Assembly: GCF_015482765.1 (NCBI RefSeq)
Contig: NZ_JADMLB010000071.1
Location: 62,001-126,000 of the forward strand
Source: Halodesulfovibrio sp.
GTDB taxonomy: Bacteria; Desulfobacterota; Desulfovibrionia; Desulfovibrionales; Desulfovibrionaceae
Direction of reading: 5' to 3'
Length of the DNA stretch: 64,000 nt
The notes beneath the pieces were generated by a model. The model worked only from the letters and a program-made list of their open reading frames with translations, ran no database searches and was not told the origin of the DNA. Of this stretch, positions 1 to 64,000 are shown piece after piece. Each line of letters opens with the position of its first letter. The first letter of the stretch is position 1. The position numbers and the translations under genes are program-made.

Positions 1-287
1 ATGCCTGCAACAATAACAACAAATGCACCTGTAGGACCGCCAATCTGGAAGCGTGAACCGCCAATGGCAGAGATAATAAATCCAGCTACAATTGCTGTAA
101 AAAGGCCTTTTTCCGGAGTACAGCCGCTGGCGATGGCAAAAGCCATAGCTAATGGCAAGGCGACAATGCCTACTGTTGAGCCGGAAACGACATCTTTGAC
201 AAATTGTGAAAGATTATAGCCTGAAGAGAGGGTATTGAGTAACGCAGGGCGAAATGTTCGCCTGCTGAAGAGAGCGTGTGAACGCAC
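1..287 (-). CDS. SulP family anion transporter, N-terminal part (cut by window edge)
   Basis: The minus strand opens with a GTG codon at 287-285, preceded by a clean GGAGG eight bases upstream, and stays open to base 1, giving about 95 residues. The protein contains [19 protein letters not shown], then [14 protein letters not shown], then [13 protein letters not shown]. These are hallmark stretches of the first membrane segments of SulP (SLC26-like) permeases, which move sulfate or other anions, often with sodium or protons. The C-terminal STAS domain would lie outside the window. With sat and dsr genes only 6 kb away a sulfate substrate is attractive, but SulP proteins also carry bicarbonate and other anions, so the substrate is inference. 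No in-frame ATG fits better than the GTG start. Confidence 0.85.
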
Positions 288-1007
288 AGTGTATCCTCCA
301 TGAGATAATTAAACACATAGGGTAGGACACAGGCGCGGTCCGTTTGAAATTTCGGATCGGTCTGGAGGTCTTCGCCGTATATTGAATATAAAACAACTTG
401 AAAAACAAGGGGTCTACGATTCAATAACTGTTTGTAATACATTGAAAAAATAAAACAAAAAGTACGCGCGTACTCACTTTTTAAAAGCGAGACGAAGGGT
501 TAATAGTGAGTTTTTCTGAATGATGCAAGGAAGATTTTTGTACAAAAATGACAACGTCGAATTAAACATTAATGTTAAACTGCAAAACAAAAATGTAGAT
601 TCACTGTACATTATTGTAAAAAAGACTATTGTACCGCTGCTATGTACGGTTTTCTATAACAGGTTGAAAGTGCTGTTTTTTGTCAGAAACGTAAAAAATA
701 TGCATTACAGTGCTTGACCTTGTCTCACCTGAGCGTGTACTTGGTGCTGACTATAAAGATTAATCGCGCAACTGTACAAGCTAGTATCGTTACTGTCTCG
801 CTGCACACAACTTTGTTGGTTTTACATTATAAAATAATAGTAGCCCTGCAAAGAGCGGATAGTGCCGTCACGCTTTTTATTCTTTCAAGTATCACTAGTA
901 AAAGTGTTAACCGCTCTGTTTCAAAAATGGTTGAAGCAGGGAACGGGCACTGTTGTTTGTTCTAAGGTGTAGGCGCGAGCACAAATGACCTATGGGGGTT
1001 ATACATT
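288..1007. other. Divergent intergenic region with palindromes
   Basis: This 720-base AT-rich stretch separates the SulP gene (minus) from the permease gene (plus). I see no convincing gene: the short open frames lack ribosome-binding sites and recognisable protein sequence. It holds a perfect 14-bp palindrome at 461-474, a 12-bp palindrome AACATTAATGTT at 565-576, and an inverted pair ACTCACT/AGTGAGT (about 472-518) followed by a short T run. These may be operators or a weak terminator. No strong sigma-70 promoter stands out. Confidence 0.5.
461..474. promoter_or_regulatory. 14-bp perfect palindrome, candidate operator
   Basis: AGTACGCGCGTACT reads identically on both strands and lies about 175 bases upstream of the SulP start codon, in otherwise AT-rich DNA. 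Such a site could bind a dimeric regulator. No regulator is identified, so the function is inference. Confidence 0.3.
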
Positions 1008-2183
1008 ATGAAGTCACAATCTCTGGACGCAGTCTGTGTTGTAGCCGGTACCACGATTGGTGCGGGCATGCTTGGTTTACCAATGGCTATTGGTTTTCTA
1101 GGCTTTAAAGTCAGCATGGTACTGCTTCTGGTCATGTGGGCTCTGGCATTCTACACTTCGCTTCTTTTGCTTGAAGTAAATCTTCAGCTCGGTGCGGGCT
1201 TGAATGTAAATATGATGGTTAAGAAAGTTCTTGGCAGATGGGGGCAGGTAATTGCCGTTGTTTGTCTGGCTTTCCTTTTATATGCAGTTCTTGTGGCATA
1301 CGTAACAGCAATGGGTGGCATTATTGCCCGTGCAATTGGTGTCAACGGTGATCCGTTCAGCACCGGTGTTTGTGCCGTAGCCTTTGCTGTGGCCATGGCA
1401 GTCATTATCTTCCTTGGCACTAATGCTATTGTACGCTTCAACAGCTTGTTCTTCCTGAGCATGCTTGGCGCTATGGCAATTGCTTTTGCGACTCTTAGCA
1501 CAACTGTTGATGTTCATGTTCTGATGGATGTAGCTCCGGATTACAAATACCTTGTAGGTGCTATTCCGGTTTTATTTGCTTCCTTCTCTTTCCACTTCTG
1601 TATCCCTAGCGTGACATCCGTTGTAGGTACAAATACCAAGCAGCTCGTCCGCATTATGTTCTGGGGAACTTTGCTTCCTCTTCTTTGTTACATGCTGTGG
1701 TTGTTCCTTTCTCTCGGTAGCGTGCCGATGGATCAGATCGTAAACATGAGCGGTAGCGTTGACTCCTTGATTAAGTCTATGTGCAACGGTTCTGTTGTTA
1801 TTCAGACTATTCTTTCTGTCTTCGCGGCATTTGCTCTTATTACTTCTTTCTTCGGGGTCGCACTGTCTTTATTTGACCTGATGGCGGAGACCCTGCGTCG
1901 CGGTAATACAAGTAAAGAGCGCCTTGGAACAACATTCATTGTATTCATTCCAGTACTGATTGCATCCCTGCTTGCTCCGGGTGGCTTTATTGCTGCGCTG
2001 GCTCATGCTGGTGCTGCATTAGCAGTTATTTGTATCTTGCTGCCATGCGCAATGAGTTACAAACTTCGTCGTGAAGCAAAATCTGCTGCAAAGAAGATTG
2101 CGTACATGACTCCAGGTGGTAGCATGGGTATTGCAACCGCAGCTGTATGCGGCGTTGTTATCCTTGTTGCAAACTACATCTAG
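1008..2183 (+). CDS. Aromatic amino acid permease (HAAAP family, TyrP/Mtr-like)
   Basis: This 391-residue, very hydrophobic protein has about eleven membrane segments and the signature GTTIGAGMLGLP at residues 14-25, typical of the hydroxy/aromatic amino acid permease family (TyrP, Mtr, TnaB). It would import tyrosine or tryptophan with protons across the cytoplasmic membrane. The length matches the family (about 400 residues). The ATG has a GGGGG tract about eight bases upstream. The gene stands alone, divergent from SulP and convergent with the betaine operon, with its own terminator right after the stop. The exact substrate cannot be told from sequence. Confidence 0.85.
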   Translation: MKSQSLDAVCVVAGTTIGAGMLGLPMAIGFLGFKVSMVLLLVMWALAFYTSLLLLEVNLQLGAGLNVNMMVKKVLGRWGQVIAVVCLAFLLYAVLVAYVTAMGGIIARAIGVNGDPFSTGVCAVAFAVAMAVIIFLGTNAIVRFNSLFFLSMLGAMAIAFATLSTTVDVHVLMDVAPDYKYLVGAIPVLFASFSFHFCIPSVTSVVGTNTKQLVRIMFWGTLLPLLCYMLWLFLSLGSVPMDQIVNMSGSVDSLIKSMCNGSVVIQTILSVFAAFALITSFFGVALSLFDLMAETLRRGNTSKERLGTTFIVFIPVLIASLLAPGGFIAALAHAGAALAVICILLPCAMSYKLRREAKSAAKKIAYMTPGGSMGIATAAVCGVVILVANYI

Positions 2184-2202
2184 TTCTCTGATATAAAAAA
2201 GC

Positions 2203-2237
2203 AGCCCCGCTTTCTTTTGAAGGCGGGGCTTTTTTTA
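2203..2237 (+). terminator. Rho-independent terminator after the permease gene
   Basis: AGCCCCGC pairs with GCGGGGCT around a short loop and is followed by a run of seven Ts. It lies between two convergent genes and probably serves the permease; the A-rich 5' flank could let it also work for proX on the minus strand. Confidence 0.85.
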
Positions 2238-2250
2238 TTTGGGGAAGTCA

Positions 2251-3270
2251 CTAGCGAATGGTACGGCGTGCTTGATCGAGCCAGCTGTTCCAAACGTCTT
2301 GGTTCTCTTCAATCCACTTGTTAGCGTGGCGTTCAATATCCCTTGGCGACTTTTCACCTTCCATTAGTTTTGCATACTGGGTGCTTAAGTCAGAAATATT
2401 GATAGTGAACAGTTCAAGAAATTTTCGTGCAGGAGGATTCTGTTCAAGGAATTTATTGTTTGCCACAACACGGATGTCTGCAACGCTGAATCCCATATTA
2501 ATCGGGTTAGTTGCTGCACCGTCGACATCGTTTAAGCGCATAAGTTTTTTGGCATCCTTGTCGTCAGATGTCGGGATATTAAATGGAACATTGATCCAAA
2601 CAACATCCTCACCCGGTTTGAGTTTGTATACTGTCCAGCTTGGAGTCCATGTGTAGTAAAAAATAGGTTCACCGCTGTTGAATGCGGCAATGTTTGCTGC
2701 CATGCCTGCTTCGTACGAAGCACTGACTTGTTCGACATCGTCTTTAAGACCATATTCTTCAAGGTGCCTTTTTATAACTTTAACGCTTTCCCAACCATGA
2801 GGGGCACCTGTGAGGTCTGCCTTCCCGTCACCGTCTTTATCGAAAGCTTTGCGAACTTCTGGACGTTTAAAGTCTTCCAACGATTTAATATTAAGAGCGT
2901 CTGCATGCTTTTTATCGACCATATAGCCTTGTAGAGCCTGTTTTTCGAGAACATAGCCGATGGGAGAGATCGTATCTTTAAAACGCTCTAAGTGATTGTT
3001 TTGAAGCGGAAGCCATGCGTTTGCCCAGTAGTCAACATCGCCGAGAGAGAGTGTTTTGTAAAACAGCGCTACAGGAAGTTCTTTAGGCTTTTTTACGGTG
3101 TAGCCAAGTTCTTTCAAGCCTTTTTCAACAATAAGGGCATGAAAGTAGCCTGTAGACCATGTAGCACGTGCTGGCCGGATCGTAATGCCTTTACCAGGGT
3201 GCATGTTAATGGCGAATGCAGGAACCGCCAGACATACAAAGAGTACTGTGAATGCAATTTTTTTTAACAT
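2251..3270 (-). CDS. proX: Glycine betaine/proline ABC transporter, substrate-binding protein
   Basis: A periplasmic binding protein of the OpuAC family (about 339 residues). The N-terminus MLKKIAFTVLFVCLAVPAFA is a typical signal peptide. The mature part begins with a long GKGITIRPARATWSTGYF stretch, as in ProX, and is rich in Trp and Tyr, which form the aromatic cage for quaternary ammonium compounds. The start is placed at 3270: an upstream in-frame ATG (3279) directly abuts the GGAGG, whereas the ATG at 3270 sits nine bases from it. It is the last gene of proV-proW-proX, 45 bases after proW. Choline is an alternative ligand. Confidence 0.88.
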   Translation of the reverse strand: MLKKIAFTVLFVCLAVPAFAINMHPGKGITIRPARATWSTGYFHALIVEKGLKELGYTVKKPKELPVALFYKTLSLGDVDYWANAWLPLQNNHLERFKDTISPIGYVLEKQALQGYMVDKKHADALNIKSLEDFKRPEVRKAFDKDGDGKADLTGAPHGWESVKVIKRHLEEYGLKDDVEQVSASYEAGMAANIAAFNSGEPIFYYTWTPSWTVYKLKPGEDVVWINVPFNIPTSDDKDAKKLMRLNDVDGAATNPINMGFSVADIRVVANNKFLEQNPPARKFLELFTINISDLSTQYAKLMEGEKSPRDIERHANKWIEENQDVWNSWLDQARRTIR

Positions 3271-3315
3271 AGGGGACATCCTCCAAAGAAAGTGTTTCTC
3301 CGTAAAAAATACAGC

Positions 3316-4149
3316 TTAGTATCGTTTTTTTGCAGCAGCTTGAGTGATTCTATCGAGCATGACAGCCATGAGTACGATTCCAATACCACCGATTGCAGCA
3401 ATACCAATGTCCAATGAGTTAAGTCCCAGTACTACCGGTGAGCCAAGACCGCCTGCGCCGATAAGAGCAGCCACAACAACCATGGACAGTGCCATCATGA
3501 TAGTTTGGTTTAATCCTGCCAGTATTGTTGGAAGTGCCAAAGGGATTTGTACTTTAGCAAGTACCTGCCAGTTTGTTGCGCCGAAGGCTTCAGCTGCTTC
3601 AACAAGTTCTCGTGGAACTTGTCGTATGCCGAGTCCTGTTAAACGGACAATTGGTGGTAGCGCGAAAATAATGGTGGCAAGAACACCGGCGGCGTTGCCG
3701 ATAGAAAAAAGCATTACAATAGGAACAAGGTACACGAATGACGGCGTCGTTTGCATTGCGTCGAGAATTGGTCGAATAATTCGTTCAAAACGGTCATTTT
3801 TCCCAGCACAGATGCCGAGGGGAACCCCCGCGATAATGCAGAAAAGTACAGACGATACAACCATAGCTAACGTGGTCATTGTATCTTCCCATAGTCCTAG
3901 TAATCCGACAAAGACTAGTGACAGAACAGAGAATAGGGATACTCTCCATCCGGCAATACGCCACGCAATGAGTAATACAGCCGCAATAATGATGAGGGGG
4001 TGAAGTGCGTTCAGCCCATGGTCAATACCATTAAGAGTTTGTTCAACCGGCCATTTAAGTTTGAGGAAAAGAGCCCTGTGATTATCCACGAGCCAGTTGA
4101 TGCCGTCGGTTATCCAGACATCCAGCGGAATAACTTTATCTTCAAACAT
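3316..4149 (-). CDS. proW: Glycine betaine/proline ABC transporter, permease
   Basis: A 277-residue inner-membrane permease of the binding-protein-dependent transport family. The EAA loop that contacts the ATPase is visible as EAAEAFGATNWQVLAKVQIP, with about six or seven membrane helices, and the N-terminal 60 residues are soluble as in ProW. The start codon lies one base after the proV stop, so the two are translationally coupled. It forms the channel of the osmoprotectant importer with ProV and ProX. Confidence 0.9.
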   Translation of the reverse strand: MFEDKVIPLDVWITDGINWLVDNHRALFLKLKWPVEQTLNGIDHGLNALHPLIIIAAVLLIAWRIAGWRVSLFSVLSLVFVGLLGLWEDTMTTLAMVVSSVLFCIIAGVPLGICAGKNDRFERIIRPILDAMQTTPSFVYLVPIVMLFSIGNAAGVLATIIFALPPIVRLTGLGIRQVPRELVEAAEAFGATNWQVLAKVQIPLALPTILAGLNQTIMMALSMVVVAALIGAGGLGSPVVLGLNSLDIGIAAIGGIGIVLMAVMLDRITQAAAKKRY

Positions 4150-4150
4150 G

Positions 4151-5398
4151 CTAGGCTCCTTCTGTTGTCAGTATGTCCGTATTATCTGTGTTGTCACTGC
4201 TTCGATGCAAGGTGTTCAGGAAGCGCGCCTTGGAAACAACACCTTTAAACTTGTTGTTACTATCTGTCACAGGCACAGGGTTCTGGCTTTGTGCCACCAG
4301 TGGAAGAATATCTTGCATGCTGTCATCTTCGTTAACAGCCTCAATATTTTGAAGGAAGGCATCCCGCAGTGTTCTGTCGGGATTTTTTTCTTTGAGCAGT
4401 TCGACGATTGAATCTGTAGAGACAACCCCTTGCAATCTGTGTTGCGGGTCGAGCACAAACGCATAGTCACGTTCACTTGCACTAAGTATTTCATGTGCAG
4501 CTCTTAAGTTTCCGCCCTTTGTAATGATAATAGTAGGGTGGGACTTTGATACTATGTCTTTTGCGCTGAGAACACTGGTGGGATCTACCCCTTTGAAGAA
4601 TGCCTTTACATAATCGTTGGCTGGATTTTGCAGGACGTCTTCAGGTGTTCCCACTTGAATGAGCTTGCCGCCTTCCATGATGCCTATGCGGTCACCAATG
4701 CGAAGAGCTTCATTAAGGTCATGCGAAATGAAGATAATTGTTCGTCGGTATTTTTCTTGAAGCATTAAAAGCTCGTCCTGCATTTCAGTACGAATGAGGG
4801 GATCAAGAGCAGAAAAAGCTTCATCCATGAGCATAATTTCTGGATCAACAGCCAGCCCACGGGCAAGCCCGACACGTTGTTGCATGCCGCCGCTAAGATT
4901 CTCTGGCTTACAGTTTTCCCAACCGGATAAACCAACTTGCTCTAACGCTTGAAGAGCTCTTTTAGAACGTTCCTGTTTTGCCACTCCGGCAAGCTCAAGG
5001 CCAAACGCTGCGTTTTCTAAAACAGATAGGTGCGGCATAAGGGCGAAGGATTGGAACACCATACTCATATTATGGAGTCTGAACTGAACCAGTTCATCAT
5101 GCGTCATGGTAGTAATATTTTTTCCACGCATGGTAACGCTTCCGGAGTTTGGTTCAATCAGCCTATTCAGCATACGGACGAGTGTAGATTTTCCCGAGCC
5201 AGAAAGCCCCATTATGACGAAAATTTCTCCTTCATACACTGAAAATGATGCGTCATGAACGCCTACGGTTAGTCCTGTTTTTTGAAAAATATCTTCTTTA
5301 GAGATGCCTTGTTCTAGTAACGGCAAGGCTCGTTTAGGATTCGCTCCAAAAATTTTAGTAAGATGTTCAACTTCAAGCATCACCTGTGGGGATGTCAT
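4151..5398 (-). CDS. proV: Glycine betaine/proline ABC transporter, ATP-binding protein with CBS domains
   Basis: This 415-residue ATPase has Walker A GLSGSGKST, signature LSGGMQQRV, Walker B IMLMDEAFSALD and the switch histidine in FISHD. About 130 residues after the ATPase domain form a tandem CBS pair, which in OpuA/ProV proteins senses ionic strength. It is the first gene of the minus-strand operon and powers osmoprotectant import. AAGGAAG precedes the ATG. Transcription is probably induced by high osmolarity, as for family members, but I cannot point to a specific operator. Confidence 0.9.
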   Translation of the reverse strand: MTSPQVMLEVEHLTKIFGANPKRALPLLEQGISKEDIFQKTGLTVGVHDASFSVYEGEIFVIMGLSGSGKSTLVRMLNRLIEPNSGSVTMRGKNITTMTHDELVQFRLHNMSMVFQSFALMPHLSVLENAAFGLELAGVAKQERSKRALQALEQVGLSGWENCKPENLSGGMQQRVGLARGLAVDPEIMLMDEAFSALDPLIRTEMQDELLMLQEKYRRTIIFISHDLNEALRIGDRIGIMEGGKLIQVGTPEDVLQNPANDYVKAFFKGVDPTSVLSAKDIVSKSHPTIIITKGGNLRAAHEILSASERDYAFVLDPQHRLQGVVSTDSIVELLKEKNPDRTLRDAFLQNIEAVNEDDSMQDILPLVAQSQNPVPVTDSNNKFKGVVSKARFLNTLHRSSDNTDNTDILTTEGA

Positions 5399-5797
5399 TT
5401 AACTTCCTTTGTCTTACAAACCGTAGAAAGAGCCTTGATTCATAATAGGTTCGTTATACACCTGAGCCAGAAAAAGCATATTTGCATTTAAAAAAAGGCA
5501 CTATGCAATGCGGGTGTCTCATTTTACCCCGAAAATATGCAACTTCATACAAGGTAAGCAGCAGCAATTGTAATACGCCGCAGGTTCTGGAGTTCGGAGG
5601 GGGGGGAGCGTGAGTTGAAAAGGAAAACGAGACATATTGCCGCATTTTTAGGCGCTTATATGAAAGCCATATTGCTCTGCTGCTTATAAACTAGGTAGCG
5701 TAGTCTAAAACATGCTCGATGTGTATTAAATTCCAAAGAAAAATTATGTCATTATAGGTGGGACTGAAATGAACAAAGACTTTGAGCTGGGAAGGAA
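5399..5797. other. Upstream region of the betaine operon, no gene seen
   Basis: About 400 bases upstream of proV. It contains a run of eight or more Gs near 5597-5605 and several AT-rich patches that could hold the proV promoter, but no promoter pair with good spacing was found. One short minus-strand open frame (5454-5645) has no ribosome-binding site and no protein-like features. Confidence 0.4.
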
Positions 5798-6055
5798 TTA
5801 CGAAGAAAATATTGAGTGTAAAACAGAACGCAATGCTGCTTTATTCTGTTTCTTTTGATTGCGGGAGGGTGACATAGCATCAATATTGCGTTGTGCTAGT
5901 GTGTTGATCAGGTCAGGAAGTTCTACAGGAGTCCTTTCATGGGTTGCCAGATCATTGTTATAGAAAGGGGAAGGAAAAGAAGTAGGGGCATTGTCATTAG
6001 AGGAGCTACAATGACGTGCGTGTTGTAATAATGTGGTTGGGATATATTTTTTCAT
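5798..6055 (-). CDS. Small hypothetical protein (doubtful)
   Basis: An 85-codon open frame beginning MKKYIPTTLLQHARH. It is polar, rich in Ser, Asn and Pro, without cysteine pairs, membrane helices or any family signature that I recognise. No Shine-Dalgarno sequence precedes the ATG. It lies between proV and the end of the dsr operon, upstream of the dsrP terminator on the other side. It may be a lineage-specific small protein or chance. Confidence 0.3.
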   Translation of the reverse strand: MKKYIPTTLLQHARHCSSSNDNAPTSFPSPFYNNDLATHERTPVELPDLINTLAQRNIDAMSPSRNQKKQNKAALRSVLHSIFSS

Positions 6056-6093
6056 AATGTGTTAAAATTGAACGAATAAAAAATTTGTATGTA

Positions 6094-6125
6094 TAAAAAA
6101 AGGGTCTGTCTAAAAGACAGACCCT
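6094..6125 (-). terminator. Rho-independent terminator of the dsr operon
   Basis: On the minus strand AGGGTCTGTCT pairs perfectly with AGACAGACCCT around a three-base loop and is followed by seven Ts. It lies about 25 bases after the dsrP stop codon and marks the end of the dsrMKJOP transcript. Confidence 0.92.
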
Positions 6126-6147
6126 AATTTTTCTTGGAAAAGAAAGA

Positions 6148-7311
6148 TTACAGAGTGCCTGCTTCTTTCTTAACGTCGATAGCGATTTTCCAAAGGATGG
6201 ACACAATGAATGCACCCACACCGAAGATGCCGAGAGAGATCAGCAGCTCAGGTACAGTAGGAGCGTATGTTGCCCAAGTCTCAAATGGTGATGGTGCGAA
6301 ACCACCAACGATGAGACCAAGACCTTTGTCAATCCAAGTTGCGAGAACGAGCATGCCGAGAGCCCATGGAAGGATCTTCATGTTTTCGCGCAGGGAAGTA
6401 GGAATGAGCAATGCAAGGCTAGCGATAGCGAAGATTGCGCCAATCCACATCCAGTAAGTTACCCAAGGAAGACCCTGTTCTGTACCTGCGAAGAGGTAGT
6501 GAAGCGGGTGCATGTGACCTGGGATGTTGGAGTAGAATGCGGTGAATACTTCACAGAGGAAGAAGAACACGTTGATGCACATTGCGTAGGTAATGATAAT
6601 GGTAAGAGTTTTAATAGCTTCTTTACCAATTTCAAATTTAGCAAGTTTCTTCACAACCATAAGGAGGAGAAGAAGAAGTGCTGGACCTGCGCAGAATGCA
6701 GACGCGAGGAAGCGAGCAGCCAGAATAGCAGTGAGCCAGTAGTGACGACCCGGAAGACCCTGTGAAAGGAACGCAGTAACGGTGTGGATAGAGAACGCCC
6801 AAATTACAGAGGTGTAAATGAGGTATTTTACCCAGTTAGGGTAAGCAACCTGGAAACGTTCGCACTCAAGAGTTTTCCAACCGATGATAGCGTTAAGGCA
6901 AAGGTACCCGATAAGAACCAGCATGTCGTAGAACATAACGGAGTTCGGAGTCGGGTGCAGCATTACGTTCAGCATACGCTGAGGCATACCCATATCAACA
7001 ACGATAAAGAGCATACACATAACAACTGCGCCGATTGCCATGAATTCACCAAAAATGATGATCTTTTTAAAGTGCTTGTAGCCGTGGAAGTATGCTGGGA
7101 GAACCAGCATAACAGCGGAAGCAGCAATACCTACAAGGTAGGTAAACTGGGCAATGTAGAAGCCCCAGGTTACGTCACGGTTCATGCCTGTAAGGCCGAG
7201 ACCGTATTTAAGCTGGAACAAGTAGGTGATTACACCAACGCCGATAATACCGCCAAGGAAAGCCAACCACATGTAGTACTTTGGAGATCCTTTCAAAACT
7301 TTTTCGAGCAT
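6148..7311 (-). CDS. dsrP: DsrMKJOP complex, integral membrane subunit DsrP
   Basis: A 387-residue NrfD/PsrC-family membrane protein with about ten hydrophobic helices and no cofactor-binding motifs. DsrP passes electrons between the menaquinone pool and the periplasmic iron-sulfur subunit DsrO in the sulfite-reduction complex of sulfate reducers. It is the last gene of the operon, nine bases after dsrO, with a terminator 25 bases downstream. The NrfD family also serves other respiratory complexes, but the dsrM-K-J-O context fixes the identity. Confidence 0.93.
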   Translation of the reverse strand: MLEKVLKGSPKYYMWLAFLGGIIGVGVITYLFQLKYGLGLTGMNRDVTWGFYIAQFTYLVGIAASAVMLVLPAYFHGYKHFKKIIIFGEFMAIGAVVMCMLFIVVDMGMPQRMLNVMLHPTPNSVMFYDMLVLIGYLCLNAIIGWKTLECERFQVAYPNWVKYLIYTSVIWAFSIHTVTAFLSQGLPGRHYWLTAILAARFLASAFCAGPALLLLLLMVVKKLAKFEIGKEAIKTLTIIITYAMCINVFFFLCEVFTAFYSNIPGHMHPLHYLFAGTEQGLPWVTYWMWIGAIFAIASLALLIPTSLRENMKILPWALGMLVLATWIDKGLGLIVGGFAPSPFETWATYAPTVPELLISLGIFGVGAFIVSILWKIAIDVKKEAGTL

Positions 7312-7320
7312 GATGGCCTC

Positions 7321-8097
7321 CTAAATTATGTAGAATACACCAGGCTCAGTGCCTAATGCAGGTTTACGACGGAGGGTGTAGTTCTCTTCAAGCAACTTAC
7401 GAACTTCAGACTCAGGGTCGGAAAGGTCGCCGAAGTGAATTTTACCCGGAGCGGCTTCAACACAAGCTGGAAGCTTGCCTTCATCAAGACGTTCAACGCA
7501 GAAGTTACACTTTTCAACTACACCGATCATACGGGTAGGGAACTTAGGGTTGATGTCTTTGATGTAAGGACGAGGATCAGTGAAGTTGAATGAACGCGCG
7601 CCGAATGGGCAGCCAGCCATGCAGAAACGACAACCGATGCAGCGATGGTAGTCCATAGCAACGATGCCGTTCTCAAGCTTGTAAGTAGCCTGAGTTGGAC
7701 ATACGCGAACACATGGAGGGTTTTCGCAATGGTTGCAGAGCATGAAGTATTCGCGATCTTCAATTTCTTTAGACTGATACTTGTTTTTAGTTTCAGTGAA
7801 GGTGTGCTCGTATGCGTCTTTCCAAATCCACTTGATTTCAGATTTACCTGGAATGTTCGGGATGTTGTGCGCATGGTTACAAGCATTGATGCAAGCATCA
7901 AAGTCTTCTTTAGAAGCAAACTCACGAGTATCGATAACCATAGCCCAGCGCTTAGCTTTAAGCGCAAGAGCGTCTTCTTTATAACTAGGTTTAACAGCAG
8001 CAGCTGCTTTGGTCATGCCACCAGCGGCAAGCTGAGCACCAAGACCTGCAACAGAAAGGCTGGCAACCTTAAGGAATTGTCTTCTGCTACGTTTCAT
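7321..8097 (-). CDS. dsrO: DsrMKJOP complex, periplasmic iron-sulfur subunit DsrO
   Basis: A 258-residue ferredoxin-like protein. The N-terminus RSRRQFLKVASLSVAG is a twin-arginine (Tat) signal, so the folded protein is exported to the periplasm. Several Cys clusters for 4Fe-4S centres are visible, including CNHCENPPCVRVCP, CIGCRFCMAGCP and CNFCVERLDEGKLPAC, the typical DMSO-reductase-type electron-transfer pattern. Its ATG overlaps the dsrJ stop by one base (TAATG). It links DsrJ haems with DsrP in the membrane. Confidence 0.94.
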   Translation of the reverse strand: MKRSRRQFLKVASLSVAGLGAQLAAGGMTKAAAAVKPSYKEDALALKAKRWAMVIDTREFASKEDFDACINACNHAHNIPNIPGKSEIKWIWKDAYEHTFTETKNKYQSKEIEDREYFMLCNHCENPPCVRVCPTQATYKLENGIVAMDYHRCIGCRFCMAGCPFGARSFNFTDPRPYIKDINPKFPTRMIGVVEKCNFCVERLDEGKLPACVEAAPGKIHFGDLSDPESEVRKLLEENYTLRRKPALGTEPGVFYII

Positions 8098-8477
8098 TAT
8101 TCATTCCCCTTAGGCGGAACGTGGCAAGTCCAACAGTATGGTTCCACGGCGTTCTCAAGGTGACAGGTGTCACAGAACTCAGCCTTATTGGTATGACAGC
8201 TCATACAGGTTTTCTGCAGGCTTGCTTCCCATGTTGCACCGTTAGATGCAACATAAACACGCTTGCCGTCACGAAGTGCAGAGTCGCGCCACTGGTTCAG
8301 AAGAGTCATGTGCTCAGCGCGCATAAACTCAACAGGCTCAATGCACTGCTTTTGGTCAGCAGGCAGGCTCAGTTTAGGACCATTGTAGTCTTTGGAAGCC
8401 AGATTGCCCCAGAAAGGGTAAGAAAAAACGGCTAAAAAGATTACCAGTCCGGAGATAACATACTTGCTGTTATACAT
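8097..8477 (-). CDS. dsrJ: DsrMKJOP complex, triheme cytochrome c DsrJ
   Basis: A 126-residue protein with an uncleaved hydrophobic N-terminal anchor (residues 7-25) and three haem-c motifs, CMSCH (91-95), CDTCH (102-106) and CWTCH (115-119). DsrJ is known for one haem with an unusual Cys/His ligation; Cys45 here lies in the region where that ligand is expected, which is an inference. It faces the periplasm and sits between dsrK and dsrO in the operon with almost no spacing. Confidence 0.95.
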   Translation of the reverse strand: MYNSKYVISGLVIFLAVFSYPFWGNLASKDYNGPKLSLPADQKQCIEPVEFMRAEHMTLLNQWRDSALRDGKRVYVASNGATWEASLQKTCMSCHTNKAEFCDTCHLENAVEPYCWTCHVPPKGNE

Positions 8478-8479
8478 GA

Positions 8480-10090
8480 TTATTCATCCTCCATTCCTGG
8501 CAGTTCTTCCTGCCTGAGGTCCATGGTACGCTTTTTCTCGCCTTTCATTACGAGGGCGTTAGCGACAAGCTCGTGTACGCCGGCAATATCTACGCCCGGT
8601 GCCCAGTAATCAGCAAGCGGAGGCAGAGTTGCACGGTCAATAGCACAAACACAAGACATCATGTTAACACCATGTTTTTCCTGTACGTAACGCAGAGCGT
8701 TACCACGAGGAAGAGCACCACGCATGCGGATTTCCATAATCTCATCAGTGTTGAGACCGGAACCAGCGCCACAGCAGAAGGTCTGCTCGCGAATGGTGTT
8801 TTCAGGCATTTCGTAGAAGTTATTACAAACTGCGCGCATGATTTCACGTGGTTCTTCAAGAAGACCCATAGCACGAGCCGGGTTACAGCTATCGTGGAAT
8901 GTTGTCTTGAGATGATCGTTACGTGAAGGATCAAGGCGAATTTTGTTGTGCTTAATGAGGTCAGCGGTGAACTCAGCAATGTGAACCATTTTGGTTTCAC
9001 GTGCGTTTTCAAACACGGTACCGGTAATTGGGCTTACTGGTGTTTCCATGCAAGAAGGAGTTGGGCCGTTCATAGTAGACATGTACTGGTTGATAACACG
9101 CCACATGTGACCACACTCACCACCGAGAATCCACTTGGAGCCTAAGCGTTCTGCTTCAGCGTACATCTTAGCGTTCAGTTTCTTCATCATGCTGGATGAT
9201 GTGAAGAGACCGAAGTTACCGCCTTCAGATGCGTATGTGGATAAGGTGTAATCAAGCCCGATTTCTTCGAAGAGCATCAGGTAACCCATAAAGGTGTAGA
9301 TGCCCGGCTCCGCAAATGCGTCACCAGAAGGGGTGATGAAGAGAACTTCATGACCAGGTTCGTTGAAAGGAGGGTTGATTGAGATACCGGTAACTTCTTC
9401 AATGTCTTCACAAAGGAATTCTACAATTTCTTTGAAAGCATGAGGAGTAATACCAAGGTGGTTACCTGTACGGTTACAGTTACTTACAGGGTCCATGATC
9501 CAGTGCAGACCAAGACCGAGTTCATGCAGCAACTCACGAGCCATCATGGTAACTTCAGCGGTATCAATACCGTATGGGCAGTACAGGGAACAGCGACGAC
9601 ATTCAGTACACTGGTAGAAGTAGTAGAACCACTCTTTAATTACGTCTTTGTCGAGCTTGCGTGCACCGGCAAGTTTACCAAGGATTTTACCGGCAGTGGT
9701 AAAGTCTTTACGGTAAACAGAACGGAGCAGCTCTGCACGCAGTACAGGCATGTTTTTAGGGTCGCCGGAACCGATGAAGTAGTGACACTTATCAGCACAG
9801 GCACCACAGCGAACACAGATGTCCATGAAAAGTTTAAGAGAACGATATTTTTCAAGACGTTCTTTCAAACCATTGTAGATGATCTCTTCCCAGTTTTCAG
9901 GGAGATGCCAATCTTCCTCAAATGGATTCCAATCGTGTGGATTAGGCATTCCAAGAGGTTCCATGGTTGCTTTTTTAGCTGGATAAGCCACTGCGCCTTC
10001 AGTAATTTCAGGCTTAGTGTCCATCCAGTTTTCACTTGGCATATCGTAGCTGACTTTAATCAGCTCTTCTGCGGATGGTATGTTAGACAT
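8480..10090 (-). CDS. dsrK: DsrMKJOP complex, cytoplasmic HdrD-like subunit DsrK
   Basis: A 536-residue heterodisulfide-reductase-D-like protein. Two ferredoxin-type Cys clusters, CVRCGACADKC (92-102) and CTECRRCSLYC (161-171), bind 4Fe-4S centres. Near the C-terminus lie CCG-type motifs (HDSCNPARAMG and TFCCGAGSG) that hold the special catalytic 4Fe-4S cluster. DsrK works on the cytoplasmic face, probably reducing the DsrC trisulfide made during sulfite reduction. Stop and start codons of dsrM, dsrK and dsrJ are two bases apart, so the subunits are made together. Confidence 0.95.
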   Translation of the reverse strand: MSNIPSAEELIKVSYDMPSENWMDTKPEITEGAVAYPAKKATMEPLGMPNPHDWNPFEEDWHLPENWEEIIYNGLKERLEKYRSLKLFMDICVRCGACADKCHYFIGSGDPKNMPVLRAELLRSVYRKDFTTAGKILGKLAGARKLDKDVIKEWFYYFYQCTECRRCSLYCPYGIDTAEVTMMARELLHELGLGLHWIMDPVSNCNRTGNHLGITPHAFKEIVEFLCEDIEEVTGISINPPFNEPGHEVLFITPSGDAFAEPGIYTFMGYLMLFEEIGLDYTLSTYASEGGNFGLFTSSSMMKKLNAKMYAEAERLGSKWILGGECGHMWRVINQYMSTMNGPTPSCMETPVSPITGTVFENARETKMVHIAEFTADLIKHNKIRLDPSRNDHLKTTFHDSCNPARAMGLLEEPREIMRAVCNNFYEMPENTIREQTFCCGAGSGLNTDEIMEIRMRGALPRGNALRYVQEKHGVNMMSCVCAIDRATLPPLADYWAPGVDIAGVHELVANALVMKGEKKRTMDLRQEELPGMEDE

Positions 10091-10092
10091 AA

Positions 10093-11094
10093 CTACTCCT
10101 TATCCTCCGGCTTTTTCACTACCGGGAGACCTGCCTCAAACATAGGCACCCTGAACTCGTTTTCGTATTCTTCGTATGTGCGGTACACTTTTTCCGGGTT
10201 CCATGGGTTCACGTGCAGCTTCATACGAGTGTCGTTTGCCATGTTACGGGTTGGGCTAAGGAATACGCCGCCAGCATGCATAAGCTTACTGAACGGGAAG
10301 TACATAAGGAGTACTGTGAGGAAGAACATGTGCACGTAGAAAATGCTGCCGATTTTTGCCAGAGCTGCTGTGTCCGGTGCGAAGTGGAGCAAGCTCATAA
10401 CGAAAACTTTAACAGTAGCAATGTCTACTTTCAGGAAGTAGCGCATTGCAACGCCGGTAGCACAGAGGCCGAAAATCAGGAAAAGTGGGAAGTAATCGCT
10501 CAAAAGAGAGATGTAACGCACTTTCTGATTAAAGAGACGGCGACCGATCAGGTATGCAAGCGCTACAAGAATCAGTGGACCAGTCATGTACAGACGTGGA
10601 GCACCAATCTGCAGGATGCCGTCGAACATTTCGATAGCGTTTACGAAAAACGGTACCGGCTCGGCGAAGAACCTGAAGTGACGTACAAAAATAATAAGGA
10701 AAGAGTAGTGGAAGATGAGTGCGAAGAGCCACAGGAACTTTGAGGACCAGTAGACTACGCGGTCGCCTTCGATTGAAACGTTAGTGTTGCGGAACAGGGA
10801 GCGAAACATAAGTACTTCAAGGATCATGCGTCCCCAAACACCCTTGCTATTGCTAGGGTTATCGAGGGTGGCAGGCTTAATCCAAGGAAGGGACTTCTGT
10901 TGGCCACCTGTAGTAGGAATGCTGAACGGAACAGGGCGCTTTGCCCAGTCGATAATCCGCCATGCGAAACCTACAAGGAATACGATTACTGCAGTGTAAG
11001 GTAAACAAACTGCCAGAACATATTGGAATCCCATCATTGATCCCATCCAGGCAAGTATACCTAAAGCAATAACCGCGAGAAGTGAAATAATCAT
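10093..11094 (-). CDS. dsrM: DsrMKJOP complex, membrane cytochrome b subunit DsrM
   Basis: A 333-residue membrane protein similar to NarI/HdrE b-type cytochromes, with an N-terminal hydrophobic pair of helices and a C-terminal block of about four helices containing histidines fit for haem b. It oxidises menaquinol and hands electrons to DsrK. First structural gene of the complex, 30 bases after the RsbRD-like gene. Confidence 0.93.
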   Translation of the reverse strand: MIISLLAVIALGILAWMGSMMGFQYVLAVCLPYTAVIVFLVGFAWRIIDWAKRPVPFSIPTTGGQQKSLPWIKPATLDNPSNSKGVWGRMILEVLMFRSLFRNTNVSIEGDRVVYWSSKFLWLFALIFHYSFLIIFVRHFRFFAEPVPFFVNAIEMFDGILQIGAPRLYMTGPLILVALAYLIGRRLFNQKVRYISLLSDYFPLFLIFGLCATGVAMRYFLKVDIATVKVFVMSLLHFAPDTAALAKIGSIFYVHMFFLTVLLMYFPFSKLMHAGGVFLSPTRNMANDTRMKLHVNPWNPEKVYRTYEEYENEFRVPMFEAGLPVVKKPEDKE

Positions 11095-11124
11095 TCCGTT
11101 ACCTCGCTGCTAGGCTATTGGTTG

Positions 11125-11667
11125 TTACGATTCCGGTTCCCCAACCGGTTTCTCCAATATACGTTCTGCTCTCTTCAAGAGCTGAAAGTGCTTCCTTTTG
11201 AATTCATCAACGCGCATTCTCTGCACTTTATCTCGGCATTCCGAATAAATACGGAATCCCACAAGTGCCAGAGAATCTATTTTAGATTCTAGTTCCAGAA
11301 GATCAGCAAATTCTTCGGACTTAGAAAGTTTGGGGACAATGTGTTTTCGGATGATGTTTTTTAAAACGAACAGAACAGACATTGCCTGATCCGCATCGAA
11401 TTTTTGGATAGCGCGAACCTGAATAAGTTCGTTTACTGCCGGTGTAACGACATCGCTGTCCATGTTGTCATCCACGAGTGCATCAATAAGTGCGGCAGTT
11501 GCTATTTTCGTTTTGTTACCCACAGGGTTTGAAAAAGCATTCTCCTGACTACGCAGAAAGCCGACTGTGTCAATTTCGTAGGTACCGAAGATGGCAGATA
11601 CCCATGCATCGGTAATCTCTTGTTTATGTTCAGATAAAAGAGCTTGTAACTGGTGTCGCATAGACAT
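11125..11667 (-). CDS. RsbRD N-terminal domain-like protein preceding dsrM
   Basis: A 180-residue soluble, mainly helical protein with the fold pattern of the RsbRD N-terminal domain (LSEHKQEITDAWVSAIF at its start, IRKHIVPKL in the middle). In stressosome proteins this domain is a sensor or non-haem globin-like module, but here no STAS domain follows. It is the first gene of the dsr operon and runs straight into dsrM. I recall the same arrangement in other Desulfovibrio species, which suggests a conserved regulatory or assembly role; its function is not established. Confidence 0.75.
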   Translation of the reverse strand: MSMRHQLQALLSEHKQEITDAWVSAIFGTYEIDTVGFLRSQENAFSNPVGNKTKIATAALIDALVDDNMDSDVVTPAVNELIQVRAIQKFDADQAMSVLFVLKNIIRKHIVPKLSKSEEFADLLELESKIDSLALVGFRIYSECRDKVQRMRVDEFKRKHFQLLKRAERILEKPVGEPES

Positions 11668-11810
11668 ACTTCGCTTGGTCTAAAAGGATTCCAGCGGGAG
11701 ACCCTATAAAGCGTTTTTCACTATTTGTCCAAGTAATTTGCCAAAAAAAAGTGTGACAACAGGGGACGATAGTGCTTACCCGCTGACCCTCGGTTTCAAA
11801 TGATTTTTTT

Positions 11811-11839
11811 CACATAATGTGATTATATGGTTGCGTCAA
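11811..11839 (-). promoter_or_regulatory. Candidate promoter of the dsr operon
   Basis: On the minus strand TTGACG (11839-11834) and TATGTG (11816-11811) are 17 bases apart. An overlapping TATAAT (11827-11822) with TTTGAA upstream is an alternative pair. A dyad TCACAT-A-ATGTGA overlaps the -10 region and could bind a CRP/FNR-type or other dimeric regulator. The site is about 145 bases upstream of the first gene. Confidence 0.45.
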
Positions 11840-11904
11840 CATATTCAAATGAATTGATTGGACAACCAGCCTGCCAAAAAAAGAAAATAACTAAGGAATG
11901 TTAC

Positions 11905-12822
11905 CTACTCGCATGGGATGTTTCCGTCATCAGTGCAGCCGGAAAAGTCATCCGTGAAATCAAGCACATCCCCCTTAGTTTCTTGTGTTTGTTGGTTAGA
12001 AAGTAAATTACTTGGCACACCGTTTGTTATGAGTACAGGAATGCGCGTAACGCCCATGGAGGCAAGTTTTGATTTATTTCTAAAAAGATTCCATTGAAGT
12101 TTAAATCGGGTAGTTAATGGTAGTGAGATTGAGTCAGATGAAGATCGTGCCGCGCGGTTGAATGCGACATACATTGATGATCCATCAGCAATGGCTTGCT
12201 GCATGATAAATATTTTTTCGATGTCAGCATCTTCTTCGGCGATGGGATAGTAGGCAATTTTTCCGGAATCTTTTTGAGAAAGTTTCGGAACCAGTTTTAG
12301 GCAGGCTTGGCAGCTAGGAGAGAAGAAAACTTGAACGTCTGGTTGTTGCTCGCCATAAATTGTCCATGTGCCCATTTCTTCATTAACCGTGGCAAAAATA
12401 TTTGGTGTGAATACCAGTGTCCAAACAATAAAAATTGGAAGGACGAGTGCTGCACGGCGTTTGAGGGTTGCGCATTGCAGAAAGAATACTAAAAAGAGAA
12501 TGATCGCAAAACCAAGACACGGTACACACGGTGCTGTAAATACCATGAGCAAAAGAAAGCCGAGATCAATAATAACGGCGACTAAAGCAAGTATGAGTGC
12601 GGTTGTGTGAAGTTTGAAGAGGTTTAATAGTGCAAGAGTGGTGAACAGTGCTGTTCCGATCCACCATAACGAAATTCCGAATACTGAAATGTCTTTGAAA
12701 ACTTCGCAACCTGTTGTGATACAAATAGCATCGAAGTTTTGTGTGGCATTCAGTGCGCAAAAAATTGCTCCGGCAATTGCAACAATTGCAGGGCCGAAAG
12801 CAGGTCGCTTGGAAAGGGACAT
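11905..12822 (-). CDS. VKOR-family membrane protein fused to a thioredoxin-like domain
   Basis: A 305-residue protein. The first 140 residues form about four or five membrane helices with the vitamin-K-epoxide-reductase pattern: loop cysteines C34/C39 (CITTGC) and a quinone-proximal CVPC at 99-102. The rest is a periplasmic thioredoxin-like domain with FFSPSCQAC (C171/C174). Such fusions pass electrons from periplasmic thiols to quinone and so drive disulfide bond formation, replacing DsbA/DsbB. It lies between the dsr operon and sat on the same strand but with 237 bases before dsr, so it is probably a separate unit. An oxidising or an isomerase-supporting role are both possible. Confidence 0.78.
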   Translation of the reverse strand: MSLSKRPAFGPAIVAIAGAIFCALNATQNFDAICITTGCEVFKDISVFGISLWWIGTALFTTLALLNLFKLHTTALILALVAVIIDLGFLLLMVFTAPCVPCLGFAIILFLVFFLQCATLKRRAALVLPIFIVWTLVFTPNIFATVNEEMGTWTIYGEQQPDVQVFFSPSCQACLKLVPKLSQKDSGKIAYYPIAEEDADIEKIFIMQQAIADGSSMYVAFNRAARSSSDSISLPLTTRFKLQWNLFRNKSKLASMGVTRIPVLITNGVPSNLLSNQQTQETKGDVLDFTDDFSGCTDDGNIPCE

Positions 12823-12993
12823 GCAAAAATCTCCAGATGGTTGCAGTAGATCATTAAGTCCTGCGGCTAGAATTTTCTAATGAGCAGGCATCGTGCCGTG
12901 AGCCTGATTAGCCGCAAGATTTTGGAGACTGTACTGTGATTGCAAATGCGGGTAAAGAGATTAGCTGTTTTTTTACGTTTAAGGAGTCGTGTT

Positions 12994-13755
12994 TTGATTT
13001 TTTGTGCTGATGGAACAATAAAATATACTGTAATTCGAAGCAAAAGAGCGAAACACGTTCGACTAAAAGTTTCTAGAAACAGCGGACTTCAAGTGGTAGT
13101 TCCCTTGAGTTTCAAAGAAAATTTATTACCTCAGATCGTAGAAAAACGGGCTGATTGGATTAGAAATGTTGCTGAGAAACTTGAGATTCCAGAAGATGTT
13201 TCCTCATTACCGCCGATGATTCCTGATGAGATAGATTTACTTGCTATCGGAGAAAAATATAGCGTCCGGTACATGTCTGAAGAAGAACTTTCGGAAAAAA
13301 GAGTTGATGCAGATAAAATAATCCGCACATCAAACAATCATCTTTCGGTTGAAATGGAGAACTGTATTTACCTGCCGGAAGGGCTTGCAGAAGAGGGCTG
13401 TGTTGATCTTCTCCAATCTTGGCTCATCAGGAGTGGGAAAGAATGTTTACCAGATTTGCTGGATAAGGCTTCTGAAGCACATGGTATTCCGTATAAAAAG
13501 CTTCAGGTGCGCATGCAGAAAGGTCGGTGGGGGAGTTGTTCAGGCAGAGGAACAATTTCATTGAACGCTCGACTGTTGTTATTACCAGCCGAGTTGCTGG
13601 AGTATATTTTATTGCATGAACTTGCGCACGTGCATCATCCTAATCATTCACAAGCTTACTGGAGCTACCTTCAAAGTTTAGACCGACAGGCATTAGGTCA
13701 TGATGCCGATATGGTAGATGCCTGGCGCTATATTCCTAGATGTTTTTCTATGTAA
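12994..13755 (+). CDS. YgjP-like zinc metalloprotein (M48/WLM-type, DUF45)
   Basis: The C-terminal half has HELAHVHHPNHSQAYW with the HExxH zinc site (His208, Glu209, His212 in this numbering), preceded by GRWGSCSGRGTISLN, both diagnostic of the YgjP/DUF45 group of small metallopeptidase-like proteins. Catalytic role is unproven. The start is chosen as TTG at 12994 because AAGGAG lies seven bases upstream and conserved sequence begins soon after; an ATG at 12940 would add 18 residues without a well-placed ribosome-binding site. A short GTG-started frame (12936-13010), itself preceded by GGAG, overlaps this start. Confidence 0.8.
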   Translation: MIFCADGTIKYTVIRSKRAKHVRLKVSRNSGLQVVVPLSFKENLLPQIVEKRADWIRNVAEKLEIPEDVSSLPPMIPDEIDLLAIGEKYSVRYMSEEELSEKRVDADKIIRTSNNHLSVEMENCIYLPEGLAEEGCVDLLQSWLIRSGKECLPDLLDKASEAHGIPYKKLQVRMQKGRWGSCSGRGTISLNARLLLLPAELLEYILLHELAHVHHPNHSQAYWSYLQSLDRQALGHDADMVDAWRYIPRCFSM

Positions 13756-13810
13756 GATCAGGGTAGAGACTCTTCGCACTATATATAATGATAAGTTGAG
13801 GTAGAAAAGA

Positions 13811-13845
13811 AAAAGGGGGGGATCGGAAATCCGATCCCCCCTTTT
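13811..13845. terminator. Bidirectional terminator between YgjP-like gene and sat
   Basis: A G-rich arm (13815-13827) pairs with a C-rich arm (13830-13841) around a two-base loop, with As on the left and Ts on the right, so it works on both strands. It separates the two convergent genes and follows the sat stop by about 20 bases. Confidence 0.9.
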
Positions 13846-13864
13846 ATAGTCAGTGCAGTTGAAA

Positions 13865-15142
13865 CTACATGGAGTCGCCAGAAGCAGCGCCCTGCATTTT
13901 AACTTCAACTTTTTCAGTAAGACCTTCGTAGTATTCGCGAAGGATAACGAGAACTTCGTCACGACCAAAGTGATCTGGAATTTCTGCGCCTTCGGAAAGA
14001 GCTTTACGGAGTTTAGTACCGGAAAGAATTACGCGATCTTCTTTAGTGTGTGGGCAAGTACGCAGGGAAGCCATGCCGTCACACTTGTAGCAGTAGAAGG
14101 TCCAGTCAATTTTCATTGGCTTACAAAGCAGTGCTTTGCCTTCTTCAGCTGGGGTAGGAATACGATCGAAGATTTCCTGAGCTTCGAAGAGACCGTAGAA
14201 GTCACCAACGCCAGCGTGGTCACGACCGATGAGCATGTTGTTAACGCCGTAGTTCTGACGGAAAGTAGCGTGAAGCAGACCTTCACGTGGGCCAGCGTAA
14301 CGCATGTCGAGTGGGTAGCCAGCCTGAATTACGTTGTCTTTTACAAAGTAGTGCTCAACGAGAGTGTCGATAGCTTTTACACGTACGTCTGCAGGAATGT
14401 CACCTGGCTTGAGGTTACCGATGAGGGAGTGAATGAGTACGCCGTCACAAACTTCGATAGCGATTTTTGCGAGGAATTCGTGAGAACGGTGCATTGGGTT
14501 ACGGAGCTGGAGAGCAGCAACTTCAGACCAACCACGTTCTTCGAACATTGCACGAACTTCTGCAGGACGGAGGTAAACACCTTTGTACTCTTCTGGGTAT
14601 TCGCCTTCAGAAAGAACTTTAACTGGACCAGCAAGGTTCACTTCTTTCTGAGCCATAACCATTTTTACGCCTGGGTGATCTTCAAGAGCGATTTTCCAGA
14701 AAACGTCGTCAGCAGACTCTTCGCCTTCACCTTTGAAAACTTTGTCGCATTCCCATTTTTTGTCTGCTTCGGTCATTTCAAATTTTTCTTCTACTTTCAT
14801 AGTAGCGAAAACAATACCGTTGCGAACGAGAGCGATTTCTTCACCAACTGCGATTGCGTCAGCTTCTTCTTTGGAAGCGTCAAGGGTAACTGGTACAGGC
14901 CAGAAAGTACCGTCTGCGAGAGTGAAGTTTTCACATACGTTCTTCCAGTCTTCTTTACCCATGAAACCGTTCAGTGGGGAGAAGCCACCGATACCCATCA
15001 TGATAAGGTCGCCTTTTGCACGAGCGGAGATGTCGAGCTTTTTGAGGCCTTCAGCTTTTTTTACTTCAGCTTCGAGTTCTGCGCCTTCGAGCAGGCAACA
15101 AACGAGACCTTTACCACCATGTGGGGCTACCAGTTTAGACAT
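13865..15142 (-). CDS. sat: Dissimilatory sulfate adenylyltransferase (ATP sulfurylase)
   Basis: A 425-residue enzyme that makes adenosine-5'-phosphosulfate and pyrophosphate from ATP and sulfate in the cytoplasm, the activation step of sulfate respiration. It has the nucleotide-binding motifs [10 protein letters not shown] (212-221) and [12 protein letters not shown] (306-317). CYKC (351-354) with Cys363 and His365 forms the Cys3-His metal site known for Desulfovibrio ATP sulfurylases. Codon use is that of a highly expressed gene. It is monocistronic, with a long upstream region containing a Rex-like site. Confidence 0.96.
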
Positions 15143-15810
15143 AACTTCCTTCCTCCGGAATATAAAAGTTTGTAACTTGTGAATTACCGATTTGGTTTTT
15201 CATAAAGCCAATCTTGTAGTCACACCAAGTAGATAGACGATTGCGCTTGTGTCTGTAAAATTCTATTTAGTGCTTGAGAATGGTTTGTGAAAAAATAGAC
15301 AAAAAGTCAAGGGTAAAAATTGACCTTTTTTATTCTTTTAAAAACAATAGGTTAAGATAGTGCTCATGTGTCAAGAAAAAATAAAATAACAGGTAAAAAG
15401 TCGTCGCTTGAGAATAATAGTACAAATGAAGATAAAAAACGGGTGTTTTCTGATAGTTGTCGGTAGGTATTTTTTGTGAAAAAGAGAACAAGCAGGCAAA
15501 AAAGGTTGTTAGAACGATTTGCTAGGTCGTTAACATTATTATATGCGAAAAAAATAGTAAAAATCACTTGAACCCCACAAGAAAAAGACGTAAGTACCTG
15601 ATTCGAAATTTCACGGGTCTGACTGTCGATGCCGAGCGGGCTGCTGGGCTGCATCGGGTCCCCGTTTGGAATAGATGAGCTGCTAGCTAACTTTTAGTTC
15701 TCCACTGAAGGTTGGTTGGTGCTTTTGTTGTGATTTGAGTTGCACCACACAACGGGGCTGCTCATCCTGTACTAAGCGAACGACTTTGATTAATTCCCAT
15801 TGGAGGAAAA
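15143..15810. other. Divergent upstream region of sat and the str operon
   Basis: A 668-base region without a convincing gene. For sat (minus) it contains a Rex-like operator at 15285-15302, a second TTGTGAA half-site at 15177-15183, and an isolated TTGACA at 15374-15369. For rpsL (plus) a TTGACC (15320-15325) and AACAAT (15343-15348) pair has 17-base spacing, and the last 200 bases are GC-richer and structured, as expected of a ribosomal leader. GGAGG precedes rpsL by five bases. Confidence 0.5.
15285..15302. promoter_or_regulatory. Candidate Rex operator upstream of sat
   Basis: TTGTGAAAAAATAGACAA matches the Rex consensus TTGTGAAnnnnTTCACAA in all of the left arm and five of seven positions of the right arm. 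Rex is the NADH-responsive repressor known to control sat in Desulfovibrio vulgaris. The site is about 145 bases from the sat start. The assignment is inference from sequence similarity. Confidence 0.45.
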
Positions 15811-16182
15811 ATGCCCACTATCAACCAACTTATCCGTAAGGAACGTAAGAAGGTTGTAAAACGTAAGAAAACCCCAGCGCTGCAGGCTTGTCCACAGCGT
15901 CGTGGCGTTTGTACTCGTGTTTACACCACTACACCTAAGAAACCTAACTCCGCGCTGCGTAAAGTAGCTCGTGTACGCCTCACTAACGGCATCGAAGTAA
16001 CTGCCTACATTCCTGGTGAAGGTCACAACCTGCAGGAACACTCTGTAGTTATGATCCGTGGTGGTCGTGTAAAAGACTTACCAGGTGTACGTTACCATAT
16101 CGTACGTGGTACTCTCGATACCGCGGGTGTTGCAGATCGTCGCCAGGGCCGTTCTAAGTACGGCGCTAAGCGTCCTAAGTAA
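15811..16182 (+). CDS. rpsL: 30S ribosomal protein S12
   Basis: 123 residues, the normal bacterial length, with the conserved [19 protein letters not shown] loop near the decoding centre. The lysines in this loop are those altered in streptomycin-resistant mutants elsewhere; here they are wild type. GGAGG lies five bases before the ATG. First gene of the str operon. Confidence 0.98.
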
Positions 16183-16190
16183 GTAGTTAA

Positions 16191-16676
<486 letters not shown>

Positions 16677-16691
16677 TCTGAGGAGCTTGCT

Positions 16692-18767
16692 GTGTCTGCT
16701 AAAGTAGCTGTATCAAAACAGAGAAACATTGGTATCATGGCCCACATTGATGCGGGCAAGACTACCACTACTGAACGTATTCTTTACTACACCGGCGTGT
16801 CTCACAAAATTGGTGAAACACATGACGGTGAGTCCAACATGGACTGGATGGAGCAGGAAAAAGAGCGTGGTATTACTATTACCTCTGCTGCTACTACCTG
16901 TTTCTGGAAAGATTACAGAATTAACATCATTGATACACCGGGCCACGTTGACTTCACTATGGAAGTAGAACGTTCCCTGCGTGTTCTTGATGGCTCCGTA
17001 TGTGTATTTGACGCTGTTGCTGGTGTTGAGCCTCAGTCTGAGACTGTATGGCGTCAGGCTGACCGTTATGGTGTACCTCGCATCTGCTTCATCAACAAAA
17101 TGGACCGTATCGGTTCCGATTACTGGCGTGCAGTAGGCATGATCTCCGATCGTCTCGGTGCTAAGCCTATCTCTCTCCAGATTCCAATCGGTGCTGAAGA
17201 CCACTTTGAAGGTATCATCGACCTCGTAACCGGCGAAGCTATCTACTACGATAAAGCTACCAAAGGTGCTGAGTTCGAAATCAAGCCTGTTCCTGCAGAC
17301 CTGCAGGACCTGTTTGACGAAAAACGCCTTGAAATGATGGAAGCAGCAGCAGAAGAAGACGAAGAACTCTTCGAAAAATACCTCGGTGGCGAAGAACTCT
17401 CCGCTGAAGAGATTAAATCTGCTTTGCGTAAAGCTACAATCGCACGTTCTATCGTGCCTGTATTCTGTGGCTCTGCATTCCGTAACATGGGTGTTCAGCC
17501 ATTGCTTGACGCGGTAGTAGACTTCCTCCCAAGCCCAGTTGATATCCCAGCAATGGAAGGTAGTGACCCTGATAACGAAGAAGTGAAAATTCCTTGTCCA
17601 TGTGACGACAAAGAACCTTTCTCCGCTCTCGTTTTCAAACTCGCTTCTGACCCATACATCGGTCACCTTTCCTTCAGCCGTATCTACTCCGGTAAAATTG
17701 AAACTGGTATGACCATTTTCAACGCTAACACCGGTAAGAAAGAGCGTGTTGGTCGTCTTCTTAAGATGCATGCTAACAAGCGTGAGGATATCAAAGAAGC
17801 ATACGCTGGCGACATCGTAGCTGTTGTTGGTCTGAAAAACGTATCTACCGGTGACACCATCTGCGCGATGGATCGTCCAGTAGTTCTCGAGTCTCTCGAT
17901 ATTCCAGATCCAGTTATCGAAGTTGCTATTGAGCCTAAAACAAAAGCTGACCGTGACGCTCTGTCCGCAGCTCTTGCTAAGCTCGCTAAAGAAGATCCAT
18001 CCTTCCGTGTTAAAGGTGATGACGAAACTGGTCAGACCCTTATTTCCGGTATGGGTGAGCTTCACCTCGACATCATCGTTGACCGTCTTACCCGCGAATT
18101 TAGCGTTAACGCTAACGTTGGTAAGCCTCAGGTAGCCTACCGTGAAACTATCACTAAGGTTGCTAAAGAAGATCACAAGTACGCTAAGCAGTCTGGTGGT
18201 CGTGGTCAGTACGGTCATGTTGTTATTGAAATCGAGCCTAACCCAGAGAAAGGTTACGAATTCACTAACTCCATTACCGGTGGTGTTATTCCTAAAGAAT
18301 ACATCCCAGCTGTTGACAAAGGTATTCAGGAAGCACTCAAAAGCGGTGTTTACGCTGGATTCCCAACTGTTGACGTTAAAGTTAACCTCGTATTCGGTTC
18401 TTACCACGATGTTGACTCCTCTGAACAGGCATTCTACATCGCTGGCTCTATGGCGATTAAAGCTGCTTGTAAGAAAGCTGGTCCTCAGATCCTTGAGCCT
18501 ATCATGGGCGTAGAGGTTGTTACACCTGAGGAATACCTTGGCGACGTAATGGGTGACCTTAACGGTCGTCGTGGTCGCGTACAGGGTATGAACACCCGTG
18601 CTAACGCTCAGGTTATTGATGCGATGGTTCCGCTTTCCGAAATGTTCGGTTACGCAACTGACCTTCGTTCAAAAACTCAGGGTCGTGCGAACTTCACCAT
18701 GCAGTTCGACCACTACGAGCCTGTTCCTAACTCTATTGCTGAAGAAATCGTAAGCAATAAAGATTAG
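16692..18767 (+). CDS. fusA: Translation elongation factor G
   Basis: A 691-residue GTPase that drives ribosomal translocation. The P-loop [13 protein letters not shown], the G2/G3 region (DTPGHVDF) and NKMD are all intact. The start is GTG with GGAG six bases upstream. It ends the str operon; unlike in many bacteria, tuf does not follow, and a strong terminator comes directly after. Confidence 0.98.
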
Positions 18768-18792
18768 TACCTGAGAACTCAGGCGATATAAT

Positions 18793-18825
18793 GCTCCGGT
18801 CACCGTAAGGTGGCCGGAGCTTTTC
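18793..18825 (+). terminator. Rho-independent terminator of the str operon
   Basis: GCTCCGGTCACC pairs with GGTGGCCGGAGC (one G-T pair) around GTAA and is followed by TTTTCTGG. It lies about 25 bases after the fusA stop. Confidence 0.85.
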
Positions 18826-18886
18826 TGGTTAGAAGGGGTAGGCTCAGTATATTTCTTCACTTCGTAAAAAAAATGCGAAAAAGGTG

Positions 18887-18915
18887 TTGACGTTAGAGCC
18901 TGTCTCACATATAAG
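18887..18915 (+). promoter_or_regulatory. Sigma-70 promoter for the S10 superoperon
   Basis: TTGACG (18887-18892) and TATAAG (18910-18915) are exactly 17 bases apart, with 5/6 matches to each consensus box. It would start transcription near 18922, giving a leader of about 575 bases before rpsJ. Confidence 0.65.
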
Positions 18916-19497
18916 TCTTTCTCGCTTGAGGGGAACAACGTTTTTCTCAAGCACAAAACTCCTCCTCACAAATTTGGAGGTTAAGGATGGGTTGAGCCCA
19001 TTCTGCTGTTTTTTGACATTTGCAGGCGTTTCATGATGCTGCATTATGTCGTGCCGTTCCAGTAAAGACCGTGTTTTACTGTAAGGTGCACATACAACTT
19101 AAAGTGTATTTAATCACTTGCATCTTGGAACCCCTGCGGGCCCCCTGTGTATATTGTATCTATCAATCATACTCAGGCTAGGCTGACGACATTTGGGCGT
19201 TCTTCGCAAATAGTGGAGTAGAGGTCTTTTGATGTTGTCAGGCTAGGCTGGCTTGTCACTCATCACAATCCCTCTCTTCTTTTCTCCATTATTTACGAAT
19301 AACAAATTTCGGACTCATAACGAGTTCACCTGTCCTCTGTCGTTACTAGGACAAGATGCATCTGTTCAGCCGTTACTTTACAGAGATTTCATCTTGTACC
19401 GTCGTGAGGAAATTTCTGCTTATTGCAGTTTGGATCATTCCCCTCACGGAATGATCACAGGTAAGGGTCTCGTATCCCTAATATGGAGTAATAAACT

Positions 19498-19815
19498 ATG
19501 ACAACTGTTAGCAGTGATCGTATCAGAATTAAGCTTAAAGCTTACGATTACCGCATCCTTGATAAGGCTGTGGCTGAGATCGTTGATACGGCGCGCAACA
19601 CGGGTGCAGGGGTTGCTGGTCCAATCCCACTCCCAACAAACATTCACAAGTTCACGGTCAACCGTTCTGTACACGTAGACAAAAAGTCTCGCGAGCAGTT
19701 CGAAATGCGCATCCACAAGCGTCTTATGGATATCCTTGAGCCGACTCAACAGACCGTTGACGCTCTCGGAAAGCTCAGTCTACCTGCTGGCGTGGACGTT
19801 GAGATTAAACTCTAG
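19498..19815 (+). CDS. rpsJ: 30S ribosomal protein S10
   Basis: 105 residues with the conserved [17 protein letters not shown] start and [15 protein letters not shown] loop. S10 is part of the 30S head and also the NusB partner in transcription antitermination. First gene of the S10 block; GGAG precedes the ATG. Confidence 0.98.
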
Positions 19816-19827
19816 CGAGAGGTAATC

Positions 19828-20457
19828 ATGACTGAGAAATTAGGAATCTTGGGCCGCAAAGTTGGCATGACCCGTATTTTCGCTAACGATGGTTCTGCTG
19901 TTGCAGTTACTGTTATCGAAGCTGGTCCATGCCCAGTAATCCAGAAAAAAGATGCGGCTACTGACGGATATAATGCAGTACAGATTGCTTTCGGTGAAGC
20001 TAAAGAAAAGCACGTAACCAAAGCAATGCGCGGTCACTTTGAAAAAGCTGGTCGTGGTCTGTTCCGCAATACTTGCGAAATTCGTCTCGAGGAAGCACCA
20101 GAACTGGAAGTTGGTCAGGATCTTTCTGCAGACATGTTTGCTGCAGGTGAAAAAGTTCGTGTGACCGGCACTACAATTGGTAAAGGCTTCCAGGGCGTAA
20201 TGAAGCGCTGGAACTTCGCTGGTATGCCTGCATCCCACGGTCACGAAAAAGTGCACCGTTCCCCAGGCTCCATTGGTCACGCAACATTCCCAGGTAAAGT
20301 GTTCAAAGGCAAAAAAATGCCTGGTCACATGGGTAACGTTCGCCAGACCACATCTAACCTCGAAGTCGTCGCTGTTCGCGCCGATGAGAACCTCATCCTG
20401 GTTAAGGGTGCAGTACCTGGTCCTAAGAACGGCCTCGTACTGGTACGTAAGCAGTAA
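19828..20457 (+). CDS. rplC: 50S ribosomal protein L3
   Basis: 209 residues, starting [18 protein letters not shown] and containing the long internal loop [19 protein letters not shown] that reaches toward the peptidyl transferase centre. Binds near the 3' end of 23S rRNA early in assembly. Twelve bases after rpsJ. Confidence 0.98.
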
Positions 20458-20469
20458 AGGGGTACTACA

Positions 20470-21090
20470 GTGGCTGTTGTAAAATTATACGATCAGAACA
20501 AAGCAGAAGCTGGTGAAATCACCTTGGCTCCTGAAGTGTTCGAGGTCGAGGTAAAACCCGAGATCCTGAACCTTGTTGTACGCGCTCAGCGTGCAGCTAA
20601 GCGTGCAGGCACCCACGCAGTTAAGGGCCGCTCCGATGTTCGTGGCGGTGGCGCTAAACCTTGGCGTCAGAAAGGTACTGGCCGCGCTCGTGCTGGTTCT
20701 TCCCGTTCCCCAATCTGGCGTGGTGGTGCTGTGACTTTTGGTCCTCAGCCCCGCGACTATGGGTTTAAGGTAAATAAAAAGGTTCGTCGCCTTGCTATTA
20801 AAATGGCTCTGTCTTCCCGCCTTGCTGGTGAGAATCTCATGGTTGTTAATAGCATCGAACTGCCTGAAGTAAAGACTAAGCTCATGGCTGGTGTTACTGA
20901 AGCACTCGGTCTGAACAAAGCACTCATCGTAGCGAAAGACCTCGATGAAAAGCTCGTTCTCTCCGCACGTAACCTTCCAGGTATCACTGTACAGTCTGTT
21001 GAGCAGCTGAACGTATACGACGTGCTCCGTCATAAGCAGCTTGTTCTGCTCGAAGGCGCAGTTGAATCCGTTCAGGAACGACTGAAGTAG
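20470..21090 (+). CDS. rplD: 50S ribosomal protein L4
   Basis: 206 residues with a GTG start. The extended loop KPWRQKGTGRARAGSSRSP lines the exit tunnel. In E. coli L4 controls the S10 operon by attenuation; whether it acts on the long leader here is open. Confidence 0.97.
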   Translation: MAVVKLYDQNKAEAGEITLAPEVFEVEVKPEILNLVVRAQRAAKRAGTHAVKGRSDVRGGGAKPWRQKGTGRARAGSSRSPIWRGGAVTFGPQPRDYGFKVNKKVRRLAIKMALSSRLAGENLMVVNSIELPEVKTKLMAGVTEALGLNKALIVAKDLDEKLVLSARNLPGITVQSVEQLNVYDVLRHKQLVLLEGAVESVQERLK

Positions 21091-21102
21091 AGGTAGGGTC
21101 AC

Positions 21103-21393
21103 ATGAATTATACTAAGATCCTCATCAAGCCGCTTGTCTCAGAAAAAGCTACCTTCCTCAAAGAAGAAGCTCAGCAGGTTACTTTTTTTGTAGCACCATC
21201 TGCTAACAAAATTGAGATCAAGAAGGCTGTAGAAGAAGCCTACAACGTAAAAGTTGCAGGTGTTAACGTAGTGAAACGTCGCCCACAGCCTAAAGTGCGT
21301 CATGGCCGTACTGTCGGTCAGACTTCTGGCTTCAAAAAAGCGTACGTGACTCTGGCCGCAGGCGAAAAAATCGAATTCTTCGAGGGAGTGTAA
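21103..21393 (+). CDS. rplW: 50S ribosomal protein L23
   Basis: 96 residues, beginning NYTKILIKPLVSEKATFL, the usual L23 start. L23 sits at the tunnel exit and docks trigger factor (tig is also in this window) and SRP. Confidence 0.97.
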   Translation: MNYTKILIKPLVSEKATFLKEEAQQVTFFVAPSANKIEIKKAVEEAYNVKVAGVNVVKRRPQPKVRHGRTVGQTSGFKKAYVTLAAGEKIEFFEGV

Positions 21394-21396
21394 GCA

Positions 21397-22227
21397 ATGG
21401 CTGTTCGTAAGCTTAAGCCTACTTCTCCGGGTCGTCGCTCCCAGACTATTTCCCTTTTCGAGGAAATCACTCGTAGCACCCCAGAGAAGTCTTTGACTGA
21501 AGGCCTGTCCAAAAAAGCAGGTCGCAACAACTACGGTCGTATTACTCAGCGTCGTCGTGGCGGTGGACACAAGCGTCTTTACCGTATCATCGATTTTAAA
21601 CGTAACAAGTTCGATATCCCTGCAACTATTGCACACATCGAATACGACCCTAACCGTTCCGCTCGTATCGCACTTCTGCACTACGCAGACGGCGAGAAGC
21701 GTTACATCATTGCTCCAGTTGGCGTAAAACAGGGTGATGTTATCATCGCAGGTGAAACTGCAGACATCAAACCTGGTAACGCTCTTCCAATGAGCAAGAT
21801 TCCGGTTGGTACCATCATTCACAACATCGAGCTTGCTCCTGGCCGTGGCGGACAGTTCTGCCGTGCTGCTGGTGCATATGCACAGCTCGTTGCTAAAGAA
21901 GGTAAATACGCACTGTTGCGCATGCCTTCCGGTGAAGTTCGCAAGGTTCTGTTAACCTGTATCGCAACTGTTGGTCAGGTTGGTAACGTAACTCACGAAA
22001 AAATTCGCATCGGTAAAGCTGGCCGTAACCGCTGGCTCGGTAACCGTCCGAAAGTTCGTGGTGTTGCAATGAACCCTATCGATCACCCACTCGGTGGTGG
22101 TGAAGGTCGCAGCTCTGGTGGTCGCCATCCGGTTACCCCATGGGGCGTACCTACCAAAGGCTACAAGACTCGCGACAAGAAGAAAGCTTCCAATAAGCTT
22201 ATCGTTAAGCGTCGCGGTCAGAAGTAG
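21397..22227 (+). CDS. rplB: 50S ribosomal protein L2
   Basis: 276 residues with the conserved C-terminal [20 protein letters not shown], which includes the histidine near the peptidyl transferase centre. Three bases after rplW. Confidence 0.98.
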
Positions 22228-22236
22228 GAGTAGAAA

Positions 22237-22518
22237 ATGCCTAGGTCTCTTAAAAAAGGTCCTTTTGTCGACGACCATCTTCTCCGAAAAGTTGAGAAGG
22301 CTCAGGAAAGTGGCGATCGCCGCGTGATCAAGACTTGGTCCCGTCGTTCCATGATTCTTCCTGAAATGGTAGGCCTTACCTTTGCGGTTCATAATGGTAA
22401 GAAATTCATCCCTGTATTCGTGACCGAGAACATGGTTGGTCACAAATTCGGTGAATTCTCCCCGACCCGCACTTACTACGGCCATGCTGCCGACAAAAAG
22501 AGCAAGGCTAAACGCTAG
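22237..22518 (+). CDS. rpsS: 30S ribosomal protein S19
   Basis: 93 residues, starting [15 protein letters not shown]; ends with the basic [11 protein letters not shown] tail. Part of the 30S head with S13. Confidence 0.98.
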
Positions 22519-22533
22519 GGCAGGTGAAGTAAT

Positions 22534-22866
22534 ATGCAAGCTCAAGCTACCGCCAAGTTCGTACGCGTATCTACACGCAAAACCCGTCTTGTTGCTAAAA
22601 ACATCGTGGGTCTGCCAGTAGAAGACGCTGTAAATATCCTGAAGTTCACCCCGAACAAAGGTGCAGCCGTTATTTACAAAGTGCTGCACTCTGCAATCGC
22701 CAACGCCGAACAGGTGCCTGGCTCTGATGTGGATGCTCTCGTGGTGAAACAGGTTATCGTCAACGAGGGTCCAACCTGGAAACGCTTTATGCCTCGTGCA
22801 CAGGGTCGCGCAACTCGCATCCTGAAGCGTACCAGCCACATCACTGTCATTCTCGAAGAAAGTTAG
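22534..22866 (+). CDS. rplV: 50S ribosomal protein L22
   Basis: 110 residues, with the beta-hairpin region WKRFMPRAQGRATRILKRTS that lines the exit tunnel and is the site of macrolide-resistance changes in other bacteria. Confidence 0.98.
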   Translation: MQAQATAKFVRVSTRKTRLVAKNIVGLPVEDAVNILKFTPNKGAAVIYKVLHSAIANAEQVPGSDVDALVVKQVIVNEGPTWKRFMPRAQGRATRILKRTSHITVILEES

Positions 22867-22875
22867 GATACAGTT

Positions 22876-23517
22876 ATGGGACAAAAAGTACATCCATATG
22901 GTTTCCGTCTTGGTTTTAACAAGAACTGGAGATCTCGCTGGTTCAGCAAAAAAGAATATCCTGCCTTTGTCTTCGAAGATAGCAAAATTCGTAAGTACGT
23001 AAAAAAGGCCCTGTATCATGCAGGTATTGCTGACATTGAAATCGAACGCGCTGGCGGAAAAGTTCGTCTTATCCTTAGCACAGCACGTCCGGGTATTGTC
23101 ATCGGCCGTAAGGGCGTAGAAATCGAAAAGCTTCGTGCTGATCTTCGTGGTAAATTCCAGCGTGAATTCTCCATCGAAGTTAACGAAATCCGTCGCCCTG
23201 AAACCAATGCACAGCTTGTAGCTGAAAACATTGCTATGCAGCTGGAACGCCGTGTTGCTTTCCGCCGCGCTATGAAACGCACTGTTTCCATGGCTCGCAA
23301 GTTTGGTGCAGAAGGTATCAAAGTGTCTTGTGCTGGCCGTCTGGCAGGCGCTGAAATCGCACGTACCGAATGGTACCGCGAAGGTCAGGTTCCGCTTCAG
23401 ACTCTCCGCGCTGATATCGATTACGGTTTTGCAGAAGCTTCTACCACTTACGGTATCATCGGTGTTAAAGTCTGGATCTACAAAGGCGAAATCCTTGACA
23501 GTGAGGTAGGGCAGTAA
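22876..23517 (+). CDS. rpsC: 30S ribosomal protein S3
   Basis: 213 residues, starting [12 protein letters not shown]; the KH domain contains [15 protein letters not shown]. Contributes to the mRNA entry tunnel and helicase function. Its stop overlaps the rplP start (TAATG). Confidence 0.98.
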
Positions 23518-23930
23518 TGCTTCAGCCTAGAAAGACTAAATTCCGTAAGCAGCAGACTGGCCGCCTTAAAGGCAAAGCCACTCGCGGTAATACCATTGCT
23601 TTCGGTGACATCGGTTTGAAAGCGCTCGAACATGGCAAGATCTCCAACCAGCAGATTGAATCTGCTCGTATTGCGATGATCCGTCACATTCGACGCGGTG
23701 GTAAAGTTTGGATCCGCATTTTCCCGGATCACGTGAAAACCTCTAAGCCTCTTGAAGTTCGTCAGGGTAAAGGTAAGGGCGCACCATGTGGTTGGTACGC
23801 ACCTGTTAAGCCTGGTCGTATCTTGTACGAAATCAAGGGTGTTGATATCGAGCTTGCTAAAGAAGCGCTGAAACGTGCATCTTACAAGCTCCCTATCAAG
23901 ACTACTATCGTGGTTAAGGAGGGGCTCTAG
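23517..23930 (+). CDS. rplP: 50S ribosomal protein L16
   Basis: 137 residues, starting [16 protein letters not shown], typical L16, which helps form the A-site of the large subunit. One-base overlap with rpsC implies coupled translation. Confidence 0.98.
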
Positions 23931-23931
23931 A

Positions 23932-24120
23932 ATGAAAGCCGCAGAACTTAAAAAACTTAGCGTTGAAGAACTCAACACTAAGCTGGAAGAAGCACGCAAG
24001 GAACTTTTTGACTTGCGTTTCAAGCATGCAACTGCACAGCTTGATAACACTTCCGGTATTCCTGCTACAAAACGTGCTATTGCACGTATTTTGACCATTT
24101 TGAAGGAAAAGGGAGCGTAA
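23932..24120 (+). CDS. rpmC: 50S ribosomal protein L29
   Basis: 62 residues, [20 protein letters not shown], the usual two-helix L29. The ATG at 23932 follows the rplP stop by one base and GGAGG lies about nine bases upstream inside rplP. Confidence 0.96.
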
Positions 24121-24121
24121 A

Positions 24122-24388
24122 ATGTCCGAAGCTATTGAACAGCGGAAGGGTCGCGCGCTCGTTGGTACTGTTGTGAGTGACAAGAACGACAAAACTATTG
24201 TTGTTCGCGTTGAGACACTCGTGAAACACCCACTTCTCAAGAAGTACATTCGTCGTCGTAAGAAGTTTACTGCTCACGACCCTAACAACGAATGCAAAAT
24301 GGGTGATAAAGTAAAAATCATCGAGTTCCGTCCACTCAGTCGCAACAAACGCTGGCATCTCGTTTCTGTTTTGGAAAAAGCCGTTTAG
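24122..24388 (+). CDS. rpsQ: 30S ribosomal protein S17
   Basis: 88 residues with [18 protein letters not shown] and the [12 protein letters not shown] tail, typical S17, a primary 16S rRNA binder. The start is one base after rpmC. Confidence 0.97.
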
Positions 24389-24397
24389 GGGTTTGCT

Positions 24398-24766
24398 ATG
24401 ATTCAGGTAGAATCTACTCTTGAAGTAGCGGACAACTCCGGTGCCAAAAAAGTTGCTTGTATTAAAGTTCTCGGCGGTTCTAAACGCCGTTACGCTTCTG
24501 TAGGCGACATCATCGTAGTATCCGTGAAAGAGGCTATGCCTCATTCTAAGGTGAAAAAAGGTGACGTGATGAAAGCTGTTGTTGTGCGCACGAAGAAAGA
24601 AATTCGTCGCGTTGACGGCACTTACATCAAGTTCGACACCAACGCAGCAGTTGTGCTGAACAAACAGGGCGAACCTGTAGGTACACGTATCTTCGGTCCA
24701 GTAGCTCGCGAACTCCGCGGTAAAGGCTACATGAAGATTGTATCTCTCGCACCTGAGGTATTGTAG
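24398..24766 (+). CDS. rplN: 50S ribosomal protein L14
   Basis: 122 residues, starting [18 protein letters not shown], the standard L14 at the subunit interface. In E. coli this begins the spc operon; here the gap to rpsQ is nine bases, so spc and S10 are fused. Confidence 0.98.
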
Positions 24767-24774
24767 GAGTAACC

Positions 24775-25098
24775 ATGAAACAGTATCGTATCCATAAAGA
24801 CGACAAGGTCATGGTAACCTCCGGTAAGGACAAAGGCAAAATCGGCAAAGTTACCAAGATCCTTCGTAAGAAAGATCGCGTAATTGTCGAAGGTGCTAAT
24901 ATGGTTAAACGCCACACTAAGGCGAACCCATATGCACAGCAGCCTGGTGGAATCGTCGAAAAAGAGATGCCAATTCACGTTTCTAACGTTATGGTTCTCT
25001 GCGGTGCATGTGCTGAGCCTACTCGTGTAGGTTACCGCCGTACCGAAGACGGTAAAAAAGTGCGCTTCTGCAAGAAGTGTAACGAAATCCTTGGGTAG
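24775..25098 (+). CDS. rplX: 50S ribosomal protein L24
   Basis: 107 residues with a KOW motif ([17 protein letters not shown]). The C-terminus has paired cysteines ([10 protein letters not shown] and CKKCNEI) resembling a zinc site, as in many L24 proteins. An assembly initiator of the 50S subunit. Confidence 0.97.
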
Positions 25099-25109
25099 GG
25101 TGAAAGACG

Positions 25110-25649
25110 ATGACCCGTCTGAATAAGATCTATAATGAAAACGTGGTGCCGGCCTTGCAGAAAGAGTTCCAGTACAAAGGACCTATGCAGGTTCCCGGGC
25201 TGGAAAAGATCTCCCTCAATATCGGCCTTGGTGAAGCAAGCACAAACAACAAAATCCTCGAAGATGCTGTTGTTGCACTTACCGCCATTGCCGGTCAGAA
25301 GGCCGTTGTTACTCGTGCTAAGAAGTCTATCGCTGCATTTAAACTGCGTGAAGGCATGCCTATCGGCTGCCGTGTAACTCTTCGCGGTGCAGTAATGTGG
25401 GATTTCCTCGATAAGCTCGTTAACTTTGCACTGCCTCGTGTACGTGACTTCCGCGGTATCCCTGATCGTGGTTTTGATGGTCGTGGTAACTTTACTCTCG
25501 GTATCAAAGAACACACCATCTTCCCTGAAATGGAAGCTGACCGTGTTGACAATGCCTTTGGTATGAACATCACCATCGTTACTACCGCTTCCTCTGACAA
25601 AGAAGGCAAATTCCTGCTTGATCAGCTCGGAATGCCTTTCAAGAAGTAA
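25110..25649 (+). CDS. rplE: 50S ribosomal protein L5
   Basis: 179 residues with the conserved [19 protein letters not shown] segment. L5 binds 5S rRNA with L18 and contacts P-site tRNA. Confidence 0.98.
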
Positions 25650-25661
25650 GGAGAACCAAAG

Positions 25662-25847
25662 ATGTCTCGTAAGTCTCTTGAAGTAAAAGCTGCGCGCAAA
25701 CCTAAGTTTAGCGCGCGTGCATACAATCGTTGTCCTATTTGTGGACGCCCGCGCGCATTCATGCGTCGCTTCGGCATTTGCCGTATCTGCTTCCGCCAGA
25801 TGTCTCTGCGCGGTGAGCTCCCAGGCGTTCGTAAATCGAGCTGGTAA
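25662..25847 (+). CDS. rpsN: 30S ribosomal protein S14 type Z
   Basis: 61 residues. The short, zinc-binding form: [20 protein letters not shown] carries both CxxC pairs. Zinc-requiring S14 fits a cell that has a dedicated zinc importer (znuACB at 44.5-47.2 kb). No zinc-free second copy is in the window. Confidence 0.97.
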
Positions 25848-25864
25848 GTCACAAGGAGTTTTAG

Positions 25865-26245
25865 ATGCTGACTGATCCTATTGCTGACATGCTTACACGT
25901 GTCCGCAACGCGCACTTGGCCCTTCATAAGGAAGTGAGTGTGCCGCGCTCGAAGATGAAGGAATCCATTGCCTCCATCCTCAAGGCTGAGGGATACGTAA
26001 ACGACTACACTGTTGAAGATCGTGAAATCAAGATCACTTTGAAATACGTTAAAGGTAAAGCTGTAATCGCTGGCCTTAAACGTATCTCTAAGCCAGGACG
26101 TCGTGTTTACGTTGGTGCTCAGGATGTACCGTCCGTTCAGAACGGTCTCGGTATTTGTATCCTGTCCACTTCCCGTGGTGTACTAGAAGGAAACGCTGCC
26201 AAAGAAGCTAATGCTGGCGGCGAAATCCTCTGCGAAATCTGGTAG
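25865..26245 (+). CDS. rpsH: 30S ribosomal protein S8
   Basis: 126 residues, starting [18 protein letters not shown]-terminal [20 protein letters not shown] is standard. In E. coli S8 is the translational repressor of the spc operon. Confidence 0.98.
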
Positions 26246-26256
26246 CGGGTGCAGTC

Positions 26257-26793
26257 ATGTCACGTATTGGTAAGCAGCCAGTAGCAATTCCTTCCGGCGT
26301 TGAAGTGAAAATTGCTGGCGAAGCTATTAATGTAAAGGGCCCTAAGGGCAGTATTTCTACTCCTGTGGAAGCTACCCTCAATTACGAAATTGCTGACGGC
26401 AACGTAGTAATTACCCGCAAAGATGAGTCCCGCGTAGCACGTGCACAGCACGGCCTGCGTCGTACTCTCGTTGCTAACTGCATCGAAGGTGTAAGCAAAG
26501 GCTTCTCCAAAACTCTCGAAGTTAACGGTGTTGGTTACAAAGTTGCGGTAAAGGGAAAAAATGTTGAACTTGCAGTTGGGTTCTCCCATCCTGTTGTTAT
26601 GCCTCTTCCGGAAGGTCTCGAGGCTAAAGCAGAGGGTAACAAGCTGACAATTAGCGGCATCGATAAGCAGCTCGTAGGTGAGTTTGCAGCTACCGTTCGT
26701 CGTGTACGTCCGCCAGAACCTTACAAAGGCAAGGGCATTAAATACGATAATGAGCAGATCCGCCGCAAAGCCGGTAAATCTGCAGGTAAATAG
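26257..26793 (+). CDS. rplF: 50S ribosomal protein L6
   Basis: 178 residues, starting [17 protein letters not shown] and ending with the [13 protein letters not shown] motif and a basic tail. Located near the factor-binding stalk. Confidence 0.98.
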
Positions 26794-26807
26794 GCAGGTG
26801 TAGACAG

Positions 26808-27164
26808 ATGAAGTCCAAGAACGAAAAAAGGCTGCGTCGTAAAGTTCGCATCCGGAAAAAGATTTCAGGCACTGCTGAATGTCCGCGTCTCGTTGTCTTC
26901 AGGTCTAACCTGCATATCTACGCTCAGCTCGTGGACGACTGCAAAGGTGCAACCATTGCAGCAGCATCCACGCTGACTCTTAGCAAAGACGGCGAAGCTC
27001 TTAAATCCAACAAGGCTTCTGCAGCCAAGGTTGGCACAGAAATCGCTCGCCTTGCTAAGGAACAGAAAATCGAGCGCGTAGTGTTCGACCGTAACGGCTA
27101 CATCTATCATGGCCGCATCCAGGCAATTGCTGATGCAGCTCGTGAAGCAGGCCTGAAATTTTAA
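26808..27164 (+). CDS. rplR: 50S ribosomal protein L18
   Basis: 118 residues with [18 protein letters not shown] and [20 protein letters not shown]. Binds 5S rRNA together with L5. Confidence 0.98.
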
Positions 27165-27181
27165 CAGGTATAGGTATAGTC

Positions 27182-27673
27182 ATGGAACAAAACGAACTCG
27201 GTTTGATTGAAAAGATTGTCTATCTCAACCGCGTTGCGAAAGTTGTAAAGGGCGGACGCCGTTTCAGCTTCTCCGCATTGGTTGTTGTTGGCGACGGTCA
27301 GGGCAATGTAGGTTTCGGCCTCGGTAAAGCACAGGAAGTTCCTGAAGCTTTGCGTAAAGCCTCTGAGCGTGCAAAAAGAGACATGGTTCAGATCTCATTG
27401 GTTGACGGTACCTTGCCTTATGAGGTATTAGGACGATTCGGCGCTGGTCGTGTACTTTTGAAGCCTGCTTCAAAAGGTACTGGTATCATTGCCGGTGGCC
27501 CGGTACGTGCTATTATGGAAGCTGTTGGTGTAACTGATATTCTTGCAAAAGCTATCGGTACCAACAACCCACATAACGTACTCCGTGCAACCATGGCTGG
27601 TCTGACATCCCTGCGCAGTGCTGACTATGTTGGTTCATTGCGTGGTAAGAAGCTCGAAGCTCCTAGGAAGTAG
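27182..27673 (+). CDS. rpsE: 30S ribosomal protein S5
   Basis: 163 residues with the conserved [18 protein letters not shown] and [13 protein letters not shown] stretches, linked to decoding accuracy and the mRNA entry site. Confidence 0.98.
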
Positions 27674-27681
27674 GTATAGCC

Positions 27682-27852
27682 ATGATCAAGGTTAAACTTG
27701 TACGTAGCCGGATCGGCTCTCTCCCTAAACAGCGTGCTGTATTGGACGCTCTGGGCCTGAAAAAGATCCGTCAGGAAAAACAGTTTAAGGACAATGCTGC
27801 AGTGCGCGGTATGATTGCTAAAGTTTCTCATATGGTGGAGGTTACGGAGTAA
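27682..27852 (+). CDS. rpmD: 50S ribosomal protein L30
   Basis: A 56-residue gene: MIKVKLVRSRIGSLPKQRAV, then LDALGLKKIRQ, the normal L30 pattern and length. It sits in its usual place between rpsE and rplO. Its TAA stop overlaps the rplO ATG (TAATG). Confidence 0.97.
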   Translation: MIKVKLVRSRIGSLPKQRAVLDALGLKKIRQEKQFKDNAAVRGMIAKVSHMVEVTE

Positions 27853-28301
27853 TGCAACTTCACGAACTTTTCCCATTTAAAGAGGAACGCAAGCAGCGTC
27901 GTCGTATCGGTCGTGGCTCCGGCTCAGGCTGGGGTAAGACTGCAGCAAAAGGTCATAAAGGTCAGAATGCTCGCTCTGGCGGCGGCGTTCGTCCAGGTTT
28001 CGAAGGTGGCCAGATGCCTCTGGCTCGTCGTCTGCCTAAGCGTGGTTTCTCCAACGCTAAGTTTAAAGCAGAATACGACGTGATCAATCTTGATCGCCTT
28101 GTTGAAGCATTTGAGGGTCAGAAATCTATCTCCCTCGAGGACATCTACGCACGCGGTCTTGCTAAGAACGGTGCAGCTGTTAAAATTCTCGGTCGCGGCG
28201 AAATGACTGCTGCGCTGACAATTGAAGCTCACAAGTTCACTGCTTCTGCACTTGAAAAAATCCAAAACGCCGGCGGCGAAGCCAAGGCGCTTGAAGGGTA
28301 G
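27852..28301 (+). CDS. rplO: 50S ribosomal protein L15
   Basis: 149 residues with the Gly/Arg-rich RIGRGSGSGWGKTAAKGHKG start, typical of L15. Overlaps rpmD by one base; secY follows after seven bases. Confidence 0.98.
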   Translation: MQLHELFPFKEERKQRRRIGRGSGSGWGKTAAKGHKGQNARSGGGVRPGFEGGQMPLARRLPKRGFSNAKFKAEYDVINLDRLVEAFEGQKSISLEDIYARGLAKNGAAVKILGRGEMTAALTIEAHKFTASALEKIQNAGGEAKALEG

Positions 28302-28308
28302 GTAAAAC

Positions 28309-29622
28309 GTGGCGCTCAGTGGTGTTGATAATCTGGCGAAACAGCCAGAACTGAAAAAGAAATTGTTGTGGACCTTCTTCTTACTCGCTGTATACCGTAT
28401 CGGTATTCATGTACCTGTTCCAGGTGTTGACACGGCAGCGTTGTCTGATTTCTTTGCCAGCGTTCAAAACACCCTGTTCGGCCTGTTTGACATGTTTTCC
28501 GGGGGCGGACTTCGAAATCTGTCGATTTTCGCCCTCGGCATCATGCCCTATATTTCTGCCTCTATTATCGTGCAGCTTTTGCAGGTAGTTTCACCTGATC
28601 TTAAGCGTATGGCAAAAGAGGAGGGGGCTTCTGGTCGCCAGAAGATTACCCAGTACACTCGATATGGTACTGTTCTCATTACTATTATCCAGGGTCTGGG
28701 TATTGCTGTTGGTCTGGAAAGTATGACCAGTCCAATTGGCGCACCAGTTGTACTTACAGCCGGATGGGCTTTCCGACTCACCACTATCATCACGCTTACC
28801 GCAGGTACCGTTTTGATTATGTGGATTGGCGAGCAAATTACTGAAAAAGGTGTTGGGAACGGAATTTCCTTAATCATCTTTGCCGGTATTATTGCTGGTC
28901 TTCCGGGTGCCCTGCTTAGATCCTTTAACCTCGTTGGCGCGGGTGAACTCAGCATTTTTGTTGGTATTCTCATCCTTGCCATCATGGCTGCCGTACTGGC
29001 ATTTATTGTCTTCATGGAGCGTGGTCAGCGCCGTATCCCTATTCATTATGCTAAGCGTCAAATGGGTAGGAAAATGGTCGGCGGTCAGACAACACACCTT
29101 CCACTGCGAATTAACACAGCTGGTGTTATTCCTCCAATTTTTGCTTCTTCACTGCTTATGTTCCCGGCTACAATCGGTACATTCGCACCTGATGTAGAAT
29201 GGATTCAGCAGTTCTCAGCATGGTTCGCTCCGCAGACAATTATATATAACATCATTTTCATCGCTCTCATTCTGTTCTTCTGTTTCTTCTACACAGCAAT
29301 TGTTTTCGATCCAAAAGACATTGCTGAAAACTTGAAGAATTCAGGTGGATTTATTCCCGGTATTCGTCCGGGTGTAAAAACAAAAGAATACATTGATAAG
29401 GTTCTTTCCAGAATCACTCTCTGGGGTGCCTTTTACATCGCAGCTATCTGTGTTCTTCCGATGCTTCTCATTGCAAAACTCAACGTACCGTTCTACTTTG
29501 GTGGAACAAGTCTTCTGATTATCGTTGGGGTAGCAATGGACTTCATGTCACAGGTAGAGTCTCACATGATCTCTCGCCAATATGAAGGGCTTATGAGTAA
29601 GTCCAAAAAAGGTAGAAAGTAG
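28309..29622 (+). CDS. secY: Preprotein translocase subunit SecY
   Basis: A 437-residue channel protein with ten membrane helices; PFFDMFSGG-like plug region (FGLFDMFSGGGLRNLSIFALG) and GQTTHLPLRINTAGVIPPIF are family hallmarks. GTG start. Forms the SecYEG pore in the cytoplasmic membrane. In this genome, as in E. coli, it closes the spc part, but here map and rpmJ follow rather than adk and infA. Confidence 0.98.
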   Translation: MALSGVDNLAKQPELKKKLLWTFFLLAVYRIGIHVPVPGVDTAALSDFFASVQNTLFGLFDMFSGGGLRNLSIFALGIMPYISASIIVQLLQVVSPDLKRMAKEEGASGRQKITQYTRYGTVLITIIQGLGIAVGLESMTSPIGAPVVLTAGWAFRLTTIITLTAGTVLIMWIGEQITEKGVGNGISLIIFAGIIAGLPGALLRSFNLVGAGELSIFVGILILAIMAAVLAFIVFMERGQRRIPIHYAKRQMGRKMVGGQTTHLPLRINTAGVIPPIFASSLLMFPATIGTFAPDVEWIQQFSAWFAPQTIIYNIIFIALILFFCFFYTAIVFDPKDIAENLKNSGGFIPGIRPGVKTKEYIDKVLSRITLWGAFYIAAICVLPMLLIAKLNVPFYFGGTSLLIIVGVAMDFMSQVESHMISRQYEGLMSKSKKGRK

Positions 29623-29624
29623 AA

Positions 29625-30392
29625 GTGAAAAAATACCGCGGTGTTTTTTTAAAAAATGAGAAAGAAATTGGCCTCCTTCGGGAGGCCAATCGAATTGGTG
29701 CTATCATTCTTGACGTCCTGGGTGAACATGTTCGCCCAGGCGTTAAGACTATCTTTTTCCATGAACTGACAATGAACTTGTGCAAACAGTTCAATGTTAA
29801 GCCAGCATTTCTTGGTCTCTATGGTTTCCCATATTCTTTATGTTGCTCCGTTAACGAAGAAATCGTTCACGGTTTCCCATCTGATCGGGAGCTTAAAGAG
29901 GGCGACATCGTTTCTTTTGATGTTGGTGTACTCTACGAAGGTTTTTATGGTGACAACGCCAGGACTTTTGCGGTAGGTACTGTTTCGGAAAAAGCACAAA
30001 AGCTTATCGATGTAACTCGTGAATCTCTCATGAAGGGCATCGAGCAAGCACGTCCTGGAAATAATCTTAATGATGTTTCCAGAGCAGTTCAGGAACATGC
30101 TGAATCTCATGGATTCGGTATCGTCCGTCGATTTGTGGGGCATGGTGTTGGCCGTAAGCTTCACGAAAAACCGGAAGTCCCGAACTTTGTTCCGCAGGGT
30201 AATGCGGGACTCCCACTGAAAGCAGGAATGGTTATTGCCATTGAGCCAATGGTTACTGAAGGTTCATATGAAGTTGATATTCTCGACGACAAATGGACTG
30301 CTGTAACTAAGGACAGAAAGCTTTCTGCTCATTTTGAGCATTCTATTGCTATTACATCAGGCGGCCCAGTTATTCTGAGTTTGTCTGATTAA
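29625..30392 (+). CDS. map: Methionine aminopeptidase, type I
   Basis: A 255-residue metallopeptidase that removes the initiator methionine. The metal ligands are visible: Asp in SFDVGVLYEGFYGDNAR (two Asp), His in GHGVGRKLHE, Glu in AIEPMVTEG and Glu in FEHSIAIT. GTG start two bases after the secY stop. The type I form is expected in bacteria. Confidence 0.96.
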   Translation: MKKYRGVFLKNEKEIGLLREANRIGAIILDVLGEHVRPGVKTIFFHELTMNLCKQFNVKPAFLGLYGFPYSLCCSVNEEIVHGFPSDRELKEGDIVSFDVGVLYEGFYGDNARTFAVGTVSEKAQKLIDVTRESLMKGIEQARPGNNLNDVSRAVQEHAESHGFGIVRRFVGHGVGRKLHEKPEVPNFVPQGNAGLPLKAGMVIAIEPMVTEGSYEVDILDDKWTAVTKDRKLSAHFEHSIAITSGGPVILSLSD

Positions 30393-30513
30393 TTGAGTCA
30401 ATACTTGTTATTTGTGTTGACTACTTGTGGAACTTGGTGTTACTGACCTCAGTTCTGGGCTTGTTAAAGCTCAGTTTTTGTTGTGTCAGAAGATCCAGAC
30501 TATGGAGTCAAAG

Positions 30514-30627
30514 ATGAAAGTCAGGCCTTCAGTTAAGAAAATGTGCTCTAAGTGCAAGGTTATCCGGCGCAAGGGCATCCTGAGAGTCATTTGCGAAAAT
30601 CCCCGACATAAACAGCGTCAGGGCTAA
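30514..30627 (+). CDS. rpmJ: 50S ribosomal protein L36
   Basis: A 37-residue protein, [19 protein letters not shown] and on to NPRHKQRQG. It has the zinc ligands CSKC, Cys27 and His32 of the zinc-containing form. The ATG at 30514 has GGAG nine bases upstream; a longer frame from 30427 is not likely to be used. The 121-base gap after map may hold an internal promoter (TTGACT at 30417 with TACTGA at 30441, 18-base spacing). Confidence 0.96.
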
Positions 30628-30645
30628 GCATACCAGGAGTAAATT

Positions 30646-31017
30646 GTGGCTCGAATTGCAGGTGTAGATCTCCCAAGAGGCAAGCGCGCTGATATCGCTC
30701 TTACCTACATCTTCGGCATTGGTCGTTATACAGCTCTCCAGATCCTCGACACCGTAGGTGTTGACTGGACACGCAACATTGACGACGTGACTGCTGAAGA
30801 AGTTAACGAGATCCGTAAAGTTATTGAGCAGGACTACAAGGTAGAGGGCGACCTCCGCCGCGAAGTTTCTTCCAACATCAAACGTCTTATGGACTCCGGT
30901 TGTTACCGTGGTCTGCGTCACCGTCGCGGTCTTCCTGTGAGCGGTCAGCGTACTAAGACCAACGCACGTACCCGTAAAGGTCCACGTCGCGCTGTTGTTG
31001 GTAAGAAGAAGAAGTAA
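30646..31017 (+). CDS. rpsM: 30S ribosomal protein S13
   Basis: 123 residues, starting [20 protein letters not shown], with the C-terminal [19 protein letters not shown] tail that reaches the P-site tRNA. GTG start with AGGAG six bases upstream. First gene of the alpha part. Confidence 0.98.
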
Positions 31018-31178
31018 GTCCATCCTCATGTAGGATCAGGCGTGGAATCTCTCCCGAGCTAAGGATGCTTTCATATGATGCAACTCCTTAGACCCGGCGT
31101 ATCACGGCTTAGTCATACTAAGCTCGTATGAGGTTCCCAACCCCATCTATCAATTAATCTAGTTGAGAGAGTATAGTT
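31018..31178 (+). other. Structured spacer between rpsM and rpsK
   Basis: A 161-base gap inside an otherwise tightly packed operon. It holds ATCCT/AGGAT (31022-31035), CTAAGGA (31059-31065) pairing with TCCTTAG (31085-31091), and a perfect GCTTAGT-CAT-ACTAAGC hairpin at 31107-31123. No open frame of note. It resembles an r-protein binding site or mRNA processing site. Confidence 0.5.
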
Positions 31179-31568
31179 ATGGCTAGACCCAAGCGTACGG
31201 GCAAGAAAAAAGAAAGAAAGAATATTCCCGTAGGGATCGCCCATATCCAGGCTACCTTCAACAATACCATTATTACCTTTACCGACACCCGTGGTAACGC
31301 AGTAAGTTGGGCATCCGCAGGCCAGTCCGGCTTTAAAGGTTCCCGTAAGTCTACTCCGTTTGCTGCTCAGGTTGCAGCTGATACTGCAGCTAAAAAAGCA
31401 CAGGAAAACGGAATGCGTACTGTCGGTATCTACGTCAAAGGTCCAGGTACCGGTCGCGAAGCCGCCATGCGTGCTATCAACGCTGCTGGATTCAAGGTTG
31501 CGTTCATTCGTGACGTAACCCCGATCCCTCACAATGGCTGCCGTCCACCTAAGAGACGTCGCGTCTAA
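31179..31568 (+). CDS. rpsK: 30S ribosomal protein S11
   Basis: 129 residues with [19 protein letters not shown] and the C-terminal [16 protein letters not shown], typical S11 of the 30S platform. Located after the structured spacer. Confidence 0.98.
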
Positions 31569-31585
31569 TACAAGAGGAGATTGTT

Positions 31586-32212
31586 TTGGCTAAATATAAT
31601 GGTGCTAAGTGTCGCATTTGTCGACGCGAAGGTTCAAAGTTATTCCTGAAAGGCGATCGCTGTTACACTGATAAATGCGCATTTGACCGTCGTCCATACG
31701 CACCTGGACAGGCTGGTCGTGCTCGCAAGAAAGTAAGCGATTACGCAGTTATGCTGCGCGAAAAGCAGAAAGTTCGTCGTATGTACGGCATTCTCGAAAA
31801 GCAGTTCCGCAGCTACTTTAAAAAGGCTGACATGCAGAAAGGCGTTACTGGTGAAAACCTCCTCGCTCTTCTCGAACGTCGCCTTGATAACGTGGTATAC
31901 CGTCTGGGCTACGCTAACTCACGTCAGCAGGCTCGTCAGATGGTTCGTCACGGCGTATTTACACTCAACAACCGTCAGGCAAACATTCCTTCTATGCAGG
32001 TGAAAGTTGGCGACGAGATCGTTGTTGTAGAAAAACATCGTAAAGATCCAGTTCTGGCGGAAGCTCAGGAAGTTATCGCTCGTCGCGGTTGTCCAAATTG
32101 GCTGGAAGTTGACGCCCCTAACTTCAAGGGTTCCGTTAAGGCTCTGCCTCAGCGCGAAGACATTCAGTTCCCAATCAACGAACAGCTGATTGTCGAGCTC
32201 TACTCCAAATAA
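31586..32212 (+). CDS. rpsD: 30S ribosomal protein S4
   Basis: 208 residues. TTG start with GAGGAG upstream. The N-terminus has [18 protein letters not shown], a zinc-type S4 with four cysteines, followed by the S4 RNA-binding domain ([18 protein letters not shown]). In E. coli S4 represses the alpha operon by binding a leader pseudoknot. Confidence 0.97.
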
Positions 32213-32225
32213 GCGGGTTTAAAGC

Positions 32226-33269
32226 ATGCTCATCAAACAAGGCGACAGAACTATTAATACTCGCAACTGGTCTGAGTTGGTTAAACCGGACACCATTGCG
32301 CGTATCGGCGAAGGCAACACCCAGTACGGTAAGTTTGTATGCGAACCTCTCGAACGCGGATACGGCAATACCATTGGCAACTCGTTGCGTCGTGTATTGC
32401 TCGCATCCCTTCAGGGCGCTGCCGCTGTTGCAGTGAAAATGTCCGGCGTACATCATGAGTTCACTACCATTGAGGGTGTACTTGAAGATGTTACCGACAT
32501 TGTACTGAACCTTAAGTCAGTACGTTTTGCTATGGATACGGAAGAGCCTCAACGTATTGAGTTCACCGTGAACAAGCAGGGCGCTGTAACTGCCGAAGCC
32601 ATTCAGGGCAACCAGCACGTGATGGTTCTTAATCCGGATCAGCCGTTGTTCACTCTGACCGAGGACAAAGAAGTAACTTTCGAACTCGAAATCAGAATGG
32701 GTAAAGGCTACGTGCCAGCTGACATGCATGAAGGACTTAGCGATGAGATTGGTCTTATCAAGCTTGACGCAAGTTTTTCTCCAGTTCGCAAGGTAGCCTA
32801 TACTGTTGAGCAGGCCCGTGTCGGCCAGATGACCAACTATGACAAGCTCATCCTCGAGGTTTGGACTGATGGTTCAGTTTCACCTGAGGATGCCATTGCC
32901 TACAGTGCGAAGATCATTAAAGAACAGATCTCTGTATTCATTAACTTCGACGAACGTATCTCTGAAGAAGAAAACGAACAGGCTTCTGCTGACAGCGGCC
33001 TGAACGAAAACCTCTTCAAAGGCATTGACGAGCTCGAACTTTCCGTTCGTGCTACTAACTGCCTCAAGAGTGCAAACGTTGCTTTAGTTGGTGAACTTGT
33101 ACAGCGCACTGAATCTGAAATGCTCAAAACCAAGAACTTTGGCCGTAAGTCTCTTGACGAAATTCGTCGAGTACTGGGCGAAATGGAACTTGATTTTGGC
33201 ATGCAGGTTGATGGCTTTGAGAAGAAATACCAGGATTGGTTGAAGAGGAAGCAGCAAAATGAGGCATAG
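32226..33269 (+). CDS. rpoA: DNA-directed RNA polymerase subunit alpha
   Basis: 347 residues: N-terminal dimerisation domain ([21 protein letters not shown]) and a C-terminal DNA- and activator-binding domain ([20 protein letters not shown]) joined by an acidic linker. The last 11 bases overlap rplQ. Confidence 0.98.
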
Positions 33270-33714
33270 AAAATCTGGAAAGAAATTCAGCAGAACCCCT
33301 GCACATCGCAAGGCTATGTTCCGTAACATGGCAACGGCTCTGTTGACTCATTACTCCCTTCGCACCACCGTGGTTAAAGCTAAAAGCCTGCGTGGCGTTG
33401 TTGAGCCCCTGATTACTCTTGCTAAACGCAACGATCTTCATGCTCGCCGTCAGGCTTACAAAGTTCTTGGTTCTCACCAGCTCGTTAAGGTTCTGTTCGA
33501 TGAAATCGGACCGCTTTTCGAAGGTGTACCAGGCGGCTACACACGTGTTATCAAGCTCTCTACTCCACGTAAGGGCGATAACGCACCTATGGCTGTTATT
33601 GAACTTATCCGCAAGCCCGGTGCAGAAGAATCTGAATCCGCAGCTCCTATGAGCAAGGAACAGAAAGACGAAGCAGTTAAGCAGGCTGTTGAAGCTGCTA
33701 CCGCAGCTGAATAA
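33259..33714 (+). CDS. rplQ: 50S ribosomal protein L17
   Basis: 151 residues starting [19 protein letters not shown], the standard L17 N-terminus. The C-terminal 35 residues are an acidic/Ala-rich extension ([19 protein letters not shown]) longer than the minimal L17. The ATG lies inside the rpoA end. Last gene of the superoperon. Confidence 0.97.
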
Positions 33715-33745
33715 TCAGCGCGAACTGAATCGTACTATGCATATT

Positions 33746-33776
33746 AAGGCCGTTGCTTTTGCAACGGCCTTTTTTT
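33746..33776 (+). terminator. Terminator of the S10-spc-alpha superoperon
   Basis: AAGGCCGTTGC pairs with GCAACGGCCTT around a four-base loop and is followed by a T7 run. It closes the 14-kb ribosomal transcript 32 bases after rplQ. Confidence 0.93.
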
Positions 33777-33818
33777 GTGTCTGTTGCAGTATTTTGTTTT
33801 TCGATGTATTCAATAGAA

Positions 33819-34745
33819 ATGATTGATTACAGAAAGTTAGAAGCGTTTTGTAAGGTCTATGAGTTACAGAGTTTTTCCCGTGCAGGAAAAGATCTTTTCT
33901 TATCACAACCTACAATAAGCGCACATGTTTCAGCTCTTGAGTCTGAGTTAAACGTCCCGCTTCTTGATCGTATGGGACGTATTGTTTTGCCCACAGAAGC
34001 GGGCACTATTCTGTATAAATATGCAAAAAAGGCTTTTGCATCGATTGATGCCGCCAAGGCTGAGATAGCTCAGTTGCATGATGAGATTGCAGGCGAAATA
34101 GTCATTGGTGGGAGTACTATTCCTGCGCATTATTTATTGCCCCGTGTTATGGCTAAATATATGCTCAAGAACACCAATGTGGATGTTTCACTTAAGGTTG
34201 CAGATTCTGAAGCCGTTATTCAAATGCTTTCAGAAGGGAATCTTTCAGTCGGTGTTGTTGGAGCCTATGAAAACGATCCTGAATTGACATTTATTCCGAT
34301 TGTAGATGATGAGCTTGTTGTAATTGCTTCACCCGAATATGCATCACCAAACCAGCCATTGTCGGCTGAGTCTTTAGAAGATCATAGCTGGGTTATGCGA
34401 GAACGTGGTTCTGGAACACGAAAGGCTTTCGCGAATGCACTTGCGGAACATAATGTTGATATTCGGGCGTTGCCTTCTGTTGTTCAGGTAGAGTCTACGA
34501 ATGCCGTCATCCAGTTTGTCAAAGCAGGAATGGGGCTTTCAATTACATCGCGACTTGCTGTTTTGGCAGAAGTGGAACGTGGCGATCTTGTAATTCTTCC
34601 AGTTTCAAATATGAAACTTAAACGACAATTCTTTTGTGTATATCATAACCGTCGTCACTATTTTCCGGCGATTCATAGTTTTATTCAATTCTTAAAGGAC
34701 GAAACCCGCGCTATGCGGGGAGAAGCAGGTATAGGTAATGACTAA
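33819..34745 (+). CDS. LysR-family regulator adjoining selD (selenium-metabolism type)
   Basis: About 308 residues. The N-terminal winged helix-turn-helix (LEAFCKVYELQSFSRAGKDLF, then LSQPTISAHVSALE) is followed by a LysR substrate-binding domain. The start is placed at MIDYRKLEAF (33819), since a longer frame begins inside the rplQ terminator; ATG 33804 is a second choice. The stop overlaps the selD start by eight bases, so the pair is coupled. A LysR subfamily is known beside selenium-metabolism genes; the pairing supports that assignment here. The effector is unknown. Confidence 0.82.
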   Translation: MIDYRKLEAFCKVYELQSFSRAGKDLFLSQPTISAHVSALESELNVPLLDRMGRIVLPTEAGTILYKYAKKAFASIDAAKAEIAQLHDEIAGEIVIGGSTIPAHYLLPRVMAKYMLKNTNVDVSLKVADSEAVIQMLSEGNLSVGVVGAYENDPELTFIPIVDDELVVIASPEYASPNQPLSAESLEDHSWVMRERGSGTRKAFANALAEHNVDIRALPSVVQVESTNAVIQFVKAGMGLSITSRLAVLAEVERGDLVILPVSNMKLKRQFFCVYHNRRHYFPAIHSFIQFLKDETRAMRGEAGIGND

Positions 34746-35799
34746 GCCAACTGTAAAGATGGTGGATACTGTTAAAGCTGCCGGTTGAGCAGCTAAAATT
34801 GCTCCAGGGGACCTGGAGGAGATTTTGCAGTCTTTGCCCCGTAATGCTGAAAGTGAGCAGGGCAGAGTGCTCACCGGAACTACGAATAATGAGGATGCAG
34901 CAATTTTGTCTTTCCCAGCGGGAAAGGCCATCGTGCAGACTCTTGATTTCTTTACACCAATAGTTAATGACCCATATCGATTTGGTCAGATAGCTGCTGC
35001 GAACTCCTTATCAGATGTTTACGCGATGGGGGGGACTCCATGGTGTGCTATGAATATCGTTTGTTTTCCAGTGAAAAGTATGTCGAAGGATATGCTGAGT
35101 GAAATTATTCGCGGGGGATACGATAAAATTGTTGAATCAGGTGCTGTACTGGCGGGCGGTCATAGCGTAGAAGATGCAGAAATCAAATACGGACTTTCTG
35201 TAACAGGCTATGTTGAGCCGGATGCGTATACATCTAATGCGGGACTCGCTGCGGGTGATGTGCTGATTTTGACCAAACCAGTAGGTACCGGTGTCTTGGC
35301 AACGGGCGTTAAAGCCAGTTGGGATGGTTGCGATGAGATGGAAGAGCAACTTTACCAATGGGCTGCCAAGCTGAATAACATTGGTGGCGAATTAATTCGG
35401 GAAATGGGTCTGAAAGCAGCGACCGATGTTACCGGATTTGGGCTAGGCGGCCATGTCTTAGAGATGGCTCAGGCATCAAAAGCACTGGTTGCTATTGACT
35501 CCAAGGCCGTTCCCGTGCTTGATAAGGCGCTTGAGTTGGCAAGTATGGGGTTAGTTCCAGAAGGAAGCCATGCAAATAAGCACCACTGTAAAAATGCAAC
35601 AGAAGTTGCTGAGGGTGTTGACTCTTTGCTGGTTGATCTTATATTTGACGCTCAGACTTCCGGCGGGTTGGTTCTAGCTGTGCCGGAAGCACGTGTCGAT
35701 GAGGCTGTAACCTATCTTTCTGAAAGAGGTGAGATGGCCTCGGTTATAGGCAGTGTGTTAAAAAGTGGTTCAGATTGCGGAACATTACTTATTCGCTAA
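34738..35799 (+). CDS. selD: Selenophosphate synthase, selenocysteine-containing
   Basis: A 353-residue protein if the in-frame TGA at 34786-34788 is read as selenocysteine. The start is ATG 34738, giving MTKPTVKMVDTVKAAG-Sec-AAKIAPGDL. Sec17 lines up with the catalytic Cys17 of E. coli SelD and is followed by the essential lysine. A SECIS-like hairpin lies just after the TGA. SelD makes selenophosphate from selenide and ATP for Sec and selenouridine synthesis. Ordinary gene callers would start at a later codon (34825) and lose the active site. The AIRS-type ATP-binding domain continues to the end without breaks. Confidence 0.95.
34802..34818 (+). promoter_or_regulatory. SECIS-like hairpin in selD mRNA
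   Basis: CTCCAGG (34802-34808) pairs perfectly with CCTGGAG (34812-34818) around GGA. The stem begins 13 bases after the UGA codon, the position where bacterial SECIS elements bind SelB. This supports Sec insertion rather than termination. Confidence 0.75.
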
Positions 35800-35996
35800 A
35801 AAATGTTCTGCATGAGGTTTGTAAGTACCTTCATCTACTTAGAGCTTTTTTTCACAAGAAATGCAAATAAACGCATTTTAATGCTTGAACTCTGTGCGCA
35901 GCAATGGTAAATGTCTGCGCCTTCGACATGTTACCAACCAAGCAAACAAGAACAGACAACTTCTTGTTTCGGTAAATGTCATACATATGAATGAAT

Positions 35997-36081
35997 GCGA
36001 GAGTGGCGGAATTGGTAGACGCACCAGATTTAGGATCTGGCGGTTAATCCCGTGAGAGTTCGAGTCTCTCCTTTCGCACCA
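35997..36081 (+). tRNA. tRNA-Leu(UAG)
   Basis: An 85-base class II tRNA. The acceptor arms GCGAGAG and CTTTCGC pair, the anticodon loop reads TTTAGGA (anticodon TAG), a long variable arm (GGCGGTTAATCCCGT) is present as in leucine tRNAs, the T-arm has GTTCGAGTC, and the CCA end is encoded. It lies between selD and tig. Confidence 0.96.
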
Positions 36082-36162
36082 TATATTTCTATCCGGTACT
36101 TAACAGTGTTGATGGCCGGAGAATTTTTCTAATTTTCCACTGGACAAGAAGGAGCGTGTGCC

Positions 36163-37476
36163 ATGGAATATAAAGTAGAAGATCTGTCTCCGGTTAAGAA
36201 ACAGATTAATATTACTGTTCCTGCGGACGAGGTTAATGCTGCACTTGCTGCAACAATCGCAATGTACCGTACCAACGTAGACCTCAAAGGTTTCCGTAAA
36301 GGTAAAGTACCTTCCAGCGTAATTGAAGGTCGCTTTAAGAAAGAAGTTTACTCTGAAGCAACTCAGGACCTCGTTAACGTACACATCAACGAAGTTATCG
36401 GTGAAGGCGAATTTTCTCCTGTATCCCGTATCGACTTCGATGGTGGCGAGCTCGTTCGTGACGAAGAGTTCACCTACTCAATCTCCTTCGAAGTAATGCC
36501 TGCTTTTGATCTTCCAAACTACGAAGGTATCGAAGTTGAAGAAGAAAAAGTAGTAGTAGACGACAAAGAAGTTGATGAAGTTATCGACCGCATCCGTGGC
36601 AACATGGCTGAAAACGTAGTTATCGCGGAAACCCGCGCTGCTAAAGACGGTGAAATTGCTGTAATCGACTTTGCTGCTTACGAAGATGGTGAGCCTCTTG
36701 AAGGTGTATCCGCTGAAAACTTCCAGATGACTCTTGGTGACAAGCAGGCTCTTGAAGATTTCGAAGCACTCGTAAAAACAATCACTGTTGGTGAGTCCGG
36801 TGAAGGTGAAGTTACCTTCCCTGAAGACTTCATCAACCCTGAGTTCGCAGGCAAAACTGTGACTATGAAAGTGACTGTACACGCTATTCAGGAGAAAAAA
36901 CTCCCTGAACTCGACGACGAACTCGCTAAAAAAGCTGGCGGCTTTGATTCTGTTGAAAAAATGCGTGAAGCTGTTGTAGAATCCTACAAAAGCAGTCGTC
37001 TGCAGCTGAACAAATCTCAGGCTCAGAAAACCATGCTTGATTCCCTCCTGAAAACTGTAGATTTCCCACTTCCGGAAACTATGGTGACTGGTCACGTAGA
37101 CAGCCTTATTCAGGAACGCATCGAACGCCTCGAGCGTCAGGGTAAATCAATTGAATCTCTTGGTAAAACTCCTGAAGAACTCCGTGAAGAAGTTCGTCCA
37201 GAAGCAGAAGAGATTGCAAAAACTCAGGTTTTCCTTATCGCAGTAGCGAAGAAAGAAGGCGTAGAAGTAACTGATCAGGAAGTTGATATGCAGCTTCACC
37301 AGATCGCAATGCGCGCTGGTCAGGAATTCCACGTAGTTAAAGATTACTACTCTAAAAACAACCTTCTCTTCAGCCTTCGTGACCGTCTCCTCGCTGACAA
37401 AGCTATGGACGCAATCTACGAAAAAGCGAACGTTACTGAAGTTGAGCCAAAGAAAGAAGAAGAAAAAGAAGACTAA
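36163..37476 (+). CDS. tig: Trigger factor
   Basis: A 437-residue ribosome-associated chaperone. The N-terminal domain has the ribosome-binding FRKGKVPSSVIEGRF signature, followed by a FKBP-type prolyl isomerase domain (about 150-240) and the C-terminal chaperone arms. The tail is highly acidic. AAGGAG precedes the ATG. It starts the tig-clpP-clpX-lon quality-control cluster but has its own terminator. Confidence 0.97.
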   Translation: MEYKVEDLSPVKKQINITVPADEVNAALAATIAMYRTNVDLKGFRKGKVPSSVIEGRFKKEVYSEATQDLVNVHINEVIGEGEFSPVSRIDFDGGELVRDEEFTYSISFEVMPAFDLPNYEGIEVEEEKVVVDDKEVDEVIDRIRGNMAENVVIAETRAAKDGEIAVIDFAAYEDGEPLEGVSAENFQMTLGDKQALEDFEALVKTITVGESGEGEVTFPEDFINPEFAGKTVTMKVTVHAIQEKKLPELDDELAKKAGGFDSVEKMREAVVESYKSSRLQLNKSQAQKTMLDSLLKTVDFPLPETMVTGHVDSLIQERIERLERQGKSIESLGKTPEELREEVRPEAEEIAKTQVFLIAVAKKEGVEVTDQEVDMQLHQIAMRAGQEFHVVKDYYSKNNLLFSLRDRLLADKAMDAIYEKANVTEVEPKKEEEKED

Positions 37477-37512
37477 GTTCTTTTTTCTCTTTCTTCAGTC
37501 TGGACAATATAA

Positions 37513-37546
37513 GCGGGGCGGCATCTATGCTAGCCCCGTTTTTTTT
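37513..37546 (+). terminator. Terminator after tig
   Basis: GCGGGGC (37513-37519) pairs with GCCCCG (37533-37538), with additional partial pairing inside, and is followed by a T8 run. It separates tig from clpP. Confidence 0.85.
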
Positions 37547-37596
37547 GCTTTATATTGTAAGTTATCACAAATTGAGTCTCTTTGCTCCTTGAGCAG

Positions 37597-37626
37597 TTGG
37601 GTCAACTTCTGCTAGGTTGCTATAAG
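37597..37626 (+). promoter_or_regulatory. Candidate clpP promoter (extended -10)
   Basis: TTGGGT (37597-37602), an 18-base spacer, then TATAAG (37621-37626) preceded by TGC, forming an extended -10. It would give a leader of about 110 bases with small hairpins (GTCC/GGAC and GGTACGTACC). No clear heat-shock sigma-32 box is seen. Confidence 0.5.
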
Positions 37627-37740
37627 TCCGTTTGTTTGGACGGGTGGTACGTACCTGTTATATTTTAGTACGTGCTTTCGCTGCCCTTTCCTTTTCCATA
37701 CCTACAACACATACTTTTTTACCACTGTTAGGAGTGCGTT

Positions 37741-38343
37741 ATGGCAGTGCCTATTGTTATTGAAACCACCGGTCGGTCTGAACGTGCCTACGATATCTAC
37801 TCCCGTTTGCTTAAAGACCGGATTATTCTTCTTGGAACTCCAATTGATGATCAGATCGCTTCTTTGATTTGTGCTCAGCTTCTGTTCCTGGAATCAGAGA
37901 ATCCTGAAAAAGAAATTTATATGTACATCAACTCTCCTGGTGGTTCTGTAACTGCCGGGATGGCAATCTATGATACCATGCAGTACATTTCCGCACCTGT
38001 TGCGACATTGTGCATGGGTCAAGCTGCAAGCATGGGTGCATTGCTGCTCGCTGCCGGTGCTGAAGGCAAACGTTATTCTTTGCCGCACAGCCGTATCATG
38101 ATTCATCAGCCACTTGGCGGAATTCAGGGGCAGGCTACGGATATTGATATCCATGCCAAAGAAATCTTGCGGTTAAAAGATTCCTTGAACGGTATTCTTG
38201 CTCATCATTCAGGAAAACCGATTGAGACTGTTGTCGAACACACAGAACGTGATTACTTCATGGGTGCGGAACAAGCTAAGGACTTCGGCATTATTGACGA
38301 GATCCTCGTATCCCGTAATGACATTCTCAAAAACGAGAAATAG
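37741..38343 (+). CDS. clpP: ATP-dependent Clp protease proteolytic subunit
   Basis: A 200-residue serine protease with the full triad Ser97 (GQAASMGA), His122 (RIMIHQP) and Asp171. Forms the double heptamer that ClpX (next gene, 11 bases away) feeds. AGGAG lies six bases before the ATG. Confidence 0.98.
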
Positions 38344-38354
38344 TGGAATAGCCT

Positions 38355-39605
38355 ATGGATAAAAACACTGTTGACCAAAATGAAGAGCTGAATTGTACAT
38401 TCTGCGGCAAAAGTCAGGAGCAAGTTGCTCGTTTGATCGCCGGTCCGGAAGTCTACATTTGTGACGAGTGCATCGCTCTTTGTAACGAAATCATTGCGCA
38501 GGAAGGCGCTGAGGTCTCTGAAGATGACGGTCAGCTCCTTACTCCTGAGGAAATTAAAAGCAAGCTCGATGAATATGTTATCGGTCAGCATCAGGCGAAA
38601 AAAATCTTGTCTGTAGCTGTGCATAACCATTACAAGCGTGTGTTCTACGAGCACAAGCTTGGTGATGTTGAGCTTGAAAAAAGTAACATACTTCTTGCCG
38701 GTCCATCCGGTAGCGGTAAAACTTTGCTTGCTAAAACACTTGCACGTGTTCTTAACGTTCCATTTGCTATTGCAGATGCTACAACCCTTACAGAAGCAGG
38801 GTATGTAGGTGAAGATGTTGAGAATATTCTTGTGCAGCTTTTGCAGAATGCTGATTACGATATCGAATCTGCTGCAAAAGGTATCATCTACATCGATGAG
38901 ATTGATAAAATCTCCCGTAAAGGTGACGGTCCTTCCATCACTCGTGATGTATCCGGTGAAGGTGTACAGCAGGCACTGCTTAAAATTATTGAAGGTACTG
39001 TAGCGAACATTCCTCCTAAGGGTGGTCGTAAGCATCCACAGCAAGAGTTTATCCGCATGGATACCTCTAACATCCTCTTTATCGTAGGTGGTGCGTTCAT
39101 CGGTCTTGATAAGATCATTGAAACACGCATGAGCGGTAAAGCAATGGGCTTTGGTGCAACAATCACCACCAAGGAAGATATGTCATACACTTCCTTGCTG
39201 ACGCAGGTTCAGCCGAACGACCTCGTGAAGTTCGGTCTTATTCCTGAATTTATCGGCCGTATTCCGGTAATTACTTGCGTTGAAGAGCTTGGTGAAGACG
39301 ATCTTGTTCGTATTCTTACTGAGCCTAAAAATGCTCTTGTACGTCAGTATCAAAAACTCTTTGAATTCGATAAAGTTTCATTACGTATTACCACCAATGC
39401 GCTTAAAGCTATTGCGCGTCAGGCAATTGATCGCAAGACCGGCGCAAGGGGACTACGTAACGTTATGGAATCAATGATGCTCGAGATTATGTACCACCTT
39501 CCTTCCTTGAAAGGGGTTAAGGAGTGCGTCGTAAACAGGGCGGTAGTTGAAGAAGGAAAAGAGCCAATGCTCATTTATGAGAATGAGGCTAAAACTGCTT
39601 CTTAA
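38355..39605 (+). CDS. clpX: ATP-dependent Clp protease ATP-binding subunit ClpX
   Basis: A 416-residue AAA+ unfoldase. An N-terminal zinc domain ([11 protein letters not shown] and CDECIALC), Walker A GPSGSGKT and Walker [11 protein letters not shown] are intact, with a C-terminal AAA lid. Selects substrates and drives them into ClpP. Probably co-transcribed with clpP. Confidence 0.98.
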
Positions 39606-39616
39606 TCAGATGGTTA

Positions 39617-39652
39617 TCAAAATGCATCACATGTATTTGTGATGCATTTTGA
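39617..39652. repeat. 15-bp perfect inverted repeat between clpX and lon
   Basis: TCAAAATGCATCACA (39617-39631), a six-base loop, then its exact reverse complement (39638-39652). There is no T run after it on either strand, so it is not a classic terminator; it may act as a Rho-aided terminator, an mRNA-stabilising hairpin or a protein-binding site. Confidence 0.7.
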
Positions 39653-39759
39653 GTATATTCAGCTGAAGCAATTGACAATACGGCACCGAGACTTAACTAT
39701 CTCGTTGTGCCTCTTGTCTTCCTTGCGGAAGAGTGCATGGCACGAAACGAGGAGGATAT

Positions 39760-42234
39760 ATGACTGAGATTGGATCAAGCGACGAAAAGCGACTTGCTAC
39801 CATTCAACTCCCACTGATGTCCCTGCGGGAAGTGGTAATGTTCCCGCGTTCGATTATTCCTTTGTTTGTAGGTCGTGAGGCCTCCATCAAAGCTATCGAG
39901 CATGCAATTGCTGATAGCAGTAAAGAAATCTTTCTTGTTGCCCAGCGTGAACCGGAAATGGAAGTGCCGGAAGCAGAAGACCTCTTTGAAGTAGGTACTG
40001 TTTCTAAAGTGCTCCAAATGCTCAGGCTTCCGGATGGTACCATCAAAGTTTTATTTGAAGGTTTGTACCGTGCCCGTTGGACGTCTGCCGGTGTTGAAAA
40101 ACTGGAGACAGAAGAAGAAGGCGAAGAAGAAGTTTCTTTCGCTCTCGCCAATGTAATTCCTGTTGATGAAAATGATATCGAGGGCACAGAAGCGGAAGCG
40201 CTTGCCCGTGCCTGTCATGAATCACTGGAAGAATACGCAAAAATTAATAAAAAACTTGCTCAGGAAACCCTGCTTGCTATCAACGCTGTAAGTTCTGTCG
40301 GTAAATTGGCTGATGCCATTATGCCGCACCTTAAAGTTGATTACCGTATGAAGCAGGAAGTTCTTGAGCTTACAGATCCTGTTCAGCGACTTGAGAAAGT
40401 GTATGAACTCCTTCAGGGTGAAATTGCGATTACATCTATGGAAAAGCGCATTAAAAATCGCGTAAAGCATCAGATGGAACGTAACCAGAAAGAGTACTAT
40501 CTCAACGAGCAGATCAAGGCGATCAACAAAGAAATGGGTCGTGATGATGACCCTCAAGAAGAGCTTAATGAGCTTGAAGCGACACTTCGCGCGAAAGATA
40601 TGCCAGACGAAGCCCGCGACCGCGGTCTGCGTGAGCTTAAAAAATTGCGCGGAATGCCGGCATCTTCAGCAGAGTACACAGTTGTACGTAACTACATCGA
40701 TTGGATTGTAGATCTGCCATGGAATAAGCTTAAAGATACGCCTATTGATATTGAAGAAGCGCGCACTATTTTGGATCAAGATCATTTCGGTCTTGAAAAA
40801 CCGAAAGAGCGTATTCTTGAATTTCTTGCAGTGCAAAAGCTGGCTACAAAGCTTAAGGGACCTATCCTTTGTCTTGTCGGCCCTCCGGGGGTTGGTAAAA
40901 CTTCACTTGCACGTTCTATTGCTCGCGCAACAAATCGTGAATTTGTTCGTCTCTCTTTGGGTGGCGTGCGTGATGAAGCAGAAGTTCGCGGCCATAGACG
41001 TACCTATGTGGGAGCTCTTCCGGGCAAAATCATTCAGTCTTTGAAGCGTGTAGACTTTAACAACCCGCTTTTCTGCCTTGATGAAATTGATAAGATGAGC
41101 ACAGACTTTAGAGGTGACCCTTCCGCAGCATTGCTTGAAGTGCTTGATCCGGAACAGAACGGCACCTTTAATGATCATTATCTTGATCTTGATTATGATC
41201 TTTCTCAGGTGTTCTTTATCACTACAGCCAACAGCTTGCAGTCCATTCCATTACCTCTTCAGGACAGAATGGAAATTATTCAGCTGCCTGGCTACCTCGA
41301 GACAGAAAAGAAACGTATTGCACGTGACTTCCTGTTGCCGAAACAGATTGATCAGCACGGTATCAAGAGCGATAACCTGCGTATGTCCGATAACGTGATT
41401 ATGGATATTATCCGTTACTACACACGTGAAGCCGGTGTACGTAGTCTTGAGCGTGAGATTGCATCCATTTGTCGTAAAGCGGCAATGCGTGTGGTTGAAG
41501 CTGATGATATGGAAAAACTTGTTTCCATTACAACGCAGAATCTTCCTAACATGCTCGGTGTTAAAAAATACCGGTATGGCGAAAGAGAAGATGAGGCTCA
41601 GATTGGTGTAACAACCGGTCTTGCATGGACAGAGCTTGGCGGTGAATTGCTGCTTGTAGAAACAGCAATCATGCCGGGTACCGGTAAAGTATCTACAACA
41701 GGTAAGCTGGGTGAAGTTATGACGGAGTCTGCACAGGCAGCACTGTCATACATTCGTTCCCGTTCCGGCCTGTTTGGTCTTAAACCGGACTTCCATAAAA
41801 CGATTGATATTCACGTTCACGTGCCTGAAGGAGCAACTCCTAAAGACGGCCCGTCTGCCGGTATTACACTGTGCACCTCTATGGTTTCTGCACTGCTTGG
41901 CATTCCGGTTCGTAATGATATCGCAATGACTGGTGAGATTACTCTTCGCGGACGAGTTCTTCCAATCGGCGGATTACGTGAAAAGCTTTTGGCTGCCCGC
42001 CGTGGTCTCATCACAACAGTGCTGATTCCAAAAGATAACGAAAAAGACTTGAAAGACATCCCTGCTGATGTTCTCAGAGGAATGACAATTGTTCCTGTTG
42101 AGAATGTTGATGAAGTGCTTCCATACGCTCTTACAGGTGAATCTGCGGAGATTTACCAGGGAAAGTGTCAGACTAGAGAGTTGTTAGACTCTCTAAAGAT
42201 TTGTGAACCTGAAACAGCACAGGTTACACATTAG
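39760..42234 (+). CDS. lon: ATP-dependent protease Lon
   Basis: About 824 residues: N-terminal substrate-binding LAN domain, AAA+ module (GPPGVGKTS Walker A, FCLDEIDK Walker B) and C-terminal protease with the Ser699-Lys742 dyad (KDGPSAG and LREKLLAA). The start is set at ATG 39760, five bases after GAGGAGG, rather than the upstream frame start at 39733. Degrades misfolded and regulatory proteins. Terminator directly downstream. Confidence 0.97.
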
Positions 42235-42260
42235 ACTTTGTCTTTAGATAAAAGAATAAA

Positions 42261-42291
42261 AGACCGTCCATTGGGCGGTCTTTTTTTTTGC
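42261..42291 (+). terminator. Terminator after lon
   Basis: AGACCGTCC pairs with GGGCGGTCT (one G-T pair) around a three-base loop, followed by T9. About 26 bases after the lon stop. Confidence 0.92.
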
Positions 42292-42404
42292 GGCTGATAT
42301 GCGTGATTATCTATTTAAGTTTTCCTGTCCAACGCCGATAGTGATTGTAACTCGGCAAAAAATGAACGCACCTGAACTGGTACGAACTGATATGGAGGAC
42401 TGGC

Positions 42405-43223
42405 ATGTCTAATGCTTTTCGTGGCGTAGGTATTGCGCTCTTGGTTATTATGGTTGGCGTCCCGAAAGTATGGGCAGATGAACAGCCGCAGCAGAAACTC
42501 TACGGTGCTGTAGAAAGCATGGTTCCAGAGTCGGCTGATGCTACGTATCAGGAAGATACTTCTCTGACCTCTGTTACAACAGTAGTAAACTACGATAATG
42601 GTGTTATGTTACCGGACGGAACAGGTGGAATGCTTTGGCGTCAGGGAAGCATGCAGCCTGATGTGCCTGCTGTGGATAACGCCCGTGAGGTTAAACTCAA
42701 GGTTCGTGAACTGGCAGATCAATTGTTGACCGATTTGGACTGGGAAGCATTCAAGAGTGCCAGCATACTTCCGGTGACTTTTGTAGAGCAGGATAATTTT
42801 GAACGCAGCTCTGCTTTTGGACGATACATTGCAGAAGCACTTATTTACGAATTCAACCAGCGTAATGTGCCTGTAAAAGAGTATCGCATCGGTAATGAAA
42901 TTAAAGGACGCAGGGGCGAAGGAGAGTTTATGCTGACTCGTAACCATCGCACCTATGTTAAAAACAGACGCTCGTTGGCAGTTGTCGGAACATATTATCA
43001 GGTAAAGGGCAGTGTGTTTGTGAACGCACGTATGGTCAGAGTTTCTGATAATTCTGTGCTTAGAACTGCGCAGCTTGTTTTTCAGCAGACTGATGTTGTG
43101 CGTAGAATGCTCGCAGATACGGGGCCTAAGTTAAGTTCAGGTTTTGTTTCAATGCGTGACTTTGAAACTATGACTCGAGCGAATGATTTGACCGCCATCG
43201 ACCTTGGCGAAGACCTGCACTAG
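42405..43223 (+). CDS. FlgO-family secreted protein
   Basis: A 272-residue protein with a signal peptide ending near VPKVWADE. The C-terminal 140 residues have the FlgO domain pattern (SLAVVGTYYQVKGSVFVNAR and RVSDNSVLRTAQLVF). FlgO proteins are outer-membrane or periplasmic factors of the flagellar H/T ring in vibrios, but FlgO-like proteins outside flagellar loci, as here, have no assigned role. First of a three-gene set with close spacing (8 and 11 bases). Confidence 0.65.
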   Translation: MSNAFRGVGIALLVIMVGVPKVWADEQPQQKLYGAVESMVPESADATYQEDTSLTSVTTVVNYDNGVMLPDGTGGMLWRQGSMQPDVPAVDNAREVKLKVRELADQLLTDLDWEAFKSASILPVTFVEQDNFERSSAFGRYIAEALIYEFNQRNVPVKEYRIGNEIKGRRGEGEFMLTRNHRTYVKNRRSLAVVGTYYQVKGSVFVNARMVRVSDNSVLRTAQLVFQQTDVVRRMLADTGPKLSSGFVSMRDFETMTRANDLTAIDLGEDLH

Positions 43224-43231
43224 GAGCTGAC

Positions 43232-43525
43232 ATGAAACGTGTATTGATACTCATGATGATGCTTGCTCTTACGGGCTGTGCTTTAAAGAAGAAAGAGCCT
43301 GTCACGGTGCAGCGTCCTGTAGAATATAAGGTTGTTGCTTCACCATACAGCAGCAATTCAATGCAAAATTTATATATTGGCAGACAATATGTTGCCCAGC
43401 AGAGATACGAGCTGGCTCGGGAGCATTTTCTCTTGGGCTTGGCATCTGCTGAGCATGAAAATATGCGTGAACAGCTTGTTTCAGAAATAACAGCTGTAAA
43501 CCGCTTAATTGAAACACTTCGGTAG
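43232..43525 (+). CDS. Small lipoprotein between two FlgO-like genes
   Basis: 97 residues with a lipoprotein signal (LILMMMLALTGC; lipobox LTGC). The mature protein has one or two TPR-like helices (IGRQYVAQQRYELAREHFLLGL). It is probably anchored to the outer membrane. Function unknown; the flanking FlgO-like proteins suggest a joint envelope complex. Confidence 0.7.
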   Translation: MKRVLILMMMLALTGCALKKKEPVTVQRPVEYKVVASPYSSNSMQNLYIGRQYVAQQRYELAREHFLLGLASAEHENMREQLVSEITAVNRLIETLR

Positions 43526-43536
43526 AGGAGGCTAAC

Positions 43537-44181
43537 ATGATTCGTTGTATTCTTACCGCACTGGTGATGTTCGTGTGCTTGCTGCTTCCATTTGCTGCCT
43601 CCGCCGGAACATATGAAGATTTTATTGCTGCAAAGCAAAAAGAAGCGCAGCAGCCAGCTGCCCCAGTTGTTCATAAAACAATCCCTGTTGTTGCAGATAT
43701 AATTTCTGAACAGCTGGATGCACAGCTTCGTCAGCGTCTTGATTTGGATGAAGGAGACGTAGAAGGGTACGGAGTGATAGTAACAACTCCTGTAGCACTT
43801 GAAGACTTGGAAGAAACCAGCTCCTTAGCTCGTCAGATGAGTGAAGAAGTCTCACGCTGGTTGGTAAATTCCGGCTATAAAGTTCAGGAAATCCGTAAAG
43901 GGCGCTCCGTTCTTTTTGAACCTCGTGGTGGAGAGTTTTTGTTAAGCCGTCGTACACATGTTCTTGCAAATGAAAATGTACAGGCAACCATTATTGTTGC
44001 AGGCACTTATACACAAACTTTGAATAGAGTCCGTTTTAACATGCGTTTTATTCATGCTCCTACAAATGAAGTTTTGGCAATGGCGACACAAACATTGCCA
44101 CTGAATGCAGAAATGCGTTTGTTGACTGTAGGGAGTAACGAGCCTAGAGGCGTTATTCCAAGTGTCGGCACAAGCTTCTAA
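43537..44181 (+). CDS. Second FlgO-family secreted protein
   Basis: A 214-residue protein with a signal peptide (VMFVCLLLPFAASAG). The FlgO-type core is seen in GRSVLFEPRGGEFLLSRRTH and IIVAGTYTQTLNRVRFNMRF. It is a distant paralogue of the first gene of the trio. The pair may form a ring or hetero-oligomer in the outer membrane; this is inference. Confidence 0.65.
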   Translation: MIRCILTALVMFVCLLLPFAASAGTYEDFIAAKQKEAQQPAAPVVHKTIPVVADIISEQLDAQLRQRLDLDEGDVEGYGVIVTTPVALEDLEETSSLARQMSEEVSRWLVNSGYKVQEIRKGRSVLFEPRGGEFLLSRRTHVLANENVQATIIVAGTYTQTLNRVRFNMRFIHAPTNEVLAMATQTLPLNAEMRLLTVGSNEPRGVIPSVGTSF

Positions 44182-44194
44182 TAGAGCGTAATAA

Positions 44195-44236
44195 AAAAGC
44201 CCCCTGTTCGTAAGAATAGGGGGCTTTCTTTTTTAC
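44195..44236. terminator. Terminator after the FlgO-like trio
   Basis: AGCCCCCTGTTC pairs with GAATAGGGGGCT around GTAA, flanked by six As on the left and a TTTCTTTTTT tract on the right. Mainly serves the plus-strand trio but the A tract makes it usable from the other side. Confidence 0.9.
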
Positions 44237-44409
44237 ACCATGTTACTTTTTTCTCGATGCTTGAGAGCAACTAACATTTCGTAACAAACCCTTAACTAAA
44301 CCTTTTTCAAAAACTCTTTAGTAGGAGCAATATCCTAACAAGAATAACAGATAGCGCTCATTGAGCCATGAATGGCTTATTTATGAAAAGCTCGTTTCGA
44401 ATGTTGCCA

Positions 44410-44465
44410 GTCGAGAGAGCTTCTCTCGCGGGGTGGAGGGGCAGAGCCCCCCTCGCCGAAGGCAT
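44410..44465. repeat. GC-rich REP-like hairpin downstream of znuB
   Basis: GAGAGAGCTTCTCTC is followed by a strong GAGGGGCagagCCCCCCTC hairpin. This GC-rich block stands out from AT-rich surroundings and resembles the GGGGCTCTGCCCC repeats scattered in intergenic regions of many Desulfovibrionaceae. It lies just after the znuB stop on the minus strand, so it may help end that transcript. Confidence 0.5.
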
Positions 44466-44475
44466 CTCATTGAAG

Positions 44476-45276
44476 CTATTTGCGAAGCTGTTCAAATCCA
44501 ACCATGAGGAAGAAGGTGACGGAAGCAACAGCAATGATACTTGCACCAGAGGTGAGGTTAAACCAGTAGGCAAGGCCGAGGCCGATAATACAAAAGAACA
44601 TACTCCAGAAGATAGCAGCAGCCATCATGCCTGCAAGGTTCCGTGCTCTTCGTTCTGCAATAAACGGCGGGATTGTGAGTAGCGCGATAACAAGAATCAG
44701 CCCGACAACGCGAATGATCATAACAATAGAAAGAGCAGCCATACACACGAGCAGTGTGTGGAGTAATGATGCTGGAAGCCCACGGGATTTAGCATACTCT
44801 GCATCAAATGAAATACTAAGTAGCCCTGGATAGGCAACAATAGTCGCTCCGAGAATAAAAATATCCAACCCGAACATAAGCCAGAGGTCGTAGGAAGAAA
44901 CAGTGAGGATTGAGCCGAAAAGAAAGCTCATAAGATCCACGTTGTATCCTGGGGTCAGGTCAATCAGGATAATCCCGAAAGCCATACCTGCCGCCCAAAG
45001 AACGCCGATAACGGTATCTGCTTTTTCTTTATATTTTCTGGCGATTGTAGACATTAAGACGGAAGAGCCGAGGGTAAAACCCAACGTACATGGCAGTACT
45101 GGCAATCCACAATAGAATGCAAGACCGACGCCGCCATATGCCGCGTGAGCGACACCTCCGGCTAAGAAAACAAGTCGGTTAAGAACAACCAGTGTGCCGA
45201 CGATACCGCATGCGATAGACGCGAGCAGAGAAGCTGCAAGGGCATTTTGCATGAAGGGGAGAGTGAGTATGTCCAT
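44476..45276 (-). CDS. znuB: Zinc ABC transporter, permease
   Basis: 266 residues with eight or nine hydrophobic helices and the ABC-3 family motif GGVAHAAYGGVGLAFYCGLP. Last gene of the metal-uptake operon, five bases after znuC. Zinc is favoured over manganese by the His-rich binding protein. Confidence 0.88.
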   Translation of the reverse strand: MDILTLPFMQNALAASLLASIACGIVGTLVVLNRLVFLAGGVAHAAYGGVGLAFYCGLPVLPCTLGFTLGSSVLMSTIARKYKEKADTVIGVLWAAGMAFGIILIDLTPGYNVDLMSFLFGSILTVSSYDLWLMFGLDIFILGATIVAYPGLLSISFDAEYAKSRGLPASLLHTLLVCMAALSIVMIIRVVGLILVIALLTIPPFIAERRARNLAGMMAAAIFWSMFFCIIGLGLAYWFNLTSGASIIAVASVTFFLMVGFEQLRK

Positions 45277-45281
45277 TCTGC

Positions 45282-46103
45282 TTAATCCTCAGTATCCGGA
45301 ATGGTAACTGGTTCGGTAAAAGGCTTGAAAGAAAGTATCTGCGGAACATTATGCATAAACGCTCCCATCGGGCATGTGCTGTCATGTGTGCCGTACAGAT
45401 GTGCAAGAAAGTCTGGAGTAAAGTCGTTTCCTTCATGGTACGACAAGCTTTTATTTACAACAGCTATGCCGGTAAACGGAGATGCGGCAATCGATATGTC
45501 GTGGCTTACGACAATCGTGGTAATGTCATCAGGCAACTCTGCAAGGAATTCGTAAAAGCAGAATTTACCACTCGGATCAAAGTTCGCAGTCGGTTCATCA
45601 AGCAGCAACAATTTTGGATCAGCCATTAACGCGCGTGCAACAATAACTCGTTGACGCTGCCCGCCAGAGAGATTGCAAAGCTTTTCCTTTTCTCTTCCTG
45701 CAAGACCTACCTTTTGCAAGGCATCAGCTGCCTTTTCTTCATTCCGTTTTCTTGTGTTTCGTGAGAACGGAAAGAGCAGTGGACTCGTGATTGCACCCAT
45801 CATGACAACATCAAGCAGGTTTGCCGGGAAAAGATCTTTTGTTGTAGCGTATTGCGGAACATACCCTATATAACGGACGCTTTCCGATGGTTTTCTGCCA
45901 AATACATTGATATTGCCTGCTTGCGGGGTGAGTAACCCCAGTATGCATTTCAATAATGTTGTCTTCCCACCACCGTTAGGTCCTAAAATTGCGATGTACG
46001 CACCTTGCTTCACTGTAAAGTTGAGATTGTCCAACACAGTGATTCCAGAAGAAGCCGGGTAGGCATAGGTAAGGCCTGAGATATCGATAACTGGCTGATT
46101 CAT
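45282..46103 (-). CDS. znuC: Zinc ABC transporter, ATP-binding protein
   Basis: 273 residues with Walker A GPNGGGKTT, signature LSGGQRQRV and Walker B LLLLDEPTANFD. The C-terminal 40 residues contain several Cys and His residues. It powers import with ZnuB and lies two bases after znuA. Confidence 0.9.
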   Translation of the reverse strand: MNQPVIDISGLTYAYPASSGITVLDNLNFTVKQGAYIAILGPNGGGKTTLLKCILGLLTPQAGNINVFGRKPSESVRYIGYVPQYATTKDLFPANLLDVVMMGAITSPLLFPFSRNTRKRNEEKAADALQKVGLAGREKEKLCNLSGGQRQRVIVARALMADPKLLLLDEPTANFDPSGKFCFYEFLAELPDDITTIVVSHDISIAASPFTGIAVVNKSLSYHEGNDFTPDFLAHLYGTHDSTCPMGAFMHNVPQILSFKPFTEPVTIPDTED

Positions 46104-46105
46104 GG

Positions 46106-47233
46106 TTATTCAGAGAGGATAAAGGATGCAGCGAGTTTTTTAGAAACTTCGCGGAGATTTTCTACCCAGTTTTCTGCCAGAGGATCCGCAACAACTACAG
46201 AACCGTTAATGGAGTTTGCAATGGTCTTTGCGCTTGATTGTGCAAACTGAGGCTGCACAAAGATGGTACGCAGGTTGCGTTTCTTGGCGATTGTTGCAAT
46301 TTGTTCCATGACTTTCGGGGTTGGAGCTTTGCCTTCAAATTCGATTGGAATCTGAATGAGGTTGTACGTCATTGCGTAGTACCCCCATGAAGGATGGAAG
46401 GTCATAAAAGCACGCTTTTCCGGTGGAATAGGAGCAAATATTGCGTTGATTTCTTTATCAAGTTCATCAAGCTGCTTAATAAAGTTACGTGTATTAATTC
46501 GGAACTGTTTCGCATGTTCGGGAGCCACTTTATTTAACGCAAGGCGAGTAGGCTTTGTCATGGCCTTTACCCAGCGTGGTGAAAGCCACACATGCGGGTC
46601 AAGCATTCCTGCGTGACTGTGGCCATGGCTGTGGCCGTGATTGTGGGTAGCATGCTCGTCACCGTGGTTATGTGTGTCATGCTCGTGCTTGTGTTCATGC
46701 ATAGCATGGTCGTGATGGTCCTTATCAGCATGCGTATCATGGTCATCGTGCCCATCGTGTTCTTTTGCGGGGTGCTTTTCGTGACCTTCAGTGTGCTCTT
46801 CGTGTCCGGCTTCGTCACCGCGGTAGTCATGAAGTAAGGTTCCACGAGGATTAGCATCAACTTCCATGGCACTGGCGGCCATAGGGAGCTTACGAAGTGA
46901 CTTATCGATATGGACAACTCTTAAGTCTGGATTTGTGGCTTTGATACGTGGAAGCCATGTGCGTTCGAAAGGAACCCCAATAGCAAGGTACGCATCAGCT
47001 TTTGCGAGCATGGCCATTTGGCGTGGACGAGGTTCATATGTGGCCGGACTGGCTCCGGGCATAACCATGACCTCAACATCCACTGAATCACCCGCAATTT
47101 GTTCCACAAAATATTTTTGTGGAACAATACTTACAAAGACTACGGGTTTTTTAGCCAGAGCGATTGTTGAAAAAGACATGATTAGCAACAATGCGAAAAG
47201 CAGAAGTGCCAGTGCTTTTTTAGGTAAGTGCAT
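46106..47233 (-). CDS. znuA: Zinc ABC transporter, periplasmic binding protein
   Basis: 375 residues with a cleavable signal peptide. A long His/Asp/Glu-rich loop (about residues 130-205, with repeated HDHxH-type units) lies between the two lobes, as in ZnuA proteins, and helps gather zinc. The conserved ligand regions MPGASPATYEPRP and FHPSWGYYA are present. First gene of the operon. A promoter with a perfect TATAAT lies about 60 bases upstream. No zur/fur gene is adjacent. Confidence 0.92.
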   Translation of the reverse strand: MHLPKKALALLLFALLLIMSFSTIALAKKPVVFVSIVPQKYFVEQIAGDSVDVEVMVMPGASPATYEPRPRQMAMLAKADAYLAIGVPFERTWLPRIKATNPDLRVVHIDKSLRKLPMAASAMEVDANPRGTLLHDYRGDEAGHEEHTEGHEKHPAKEHDGHDDHDTHADKDHHDHAMHEHKHEHDTHNHGDEHATHNHGHSHGHSHAGMLDPHVWLSPRWVKAMTKPTRLALNKVAPEHAKQFRINTRNFIKQLDELDKEINAIFAPIPPEKRAFMTFHPSWGYYAMTYNLIQIPIEFEGKAPTPKVMEQIATIAKKRNLRTIFVQPQFAQSSAKTIANSINGSVVVADPLAENWVENLREVSKKLAASFILSE

Positions 47234-47291
47234 AGGACTCTCTTTGTTCTGTAAGAAATTTTGAAAAGCTTGCGGGTACAGCCTGTTAGCA

Positions 47292-47321
47292 ATTATAGCG
47301 TATTTTTTAATTCTAAGGCAA
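47292..47321 (-). promoter_or_regulatory. znuACB promoter with possible metal-regulator site
   Basis: On the minus strand TTGCCT (47321-47316), an 18-base spacer and a perfect TATAAT (47297-47292). The same stretch has an imperfect inverted repeat, TTAGAATTA and TAATTGCTAA, straddling the promoter, as expected for a Zur/Fur-type repressor. Binding by such a repressor is inference. Confidence 0.5.
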
Positions 47322-47790
47322 TGCGGTCAAGTAATCTATCACCTTACGATAATAGAAAAAAGAAGATCTTGGATCTACTTTTTTTATGGAACACTGTTTT
47401 TCTTTTTATAAAACGACAGAGGTTCCTGATGGTAGGGACTTGTTTGCAATTGCGCATATCACAGCTGAATACGGAGCAATAACATATGCTCCTTATTGTT
47501 AAATGATGCTATCGTTAGTTCTGGTTGATAATAGTATTCACTCTTGTTTTGTCAATACAAAATCAGCAAAGCATTCCCTCTTGGCTTGCCATATGAAATG
47601 CAGTAATAAAAATGGATTGTTTTTGAAACATTCCTTGGGAAATTACGATAGTAAAGTAGAGCCTGTAAAATAAAACAGTTGTTTTTTGGTAAGCCTTTTA
47701 TTTCTGTCATAGGATATGTTGCGTAATTGGTGTTGAGCAAAGACAGCTTCGGGCAAGGTGTAGTTTGGGTAAAGAGATTGAAAAGCGTAT

Positions 47791-47819
47791 TTGTTACGTT
47801 AAATCTTTTTATTCATAAT
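47791..47819 (+). promoter_or_regulatory. Candidate ispG promoter
   Basis: TTGTTA (47791-47796), 17-base spacer, CATAAT (47814-47819). Predicted leader of about 125 bases before ispG. Confidence 0.45.
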
Positions 47820-47952
47820 GCAGCGGATGATAGCTGTCGGTTGTAAGACATCGATACGTAACAGTTCTTAAAAGCGCTGGTAGGAATATGCATAGGCATG
47901 ACAACGTAGTTGTTTTTGAGCAGCTCTGCATAGTAAGGAGTAAAAGGAAGCT

Positions 47953-49032
47953 ATGTCCTTAGAAAGAAGAAAGACTCGGGAAGTGACTGTAGGGTCACTT
48001 AAAATCGGTAGCGAGCACCCTGTTGTTGTGCAGAGCATGACAAACACAGACACTCGTGACGTAGAGTCAACCGTTGCTCAAATTGAAGAACTGGTGCAGG
48101 GCGGGTGTGAACTCGTGCGTGTTGCAGTTCTGGATGAGCAGGCAGCATGGGCAATCTCCCGAATCAAAGAGCAGATTTCGGTTCCATTGATTGCTGATAT
48201 TCACTTTGACCATAGACTTGCCATTAAATCCCTTGAAGCCGGTGTTGATGCGTTGCGTATTAATCCCGGTAACATCGGCGGCGAGAAAAATGTGGATAAA
48301 GTAGTAGATGCTGCAAAAGCACACAATGCAGCTATTAGAGTCGGGGTCAACAGCGGTTCTGTAGAAAAAGCATTGCTGGACAAATTTGGTGGTCCAACTC
48401 CTGAGGCAATGGTAGAAAGTGCTATGCACCATGTTGCCATGCTTGAAAAACGTGAATTTTATAACACCAAGATTTCATTAAAATCTTCTTCTGTACTGCA
48501 CACTATTGATTCGTATAGATTACTTGCCGGCAGATGCGATTATCCGCTGCACATCGGCGTTACAGAAGCCGGCACATTATTGCGCGGTGCAATAAAATCT
48601 TCAGTCGGTCTTGGTGTATTGCTCTGGCAGGGCATTGGTGATACTTTGCGCGTTTCCCTGACAGACGATCCTGTTCAGGAAATGACTGTCGCATGGGAAC
48701 TCTTGCGTTCTCTTGGTTTGCGTCATCGCGGCCCTGAGATTATTTCCTGTCCTACCTGCGGAAGAACAGAAATCGGTCTTATCAACCTTGTAGAGGTTGT
48801 TGAAAAACGTCTTGAAGGCGTTGTTGATCCCGTTAAAGTGGCTGTTATGGGCTGCGTAGTTAACGGTCCGGGCGAAGCTCGGGAGGCTGATATCGGTATT
48901 GCCGGTGGTAGAGATAAGGGTATTATTTTCCGTAAAGGAAAAGTTATTAGAACGGTAAAAGGCGGAGCAAACTTGCTTAACGCCTTTATGGAAGAATTAG
49001 ATAATTTTCTTATAGAACGAAATAAAGGATAG
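47953..49032 (+). CDS. ispG: 4-hydroxy-3-methylbut-2-en-1-yl diphosphate synthase
   Basis: A 359-residue 4Fe-4S enzyme (GcpE) of the MEP isoprenoid pathway. The three cluster cysteines lie in [11 protein letters not shown] and [12 protein letters not shown] near the C-terminus. Length is that of the bacterial two-domain form. Works in the same pathway as dxs further downstream. proS starts two bases after its stop. Confidence 0.97.
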
Positions 49033-49034
49033 CT

Positions 49035-50762
49035 ATGCGCTGGAGTCGTTTCTACATTCCTACGCTTAAGGAAGCACCAGCTGATGCTGAAGTTGTCAGT
49101 CACAAGCTGCTTACCCGTGCGGGTATGATTCGTAAACTTACATCTGGTATCTATACATATATGCCGCTTGGTTTACGTTCCATTACTAAAGCCTCTGCAA
49201 TTGTCCGTGAAGAAATGGATAAAGCAGGCGGTAACGAAGTAAGTATGCCAATGGTGCAGCCTGCCGACTTGTGGCAGGAATCTGGACGTTGGGACTTTTA
49301 TGGCAAAGAACTGCTTCGAGTTAAAGACCGTCACAACCGTGACTACTGTCTTGGCCCGACACACGAAGAAGTAATTACTGATGTCGTGCGTGGTGAAGTA
49401 CGTTCTTACCGTCAGCTGCCTATGAATCTATATCAGATTCAGACTAAATTCCGCGATGAGGTTCGCCCTCGTTTCGGTCTTATGCGTGGCCGTGAATTCA
49501 TCATGAAAGACGCCTACTCTTTTGATAAAGATCAGGAAGGTCTGGATGAAAGCTACAAAGCCATGTATGCAGCATACAATGCTATTTTCTCCCGCATGGG
49601 ACTCAAGTTCCGTCCTGTAGAAGCAGATAGCGGCTCCATTGGTGGCAGCTTCTCTCACGAGTTCATGGTGCTTGCAGAAACAGGTGAAGATACTATCGTA
49701 GTGTGTGATGCTTGTTCTTACGCAGCAAACGTTGAGCGTGCAGAAATCATGTGTTCCGGTGAAGAGCCGGCAGCGCTTGAAATTCCGATGGAAGAAGTTG
49801 CAACACCGAATGCGCATACAATTGAAGAAGTTTCCGCATTCATGAATGCTCCAGCTACAGCGTTCATCAAAACTCTGCTTTTTGATGCAGACGGTGAGCC
49901 TGTTGCAGCGCTTGTACGCGGTGATAGAGAACTTAACGAAGTTAAACTCAAGAACCTGATTCAGGCAGACACTCTTGAGTTGGCAACTCCGGAACAGGTT
50001 CGTGAATGGACAAATGCTCCTGTAGGCTTCGCAGGTCCTGTGAAGCTTAACGTGAAGCGTATCTTTGCAGACAACGAATTGCGCTATGCAACCGATTGGG
50101 TTGTAGGTGCAAACAAAGCTGACACTCACCTTCAGCACGTATGCTTAAAGCGTGATGTTGAAGTTACTGAATACGCAGATCTTCGTGTCATTACTGAAAG
50201 TGATGTATGCCCTAAGTGTGGCAAAGAGATCAGCCTCACTAAAGGTATCGAAGTAGGTCACGTTTTCAAACTCGGTACCAAATATTCTGAAGCTCTTGGC
50301 TGCACATTCCTTGATGAAAACGGCAAGGATAAAGTAATGCTTATGGGTTGTTACGGTATTGGTGTATCCCGAGTTGTTGCTTCCTGTATTGAACAGAACC
50401 ACGACGAAAACGGTATTTGCTTCCCGCCTCCGATTGCTCCTTTCGAAGCGCTTGTTGTAAACCTCGACATTAAGAGTGACGAAGTTAATGACAAGGTAGA
50501 CGAAATCTACGCGTTCTTGAAAGAGCAGGGCATCGACGTTCTTGTTGATGACCGTAAAGAGCGTCCGGGTGTTAAATTCAAAGATGCAGACTTGATCGGT
50601 ATCCCTATGCAGATTGTTGTAGGTGGTCGTGGTCTTAAAAATGGCATCCTTGAAGCAAAAGACCGTCGCACTGGTGAAAAAACAGAACTTCCAGTTGAAG
50701 GCTTCGCAGAAGCATTCAAAGAATGGAAAGAGAAAGTATACGCAGGGTGGAACATCGGCTAG
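49035..50762 (+). CDS. proS: Prolyl-tRNA synthetase
   Basis: A 575-residue class II synthetase of the bacterial type with the inserted editing (YbaK-like) domain at about 220-390. Motif 2 lies in [20 protein letters not shown] and motif 3 in [12 protein letters not shown]. Coupled to ispG by a two-base gap. Ends before a strong terminator. Confidence 0.97.
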
Positions 50763-50852
50763 CTCGCTGTTCTCTGCCTATGTATTTCCCGTTTGCGTAC
50801 TGGCGCAGTAAGCATCGTGGTATTTGCGTAGTGTTACCTGAGTGAAAAATAA

Positions 50853-50889
50853 AGCTCCTGTTGCGCCTGTGCGCAGCAGGAGCCTTTTT
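50853..50889 (+). terminator. Terminator after proS
   Basis: AGCTCCTGTTGCGC pairs with GCGCAGCAGGAGCT-like sequence (G-T allowed) around CTGT, followed by TTTTTC. About 90 bases after the proS stop. Confidence 0.88.
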
Positions 50890-51039
50890 CTAACAAAAAG
50901 GTTTGTGCGTTAATAAGTAGTTGTGTGACTGGAGTTACGACTAACTTATACGACGGGGTTTTTGAGAAAGTACGATAGGGTGTAGACTCTGCGTATCTAT
51001 AGTTACATGTCCCGAGATCCGTGGGAGACCTAGCAAGCG

Positions 51040-52434
51040 ATGAGCCAGATTTTTACAGTCAGAGAGTTAACAGACGCCCTTAAGAAGACTCTTGAAGGTG
51101 CGTTTCCGTTTGTTTGGGTTCGTGGGCAGGTTTCCAACCTTTCACGTCCTGCCTCCGGTCATATGTATTTTTCGTTAAAAGATGCAGACGCAGTCTTGAA
51201 CTGTGTGTGGTTTAAGGGGAACCAACGCGGCGATGAGCGGTTCGATCCCCTGACCGGTGAGGTCTTTGAAGATGGTCCTCGACCGAGTCTTGCCCGAACT
51301 CTGCAAAACGGTACAGAAATTATGTGTGCCGGACGGCTTAACGTTTACCCTCCACGCGGCAGTTATCAGTTGGTGGTTGAGCTGGCGCAGGATGTAGGAC
51401 TCGGAAAACTCTTTATGGAGTTTGAAGAGCTCAAGAAAAAGTTGACGGCTAAAGGCTTTTTTGAATCTATGCGTAAGCGCAAATTGCCGTATCACCCGCA
51501 GAAAGTCGCGGTGATCACAGCACCTTCAGGCGCAGCTATTCAGGATTTTTTGCGAATTTCCGGAACACGGGGCTGGGGAACACAAATTCGTATTTATCCT
51601 GCTTTGGTTCAAGGAGATCTTGCCGCAGGTCAGCTCGTAGCACAGATGGATAGAGTTAACACAGAAGGATGGGCGGATGTCATTGTGCTTATCCGTGGTG
51701 GTGGTTCTATTGAAGATTTATGGGCGTTTAATGATGAAACGCTTGCAGAAAGAATTTTTGGTTCCAAAATACCGGTGATAGCCGGTGTAGGGCATGAAGT
51801 TGATACGACAATTGCCGATATGACAGCTGATGTCCGCGCTGCAACTCCGAGTCATGCAGCGCAATTACTGTGGCCTGAGCGTTCTATGCTTATGCAGTCT
51901 CTAGACGAGTTGGAAATTCGACTGACTCGAAGAATTGAGCAGCAGTTGGGTGCAAAAGAACATGGTTTGAGCACCTTGGAGCGCGGGTTGGGATGGCTCT
52001 CTCCTGAACAGCGTTTAAAAAGGCTTGATGAGCAATTTCTTGGCTTAACTGATCGTCTGGACAGAGCTCTTGGCCATACTTTTGAAACAGCTGAGCGTAC
52101 AGTTAACTATAGCGAGGATCGTATACGCCGTGCGTTTGGCGAAGATGCCGTTAACTACCAGTTGCAAAAAGTACAAAGTTTGAAGGATCGGCTTCAATGG
52201 GCTGGGGACGGTATGTTGACCAAAGCTGAACGTACATTAGATCGTGCTGCCATTATGTTGGAAAGCCTTGACCCGCAGAAGCCGTTGGAGCGAGGATATA
52301 GTCTTGTTCAAAAGTCAGATGGTACATTTATTCGCAGTGTAGATGATGTCTCAAAAGGCGAGCAGTTGAATGTAATGGTTGCAGACGGTTCAGTTGGCGT
52401 ACAAGTGGAAACTACGACTAAGAATAGGAGTTAA
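51040..52434 (+). CDS. xseA: Exodeoxyribonuclease VII large subunit
   Basis: 464 residues: N-terminal OB fold (VRGQVSNLSRPASGHMYFSL), catalytic core with VIVLIRGGGSIEDLWAFN and PVIAGVGHEVDTTIAD, and a long C-terminal coiled coil. Cuts single-stranded DNA with XseB, encoded two genes on. First gene of a five-gene operon. Confidence 0.97.
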   Translation: MSQIFTVRELTDALKKTLEGAFPFVWVRGQVSNLSRPASGHMYFSLKDADAVLNCVWFKGNQRGDERFDPLTGEVFEDGPRPSLARTLQNGTEIMCAGRLNVYPPRGSYQLVVELAQDVGLGKLFMEFEELKKKLTAKGFFESMRKRKLPYHPQKVAVITAPSGAAIQDFLRISGTRGWGTQIRIYPALVQGDLAAGQLVAQMDRVNTEGWADVIVLIRGGGSIEDLWAFNDETLAERIFGSKIPVIAGVGHEVDTTIADMTADVRAATPSHAAQLLWPERSMLMQSLDELEIRLTRRIEQQLGAKEHGLSTLERGLGWLSPEQRLKRLDEQFLGLTDRLDRALGHTFETAERTVNYSEDRIRRAFGEDAVNYQLQKVQSLKDRLQWAGDGMLTKAERTLDRAAIMLESLDPQKPLERGYSLVQKSDGTFIRSVDDVSKGEQLNVMVADGSVGVQVETTTKNRS

Positions 52435-52436
52435 GG

Positions 52437-53294
52437 ATGATTCGCCGTGCGGTTTTGTTGGTTTGTTTTATTCTACTCAGCGCAGTTCCTGCACTGGGAG
52501 CGCTCCGTATAGATTTGCCGGATAACGCAATGAACGGCAGAGCATTTCTTGTTACTGTTCATACTGATGAGCAGAATCCTGTTCGAATTGTATGGAATGA
52601 GAAATCAGTATTGGTAGGCACTACGGAAGAAGGGAATGGGTATACCGGTATTGCGTTGCTTGCACTCCCGCGTGATTTTTCGAAGAAAACATTACAGGTC
52701 GTGGCAGAAGAAACCACTTCCGGTGGTGTGAATACAGTTTCCCGTACGTTGACTGTGAAACATAAAAAGTATCGAGAACAGCATCTTAACGTTGATCATA
52801 AATACGTAGAGTTGAGTAAAAAGAATTTAGATAGACATTATGCTGAGCGTGCAACCGTTCGTAGCATGATGGAATCACTTGCGGAAAAGAGAAAGTGGGA
52901 TGCGGATTTTCTTCGTCCTGTTCCGGGAGGAATCAGTAGTGAGTTCGGTGTACAGCGTTTCTTCAATGGAAAGCCTCGTAAACCGCACAGTGGTATAGAC
53001 CTGCGCGGAAAAACCGGAACCCCAATTAAAGCTTGTGCAGATGGTGTTGTGCGTGTTGCTACTTCGCATTTCTTTTCCGGTAATTCAATTTATATAGATC
53101 ACGGACAAGGCGTTGTGAGTATGTACTTTCACATGTCAAAACTTCTTGTGCGCGAAGGCGAAACTGTTACAAAGGGGCAGGTCATAGGAAAGATCGGTGC
53201 AACTGGTCGTGTCACCGGCCCTCACCTGCATTTTGGGCTGAATGTCTCCGGTGTCGCTGTAGACCCGCTTCCGCTTTTTACTGACAAGAAATAA
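52437..53294 (+). CDS. M23-family peptidoglycan endopeptidase
   Basis: A 285-residue exported protein with a signal peptide (LLVCFILLSAVPALGA), a beta-rich N-terminal region and a C-terminal LytM/M23 domain. Zinc ligands are in HSGIDLRGKTGTPIKA (His, Asp) and GPHLHFGL (HxH). All catalytic histidines are present, so it is probably an active cell-wall hydrolase rather than a degenerate activator. It sits between xseA and xseB, two bases after xseA. Confidence 0.88.
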   Translation: MIRRAVLLVCFILLSAVPALGALRIDLPDNAMNGRAFLVTVHTDEQNPVRIVWNEKSVLVGTTEEGNGYTGIALLALPRDFSKKTLQVVAEETTSGGVNTVSRTLTVKHKKYREQHLNVDHKYVELSKKNLDRHYAERATVRSMMESLAEKRKWDADFLRPVPGGISSEFGVQRFFNGKPRKPHSGIDLRGKTGTPIKACADGVVRVATSHFFSGNSIYIDHGQGVVSMYFHMSKLLVREGETVTKGQVIGKIGATGRVTGPHLHFGLNVSGVAVDPLPLFTDKK

Positions 53295-53305
53295 GAGAGT
53301 GACGT

Positions 53306-53545
53306 ATGGCAGCAAAAAAGAAAAATTTTGAAACACAGTTAAAGCGGCTCCAGACCATCGTTGAATCATTAGAAAACGGTGAACTTGCTTTGGAGAAAAG
53401 TGTTGCGCTGTATAAAGAAGGGATGACCCTTTCAAAAGAGTGCAGGGCGCAGCTTGAAAATGCGCGTAATGAAATTCGTCTTTTTACTGAAGAAGGCGAA
53501 GTTCCCTTTGAAGAAGAAACAACCGCTGCGGAAAACGCAGAATAG
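53306..53545 (+). CDS. xseB: Exodeoxyribonuclease VII small subunit
   Basis: 79 residues with [20 protein letters not shown] and [18 protein letters not shown], the two-helix XseB pattern. The acidic tail is longer than the minimum. Partner of XseA. Confidence 0.95.
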
Positions 53546-53557
53546 GTGGAATATAGA

Positions 53558-54463
53558 ATGACTATGATGAGTGTGCAGGAGTTTAAATCCGTACTGAAAA
53601 CTGAGGCTGCATCTGTTGAAGAATACCTCTCTACCTGTCTGCACAACAGAAACATTCCTCAGCGATTACTCGATGCAATGGAATACAGTCTTCTGGCAGG
53701 CGGGAAGCGGTTGCGCCCCGTTCTTTGTCGTGCTGTTGCTGCCATGTTCGGTGCTGATAAAACACAGGTAATGCCGTTTGCTTCAGCTATCGAGTGCATC
53801 CATTCTTATTCTCTTGTTCACGATGATCTTCCTGCCATGGATGATGACGATTTACGTCGCGGTAAGCCGTCCAATCATAAAGCATTTGATGAAGCCACAG
53901 CGATTCTTGCCGGCGACGGTCTTCTTACAGAAGCTTTCGTACTGATGACAGAAACCGCGGAAAACATTTCTGCCGCATCTGTTTTACAAGCGTTGAACAC
54001 AATGGCTGTTGCGGCGGGTTCCGGCGGTATGGTCGGCGGTCAGCAACTCGATATGGACTTCACAGGCCGCGATGATGTTTCTTTGGAAGAGTTACAGAAA
54101 ATGCATGCCATGAAGACAGGTGCACTGATCCGTTGCTCGTGTGAAAGCGGAGCAATTCTGGGAGGAGCCAGTGCGGAGAATGTGGAACGCATTCGCATTT
54201 ATGGCGCAAACATTGGTGCAGCATTTCAGATTGTAGATGATATTTTAGATGAAACCGGAACTGAAGAAGAGCTTGGTAAGCCCGTGGGCAGTGACCTTGA
54301 GCAAGGGAAAAACACATACCCGAGCATGCTTGGAATAGATAAAAGTCGTGAACTGGCACAGCAGCTTGTTGACGATGCTGTTGAACAGCTTTCTGCCTTT
54401 GACGGAGCAGAAGCGCAGTTTTTGCGTAAGCTTGCCCAGTACATTGTTGACAGAGTGTCATAA
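53558..54463 (+). CDS. ispA: Polyprenyl (farnesyl/geranylgeranyl) diphosphate synthase
   Basis: 301 residues with the first Asp-rich motif in HDDLPAMDDDDLRRG and the second in FQIVDDILDETG. Short-chain trans-prenyltransferase that makes farnesyl or geranylgeranyl diphosphate for quinone and cell-wall lipids. Start chosen at ATG 53558, seven bases after AGGTGGA; an upstream GTG (53546) overlaps the ribosome-binding site. Lies between xseB and dxs, a common arrangement. Confidence 0.94.
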   Translation: MTMMSVQEFKSVLKTEAASVEEYLSTCLHNRNIPQRLLDAMEYSLLAGGKRLRPVLCRAVAAMFGADKTQVMPFASAIECIHSYSLVHDDLPAMDDDDLRRGKPSNHKAFDEATAILAGDGLLTEAFVLMTETAENISAASVLQALNTMAVAAGSGGMVGGQQLDMDFTGRDDVSLEELQKMHAMKTGALIRCSCESGAILGGASAENVERIRIYGANIGAAFQIVDDILDETGTEEELGKPVGSDLEQGKNTYPSMLGIDKSRELAQQLVDDAVEQLSAFDGAEAQFLRKLAQYIVDRVS

Positions 54464-54530
54464 AGAGTACACTACCTTTGTCAGCAACGGTTTGATGCTT
54501 CATTCCTAACTAATAGCACCCGGATTTATA

Positions 54531-56441
54531 ATGCCTGATAAGAGCCAAACTTCTCCCCGACTTATGGACAGCATAAATTTGCCGTCCGATGTTCGTAAGC
54601 TTGATCAAGCACAGCTTGAACGGCTGGCAGGGGAGTTGCGTGAAGAGATAATTTCCGTAGTTTCCCAGACTGGTGGTCACCTCGCTCCTTCCCTCGGAGT
54701 TGTGGAACTCACTCTTGCTTTGATGTCTGTTTTTGATTTTGATCACGACAAATTAGTATGGGATGTTGGACATCAAGCGTATGCATGGAAGCTGCTGACT
54801 GGACGTAAAGATGATTTTCATACCCTGCGTACAAAAGACGGTGTGAGCGGTTTTCCAAAAATTGCTGAAAGTCCGTATGACCACTTTGGTGTCGGACATT
54901 CCTCTACCTCTATATCCGCAGCATTGGGTATGGCTGTCGCCCGAGATCTTGCCGGTAAAAAGAATGAAGTCATCTCTATTATCGGTGATGGCTCTATGAC
55001 TGCCGGCTTGGCTTTTGAGGGGCTGAATCAGGCCGGACATATTGATAAAAAGATGCTTGTTATTCTGAATGATAACGAGATGTCTATTTCTAAAAATGTC
55101 GGCGCTATGTCTCACTTTATGTCCAGAAATCTTTCTTCTCGCTGGGTTCGTAGATTTAAAAAGGATGTTGAAACTATCCTTAATGCGGTACCTGCTATTG
55201 GAGAAGAAATGTTGAACTATGCTCGACGTAGTGAGCATAGTCTTAAAAGTTTCTTTACCCCCGGTATGCTTTTCGAGGCGTTCCAATTTAACTACATGGG
55301 GCCGATTGACGGACACGATATCAAAGCATTGCAGCGTGCCTTCCGCCTGTATCAGGATCTCGATGAACCTGTTTTGCTGCATGTTCTCACTAAAAAAGGG
55401 AAAGGGTATGCTCCTGCGGAGTCTAACCCGACCTTTTTCCACGGTGTAGGGCAGTTTGAGCCGGAAACCGGACAGGCAAAAAAAGCAGCTAAGGTAAGCA
55501 ACGTTCCAACCTACACAGAAGTATTTGGTAACACGCTGTGCAGTCTGGCGGAGCAGGATGATCGTATTATGGCGATTACTGCTGCTATGCCGGAAGGTAC
55601 AGGAACAGCTTGCTTTGAAAAGAAATATCCTGAACGATTTATTGATGTAGGTATTTGTGAGCAGCATGCAGTAACGTTTGCTGCCGGCCTTGCTACACAA
55701 GGATATCGTCCGTATGTTGCGATCTATTCTACTTTTATGCAGCGTGCGTATGATCAGATTGTTCACGACGTTTGTTTGCAGAATCTGCCTGTAACCTTCT
55801 GTCTTGATCGAGGTGGCATCGTCGGTGAAGATGGTCCAACGCACCATGGTGTGTTCGATTTGAGTTTCATGCGTCATATCCCGAACATGACAGTGCTAGT
55901 TCCTTCCAGTGAAGCCGAATTGGCTGACTGTATGGCGACCGCGTTGGAACATGATGGCCCTGTTGCTATCAGATATCCGCGTGGAGCAGGGTATGGTGTT
56001 CCTCTCAAAGAAAAGCCTGTGCCGTTTGAAATTGGTACTGGCGAAACTCTTATTGAAGGCGAAGGGGTTGCTGTTGTTGCAGTGGGATCAAGAACGTACC
56101 CTGCAATTGAAGCTGTTAAAGAATTGGCAGCAGAGACAGGAAAGCAGGCGACTGTTTTTAATGCACGCTGTGTAAAGCCATTACCTGAGAAACAGTTGCT
56201 TGAGCTTGTAGAAACACACGACTCCCTTTTGTTGCTTGAAGAAAATGCGCTTCAGGGCGGTTTCTCTTCAGCTGTTCTGGAATTTTTATCCGACAGCGGT
56301 GTTTTGGGTAACTGTAAGGTGAAGCGTCTTGGTATTCCGGATAAATGGGTTGAACACGGCAAGCAGATAGAATTGCGTGAACAGCTTGGAATTAACAAGA
56401 GCGGAATTAAGAAAGCAGTCGAAGAATTGTTTGCAGAATAG
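54531..56441 (+). CDS. dxs: 1-deoxy-D-xylulose-5-phosphate synthase
   Basis: A 636-residue thiamine-diphosphate enzyme, the first step of the MEP pathway, joining pyruvate and glyceraldehyde-3-phosphate. The cofactor-binding GDGSMTAGLAFEGLNQAGH and the transketolase-type GICEQHAVTFAAGLA and DRGGIVGEDGPTHHG are intact. The start is not well fixed: the ribosome-binding site is weak and ATG codons further in are possible. Last gene of the operon. Confidence 0.96.
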   Translation: MPDKSQTSPRLMDSINLPSDVRKLDQAQLERLAGELREEIISVVSQTGGHLAPSLGVVELTLALMSVFDFDHDKLVWDVGHQAYAWKLLTGRKDDFHTLRTKDGVSGFPKIAESPYDHFGVGHSSTSISAALGMAVARDLAGKKNEVISIIGDGSMTAGLAFEGLNQAGHIDKKMLVILNDNEMSISKNVGAMSHFMSRNLSSRWVRRFKKDVETILNAVPAIGEEMLNYARRSEHSLKSFFTPGMLFEAFQFNYMGPIDGHDIKALQRAFRLYQDLDEPVLLHVLTKKGKGYAPAESNPTFFHGVGQFEPETGQAKKAAKVSNVPTYTEVFGNTLCSLAEQDDRIMAITAAMPEGTGTACFEKKYPERFIDVGICEQHAVTFAAGLATQGYRPYVAIYSTFMQRAYDQIVHDVCLQNLPVTFCLDRGGIVGEDGPTHHGVFDLSFMRHIPNMTVLVPSSEAELADCMATALEHDGPVAIRYPRGAGYGVPLKEKPVPFEIGTGETLIEGEGVAVVAVGSRTYPAIEAVKELAAETGKQATVFNARCVKPLPEKQLLELVETHDSLLLLEENALQGGFSSAVLEFLSDSGVLGNCKVKRLGIPDKWVEHGKQIELREQLGINKSGIKKAVEELFAE

Positions 56442-56455
56442 CATAGTGATGATCA

Positions 56456-56488
56456 AAAGCCGGAGCAGTTGTTCCGGCTTTTTTTTAT
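56456..56488 (+). terminator. Terminator after dxs
   Basis: AAGCCGGAGCA pairs with TGTTCCGGCTT (one G-T pair) and is followed by T8. About 15 bases after the dxs stop. Confidence 0.92.
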
Positions 56489-56493
56489 GTACG

Positions 56494-56527
56494 AAAAAAG
56501 CCAGAGTGGGATGTGCTCTGGCTTTTT
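56494..56527. terminator. Second, bidirectional terminator between dxs and a convergent small gene
   Basis: AAAAAGCCAGAGT pairs with GCTCTGGCTTTTT around a short loop. The A and T tails on both sides let it work for dxs and for the small minus-strand gene that ends at 56580. Confidence 0.88.
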
Positions 56528-56579
56528 CTATGGGGTAGGCTGTAAGGGATATGCCTATACTCTATGTGCTCGCTAGGTG

Positions 56580-56882
56580 TTAGCGTTTATCAACTGTGTT
56601 GAGACAAGCCGTGCCGCTGAGACTGGCTTGGTTTTTATATGTAAAGTACGTTCCGTAGTCGTTACCGGCTTCAGAAAATGACAGTTCCGTTGTCGGGGAA
56701 ATGGACGGAAGCTGTTTTCGAATAATTTGTTTTTCTGCTCGGTTGCTGGACAGCATACGATGGAGTAGGCGGTCTTTCTCTTTTCGCTCCATCCAGATGC
56801 CGTTGTTTTCGATATGTTGCTCTATGTCTAGAGTTGTCCTGTCTATTGTAAAGTGAGCTGTATTATAGTTCGAATGAGGCAT
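56580..56882 (-). CDS. Hypothetical protein, about 100 residues
   Basis: A soluble, polar protein starting MPHSNYNTAHFTIDRTT. A strong AAGGAG lies six bases before the ATG at 56882, and a terminator lies 50 bases after the stop, so it looks like a genuine gene. No membrane segment, signal peptide or cysteine pair; the middle is rich in charged residues (MERKEKDRLLHRML). I do not recognise the family. A longer frame from a TTG at 56897 is less likely. Confidence 0.6.
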   Translation of the reverse strand: MPHSNYNTAHFTIDRTTLDIEQHIENNGIWMERKEKDRLLHRMLSSNRAEKQIIRKQLPSISPTTELSFSEAGNDYGTYFTYKNQASLSGTACLNTVDKR

Positions 56883-57557
56883 AATGATCTCCTTCAATAC
56901 CTGACAATAATGTTTGCCGGTTGATAAGCTCTGTATATTTGTATGTTGTACTACATGAGATATGTGTCACAACAGTTGCAATGCATTTTCAAAAAGCTTT
57001 TTTTATGTGCCAACTATGTTTCATACATTGTTACTTGTCTTTAATTTAGCAACGTGTGTGCCAATGCCAAAAGAGTCATATATGTCGAGAGTTGGGAAGA
57101 ATCGTAGTCGAGATCAGTGTGGGATGTTTAAAAATTACCCGAATTCGATGTGCATTATTTCGACAACACAGCGTGGATCGACAAAAATTGCACATCATTT
57201 TGCGCATAAAAAAGTAGGGTGAGTTCTGCTGAACTCACCCTGTTTCGTATCATACGGTTTGTTTTTCAGGAGGAAATGAGTCTACGTTTTGTAGATTCAT
57301 GTATGTTTTTCCAGAAGGTTGGTGCCTTCTGCTGGTCATTTCATGCGTGTTTTATTCCTGCTTATTCTCCCAGAGGTAAAGGAGGTATGTACAGGGAACG
57401 AGAGCCGCCGGAGATAAACAAATGTACCAGAAGTGCTGTGTTGCTGCCGAGGAGGATGCACCTCTGCTACCGTAACCATCTGACTTATTGGGGGGGCAGT
57501 TAGACAGTCATATATTTATCAGCCCGCGGCTCTTCCGCATGAAGGAATCTTAAACAA
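56883..57557. other. Non-coding region with a minus-strand terminator
   Basis: About 675 bases without a convincing gene. The part at 57243-57500 is rich in short inverted repeats: GAGTCTAC/GTAGATTC near 57280-57300, CAGAAGG/CCTTCTG near 57315-57331, and CAGAGGT near 57371 pairing at distance with ACCTCTG near 57461. The minus strand ends in a terminator at 57208-57241. It is either a long 3' untranslated region of the zinc-ribbon gene at 57558 or a separate small RNA. Confidence 0.45.
57208..57241 (-). terminator. Minus-strand terminator in the non-coding region
   Basis: AGGGTGAGTTC (57216-57226) pairs perfectly with GAACTCACCCT (57231-57241) around a four-base loop. On the minus strand the hairpin is followed by six Ts after two bases. 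On the plus strand the tail (GTTTCG) is weak. Confidence 0.8.
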
Positions 57558-57878
57558 CTAGTCGAAGAGTTCCATGAACCAAGGTTTATGGGACTTTTTA
57601 CGTCCGTGGTGCGAATGTCCCCTTTTATATTCATCATGCTTGTGGGAGTAGTAATACTGATTGTCCTGTGCGGCGGAATAGCTGCTGGTTGCTGGCTGTA
57701 CAGACGGCTTGCCAGCTGCAGTCTGTACATGGTGCTGTTCTTCTTCCAGTGCTTTATCTAGGATTTTATCCAGCTCACCTCTATCCAGCCATACGCCACG
57801 ACAGTCAGGACAGTAGTCTATTTCAATACCTTTGCGCTCAGTCATATGAAGTTTAGAATTACAACTTGGACAGTTCAT
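57558..57878 (-). CDS. Zinc-ribbon (TFIIB-type zf) protein
   Basis: 106 residues. The N-terminus MNCPSCNSKLHMTERKG and IDYCPDCRGVWLDRGELDKI form the bacterial zf-TFIIB domain with two CxxC pairs. The rest is a Gln/Ser- and His-rich low-complexity tail (HSHHGRKKSHKPWFMELFD at the end). These small proteins are widespread and their function is unknown; zinc binding is expected. A GGGAT sequence precedes the ATG. Confidence 0.85.
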   Translation of the reverse strand: MNCPSCNSKLHMTERKGIEIDYCPDCRGVWLDRGELDKILDKALEEEQHHVQTAAGKPSVQPATSSYSAAQDNQYYYSHKHDEYKRGHSHHGRKKSHKPWFMELFD

Positions 57879-58363
57879 AGGTATCCCTTTTTAGCAGTCA
57901 GAATTTGTAATAACCGTGCACCATTCTTTTTGTGCTAGGCTTTTCTTTTAAAAGAGCATGATGGCTGCATTAACATGCACAATGCATTGGATAATAACGG
58001 ATAGAGTGAAATACTCTCTACAACATAGCAGAGGAGTGACATTATACTAATGCAGTCATCATGCTGCGTGTTTTCATTGCACGCAGAAAAGAAAAAGCAA
58101 TACGCATGCCATAAAATATTTTTCTTATATTTTAATATAATACGTGAGTGTAGGTGATGGTGGCTAGATGTCTATTCACTTTTTGTGGTGTTAAGTGCTG
58201 AGATTTGCACTATATTGTGTAAAAATGGTGGAGTGTTGTGCATCTTTTACACTAAAGTGAATTAAATCAGATGGTAATGCTGTGCGTTGTGCAAATGGCT
58301 GTCGAGGTTTATGTACAGCAGAACAGGAAGGTTACTGATATTATGAAAGAAAAGGCCCCTTCT
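57879..58363. other. Non-coding region with a large inverted repeat
   Basis: Upstream of the zinc-ribbon gene. No gene is seen. It contains an 18-bp inverted repeat (57955-57972 and 58048-58065) with a smaller hairpin inside the loop and a CTGCGTG/CACGCAG hairpin near 58063-58086. It ends at the left half of the split terminator. Confidence 0.5.
57955..58065. repeat. 18-bp inverted repeat with 75-base loop
   Basis: The left arm AGCATGATGGCTGCATTA and the reverse complement of the right arm differ at one base (17/18). The loop holds AGAGT/ACTCT. It may be a small RNA fold, a transcription signal or the remains of a miniature element. Confidence 0.6.
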
Positions 58364-58373
58364 GCCAGATAGG
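58350..58373. repeat. Left half of split terminator plus left target-site copy
   Basis: AAAAGGCCCCTTCT (58350-58363) is one arm of the original terminator; GCCAGATAGG (58364-58373) is the left copy of the 10-bp target duplication. The other arm and copy are at 62094-62118. Confidence 0.85.
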
Positions 58374-58397
58374 CAAGACGTGGGACATAAATGTTGA
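58374..58397. repeat. Left terminal inverted repeat
   Basis: 24 bases starting CAAGACGTGGGACATAAAT; matches the right end reversed and complemented except for G versus T at position 9. Confidence 0.88.
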
Positions 58398-58411
58398 AAA
58401 AATAAATAATG

Positions 58412-58440
58412 AAAAACGTCCGGTGATACCGGACGTTTTT
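58412..58440. terminator. Terminator inside the element's left end
   Basis: AAAACGTCCGGT pairs with ACCGGACGTTTT around GAT, with A and T tails on both sides. It lies a few bases after the stop of the HEPN-like gene and insulates the element from the outside. Confidence 0.9.
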
Positions 58441-58442
58441 TA

Positions 58443-60149
58443 TTATTCAATAACAATCACTTGAAAAAGCTGATGAGGTTGTCTTCGTTTCGAAACTATA
58501 TACGGGGTACCAACGTAGCTAGCTTTTAATCCGGGCTTAGTAATTACTTTTTGCTGCACATAGTCAGCAACTTGTCGGATACCATCATTATTTTTTGGCC
58601 AAGCTTGTGTAGCTTTTGTTTCTTCTGGAAGAAATTCATATTTATCTTTCTTCTTGTGCAGCACAACAGTTCGCTCTTTGTTTTGTGATAAGTAATCATA
58701 GTCGCTATTCGAAACGTGAAAAAATGGCACTGTTCCAAGGTAGCGATCAAGTGCCACTTGATTGAACGCCTTATGATGCTTGATAGGATGATGGCTAACA
58801 GAATATTGCTTAAGAAAATCCCTTGGACTGATTCCAAGATCTGAAAAGGCAAAAAAAGCAAGTACAGACTTCACAGTGTGTAGTCTGTGATTTAACTTAT
58901 CTAATGAGCTTTTTGCCTCGCGACCATGAGCAATATCATTCCTATCATCAACTATGATACGTTGGATTTCGCTGTTTTTTAAAAATACAGTTGTTGCTTC
59001 CTTAGGATATGTTCCTAACACAGCCTTAAATTTATCTTTCAACGTGACTAGAGAGGTGGCAGGAAATTTTTCACCCAACATTGCAGTATCGATTTTATCT
59101 ATCCACGCTTGAAACGCCAAACTATCTTCAGGTGAAGACTTTTTGTAGCTTTCGAGAACGCTAGATAAATCCGAAAGTAATTCATCGTACTTTTTATCAG
59201 AGCATTTTTGTTCTAATTCTTTTGCGCGATAGCTTACATAGCCATCTAGTATCGTAAGATAGGTTAGCAATTCATATTCAATAAAGTGCGATTGGGAAGA
59301 TAAAGCAATATAGCGATACCAACAGGTCAAAAAGATATTTCGCTTTGCTGTAAAAAAGTTGGTCAGAATTTCTTTAGCAAATTGAATAAAAAAACTGGGG
59401 GTAGTAAGATATTCACCATACCAACGTATTTGGGGGAAGTTATCATCCGGTGTAGGATAGTAGAAAGCCATTTTTTGTTTTTTATCATTGAAGACTTCTA
59501 CATGTTGTAGATTAACACAGTATCCAAGAAGCAATGAAAAAAGCATACGAATATCGTGCAGTAAGTCTACAATGCTTCTTGGGTCAACTTCATTGCTAAC
59601 TGGCGTTAGGTAGATTGCGGCAATATCTTTAAGTTGAACGTTGCTATCAGCTAGAATCGAATGACTTAGCGTTGCTTGATGGTGAAGTTCAAAGAAGTAT
59701 TTTTTGTCATCAATTTCAAATTGATATTCAACACTTGGTATTTCTTCTCTTTCAAGTTTGGATGGCGTGTCAGAAGTGAAGTTAAAGCTACTCTGCTGAC
59801 AGTACCATTGAGATACCCCTTCCAGTTCGCACCGTATCTTCTTTATTGAACCAACCGTATGATCAAAATTGCTAATGATAAAAATTGGAACAATTTGTTC
59901 AGAATATCTTTTGTTATCATACAAATGAAACACTTGGTTTGAAGCCATGTCGTAACATGCTATTTCTTCAATGCTATTGGGCAGTCTATGCCAATTAAAT
60001 GCGTCGTCTTGATTAATGAATGTTAATTCTGGGAGCTTACCCGGAGCAAATGTAAGTGTAGCGTTAAATGTATGTAGCTTATCATTAACAACAAAATTAA
60101 AAGACACGTAGAAAGCGTTTGTAATATCAAATGGCAGACTGCTTGGCAC
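58443..60149 (-). CDS. ApeA-like HEPN-domain protein, candidate anti-phage RNase
   Basis: A 568-residue soluble protein, second gene of the element. The first 200 residues are beta-rich and resemble the ApeA N-terminal domain in layout. Residues about 250-435 are helical and contain RNDIAH (Arg403 to His408), the R-x4-H RNase motif of HEPN proteins, preceded by LLTYLTILDGYVSYRAKELE as in Apea-type HEPN domains. Such proteins cause abortive infection by cutting RNA (ApeA cleaves tRNA). The start is GTG with AAGGT nine bases upstream. It follows the transposase-like gene by 88 bases on the same strand. The assignment rests on motif and layout only; another HEPN family is possible. Confidence 0.65.
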   Translation of the reverse strand: MPSSLPFDITNAFYVSFNFVVNDKLHTFNATLTFAPGKLPELTFINQDDAFNWHRLPNSIEEIACYDMASNQVFHLYDNKRYSEQIVPIFIISNFDHTVGSIKKIRCELEGVSQWYCQQSSFNFTSDTPSKLEREEIPSVEYQFEIDDKKYFFELHHQATLSHSILADSNVQLKDIAAIYLTPVSNEVDPRSIVDLLHDIRMLFSLLLGYCVNLQHVEVFNDKKQKMAFYYPTPDDNFPQIRWYGEYLTTPSFFIQFAKEILTNFFTAKRNIFLTCWYRYIALSSQSHFIEYELLTYLTILDGYVSYRAKELEQKCSDKKYDELLSDLSSVLESYKKSSPEDSLAFQAWIDKIDTAMLGEKFPATSLVTLKDKFKAVLGTYPKEATTVFLKNSEIQRIIVDDRNDIAHGREAKSSLDKLNHRLHTVKSVLAFFAFSDLGISPRDFLKQYSVSHHPIKHHKAFNQVALDRYLGTVPFFHVSNSDYDYLSQNKERTVVLHKKKDKYEFLPEETKATQAWPKNNDGIRQVADYVQQKVITKPGLKASYVGTPYIVSKRRQPHQLFQVIVIE

Positions 60150-60237
60150 TTTGAACGACCTTTTTTTAGTTAGTCAGTAACAGAATACGAACTGTTGTGA
60201 ACATAGCATTTGAAAAAATGGAAGAAACAAAAGCTAG

Positions 60238-62010
60238 TTACCTATGCTTGTATCTTGCTGAAAAATATATAATGTCTTCCACACTTACAGGCCCATCTGC
60301 AAGCTTCAGGCGCATTGCTGGCGTTTCTTTTTTATCCGGCGTAGGTACATAATTATAATATGTTCTGTAGATGTCGATATATTTTTGAACCATTTCAGGG
60401 TTGTATGGTGCATAACCATTCCATACACCATTTGCACCACTGGCCGTATGAATTCCTCGCTCTAAAGGCGAGAGCTTTCGGCGTATGCAGTTAAAAAAGC
60501 GATCAATGCCACGTAAATTTCCTTTTAGGTATTGATAAGCAAGTTCTTCTTCTGATTCTGTATAATCAGGTACAATTCGAACTACCTTTTTATGCGGTTC
60601 ACCTTTGGTGCCAAAGGGGTGTTCCCATTCTTCTGTGGTTGGGTTCATTATGCTTAGATTGTACAGCGCCATTTGAACGGCTGCATCTGGGCTATCTTTT
60701 AATCCACGGGAAGCCAAAAATTTCTTGTATTTTTGTTTACATTCTAAAACGTAATTGACACGTTGATCGTCTTCAAGTCCCTTATCAAAGATGACATAAA
60801 AAGCATTTGCGCGCCTATCTGCGAAGTGGTTTTTAAATGCTGCCATTAAAGCAGCATTAATTCCTGTTTCTCGGTCCATATAAAAATTAAGCTGCCCTGT
60901 ATGCCCCAATAACTTTTTCAAATAAAAAAAATGGGCATACATAGTATATTCACTGTGTATTTGAACACCATACTCAGGCAGTTGCGCTGAAGATGGAAGA
61001 ACTTCCAGTAGTTCTGGTTCGACATCTTCCAATGCCAGTGTCAATTTCTTTAGTTCGCTCTGTGTTGAATCTAATGAACCAGATGAGGCAGGTTTAAACT
61101 TTAGGCGCTTGCTATAATCATGACTTGTCCACATCCTAGCGTAGCGTCTAAAAGGTGCTTTCAATTTATGGTCATTAATTTTTTCAATTTCTTCATCAAG
61201 TTCAGCTAAAGTTAGGGCGGGATCGAAGTTCACATTCATTGCAAATACATACCCAGAAGCATTATCAGCTGACCCTACCCCTTGCAGAACTACATTTCGC
61301 TTTAAGAACTTGTTAGGCCAATTGATCACGTAATCCTGACGATCTGTTGCGATATTAAGCTGTCGAAATTTCATCCGCTTCAGTTTGTCTTCACGATAAG
61401 AAGAAAATTTCAGACATTGTTCATGAATGAAGTCAATCTTTCTATACAAGGTTTTCGACGTTAACCCAGTAACTTCCCTAAGACTTCTGAATGGGGTTTT
61501 AGTCACAATATTTAGGAATACTTCACGGTTTTTATATGACCGTTTTTGTCTTCTAATGACTTTGCCGTTTGTAAAAATTTTTCCGCATTTTCTACATTTA
61601 TATCGCTGGTCGCCTTTCGCTGTCTTTCCAAATTTATGGTAGTGACTTAAAAAATGAACTGGGATTGCGTTGTTTTCACATTCAGTATCGGGACAACAAA
61701 GAAACCGATAAATACGCTCAGGAGTAATACGTTTCAGTTCTTCAGAAATCCCTTGGTTGCTTTTTATCACAGTTCGCTTGCCACATATTGAACATTTTAG
61801 TTGTGGATGATCGGGTCTACTGTTGTTCAATGTATAGCTATCACGATTCGTTTCAAATCCTTTCTTAGGACGACCACGTTTTATTGCGTCAACAGCAGCT
61901 GGCTTACCAAAATTATCGCAAAATGGATTTTTGCAATGATTCACTTGAATACCGTTGAATTCATTAGGTATTCTTGTGCCGTCGCCATTTGTAAGAAAAT
62001 TTTTTCCCAT
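60238..62010 (-). CDS. Zinc-ribbon, RNase-H-fold transposase-like protein
   Basis: A 590-residue protein with Cys pairs at 26/31, 73/76, 105-111 and 139/142 (RYKCRKCGKIF), a helix-turn-helix near 176-198 (LREVTGLTSKTLYRKID), then an RNase-H-like region: Asp223 (NIATDRQDYVIN) with a following strand pair, Asp379 (FYMDRE), and a C-terminal GIDRFFNCIRRKLSPLERG, where an acidic residue (Asp503, or Glu517) could complete a DDE/D triad. The end, TYYNYVPTPDKKETPAMRL, resembles IS integrase tails. Its place inside matched inverted repeats with target duplication supports transposase function. I do not recognise the exact family. The ribosome-binding site is inside a hairpin. Confidence 0.7.
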   Translation of the reverse strand: MGKNFLTNGDGTRIPNEFNGIQVNHCKNPFCDNFGKPAAVDAIKRGRPKKGFETNRDSYTLNNSRPDHPQLKCSICGKRTVIKSNQGISEELKRITPERIYRFLCCPDTECENNAIPVHFLSHYHKFGKTAKGDQRYKCRKCGKIFTNGKVIRRQKRSYKNREVFLNIVTKTPFRSLREVTGLTSKTLYRKIDFIHEQCLKFSSYREDKLKRMKFRQLNIATDRQDYVINWPNKFLKRNVVLQGVGSADNASGYVFAMNVNFDPALTLAELDEEIEKINDHKLKAPFRRYARMWTSHDYSKRLKFKPASSGSLDSTQSELKKLTLALEDVEPELLEVLPSSAQLPEYGVQIHSEYTMYAHFFYLKKLLGHTGQLNFYMDRETGINAALMAAFKNHFADRRANAFYVIFDKGLEDDQRVNYVLECKQKYKKFLASRGLKDSPDAAVQMALYNLSIMNPTTEEWEHPFGTKGEPHKKVVRIVPDYTESEEELAYQYLKGNLRGIDRFFNCIRRKLSPLERGIHTASGANGVWNGYAPYNPEMVQKYIDIYRTYYNYVPTPDKKETPAMRLKLADGPVSVEDIIYFSARYKHR

Positions 62011-62016
62011 AAATTA

Positions 62017-62046
62017 AGCCCCTGTTATCGTTAGATAACAGGGGCT
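62017..62046 (-). promoter_or_regulatory. Hairpin sequestering the ribosome-binding site of the transposase-like gene
   Basis: AGCCCCTGTTATC and GATAACAGGGGCT form a perfect 13-bp stem with a four-base loop. On the minus strand the 3' arm contains AGGGG, the Shine-Dalgarno sequence eight bases before the ATG. A TATGAT box at 62054-62049 would start transcription inside the 5' arm, leaving the element's own mRNA with a shorter stem than read-through mRNA. Confidence 0.7.
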
Positions 62047-62069
62047 ATATCATAGCTGTTTTAAATTAA

Positions 62070-62093
62070 TCAACATTTATGTCCAACGTCTTG
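62070..62093. repeat. Right terminal inverted repeat
   Basis: On the minus strand it reads CAAGACGTTGGACATAAAT and on, matching the left end at 23 of 24 positions. Confidence 0.88.
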
Positions 62094-62118
62094 GCCAGAT
62101 AGGTAGAAGGGGCCTTTT
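62094..62118. repeat. Right target-site copy and right half of split terminator
   Basis: GCCAGATAGG (62094-62103) repeats the left copy exactly; AGAAGGGGCCTTTT (62105-62118) is the exact complement of the left arm at 58350-58363. Together they were the terminator downstream of marC. Confidence 0.85.
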
Positions 62119-62132
62119 TGTTAGATGAAAGC

Positions 62133-62747
62133 TTAGAAGGTTTCCACAAACATACGTATGCCGTCTTCAAGCATTTGTACTGCCATAAAGATGAGAATAA
62201 GTCCCATCAGGCGTTCTGTTGCTCTAAGTCCACGGTGACCAAGTATCTTGGTCAGTGAAGATGAGCAAAGAAGAATGATTGCGGTAAAGAACCATGATAG
62301 GAAAATAGCTGTCAGTAATTCAGCATTACCATGCGGGCTTTCCTGTGAGCGGGCAGCGTACAGCATTACCGCAGCGAGCAAGGACGGACCTGCTAGTAAT
62401 GGGACTGCAATCGGTACAATAAAAGGATCTTTTTCCAGATCGGCTGAAGAACCGTTGCCTTGCGGGAAAACCATCTTCATAGAAATGATGAGCAGAATAA
62501 TGCCACCAGCTATACGAAGTGTAGAGTGATGGATATTAAGAAGACCCAGCAGGCTGTCGCCAAGGAACGTGAATCCAAGGATGATTCCAAGCGCGATAAC
62601 AAGTTCACGCAGCATAATGCGGCGCTGTTGCTTTGGTGTGAATGCGCCAAGCATGGGCAGACACATCGCAGCATTACCAAGAGGATCGAAAATCAGAAAG
62701 AGTGTAACAGATATTTCGAAAATGACCTGCCAGTTCAAATCCATCAT
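62133..62747 (-). CDS. MarC-family integral membrane protein
   Basis: 204 residues, six hydrophobic helices, with the family stretch LFLIFDPLGNAAMCLPML near the N-terminus. MarC/UPF0056 proteins sit in the inner membrane; the old link to antibiotic resistance has not held and the substrate is unknown. It lies three bases downstream of queD on the same strand. Its natural terminator, 15-40 bases after the stop, is split by the element, so read-through into the element is likely. Confidence 0.85.
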   Translation of the reverse strand: MMDLNWQVIFEISVTLFLIFDPLGNAAMCLPMLGAFTPKQQRRIMLRELVIALGIILGFTFLGDSLLGLLNIHHSTLRIAGGIILLIISMKMVFPQGNGSSADLEKDPFIVPIAVPLLAGPSLLAAVMLYAARSQESPHGNAELLTAIFLSWFFTAIILLCSSSLTKILGHRGLRATERLMGLILIFMAVQMLEDGIRMFVETF

Positions 62748-62750
62748 TGC

Positions 62751-63137
62751 TTATAACTCCAGATAGGTAGCGGATTGTGCAGCCTTCTCAGAGACAGTTA
62801 CAGAATAAACGCGTACTCCGTATGACTCTATACGCTTTCCAAGCTCCTGATAGATAAAACGTGCAAGGTTTTCAGAAGAAGGGTTCATAGTGTCAAATGG
62901 TGCAGTACAGTTAAGATCTTTATGATCGATAAGTTCGGTAACTTCTTTCAGCTTGTTCTTCATTACCTTGAAATCAAGCAGAATTTCTACATCTTCAGAA
63001 AGCTTGTCACCTTCTACAACAGCTTCAACAGCAAAGTTGTGTCCGTGAATATTTTCGCACTTACCATCGTAGTTGCGAAGTGCGTGCGCGGCTGCGAAAT
63101 CGGAACGCACAGTAAGCCGCCAGATACCATTAGCCAT
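62751..63137 (-). CDS. queD: 6-carboxytetrahydropterin synthase (QueD/PTPS family)
   Basis: 128 residues when started at ATG 63137 (MANGIWRLTVRSDFAAAHAL), which has AAGGAG six bases upstream; an upstream in-frame start would run into dnaE. The zinc histidines are in SDFAAAHAL and NIHGHNF, and the catalytic Cys is in GKCENIHG. Makes 6-carboxy-tetrahydropterin for queuosine and related deazapurines. The start overlaps the dnaE stop by eight bases. Confidence 0.88.
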   Translation of the reverse strand: MANGIWRLTVRSDFAAAHALRNYDGKCENIHGHNFAVEAVVEGDKLSEDVEILLDFKVMKNKLKEVTELIDHKDLNCTAPFDTMNPSSENLARFIYQELGKRIESYGVRVYSVTVSEKAAQSATYLEL

Positions 63138-64000
63138 GGACAACTCCTTTCCAATTGGCAAAGTCTTTTTCGAATTGAGGCCCCGGATGAATAGAGTAGG
63201 ATTCATCGAGACTGAATATAGCATCAGAGTCACTGATCATTGCCCGTACATATACAGGCACAGGACCGTTATGTTTTATGAGAATTTCTTTGAGGTCGGC
63301 AATCGCCTGCATACATAATTTATTATGTGGTATGTCAATTGTTGTCGGCTCAAGATTGCATTGGCATGCTTCAGAGAGAGATTCAACCTTTTCACATAAC
63401 AACTTAATTTCTTTCACTGCATCTTCGTCATCAGTGTCTTCATTGTTTTGTTGATCACTGATTCGTGCTGTCAGTAACAGTGGCTGCTCGCTTTGGAACA
63501 ACTCTTTTCCCTCTGCGTAAGCTTCAGGGAAAACAACAAGTTCACCGGAGGCCGTGAGGTCTTCAATATCCATGAAGGCCATCTTGCTTCCCTTTTTGGT
63601 GATATGTTCTTTCATTGCTGTAACAAGAATCGCACACTTAATTTCGCCACCCTGTTCCAAGTCCGCAGCCTCTTCAAGCGGCTGGAGGTGCAAGCGGTGT
63701 AACTCGCGACGGAAAGGCTGTAATGGATGACTTGTGAGGTAGAAGCCAAGGGCATCTTTTTCGAAACGAAGCTTTTGTTCATCATCAAATTCTTCAAGTG
63801 ATTGTTCTTCGCAATCGAAACCAATGCCGCCGATAACTTTCGGCTCTTCGGCAATCATAGTGAAGAGTGATACCTGATTCGAGTCTTTGTCTTTAGCTTT
63901 CTTTTGGGCTTTAGACACGACGTTATCGAGCGCCGCAAGCATGCCGCGACGGGAAACCCCGAAGCAGTCCATTGCACCGCCTTTAATAAGGTTTTCCAAT
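63130..64000 (-). CDS. dnaE: DNA polymerase III alpha subunit, C-terminal part (cut by window edge)
   Basis: The last 290 residues of the replicative polymerase: LIKGGAMDCFGVSRRGMLAAL (end of the helix-hairpin-helix region), then LGFYLTSHPLQPFRREL, the OB fold (AILVTAMKEHITKKGSKMAFMDIED) and a C-terminal tau/clamp-binding region. The catalytic part lies beyond 64000. Runs straight into queD and marC with overlaps, so the three may share a transcript. Confidence 0.95.
   Translation of the reverse strand, partial: LENLIKGGAMDCFGVSRRGMLAALDNVVSKAQKKAKDKDSNQVSLFTMIAEEPKVIGGIGFDCEEQSLEEFDDEQKLRFEKDALGFYLTSHPLQPFRRELHRLHLQPLEEAADLEQGGEIKCAILVTAMKEHITKKGSKMAFMDIEDLTASGELVVFPEAYAEGKELFQSEQPLLLTARISDQQNNEDTDDEDAVKEIKLLCEKVESLSEACQCNLEPTTIDIPHNKLCMQAIADLKEILIKHNGPVPVYVRAMISDSDAIFSLDESYSIHPGPQFEKDFANWKGVVHG

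What the first reader, a model, noticed from the sequence alone, without database searches (positions are those of the whole stretch)
58374..62093. Unclassified 3.7-kb insertion element carrying a HEPN (ApeA-like) gene
The ends are 24-bp inverted repeats (23/24), flanked by a 10-bp direct duplication. It encodes only two proteins: a large zinc-ribbon/RNase-H-like protein that I cannot place in a named IS family, and a HEPN protein with an intact R-x4-H motif. Anti-phage genes are usually found on islands or prophages; a compact two-gene, transposase-plus-HEPN unit would be a simple vehicle for spreading abortive-infection immunity. The HEPN gene may also serve the element by stabilising it (addiction-like) or by limiting rivals.
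Basis: partly seen in the sequence, partly recalled or inferred. Interest (0 to 1): 0.9.

Follow-up and report, generated by a model that had tools for sequence, protein, structure and literature searches.

The report
Terminator-splitting transposons carrying swappable defence genes
A small jumping element carries a probable anti-phage RNA-cutting protein, and it belongs to a widespread unnamed family that lands in the loop of transcription-stop signals and carries swappable cargo, often phage-defence genes.

Summary
The element is real: 58374-62093, 23/24-bp inverted ends, 10-bp duplication, two genes. It splits the intrinsic terminator behind marC exactly at its loop. Eight same-genus genomes with marC lack it there.

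It belongs to a broad transposon family with a ~590-aa DDE-type transposase, distantly related to IS1/IS1595 by its zinc domain. I resolved 31 complete elements (of 45 loci examined) in Proteobacteria and Bacillota. In 22 of 29 testable insertions the target duplication is centred within 1 nt on a strong hairpin, mostly intrinsic terminators (24 of 29 with offset hairpins). Cargo lies mostly 3' of the transposase and is exchangeable: near relatives share the left end and transposase, then differ. Of 28 cargo-bearing elements, 10 carry a recognisable defence module (6 restriction-modification, Mokosh-like, Tmn, two HEPN), one carries dfrG, 17 carry other or unknown genes; three more have no cargo. 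A leader hairpin would hide the transposase start in read-through RNA.

Best reading: the window element is one member, carrying an ApeA-like HEPN RNase (R403-x4-H408) as single-gene abortive immunity. That function is inferred. This HEPN-transposase pair was seen only once, PADLOC does not recognise the HEPN protein, and no relative of its gene turned up where I searched.

The parts
58374..58397 (+). right terminal inverted repeat (cargo side)
   Evidence: 23/24 with the other end
62070..62093 (-). left terminal inverted repeat (transposase side)
58364..58373 (.). target duplication GCCAGATAGG, copy 1
62094..62103 (.). target duplication GCCAGATAGG, copy 2
62102..62118 (-). marC-side arm of the split intrinsic terminator
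   Evidence: I9, 17 nt, 94% complementary to 58350-58366; empty-site hairpin
58350..58366 (-). far arm of the split terminator, now 3.7 kb away
   Evidence: (I9)
60238..62010 (-). transposase, 590 aa: N-terminal zinc-binding region, RNase-H-like core with D223, D379, E517 as the likely catalytic residues
   Evidence: NCBIfam IS1_IS1595_Zn 30.6 vs cut-off 28; invariant residues; model pLDDT 71, pTM 0.75; weak Foldseek match to ISCth4
58443..60149 (-). ApeA-like HEPN protein, 568 aa, R403-x4-H408; cargo
   Evidence: Pfam ApeA_NTD1 3.9e-7, HEPN_Apea 3.1e-4; no PADLOC match
62017..62046 (-). leader hairpin, 13 bp, with AGGGG (likely Shine-Dalgarno) in its 3' arm just before the transposase ATG
   Evidence: fold -28.3 kcal/mol, z -8.2, pairs the start-codon region
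58412..58440 (-). terminator-like hairpin inside the cargo end
   Evidence: fold -24.1 kcal/mol, z -7.0
62133..62747 (-). marC, the gene whose terminator was split (not part of the element)
   Evidence: Pfam MarC 9.4e-50

Best explanation
A DDE transposon of an unnamed family moves by its ~590-aa transposase and inserts preferentially at the loop of intrinsic terminators, making a 9-10-bp duplication centred on the loop. This puts it between genes without breaking them. Its leader hairpin covers the transposase start in RNA read through from the neighbour gene, and a hairpin near the cargo end can stop outgoing transcription. The slot 3' of the transposase holds exchangeable cargo. In the window the cargo is an ApeA-like HEPN protein that I take to be a single-gene abortive-infection RNase: its N-terminal domain would sense infection and the R403/H408 site would cut RNA. 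Shown by sequence: ends, duplication, family, hairpin-loop targets, cargo exchange, RNA folds as computed. Inferred: transposition chemistry, recognition of hairpin or palindrome, shielding from read-through, and the HEPN activity and anti-phage role.
For: Ends and duplication. 31 complete relatives of the same plan, 27 with an exact duplication, 24 of 31 of 9-bp by script with 7, 10 or 11 in the others. Target: 22 of 29 duplications centred within 1 nt on a hairpin in the top 1% of local positions, 24 of 29 with offset hairpins, 20 of 29 with an A-tract before and a T-tract after; 17 of 24 vs 4.6% background for both tracts; against intergenic background 17 of 24 at or below 0.01. Sites without element in 8 of 8 same-genus genomes that have marC. 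Cargo exchange: L096/L097 85% over nt 1-1944 and then no match; L098/L101 70% over the first ~1.9 kb; three copies in one genome 99.3-99.5% over ~1.97 kb. Defence cargo in 10 of 28. Leader fold z at or below -2 in 30 of 31. HEPN: ApeA_NTD1 above cut-off, R-x4-H intact; ApeA-NTD1 fused to HEPN is a described architecture (PMC3710099, passages seen).
Against: Five of 29 sites show no hairpin (L016, L017, L077, L104, L134), so the preference is not absolute. No unrelated IS was run as a control. The HEPN gene occurs with the transposase once only and PADLOC misses it. HEPN_Apea is below its Pfam cut-off. The HEPN model is unusable (pLDDT 35.8) and it has no PDB match. The transposase fold match is weak (best E 2.7e-3, none at or below 1e-3). 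18 of 28 cargoes are not recognised as defence.
Confidence: 0.75

Rival explanations
1. The HEPN gene serves the element as an addiction or stabilising module rather than the cell as immunity.
For: HEPN RNases are often toxins. Other members carry RES-type toxin genes (L073) and a HepT/nucleotidyltransferase pair (L095).
Against: No antitoxin-sized partner lies in the window element. Most family cargo is neither toxin nor HEPN.
Confidence: 0.17
2. The HEPN gene is a passive hitch-hiker or is inactive; cargo is random genomic DNA picked up between ends.
For: 17 of 28 cargo-bearing members carry other or unknown genes such as hydrolases and membrane proteins. This HEPN pair was seen once only.
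Against: The frame is intact with R-x4-H. Defence is the largest recognisable class, 10 of 28, though I did not test this against a genome-wide background.
Confidence: 0.2
3. Terminator loops are only where insertions survive (intergenic, harmless), not what the transposase chooses.
For: Such insertions avoid genes; a flanking ORF points toward the site in 28 of 31, with roughly 75% expected by chance.
Against: Duplications are centred on the hairpin within 1 nt in 22 of 29, and intergenic positions as background still leave 17 of 24 at or below 0.01. Survival alone does not need exact centring.
Confidence: 0.1
4. The HEPN protein regulates transposition, for example by cutting transposase RNA.
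For: It is co-directional with the transposase, 88 bp downstream.
Against: Most members lack any HEPN gene.
Confidence: 0.05

Closest known systems
IS1 / IS1595 families
   Same: N-terminal zinc-binding domain (NCBIfam NF050000 above cut-off); short inverted ends; IS1 duplications of about 9 bp and passenger genes in IS1595 members (both recalled)
   Different: Full IS1 model scores 29 against a cut-off of 100 and no IS1595 full-length model was reported; transposase about 590 aa; ends of type CAAGCCGTT...; terminator-loop target
dfrG with its 'insertion element protein' (Staphylococcus, Enterococcus)
   Same: Same transposase family (25% identity), with ends and duplication in L018. PMC8638950 (passages seen) says the insertion element protein 'appears to be always linked to dfrG' and occurs on plasmids, islands and a prophage
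   Different: Cargo is dfrG, plus a small ORF 5' of the transposase; the passages seen do not describe ends or a family
ApeA (HEPN) defence proteins
   Same: ApeA_NTD1 plus HEPN with R-x4-H (architecture in PMC3710099, passages)
   Different: HEPN_Apea below cut-off; no PADLOC match; carried by a transposon
Group IIC introns, IS630, REP-targeting IS (all recalled)
   Same: Mobile elements that use terminator or palindrome structures as targets
   Different: Group IIC introns are retroelements inserting beside the stem; recalled IS cases use short sequence motifs. None was compared here
IS256/Mutator-type transposase ISCth4
   Same: Best fold match of the model (E 2.7e-3, probability 1.00)
   Different: Weak (TM 0.28/0.43); no sequence match above cut-off to IS256 models

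Membership tests
IS1 family | full-length IS1 transposase model (NF033558) | tested here: not met
   29 bits vs cut-off 100
IS1 family | IS1/IS1595 zinc-binding domain | tested here: met
   30.6 vs 28 bits, residues 122-148
IS1595 family | full-length IS1595 transposase model | tested here: not met
   no such model among matches with E up to 1
IS1595 family | 8-bp target duplication (recalled) | tested here: not met
   10 bp in the window; 9 bp most often in the family
IS256 family | full-length IS256 model | tested here: not met
   only domain-level matches below cut-off (NF048018 23.3 vs 27, NF048019 16.5 vs 150)
IS1/IS1595/IS256-type DDE transposase | RNase-H-like fold with D, D, E | tested here: inconclusive
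   invariant D223, D379, E517 sit in strand, after strand, and at a helix end in the model; Foldseek match weak
ISfinder named families | match to ISfinder entries | not testable with these tools
   ISfinder is not available
ApeA HEPN proteins | ApeA_NTD1 domain | tested here: met
   30.3 vs 25.5 bits
ApeA HEPN proteins | HEPN_Apea domain at curated cut-off | tested here: not met
   21.6 vs 24.4 bits; R-x4-H present
ApeA HEPN proteins | anti-phage activity dependent on R-x4-H | not testable with these tools
   needs an assay

The most novel reading that the evidence does not exclude
A whole transposon family chooses its sites by DNA shape or symmetry: its transposase reads the palindrome or extruded hairpin of intrinsic terminators in many unrelated sequences and inserts at the loop. 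With its read-through shield and a swappable cargo slot this makes a general vehicle that drops phage-defence modules into insulated, harmless sites.
Probability: 0.55. Interest if true: 0.85.

Novelty: new variant of a known kind. Interest (0 to 1): 0.75.

Why it matters
If true, it explains how single defence genes spread outside islands and prophages: a compact transposon finds a safe site in nearly any genome by looking for terminator hairpins. It gives a testable case of structure-guided target choice by a DDE transposase, links the poorly described dfrG mobile unit of staphylococci and enterococci to a larger family, and offers the cargo slot as a place to look for new defence genes (17 of 28 cargoes are other or unknown).

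Tried and rejected
A tight HEPN-transposase pairing as a family trait: rejected, since cargo varies. A relation between the window HEPN and the HEPN cargo of L006: they share only the RNDIAHGR stretch, so I treat them as separate acquisitions. Structure of the HEPN protein: the single-sequence model is unusable (pLDDT 35.8); it was not searched. PDB sequence search: nothing for HEPN, only zinc fingers for the transposase profile. Viral contigs: no relative with the window transposase, three loci with the alignment. Paper searches: searches found no paper; some searches gave listings that I did not open, so I claim no absence from print beyond those terms. Dropped before counting (14 of 45 loci): L109, L110, L009, L012, L015, L078, L079, L099, L105, L107, L108, L111, L130 for missing or unresolved ends or duplication, and L038, which holds the same element ends and duplication as L018.
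Full report
Observation. The element at 58374-62093 is as described. It is 3720 bp with 23/24 inverted ends and the duplication GCCAGATAGG. It holds a 590-aa transposase and a 568-aa HEPN protein, both on the minus strand.

Site. The two outer flanks carry the arms of one intrinsic terminator (58350-58366 and 62102-62118), and the duplication covers its loop. marC lies just beyond and points into the site. Of 10 genomes of the genus, own included, nine have marC. In the eight others no element end lies within 200 nt after the marC stop, and none of the nine same-genus genomes matched the transposase. A terminator-like hairpin followed by T was found by script close behind marC in four of eight (L115, L116, L118, L120); L121 has only a weak one about 140 nt away; L114, L117 and L119 show imperfect hairpins by eye only.

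Family. The transposase has no Pfam match above cut-off and matches the IS1/IS1595 zinc domain but no full-length IS model at cut-off. Relatives: 9 loci in genome contigs; 127 of 72,556 plasmid records, 90 of them Enterococcus; 2 of 50,697 phage records; 2 of 99 relatives and 2 of 198 of the phylum, own genome included in both; 4 of 400 relatives of a Burkholderiaceae MAG; 10 of 246, 6 of 249 and 5 of 390 in three other groups, centre genomes included. In Vibrionaceae 238 of 296 match, but only four with full-length scores (see noticed).

Elements. Of 45 loci examined I resolved 31 complete elements (14 dropped, see Tried and rejected). Lengths run from 1.9 to 10.1 kb. 27 have an exact duplication; four have one mismatch (L008, L010, L018, L095). 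Script lengths are 9 bp in 23, 10 in five (one with a mismatch), 7 in two and 11 in one; L132 reads 9 or 11 depending on where the end is set. The consensus end from 20 elements is CAAGCCGTTCACTTAAAGTGTTGA.

Target. For 29 elements I compared the rebuilt empty site with local background. In 22 the centre of the duplication coincides within 1 nt with the centre of a hairpin in the top 1%; L096 and L100 have a hairpin offset by 6 and 2.5 nt; L016, L017, L077, L104 and L134 have none. An A-tract to the left and a T-tract to the right occur in 20 of 29. Earlier runs on 24 sites gave 18 at or below 0.01, 17 at or below 0.01 against intergenic background, and 17 with both tracts against a 4.6% background. 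Sequences differ between sites, so the shared feature is symmetry or structure. L013 and L018 were not joined (referred). No unrelated IS family was run as a control.

Ends of the element. In the window the leader folds at -28.3 kcal/mol (z -8.2) with AGGGG in the 3' arm and the AUG region paired, and the cargo end has a terminator-like hairpin at -24.1 (z -7.0). In the family the first 130 nt fold better than shuffles (z at or below -2) in 30 of 31, L008 being the exception at -1.88; for L073 I used the 130 nt before the transposase instead. L017 and L098 lack a perfect stem of seven or more, and in L010, L011 and L100 the best stem involves the end repeat itself. That own-promoter RNA escapes the hairpin is inferred.

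Cargo. No cargo in L013, L016, L017. Defence in 10 of 28: the window (ApeA_NTD1); L006 (HEPN_RiboL-PSP 0.0024, below cut-off, R-x4-H motif); L095 (MkoC 2.1e-157, with HepT-like and nucleotidyltransferase genes); L101 (Tmn 8.2e-73; YobI-ATPase 2.6e-107); L077 and L104 (IIG R-M); L133 (IIG 1e-119 plus specificity subunit); L004 (methylase 1.8e-37 plus weak specificity match); L008 (methylase 1.5e-20, weak REase 7.5e-6); L073 (methylase, weak REase 5.4e-4, RES gene). L018 carries dfrG. The other 17 are other or unknown, among them hydrolases (L011 and L100, the same cargo), L102 with the Pfam beta-lactamase-type domain, L103, a nuclease-like DUF6035/CoiA protein (L106), a toxin-antitoxin-looking pair without database support (L010), and unrecognised ORFs. 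Forty cargo ORFs went to Pfam and 20 scans to PADLOC besides the window proteins; smaller ORFs and the cargo of L132 were not scanned. Cargo is mostly 3' of the transposase; L073 also has genes 5' of it, and L018 and L112 a small ORF there.

Exchange. L096 and L097 are 85% identical over nt 1-1944, covering the left end and transposase, then no match. L098 and L101 are 70% over the first ~1.9 kb.

Mechanism. Invariant D223, D379 and E517 fit an RNase-H core in the model (pLDDT 71, pTM 0.75, six sequences). The only transposase-like top matches are ISCth4 at E 2.7e-3, none at or below 1e-3. I think it a DDE transposon with a 9-10-bp stagger centred on palindromes. The HEPN protein most likely acts as an abortive RNase; this rests on its domains and on the company its family keeps, not on a test.

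Novelty. Passenger genes on IS-like elements and terminator or palindrome targets are each known elsewhere (recalled). The combination of a long-transposase family, loop-centred terminator insertion, leader shield and swappable defence cargo I did not find in the paper searches made, whose listings I mostly did not open. PMC8638950 (passages) had noted the dfrG link to an insertion element protein.

Noticed in passing
Vibrionaceae genomes, e.g. L049-L062, L122: 238 of 296 Vibrionaceae genomes hold a match to the transposase profile at E <= 1e-30; beyond four full-length copies the listed ones are mostly single, about 500 aa. In eight proteins checked (of ten loci given) D223 is replaced, D379 is P and E517 is a gap, while the cysteines are mostly kept: probably a domesticated, catalytically dead transposase. 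In Salinivibrio it sits next to deoD and is labelled lactate dehydrogenase.
   Followed up: partly
L018:5332-8607 (Staphylococcus phage phiSa2wa-st1633): The dfrG unit of staphylococci is a member of this family, with matching ends and a flanking duplication.
   Followed up: partly
   Followed up: partly
L095:13867-23988 (Polaromonas plasmid): A 10.1-kb member carries a MkoC-like helicase, a protein annotated HNH, and a HepT/nucleotidyltransferase pair together.
   Followed up: partly
L098:10412-11161: An ORF inside the cargo looks like an IS30-type transposase by its sequence (by eye), suggesting a nested insertion.
   Followed up: no
window 58000-62000: G+C is 36-38% over the 1-kb blocks of the element against 43-46% in neighbouring blocks.
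   Followed up: no
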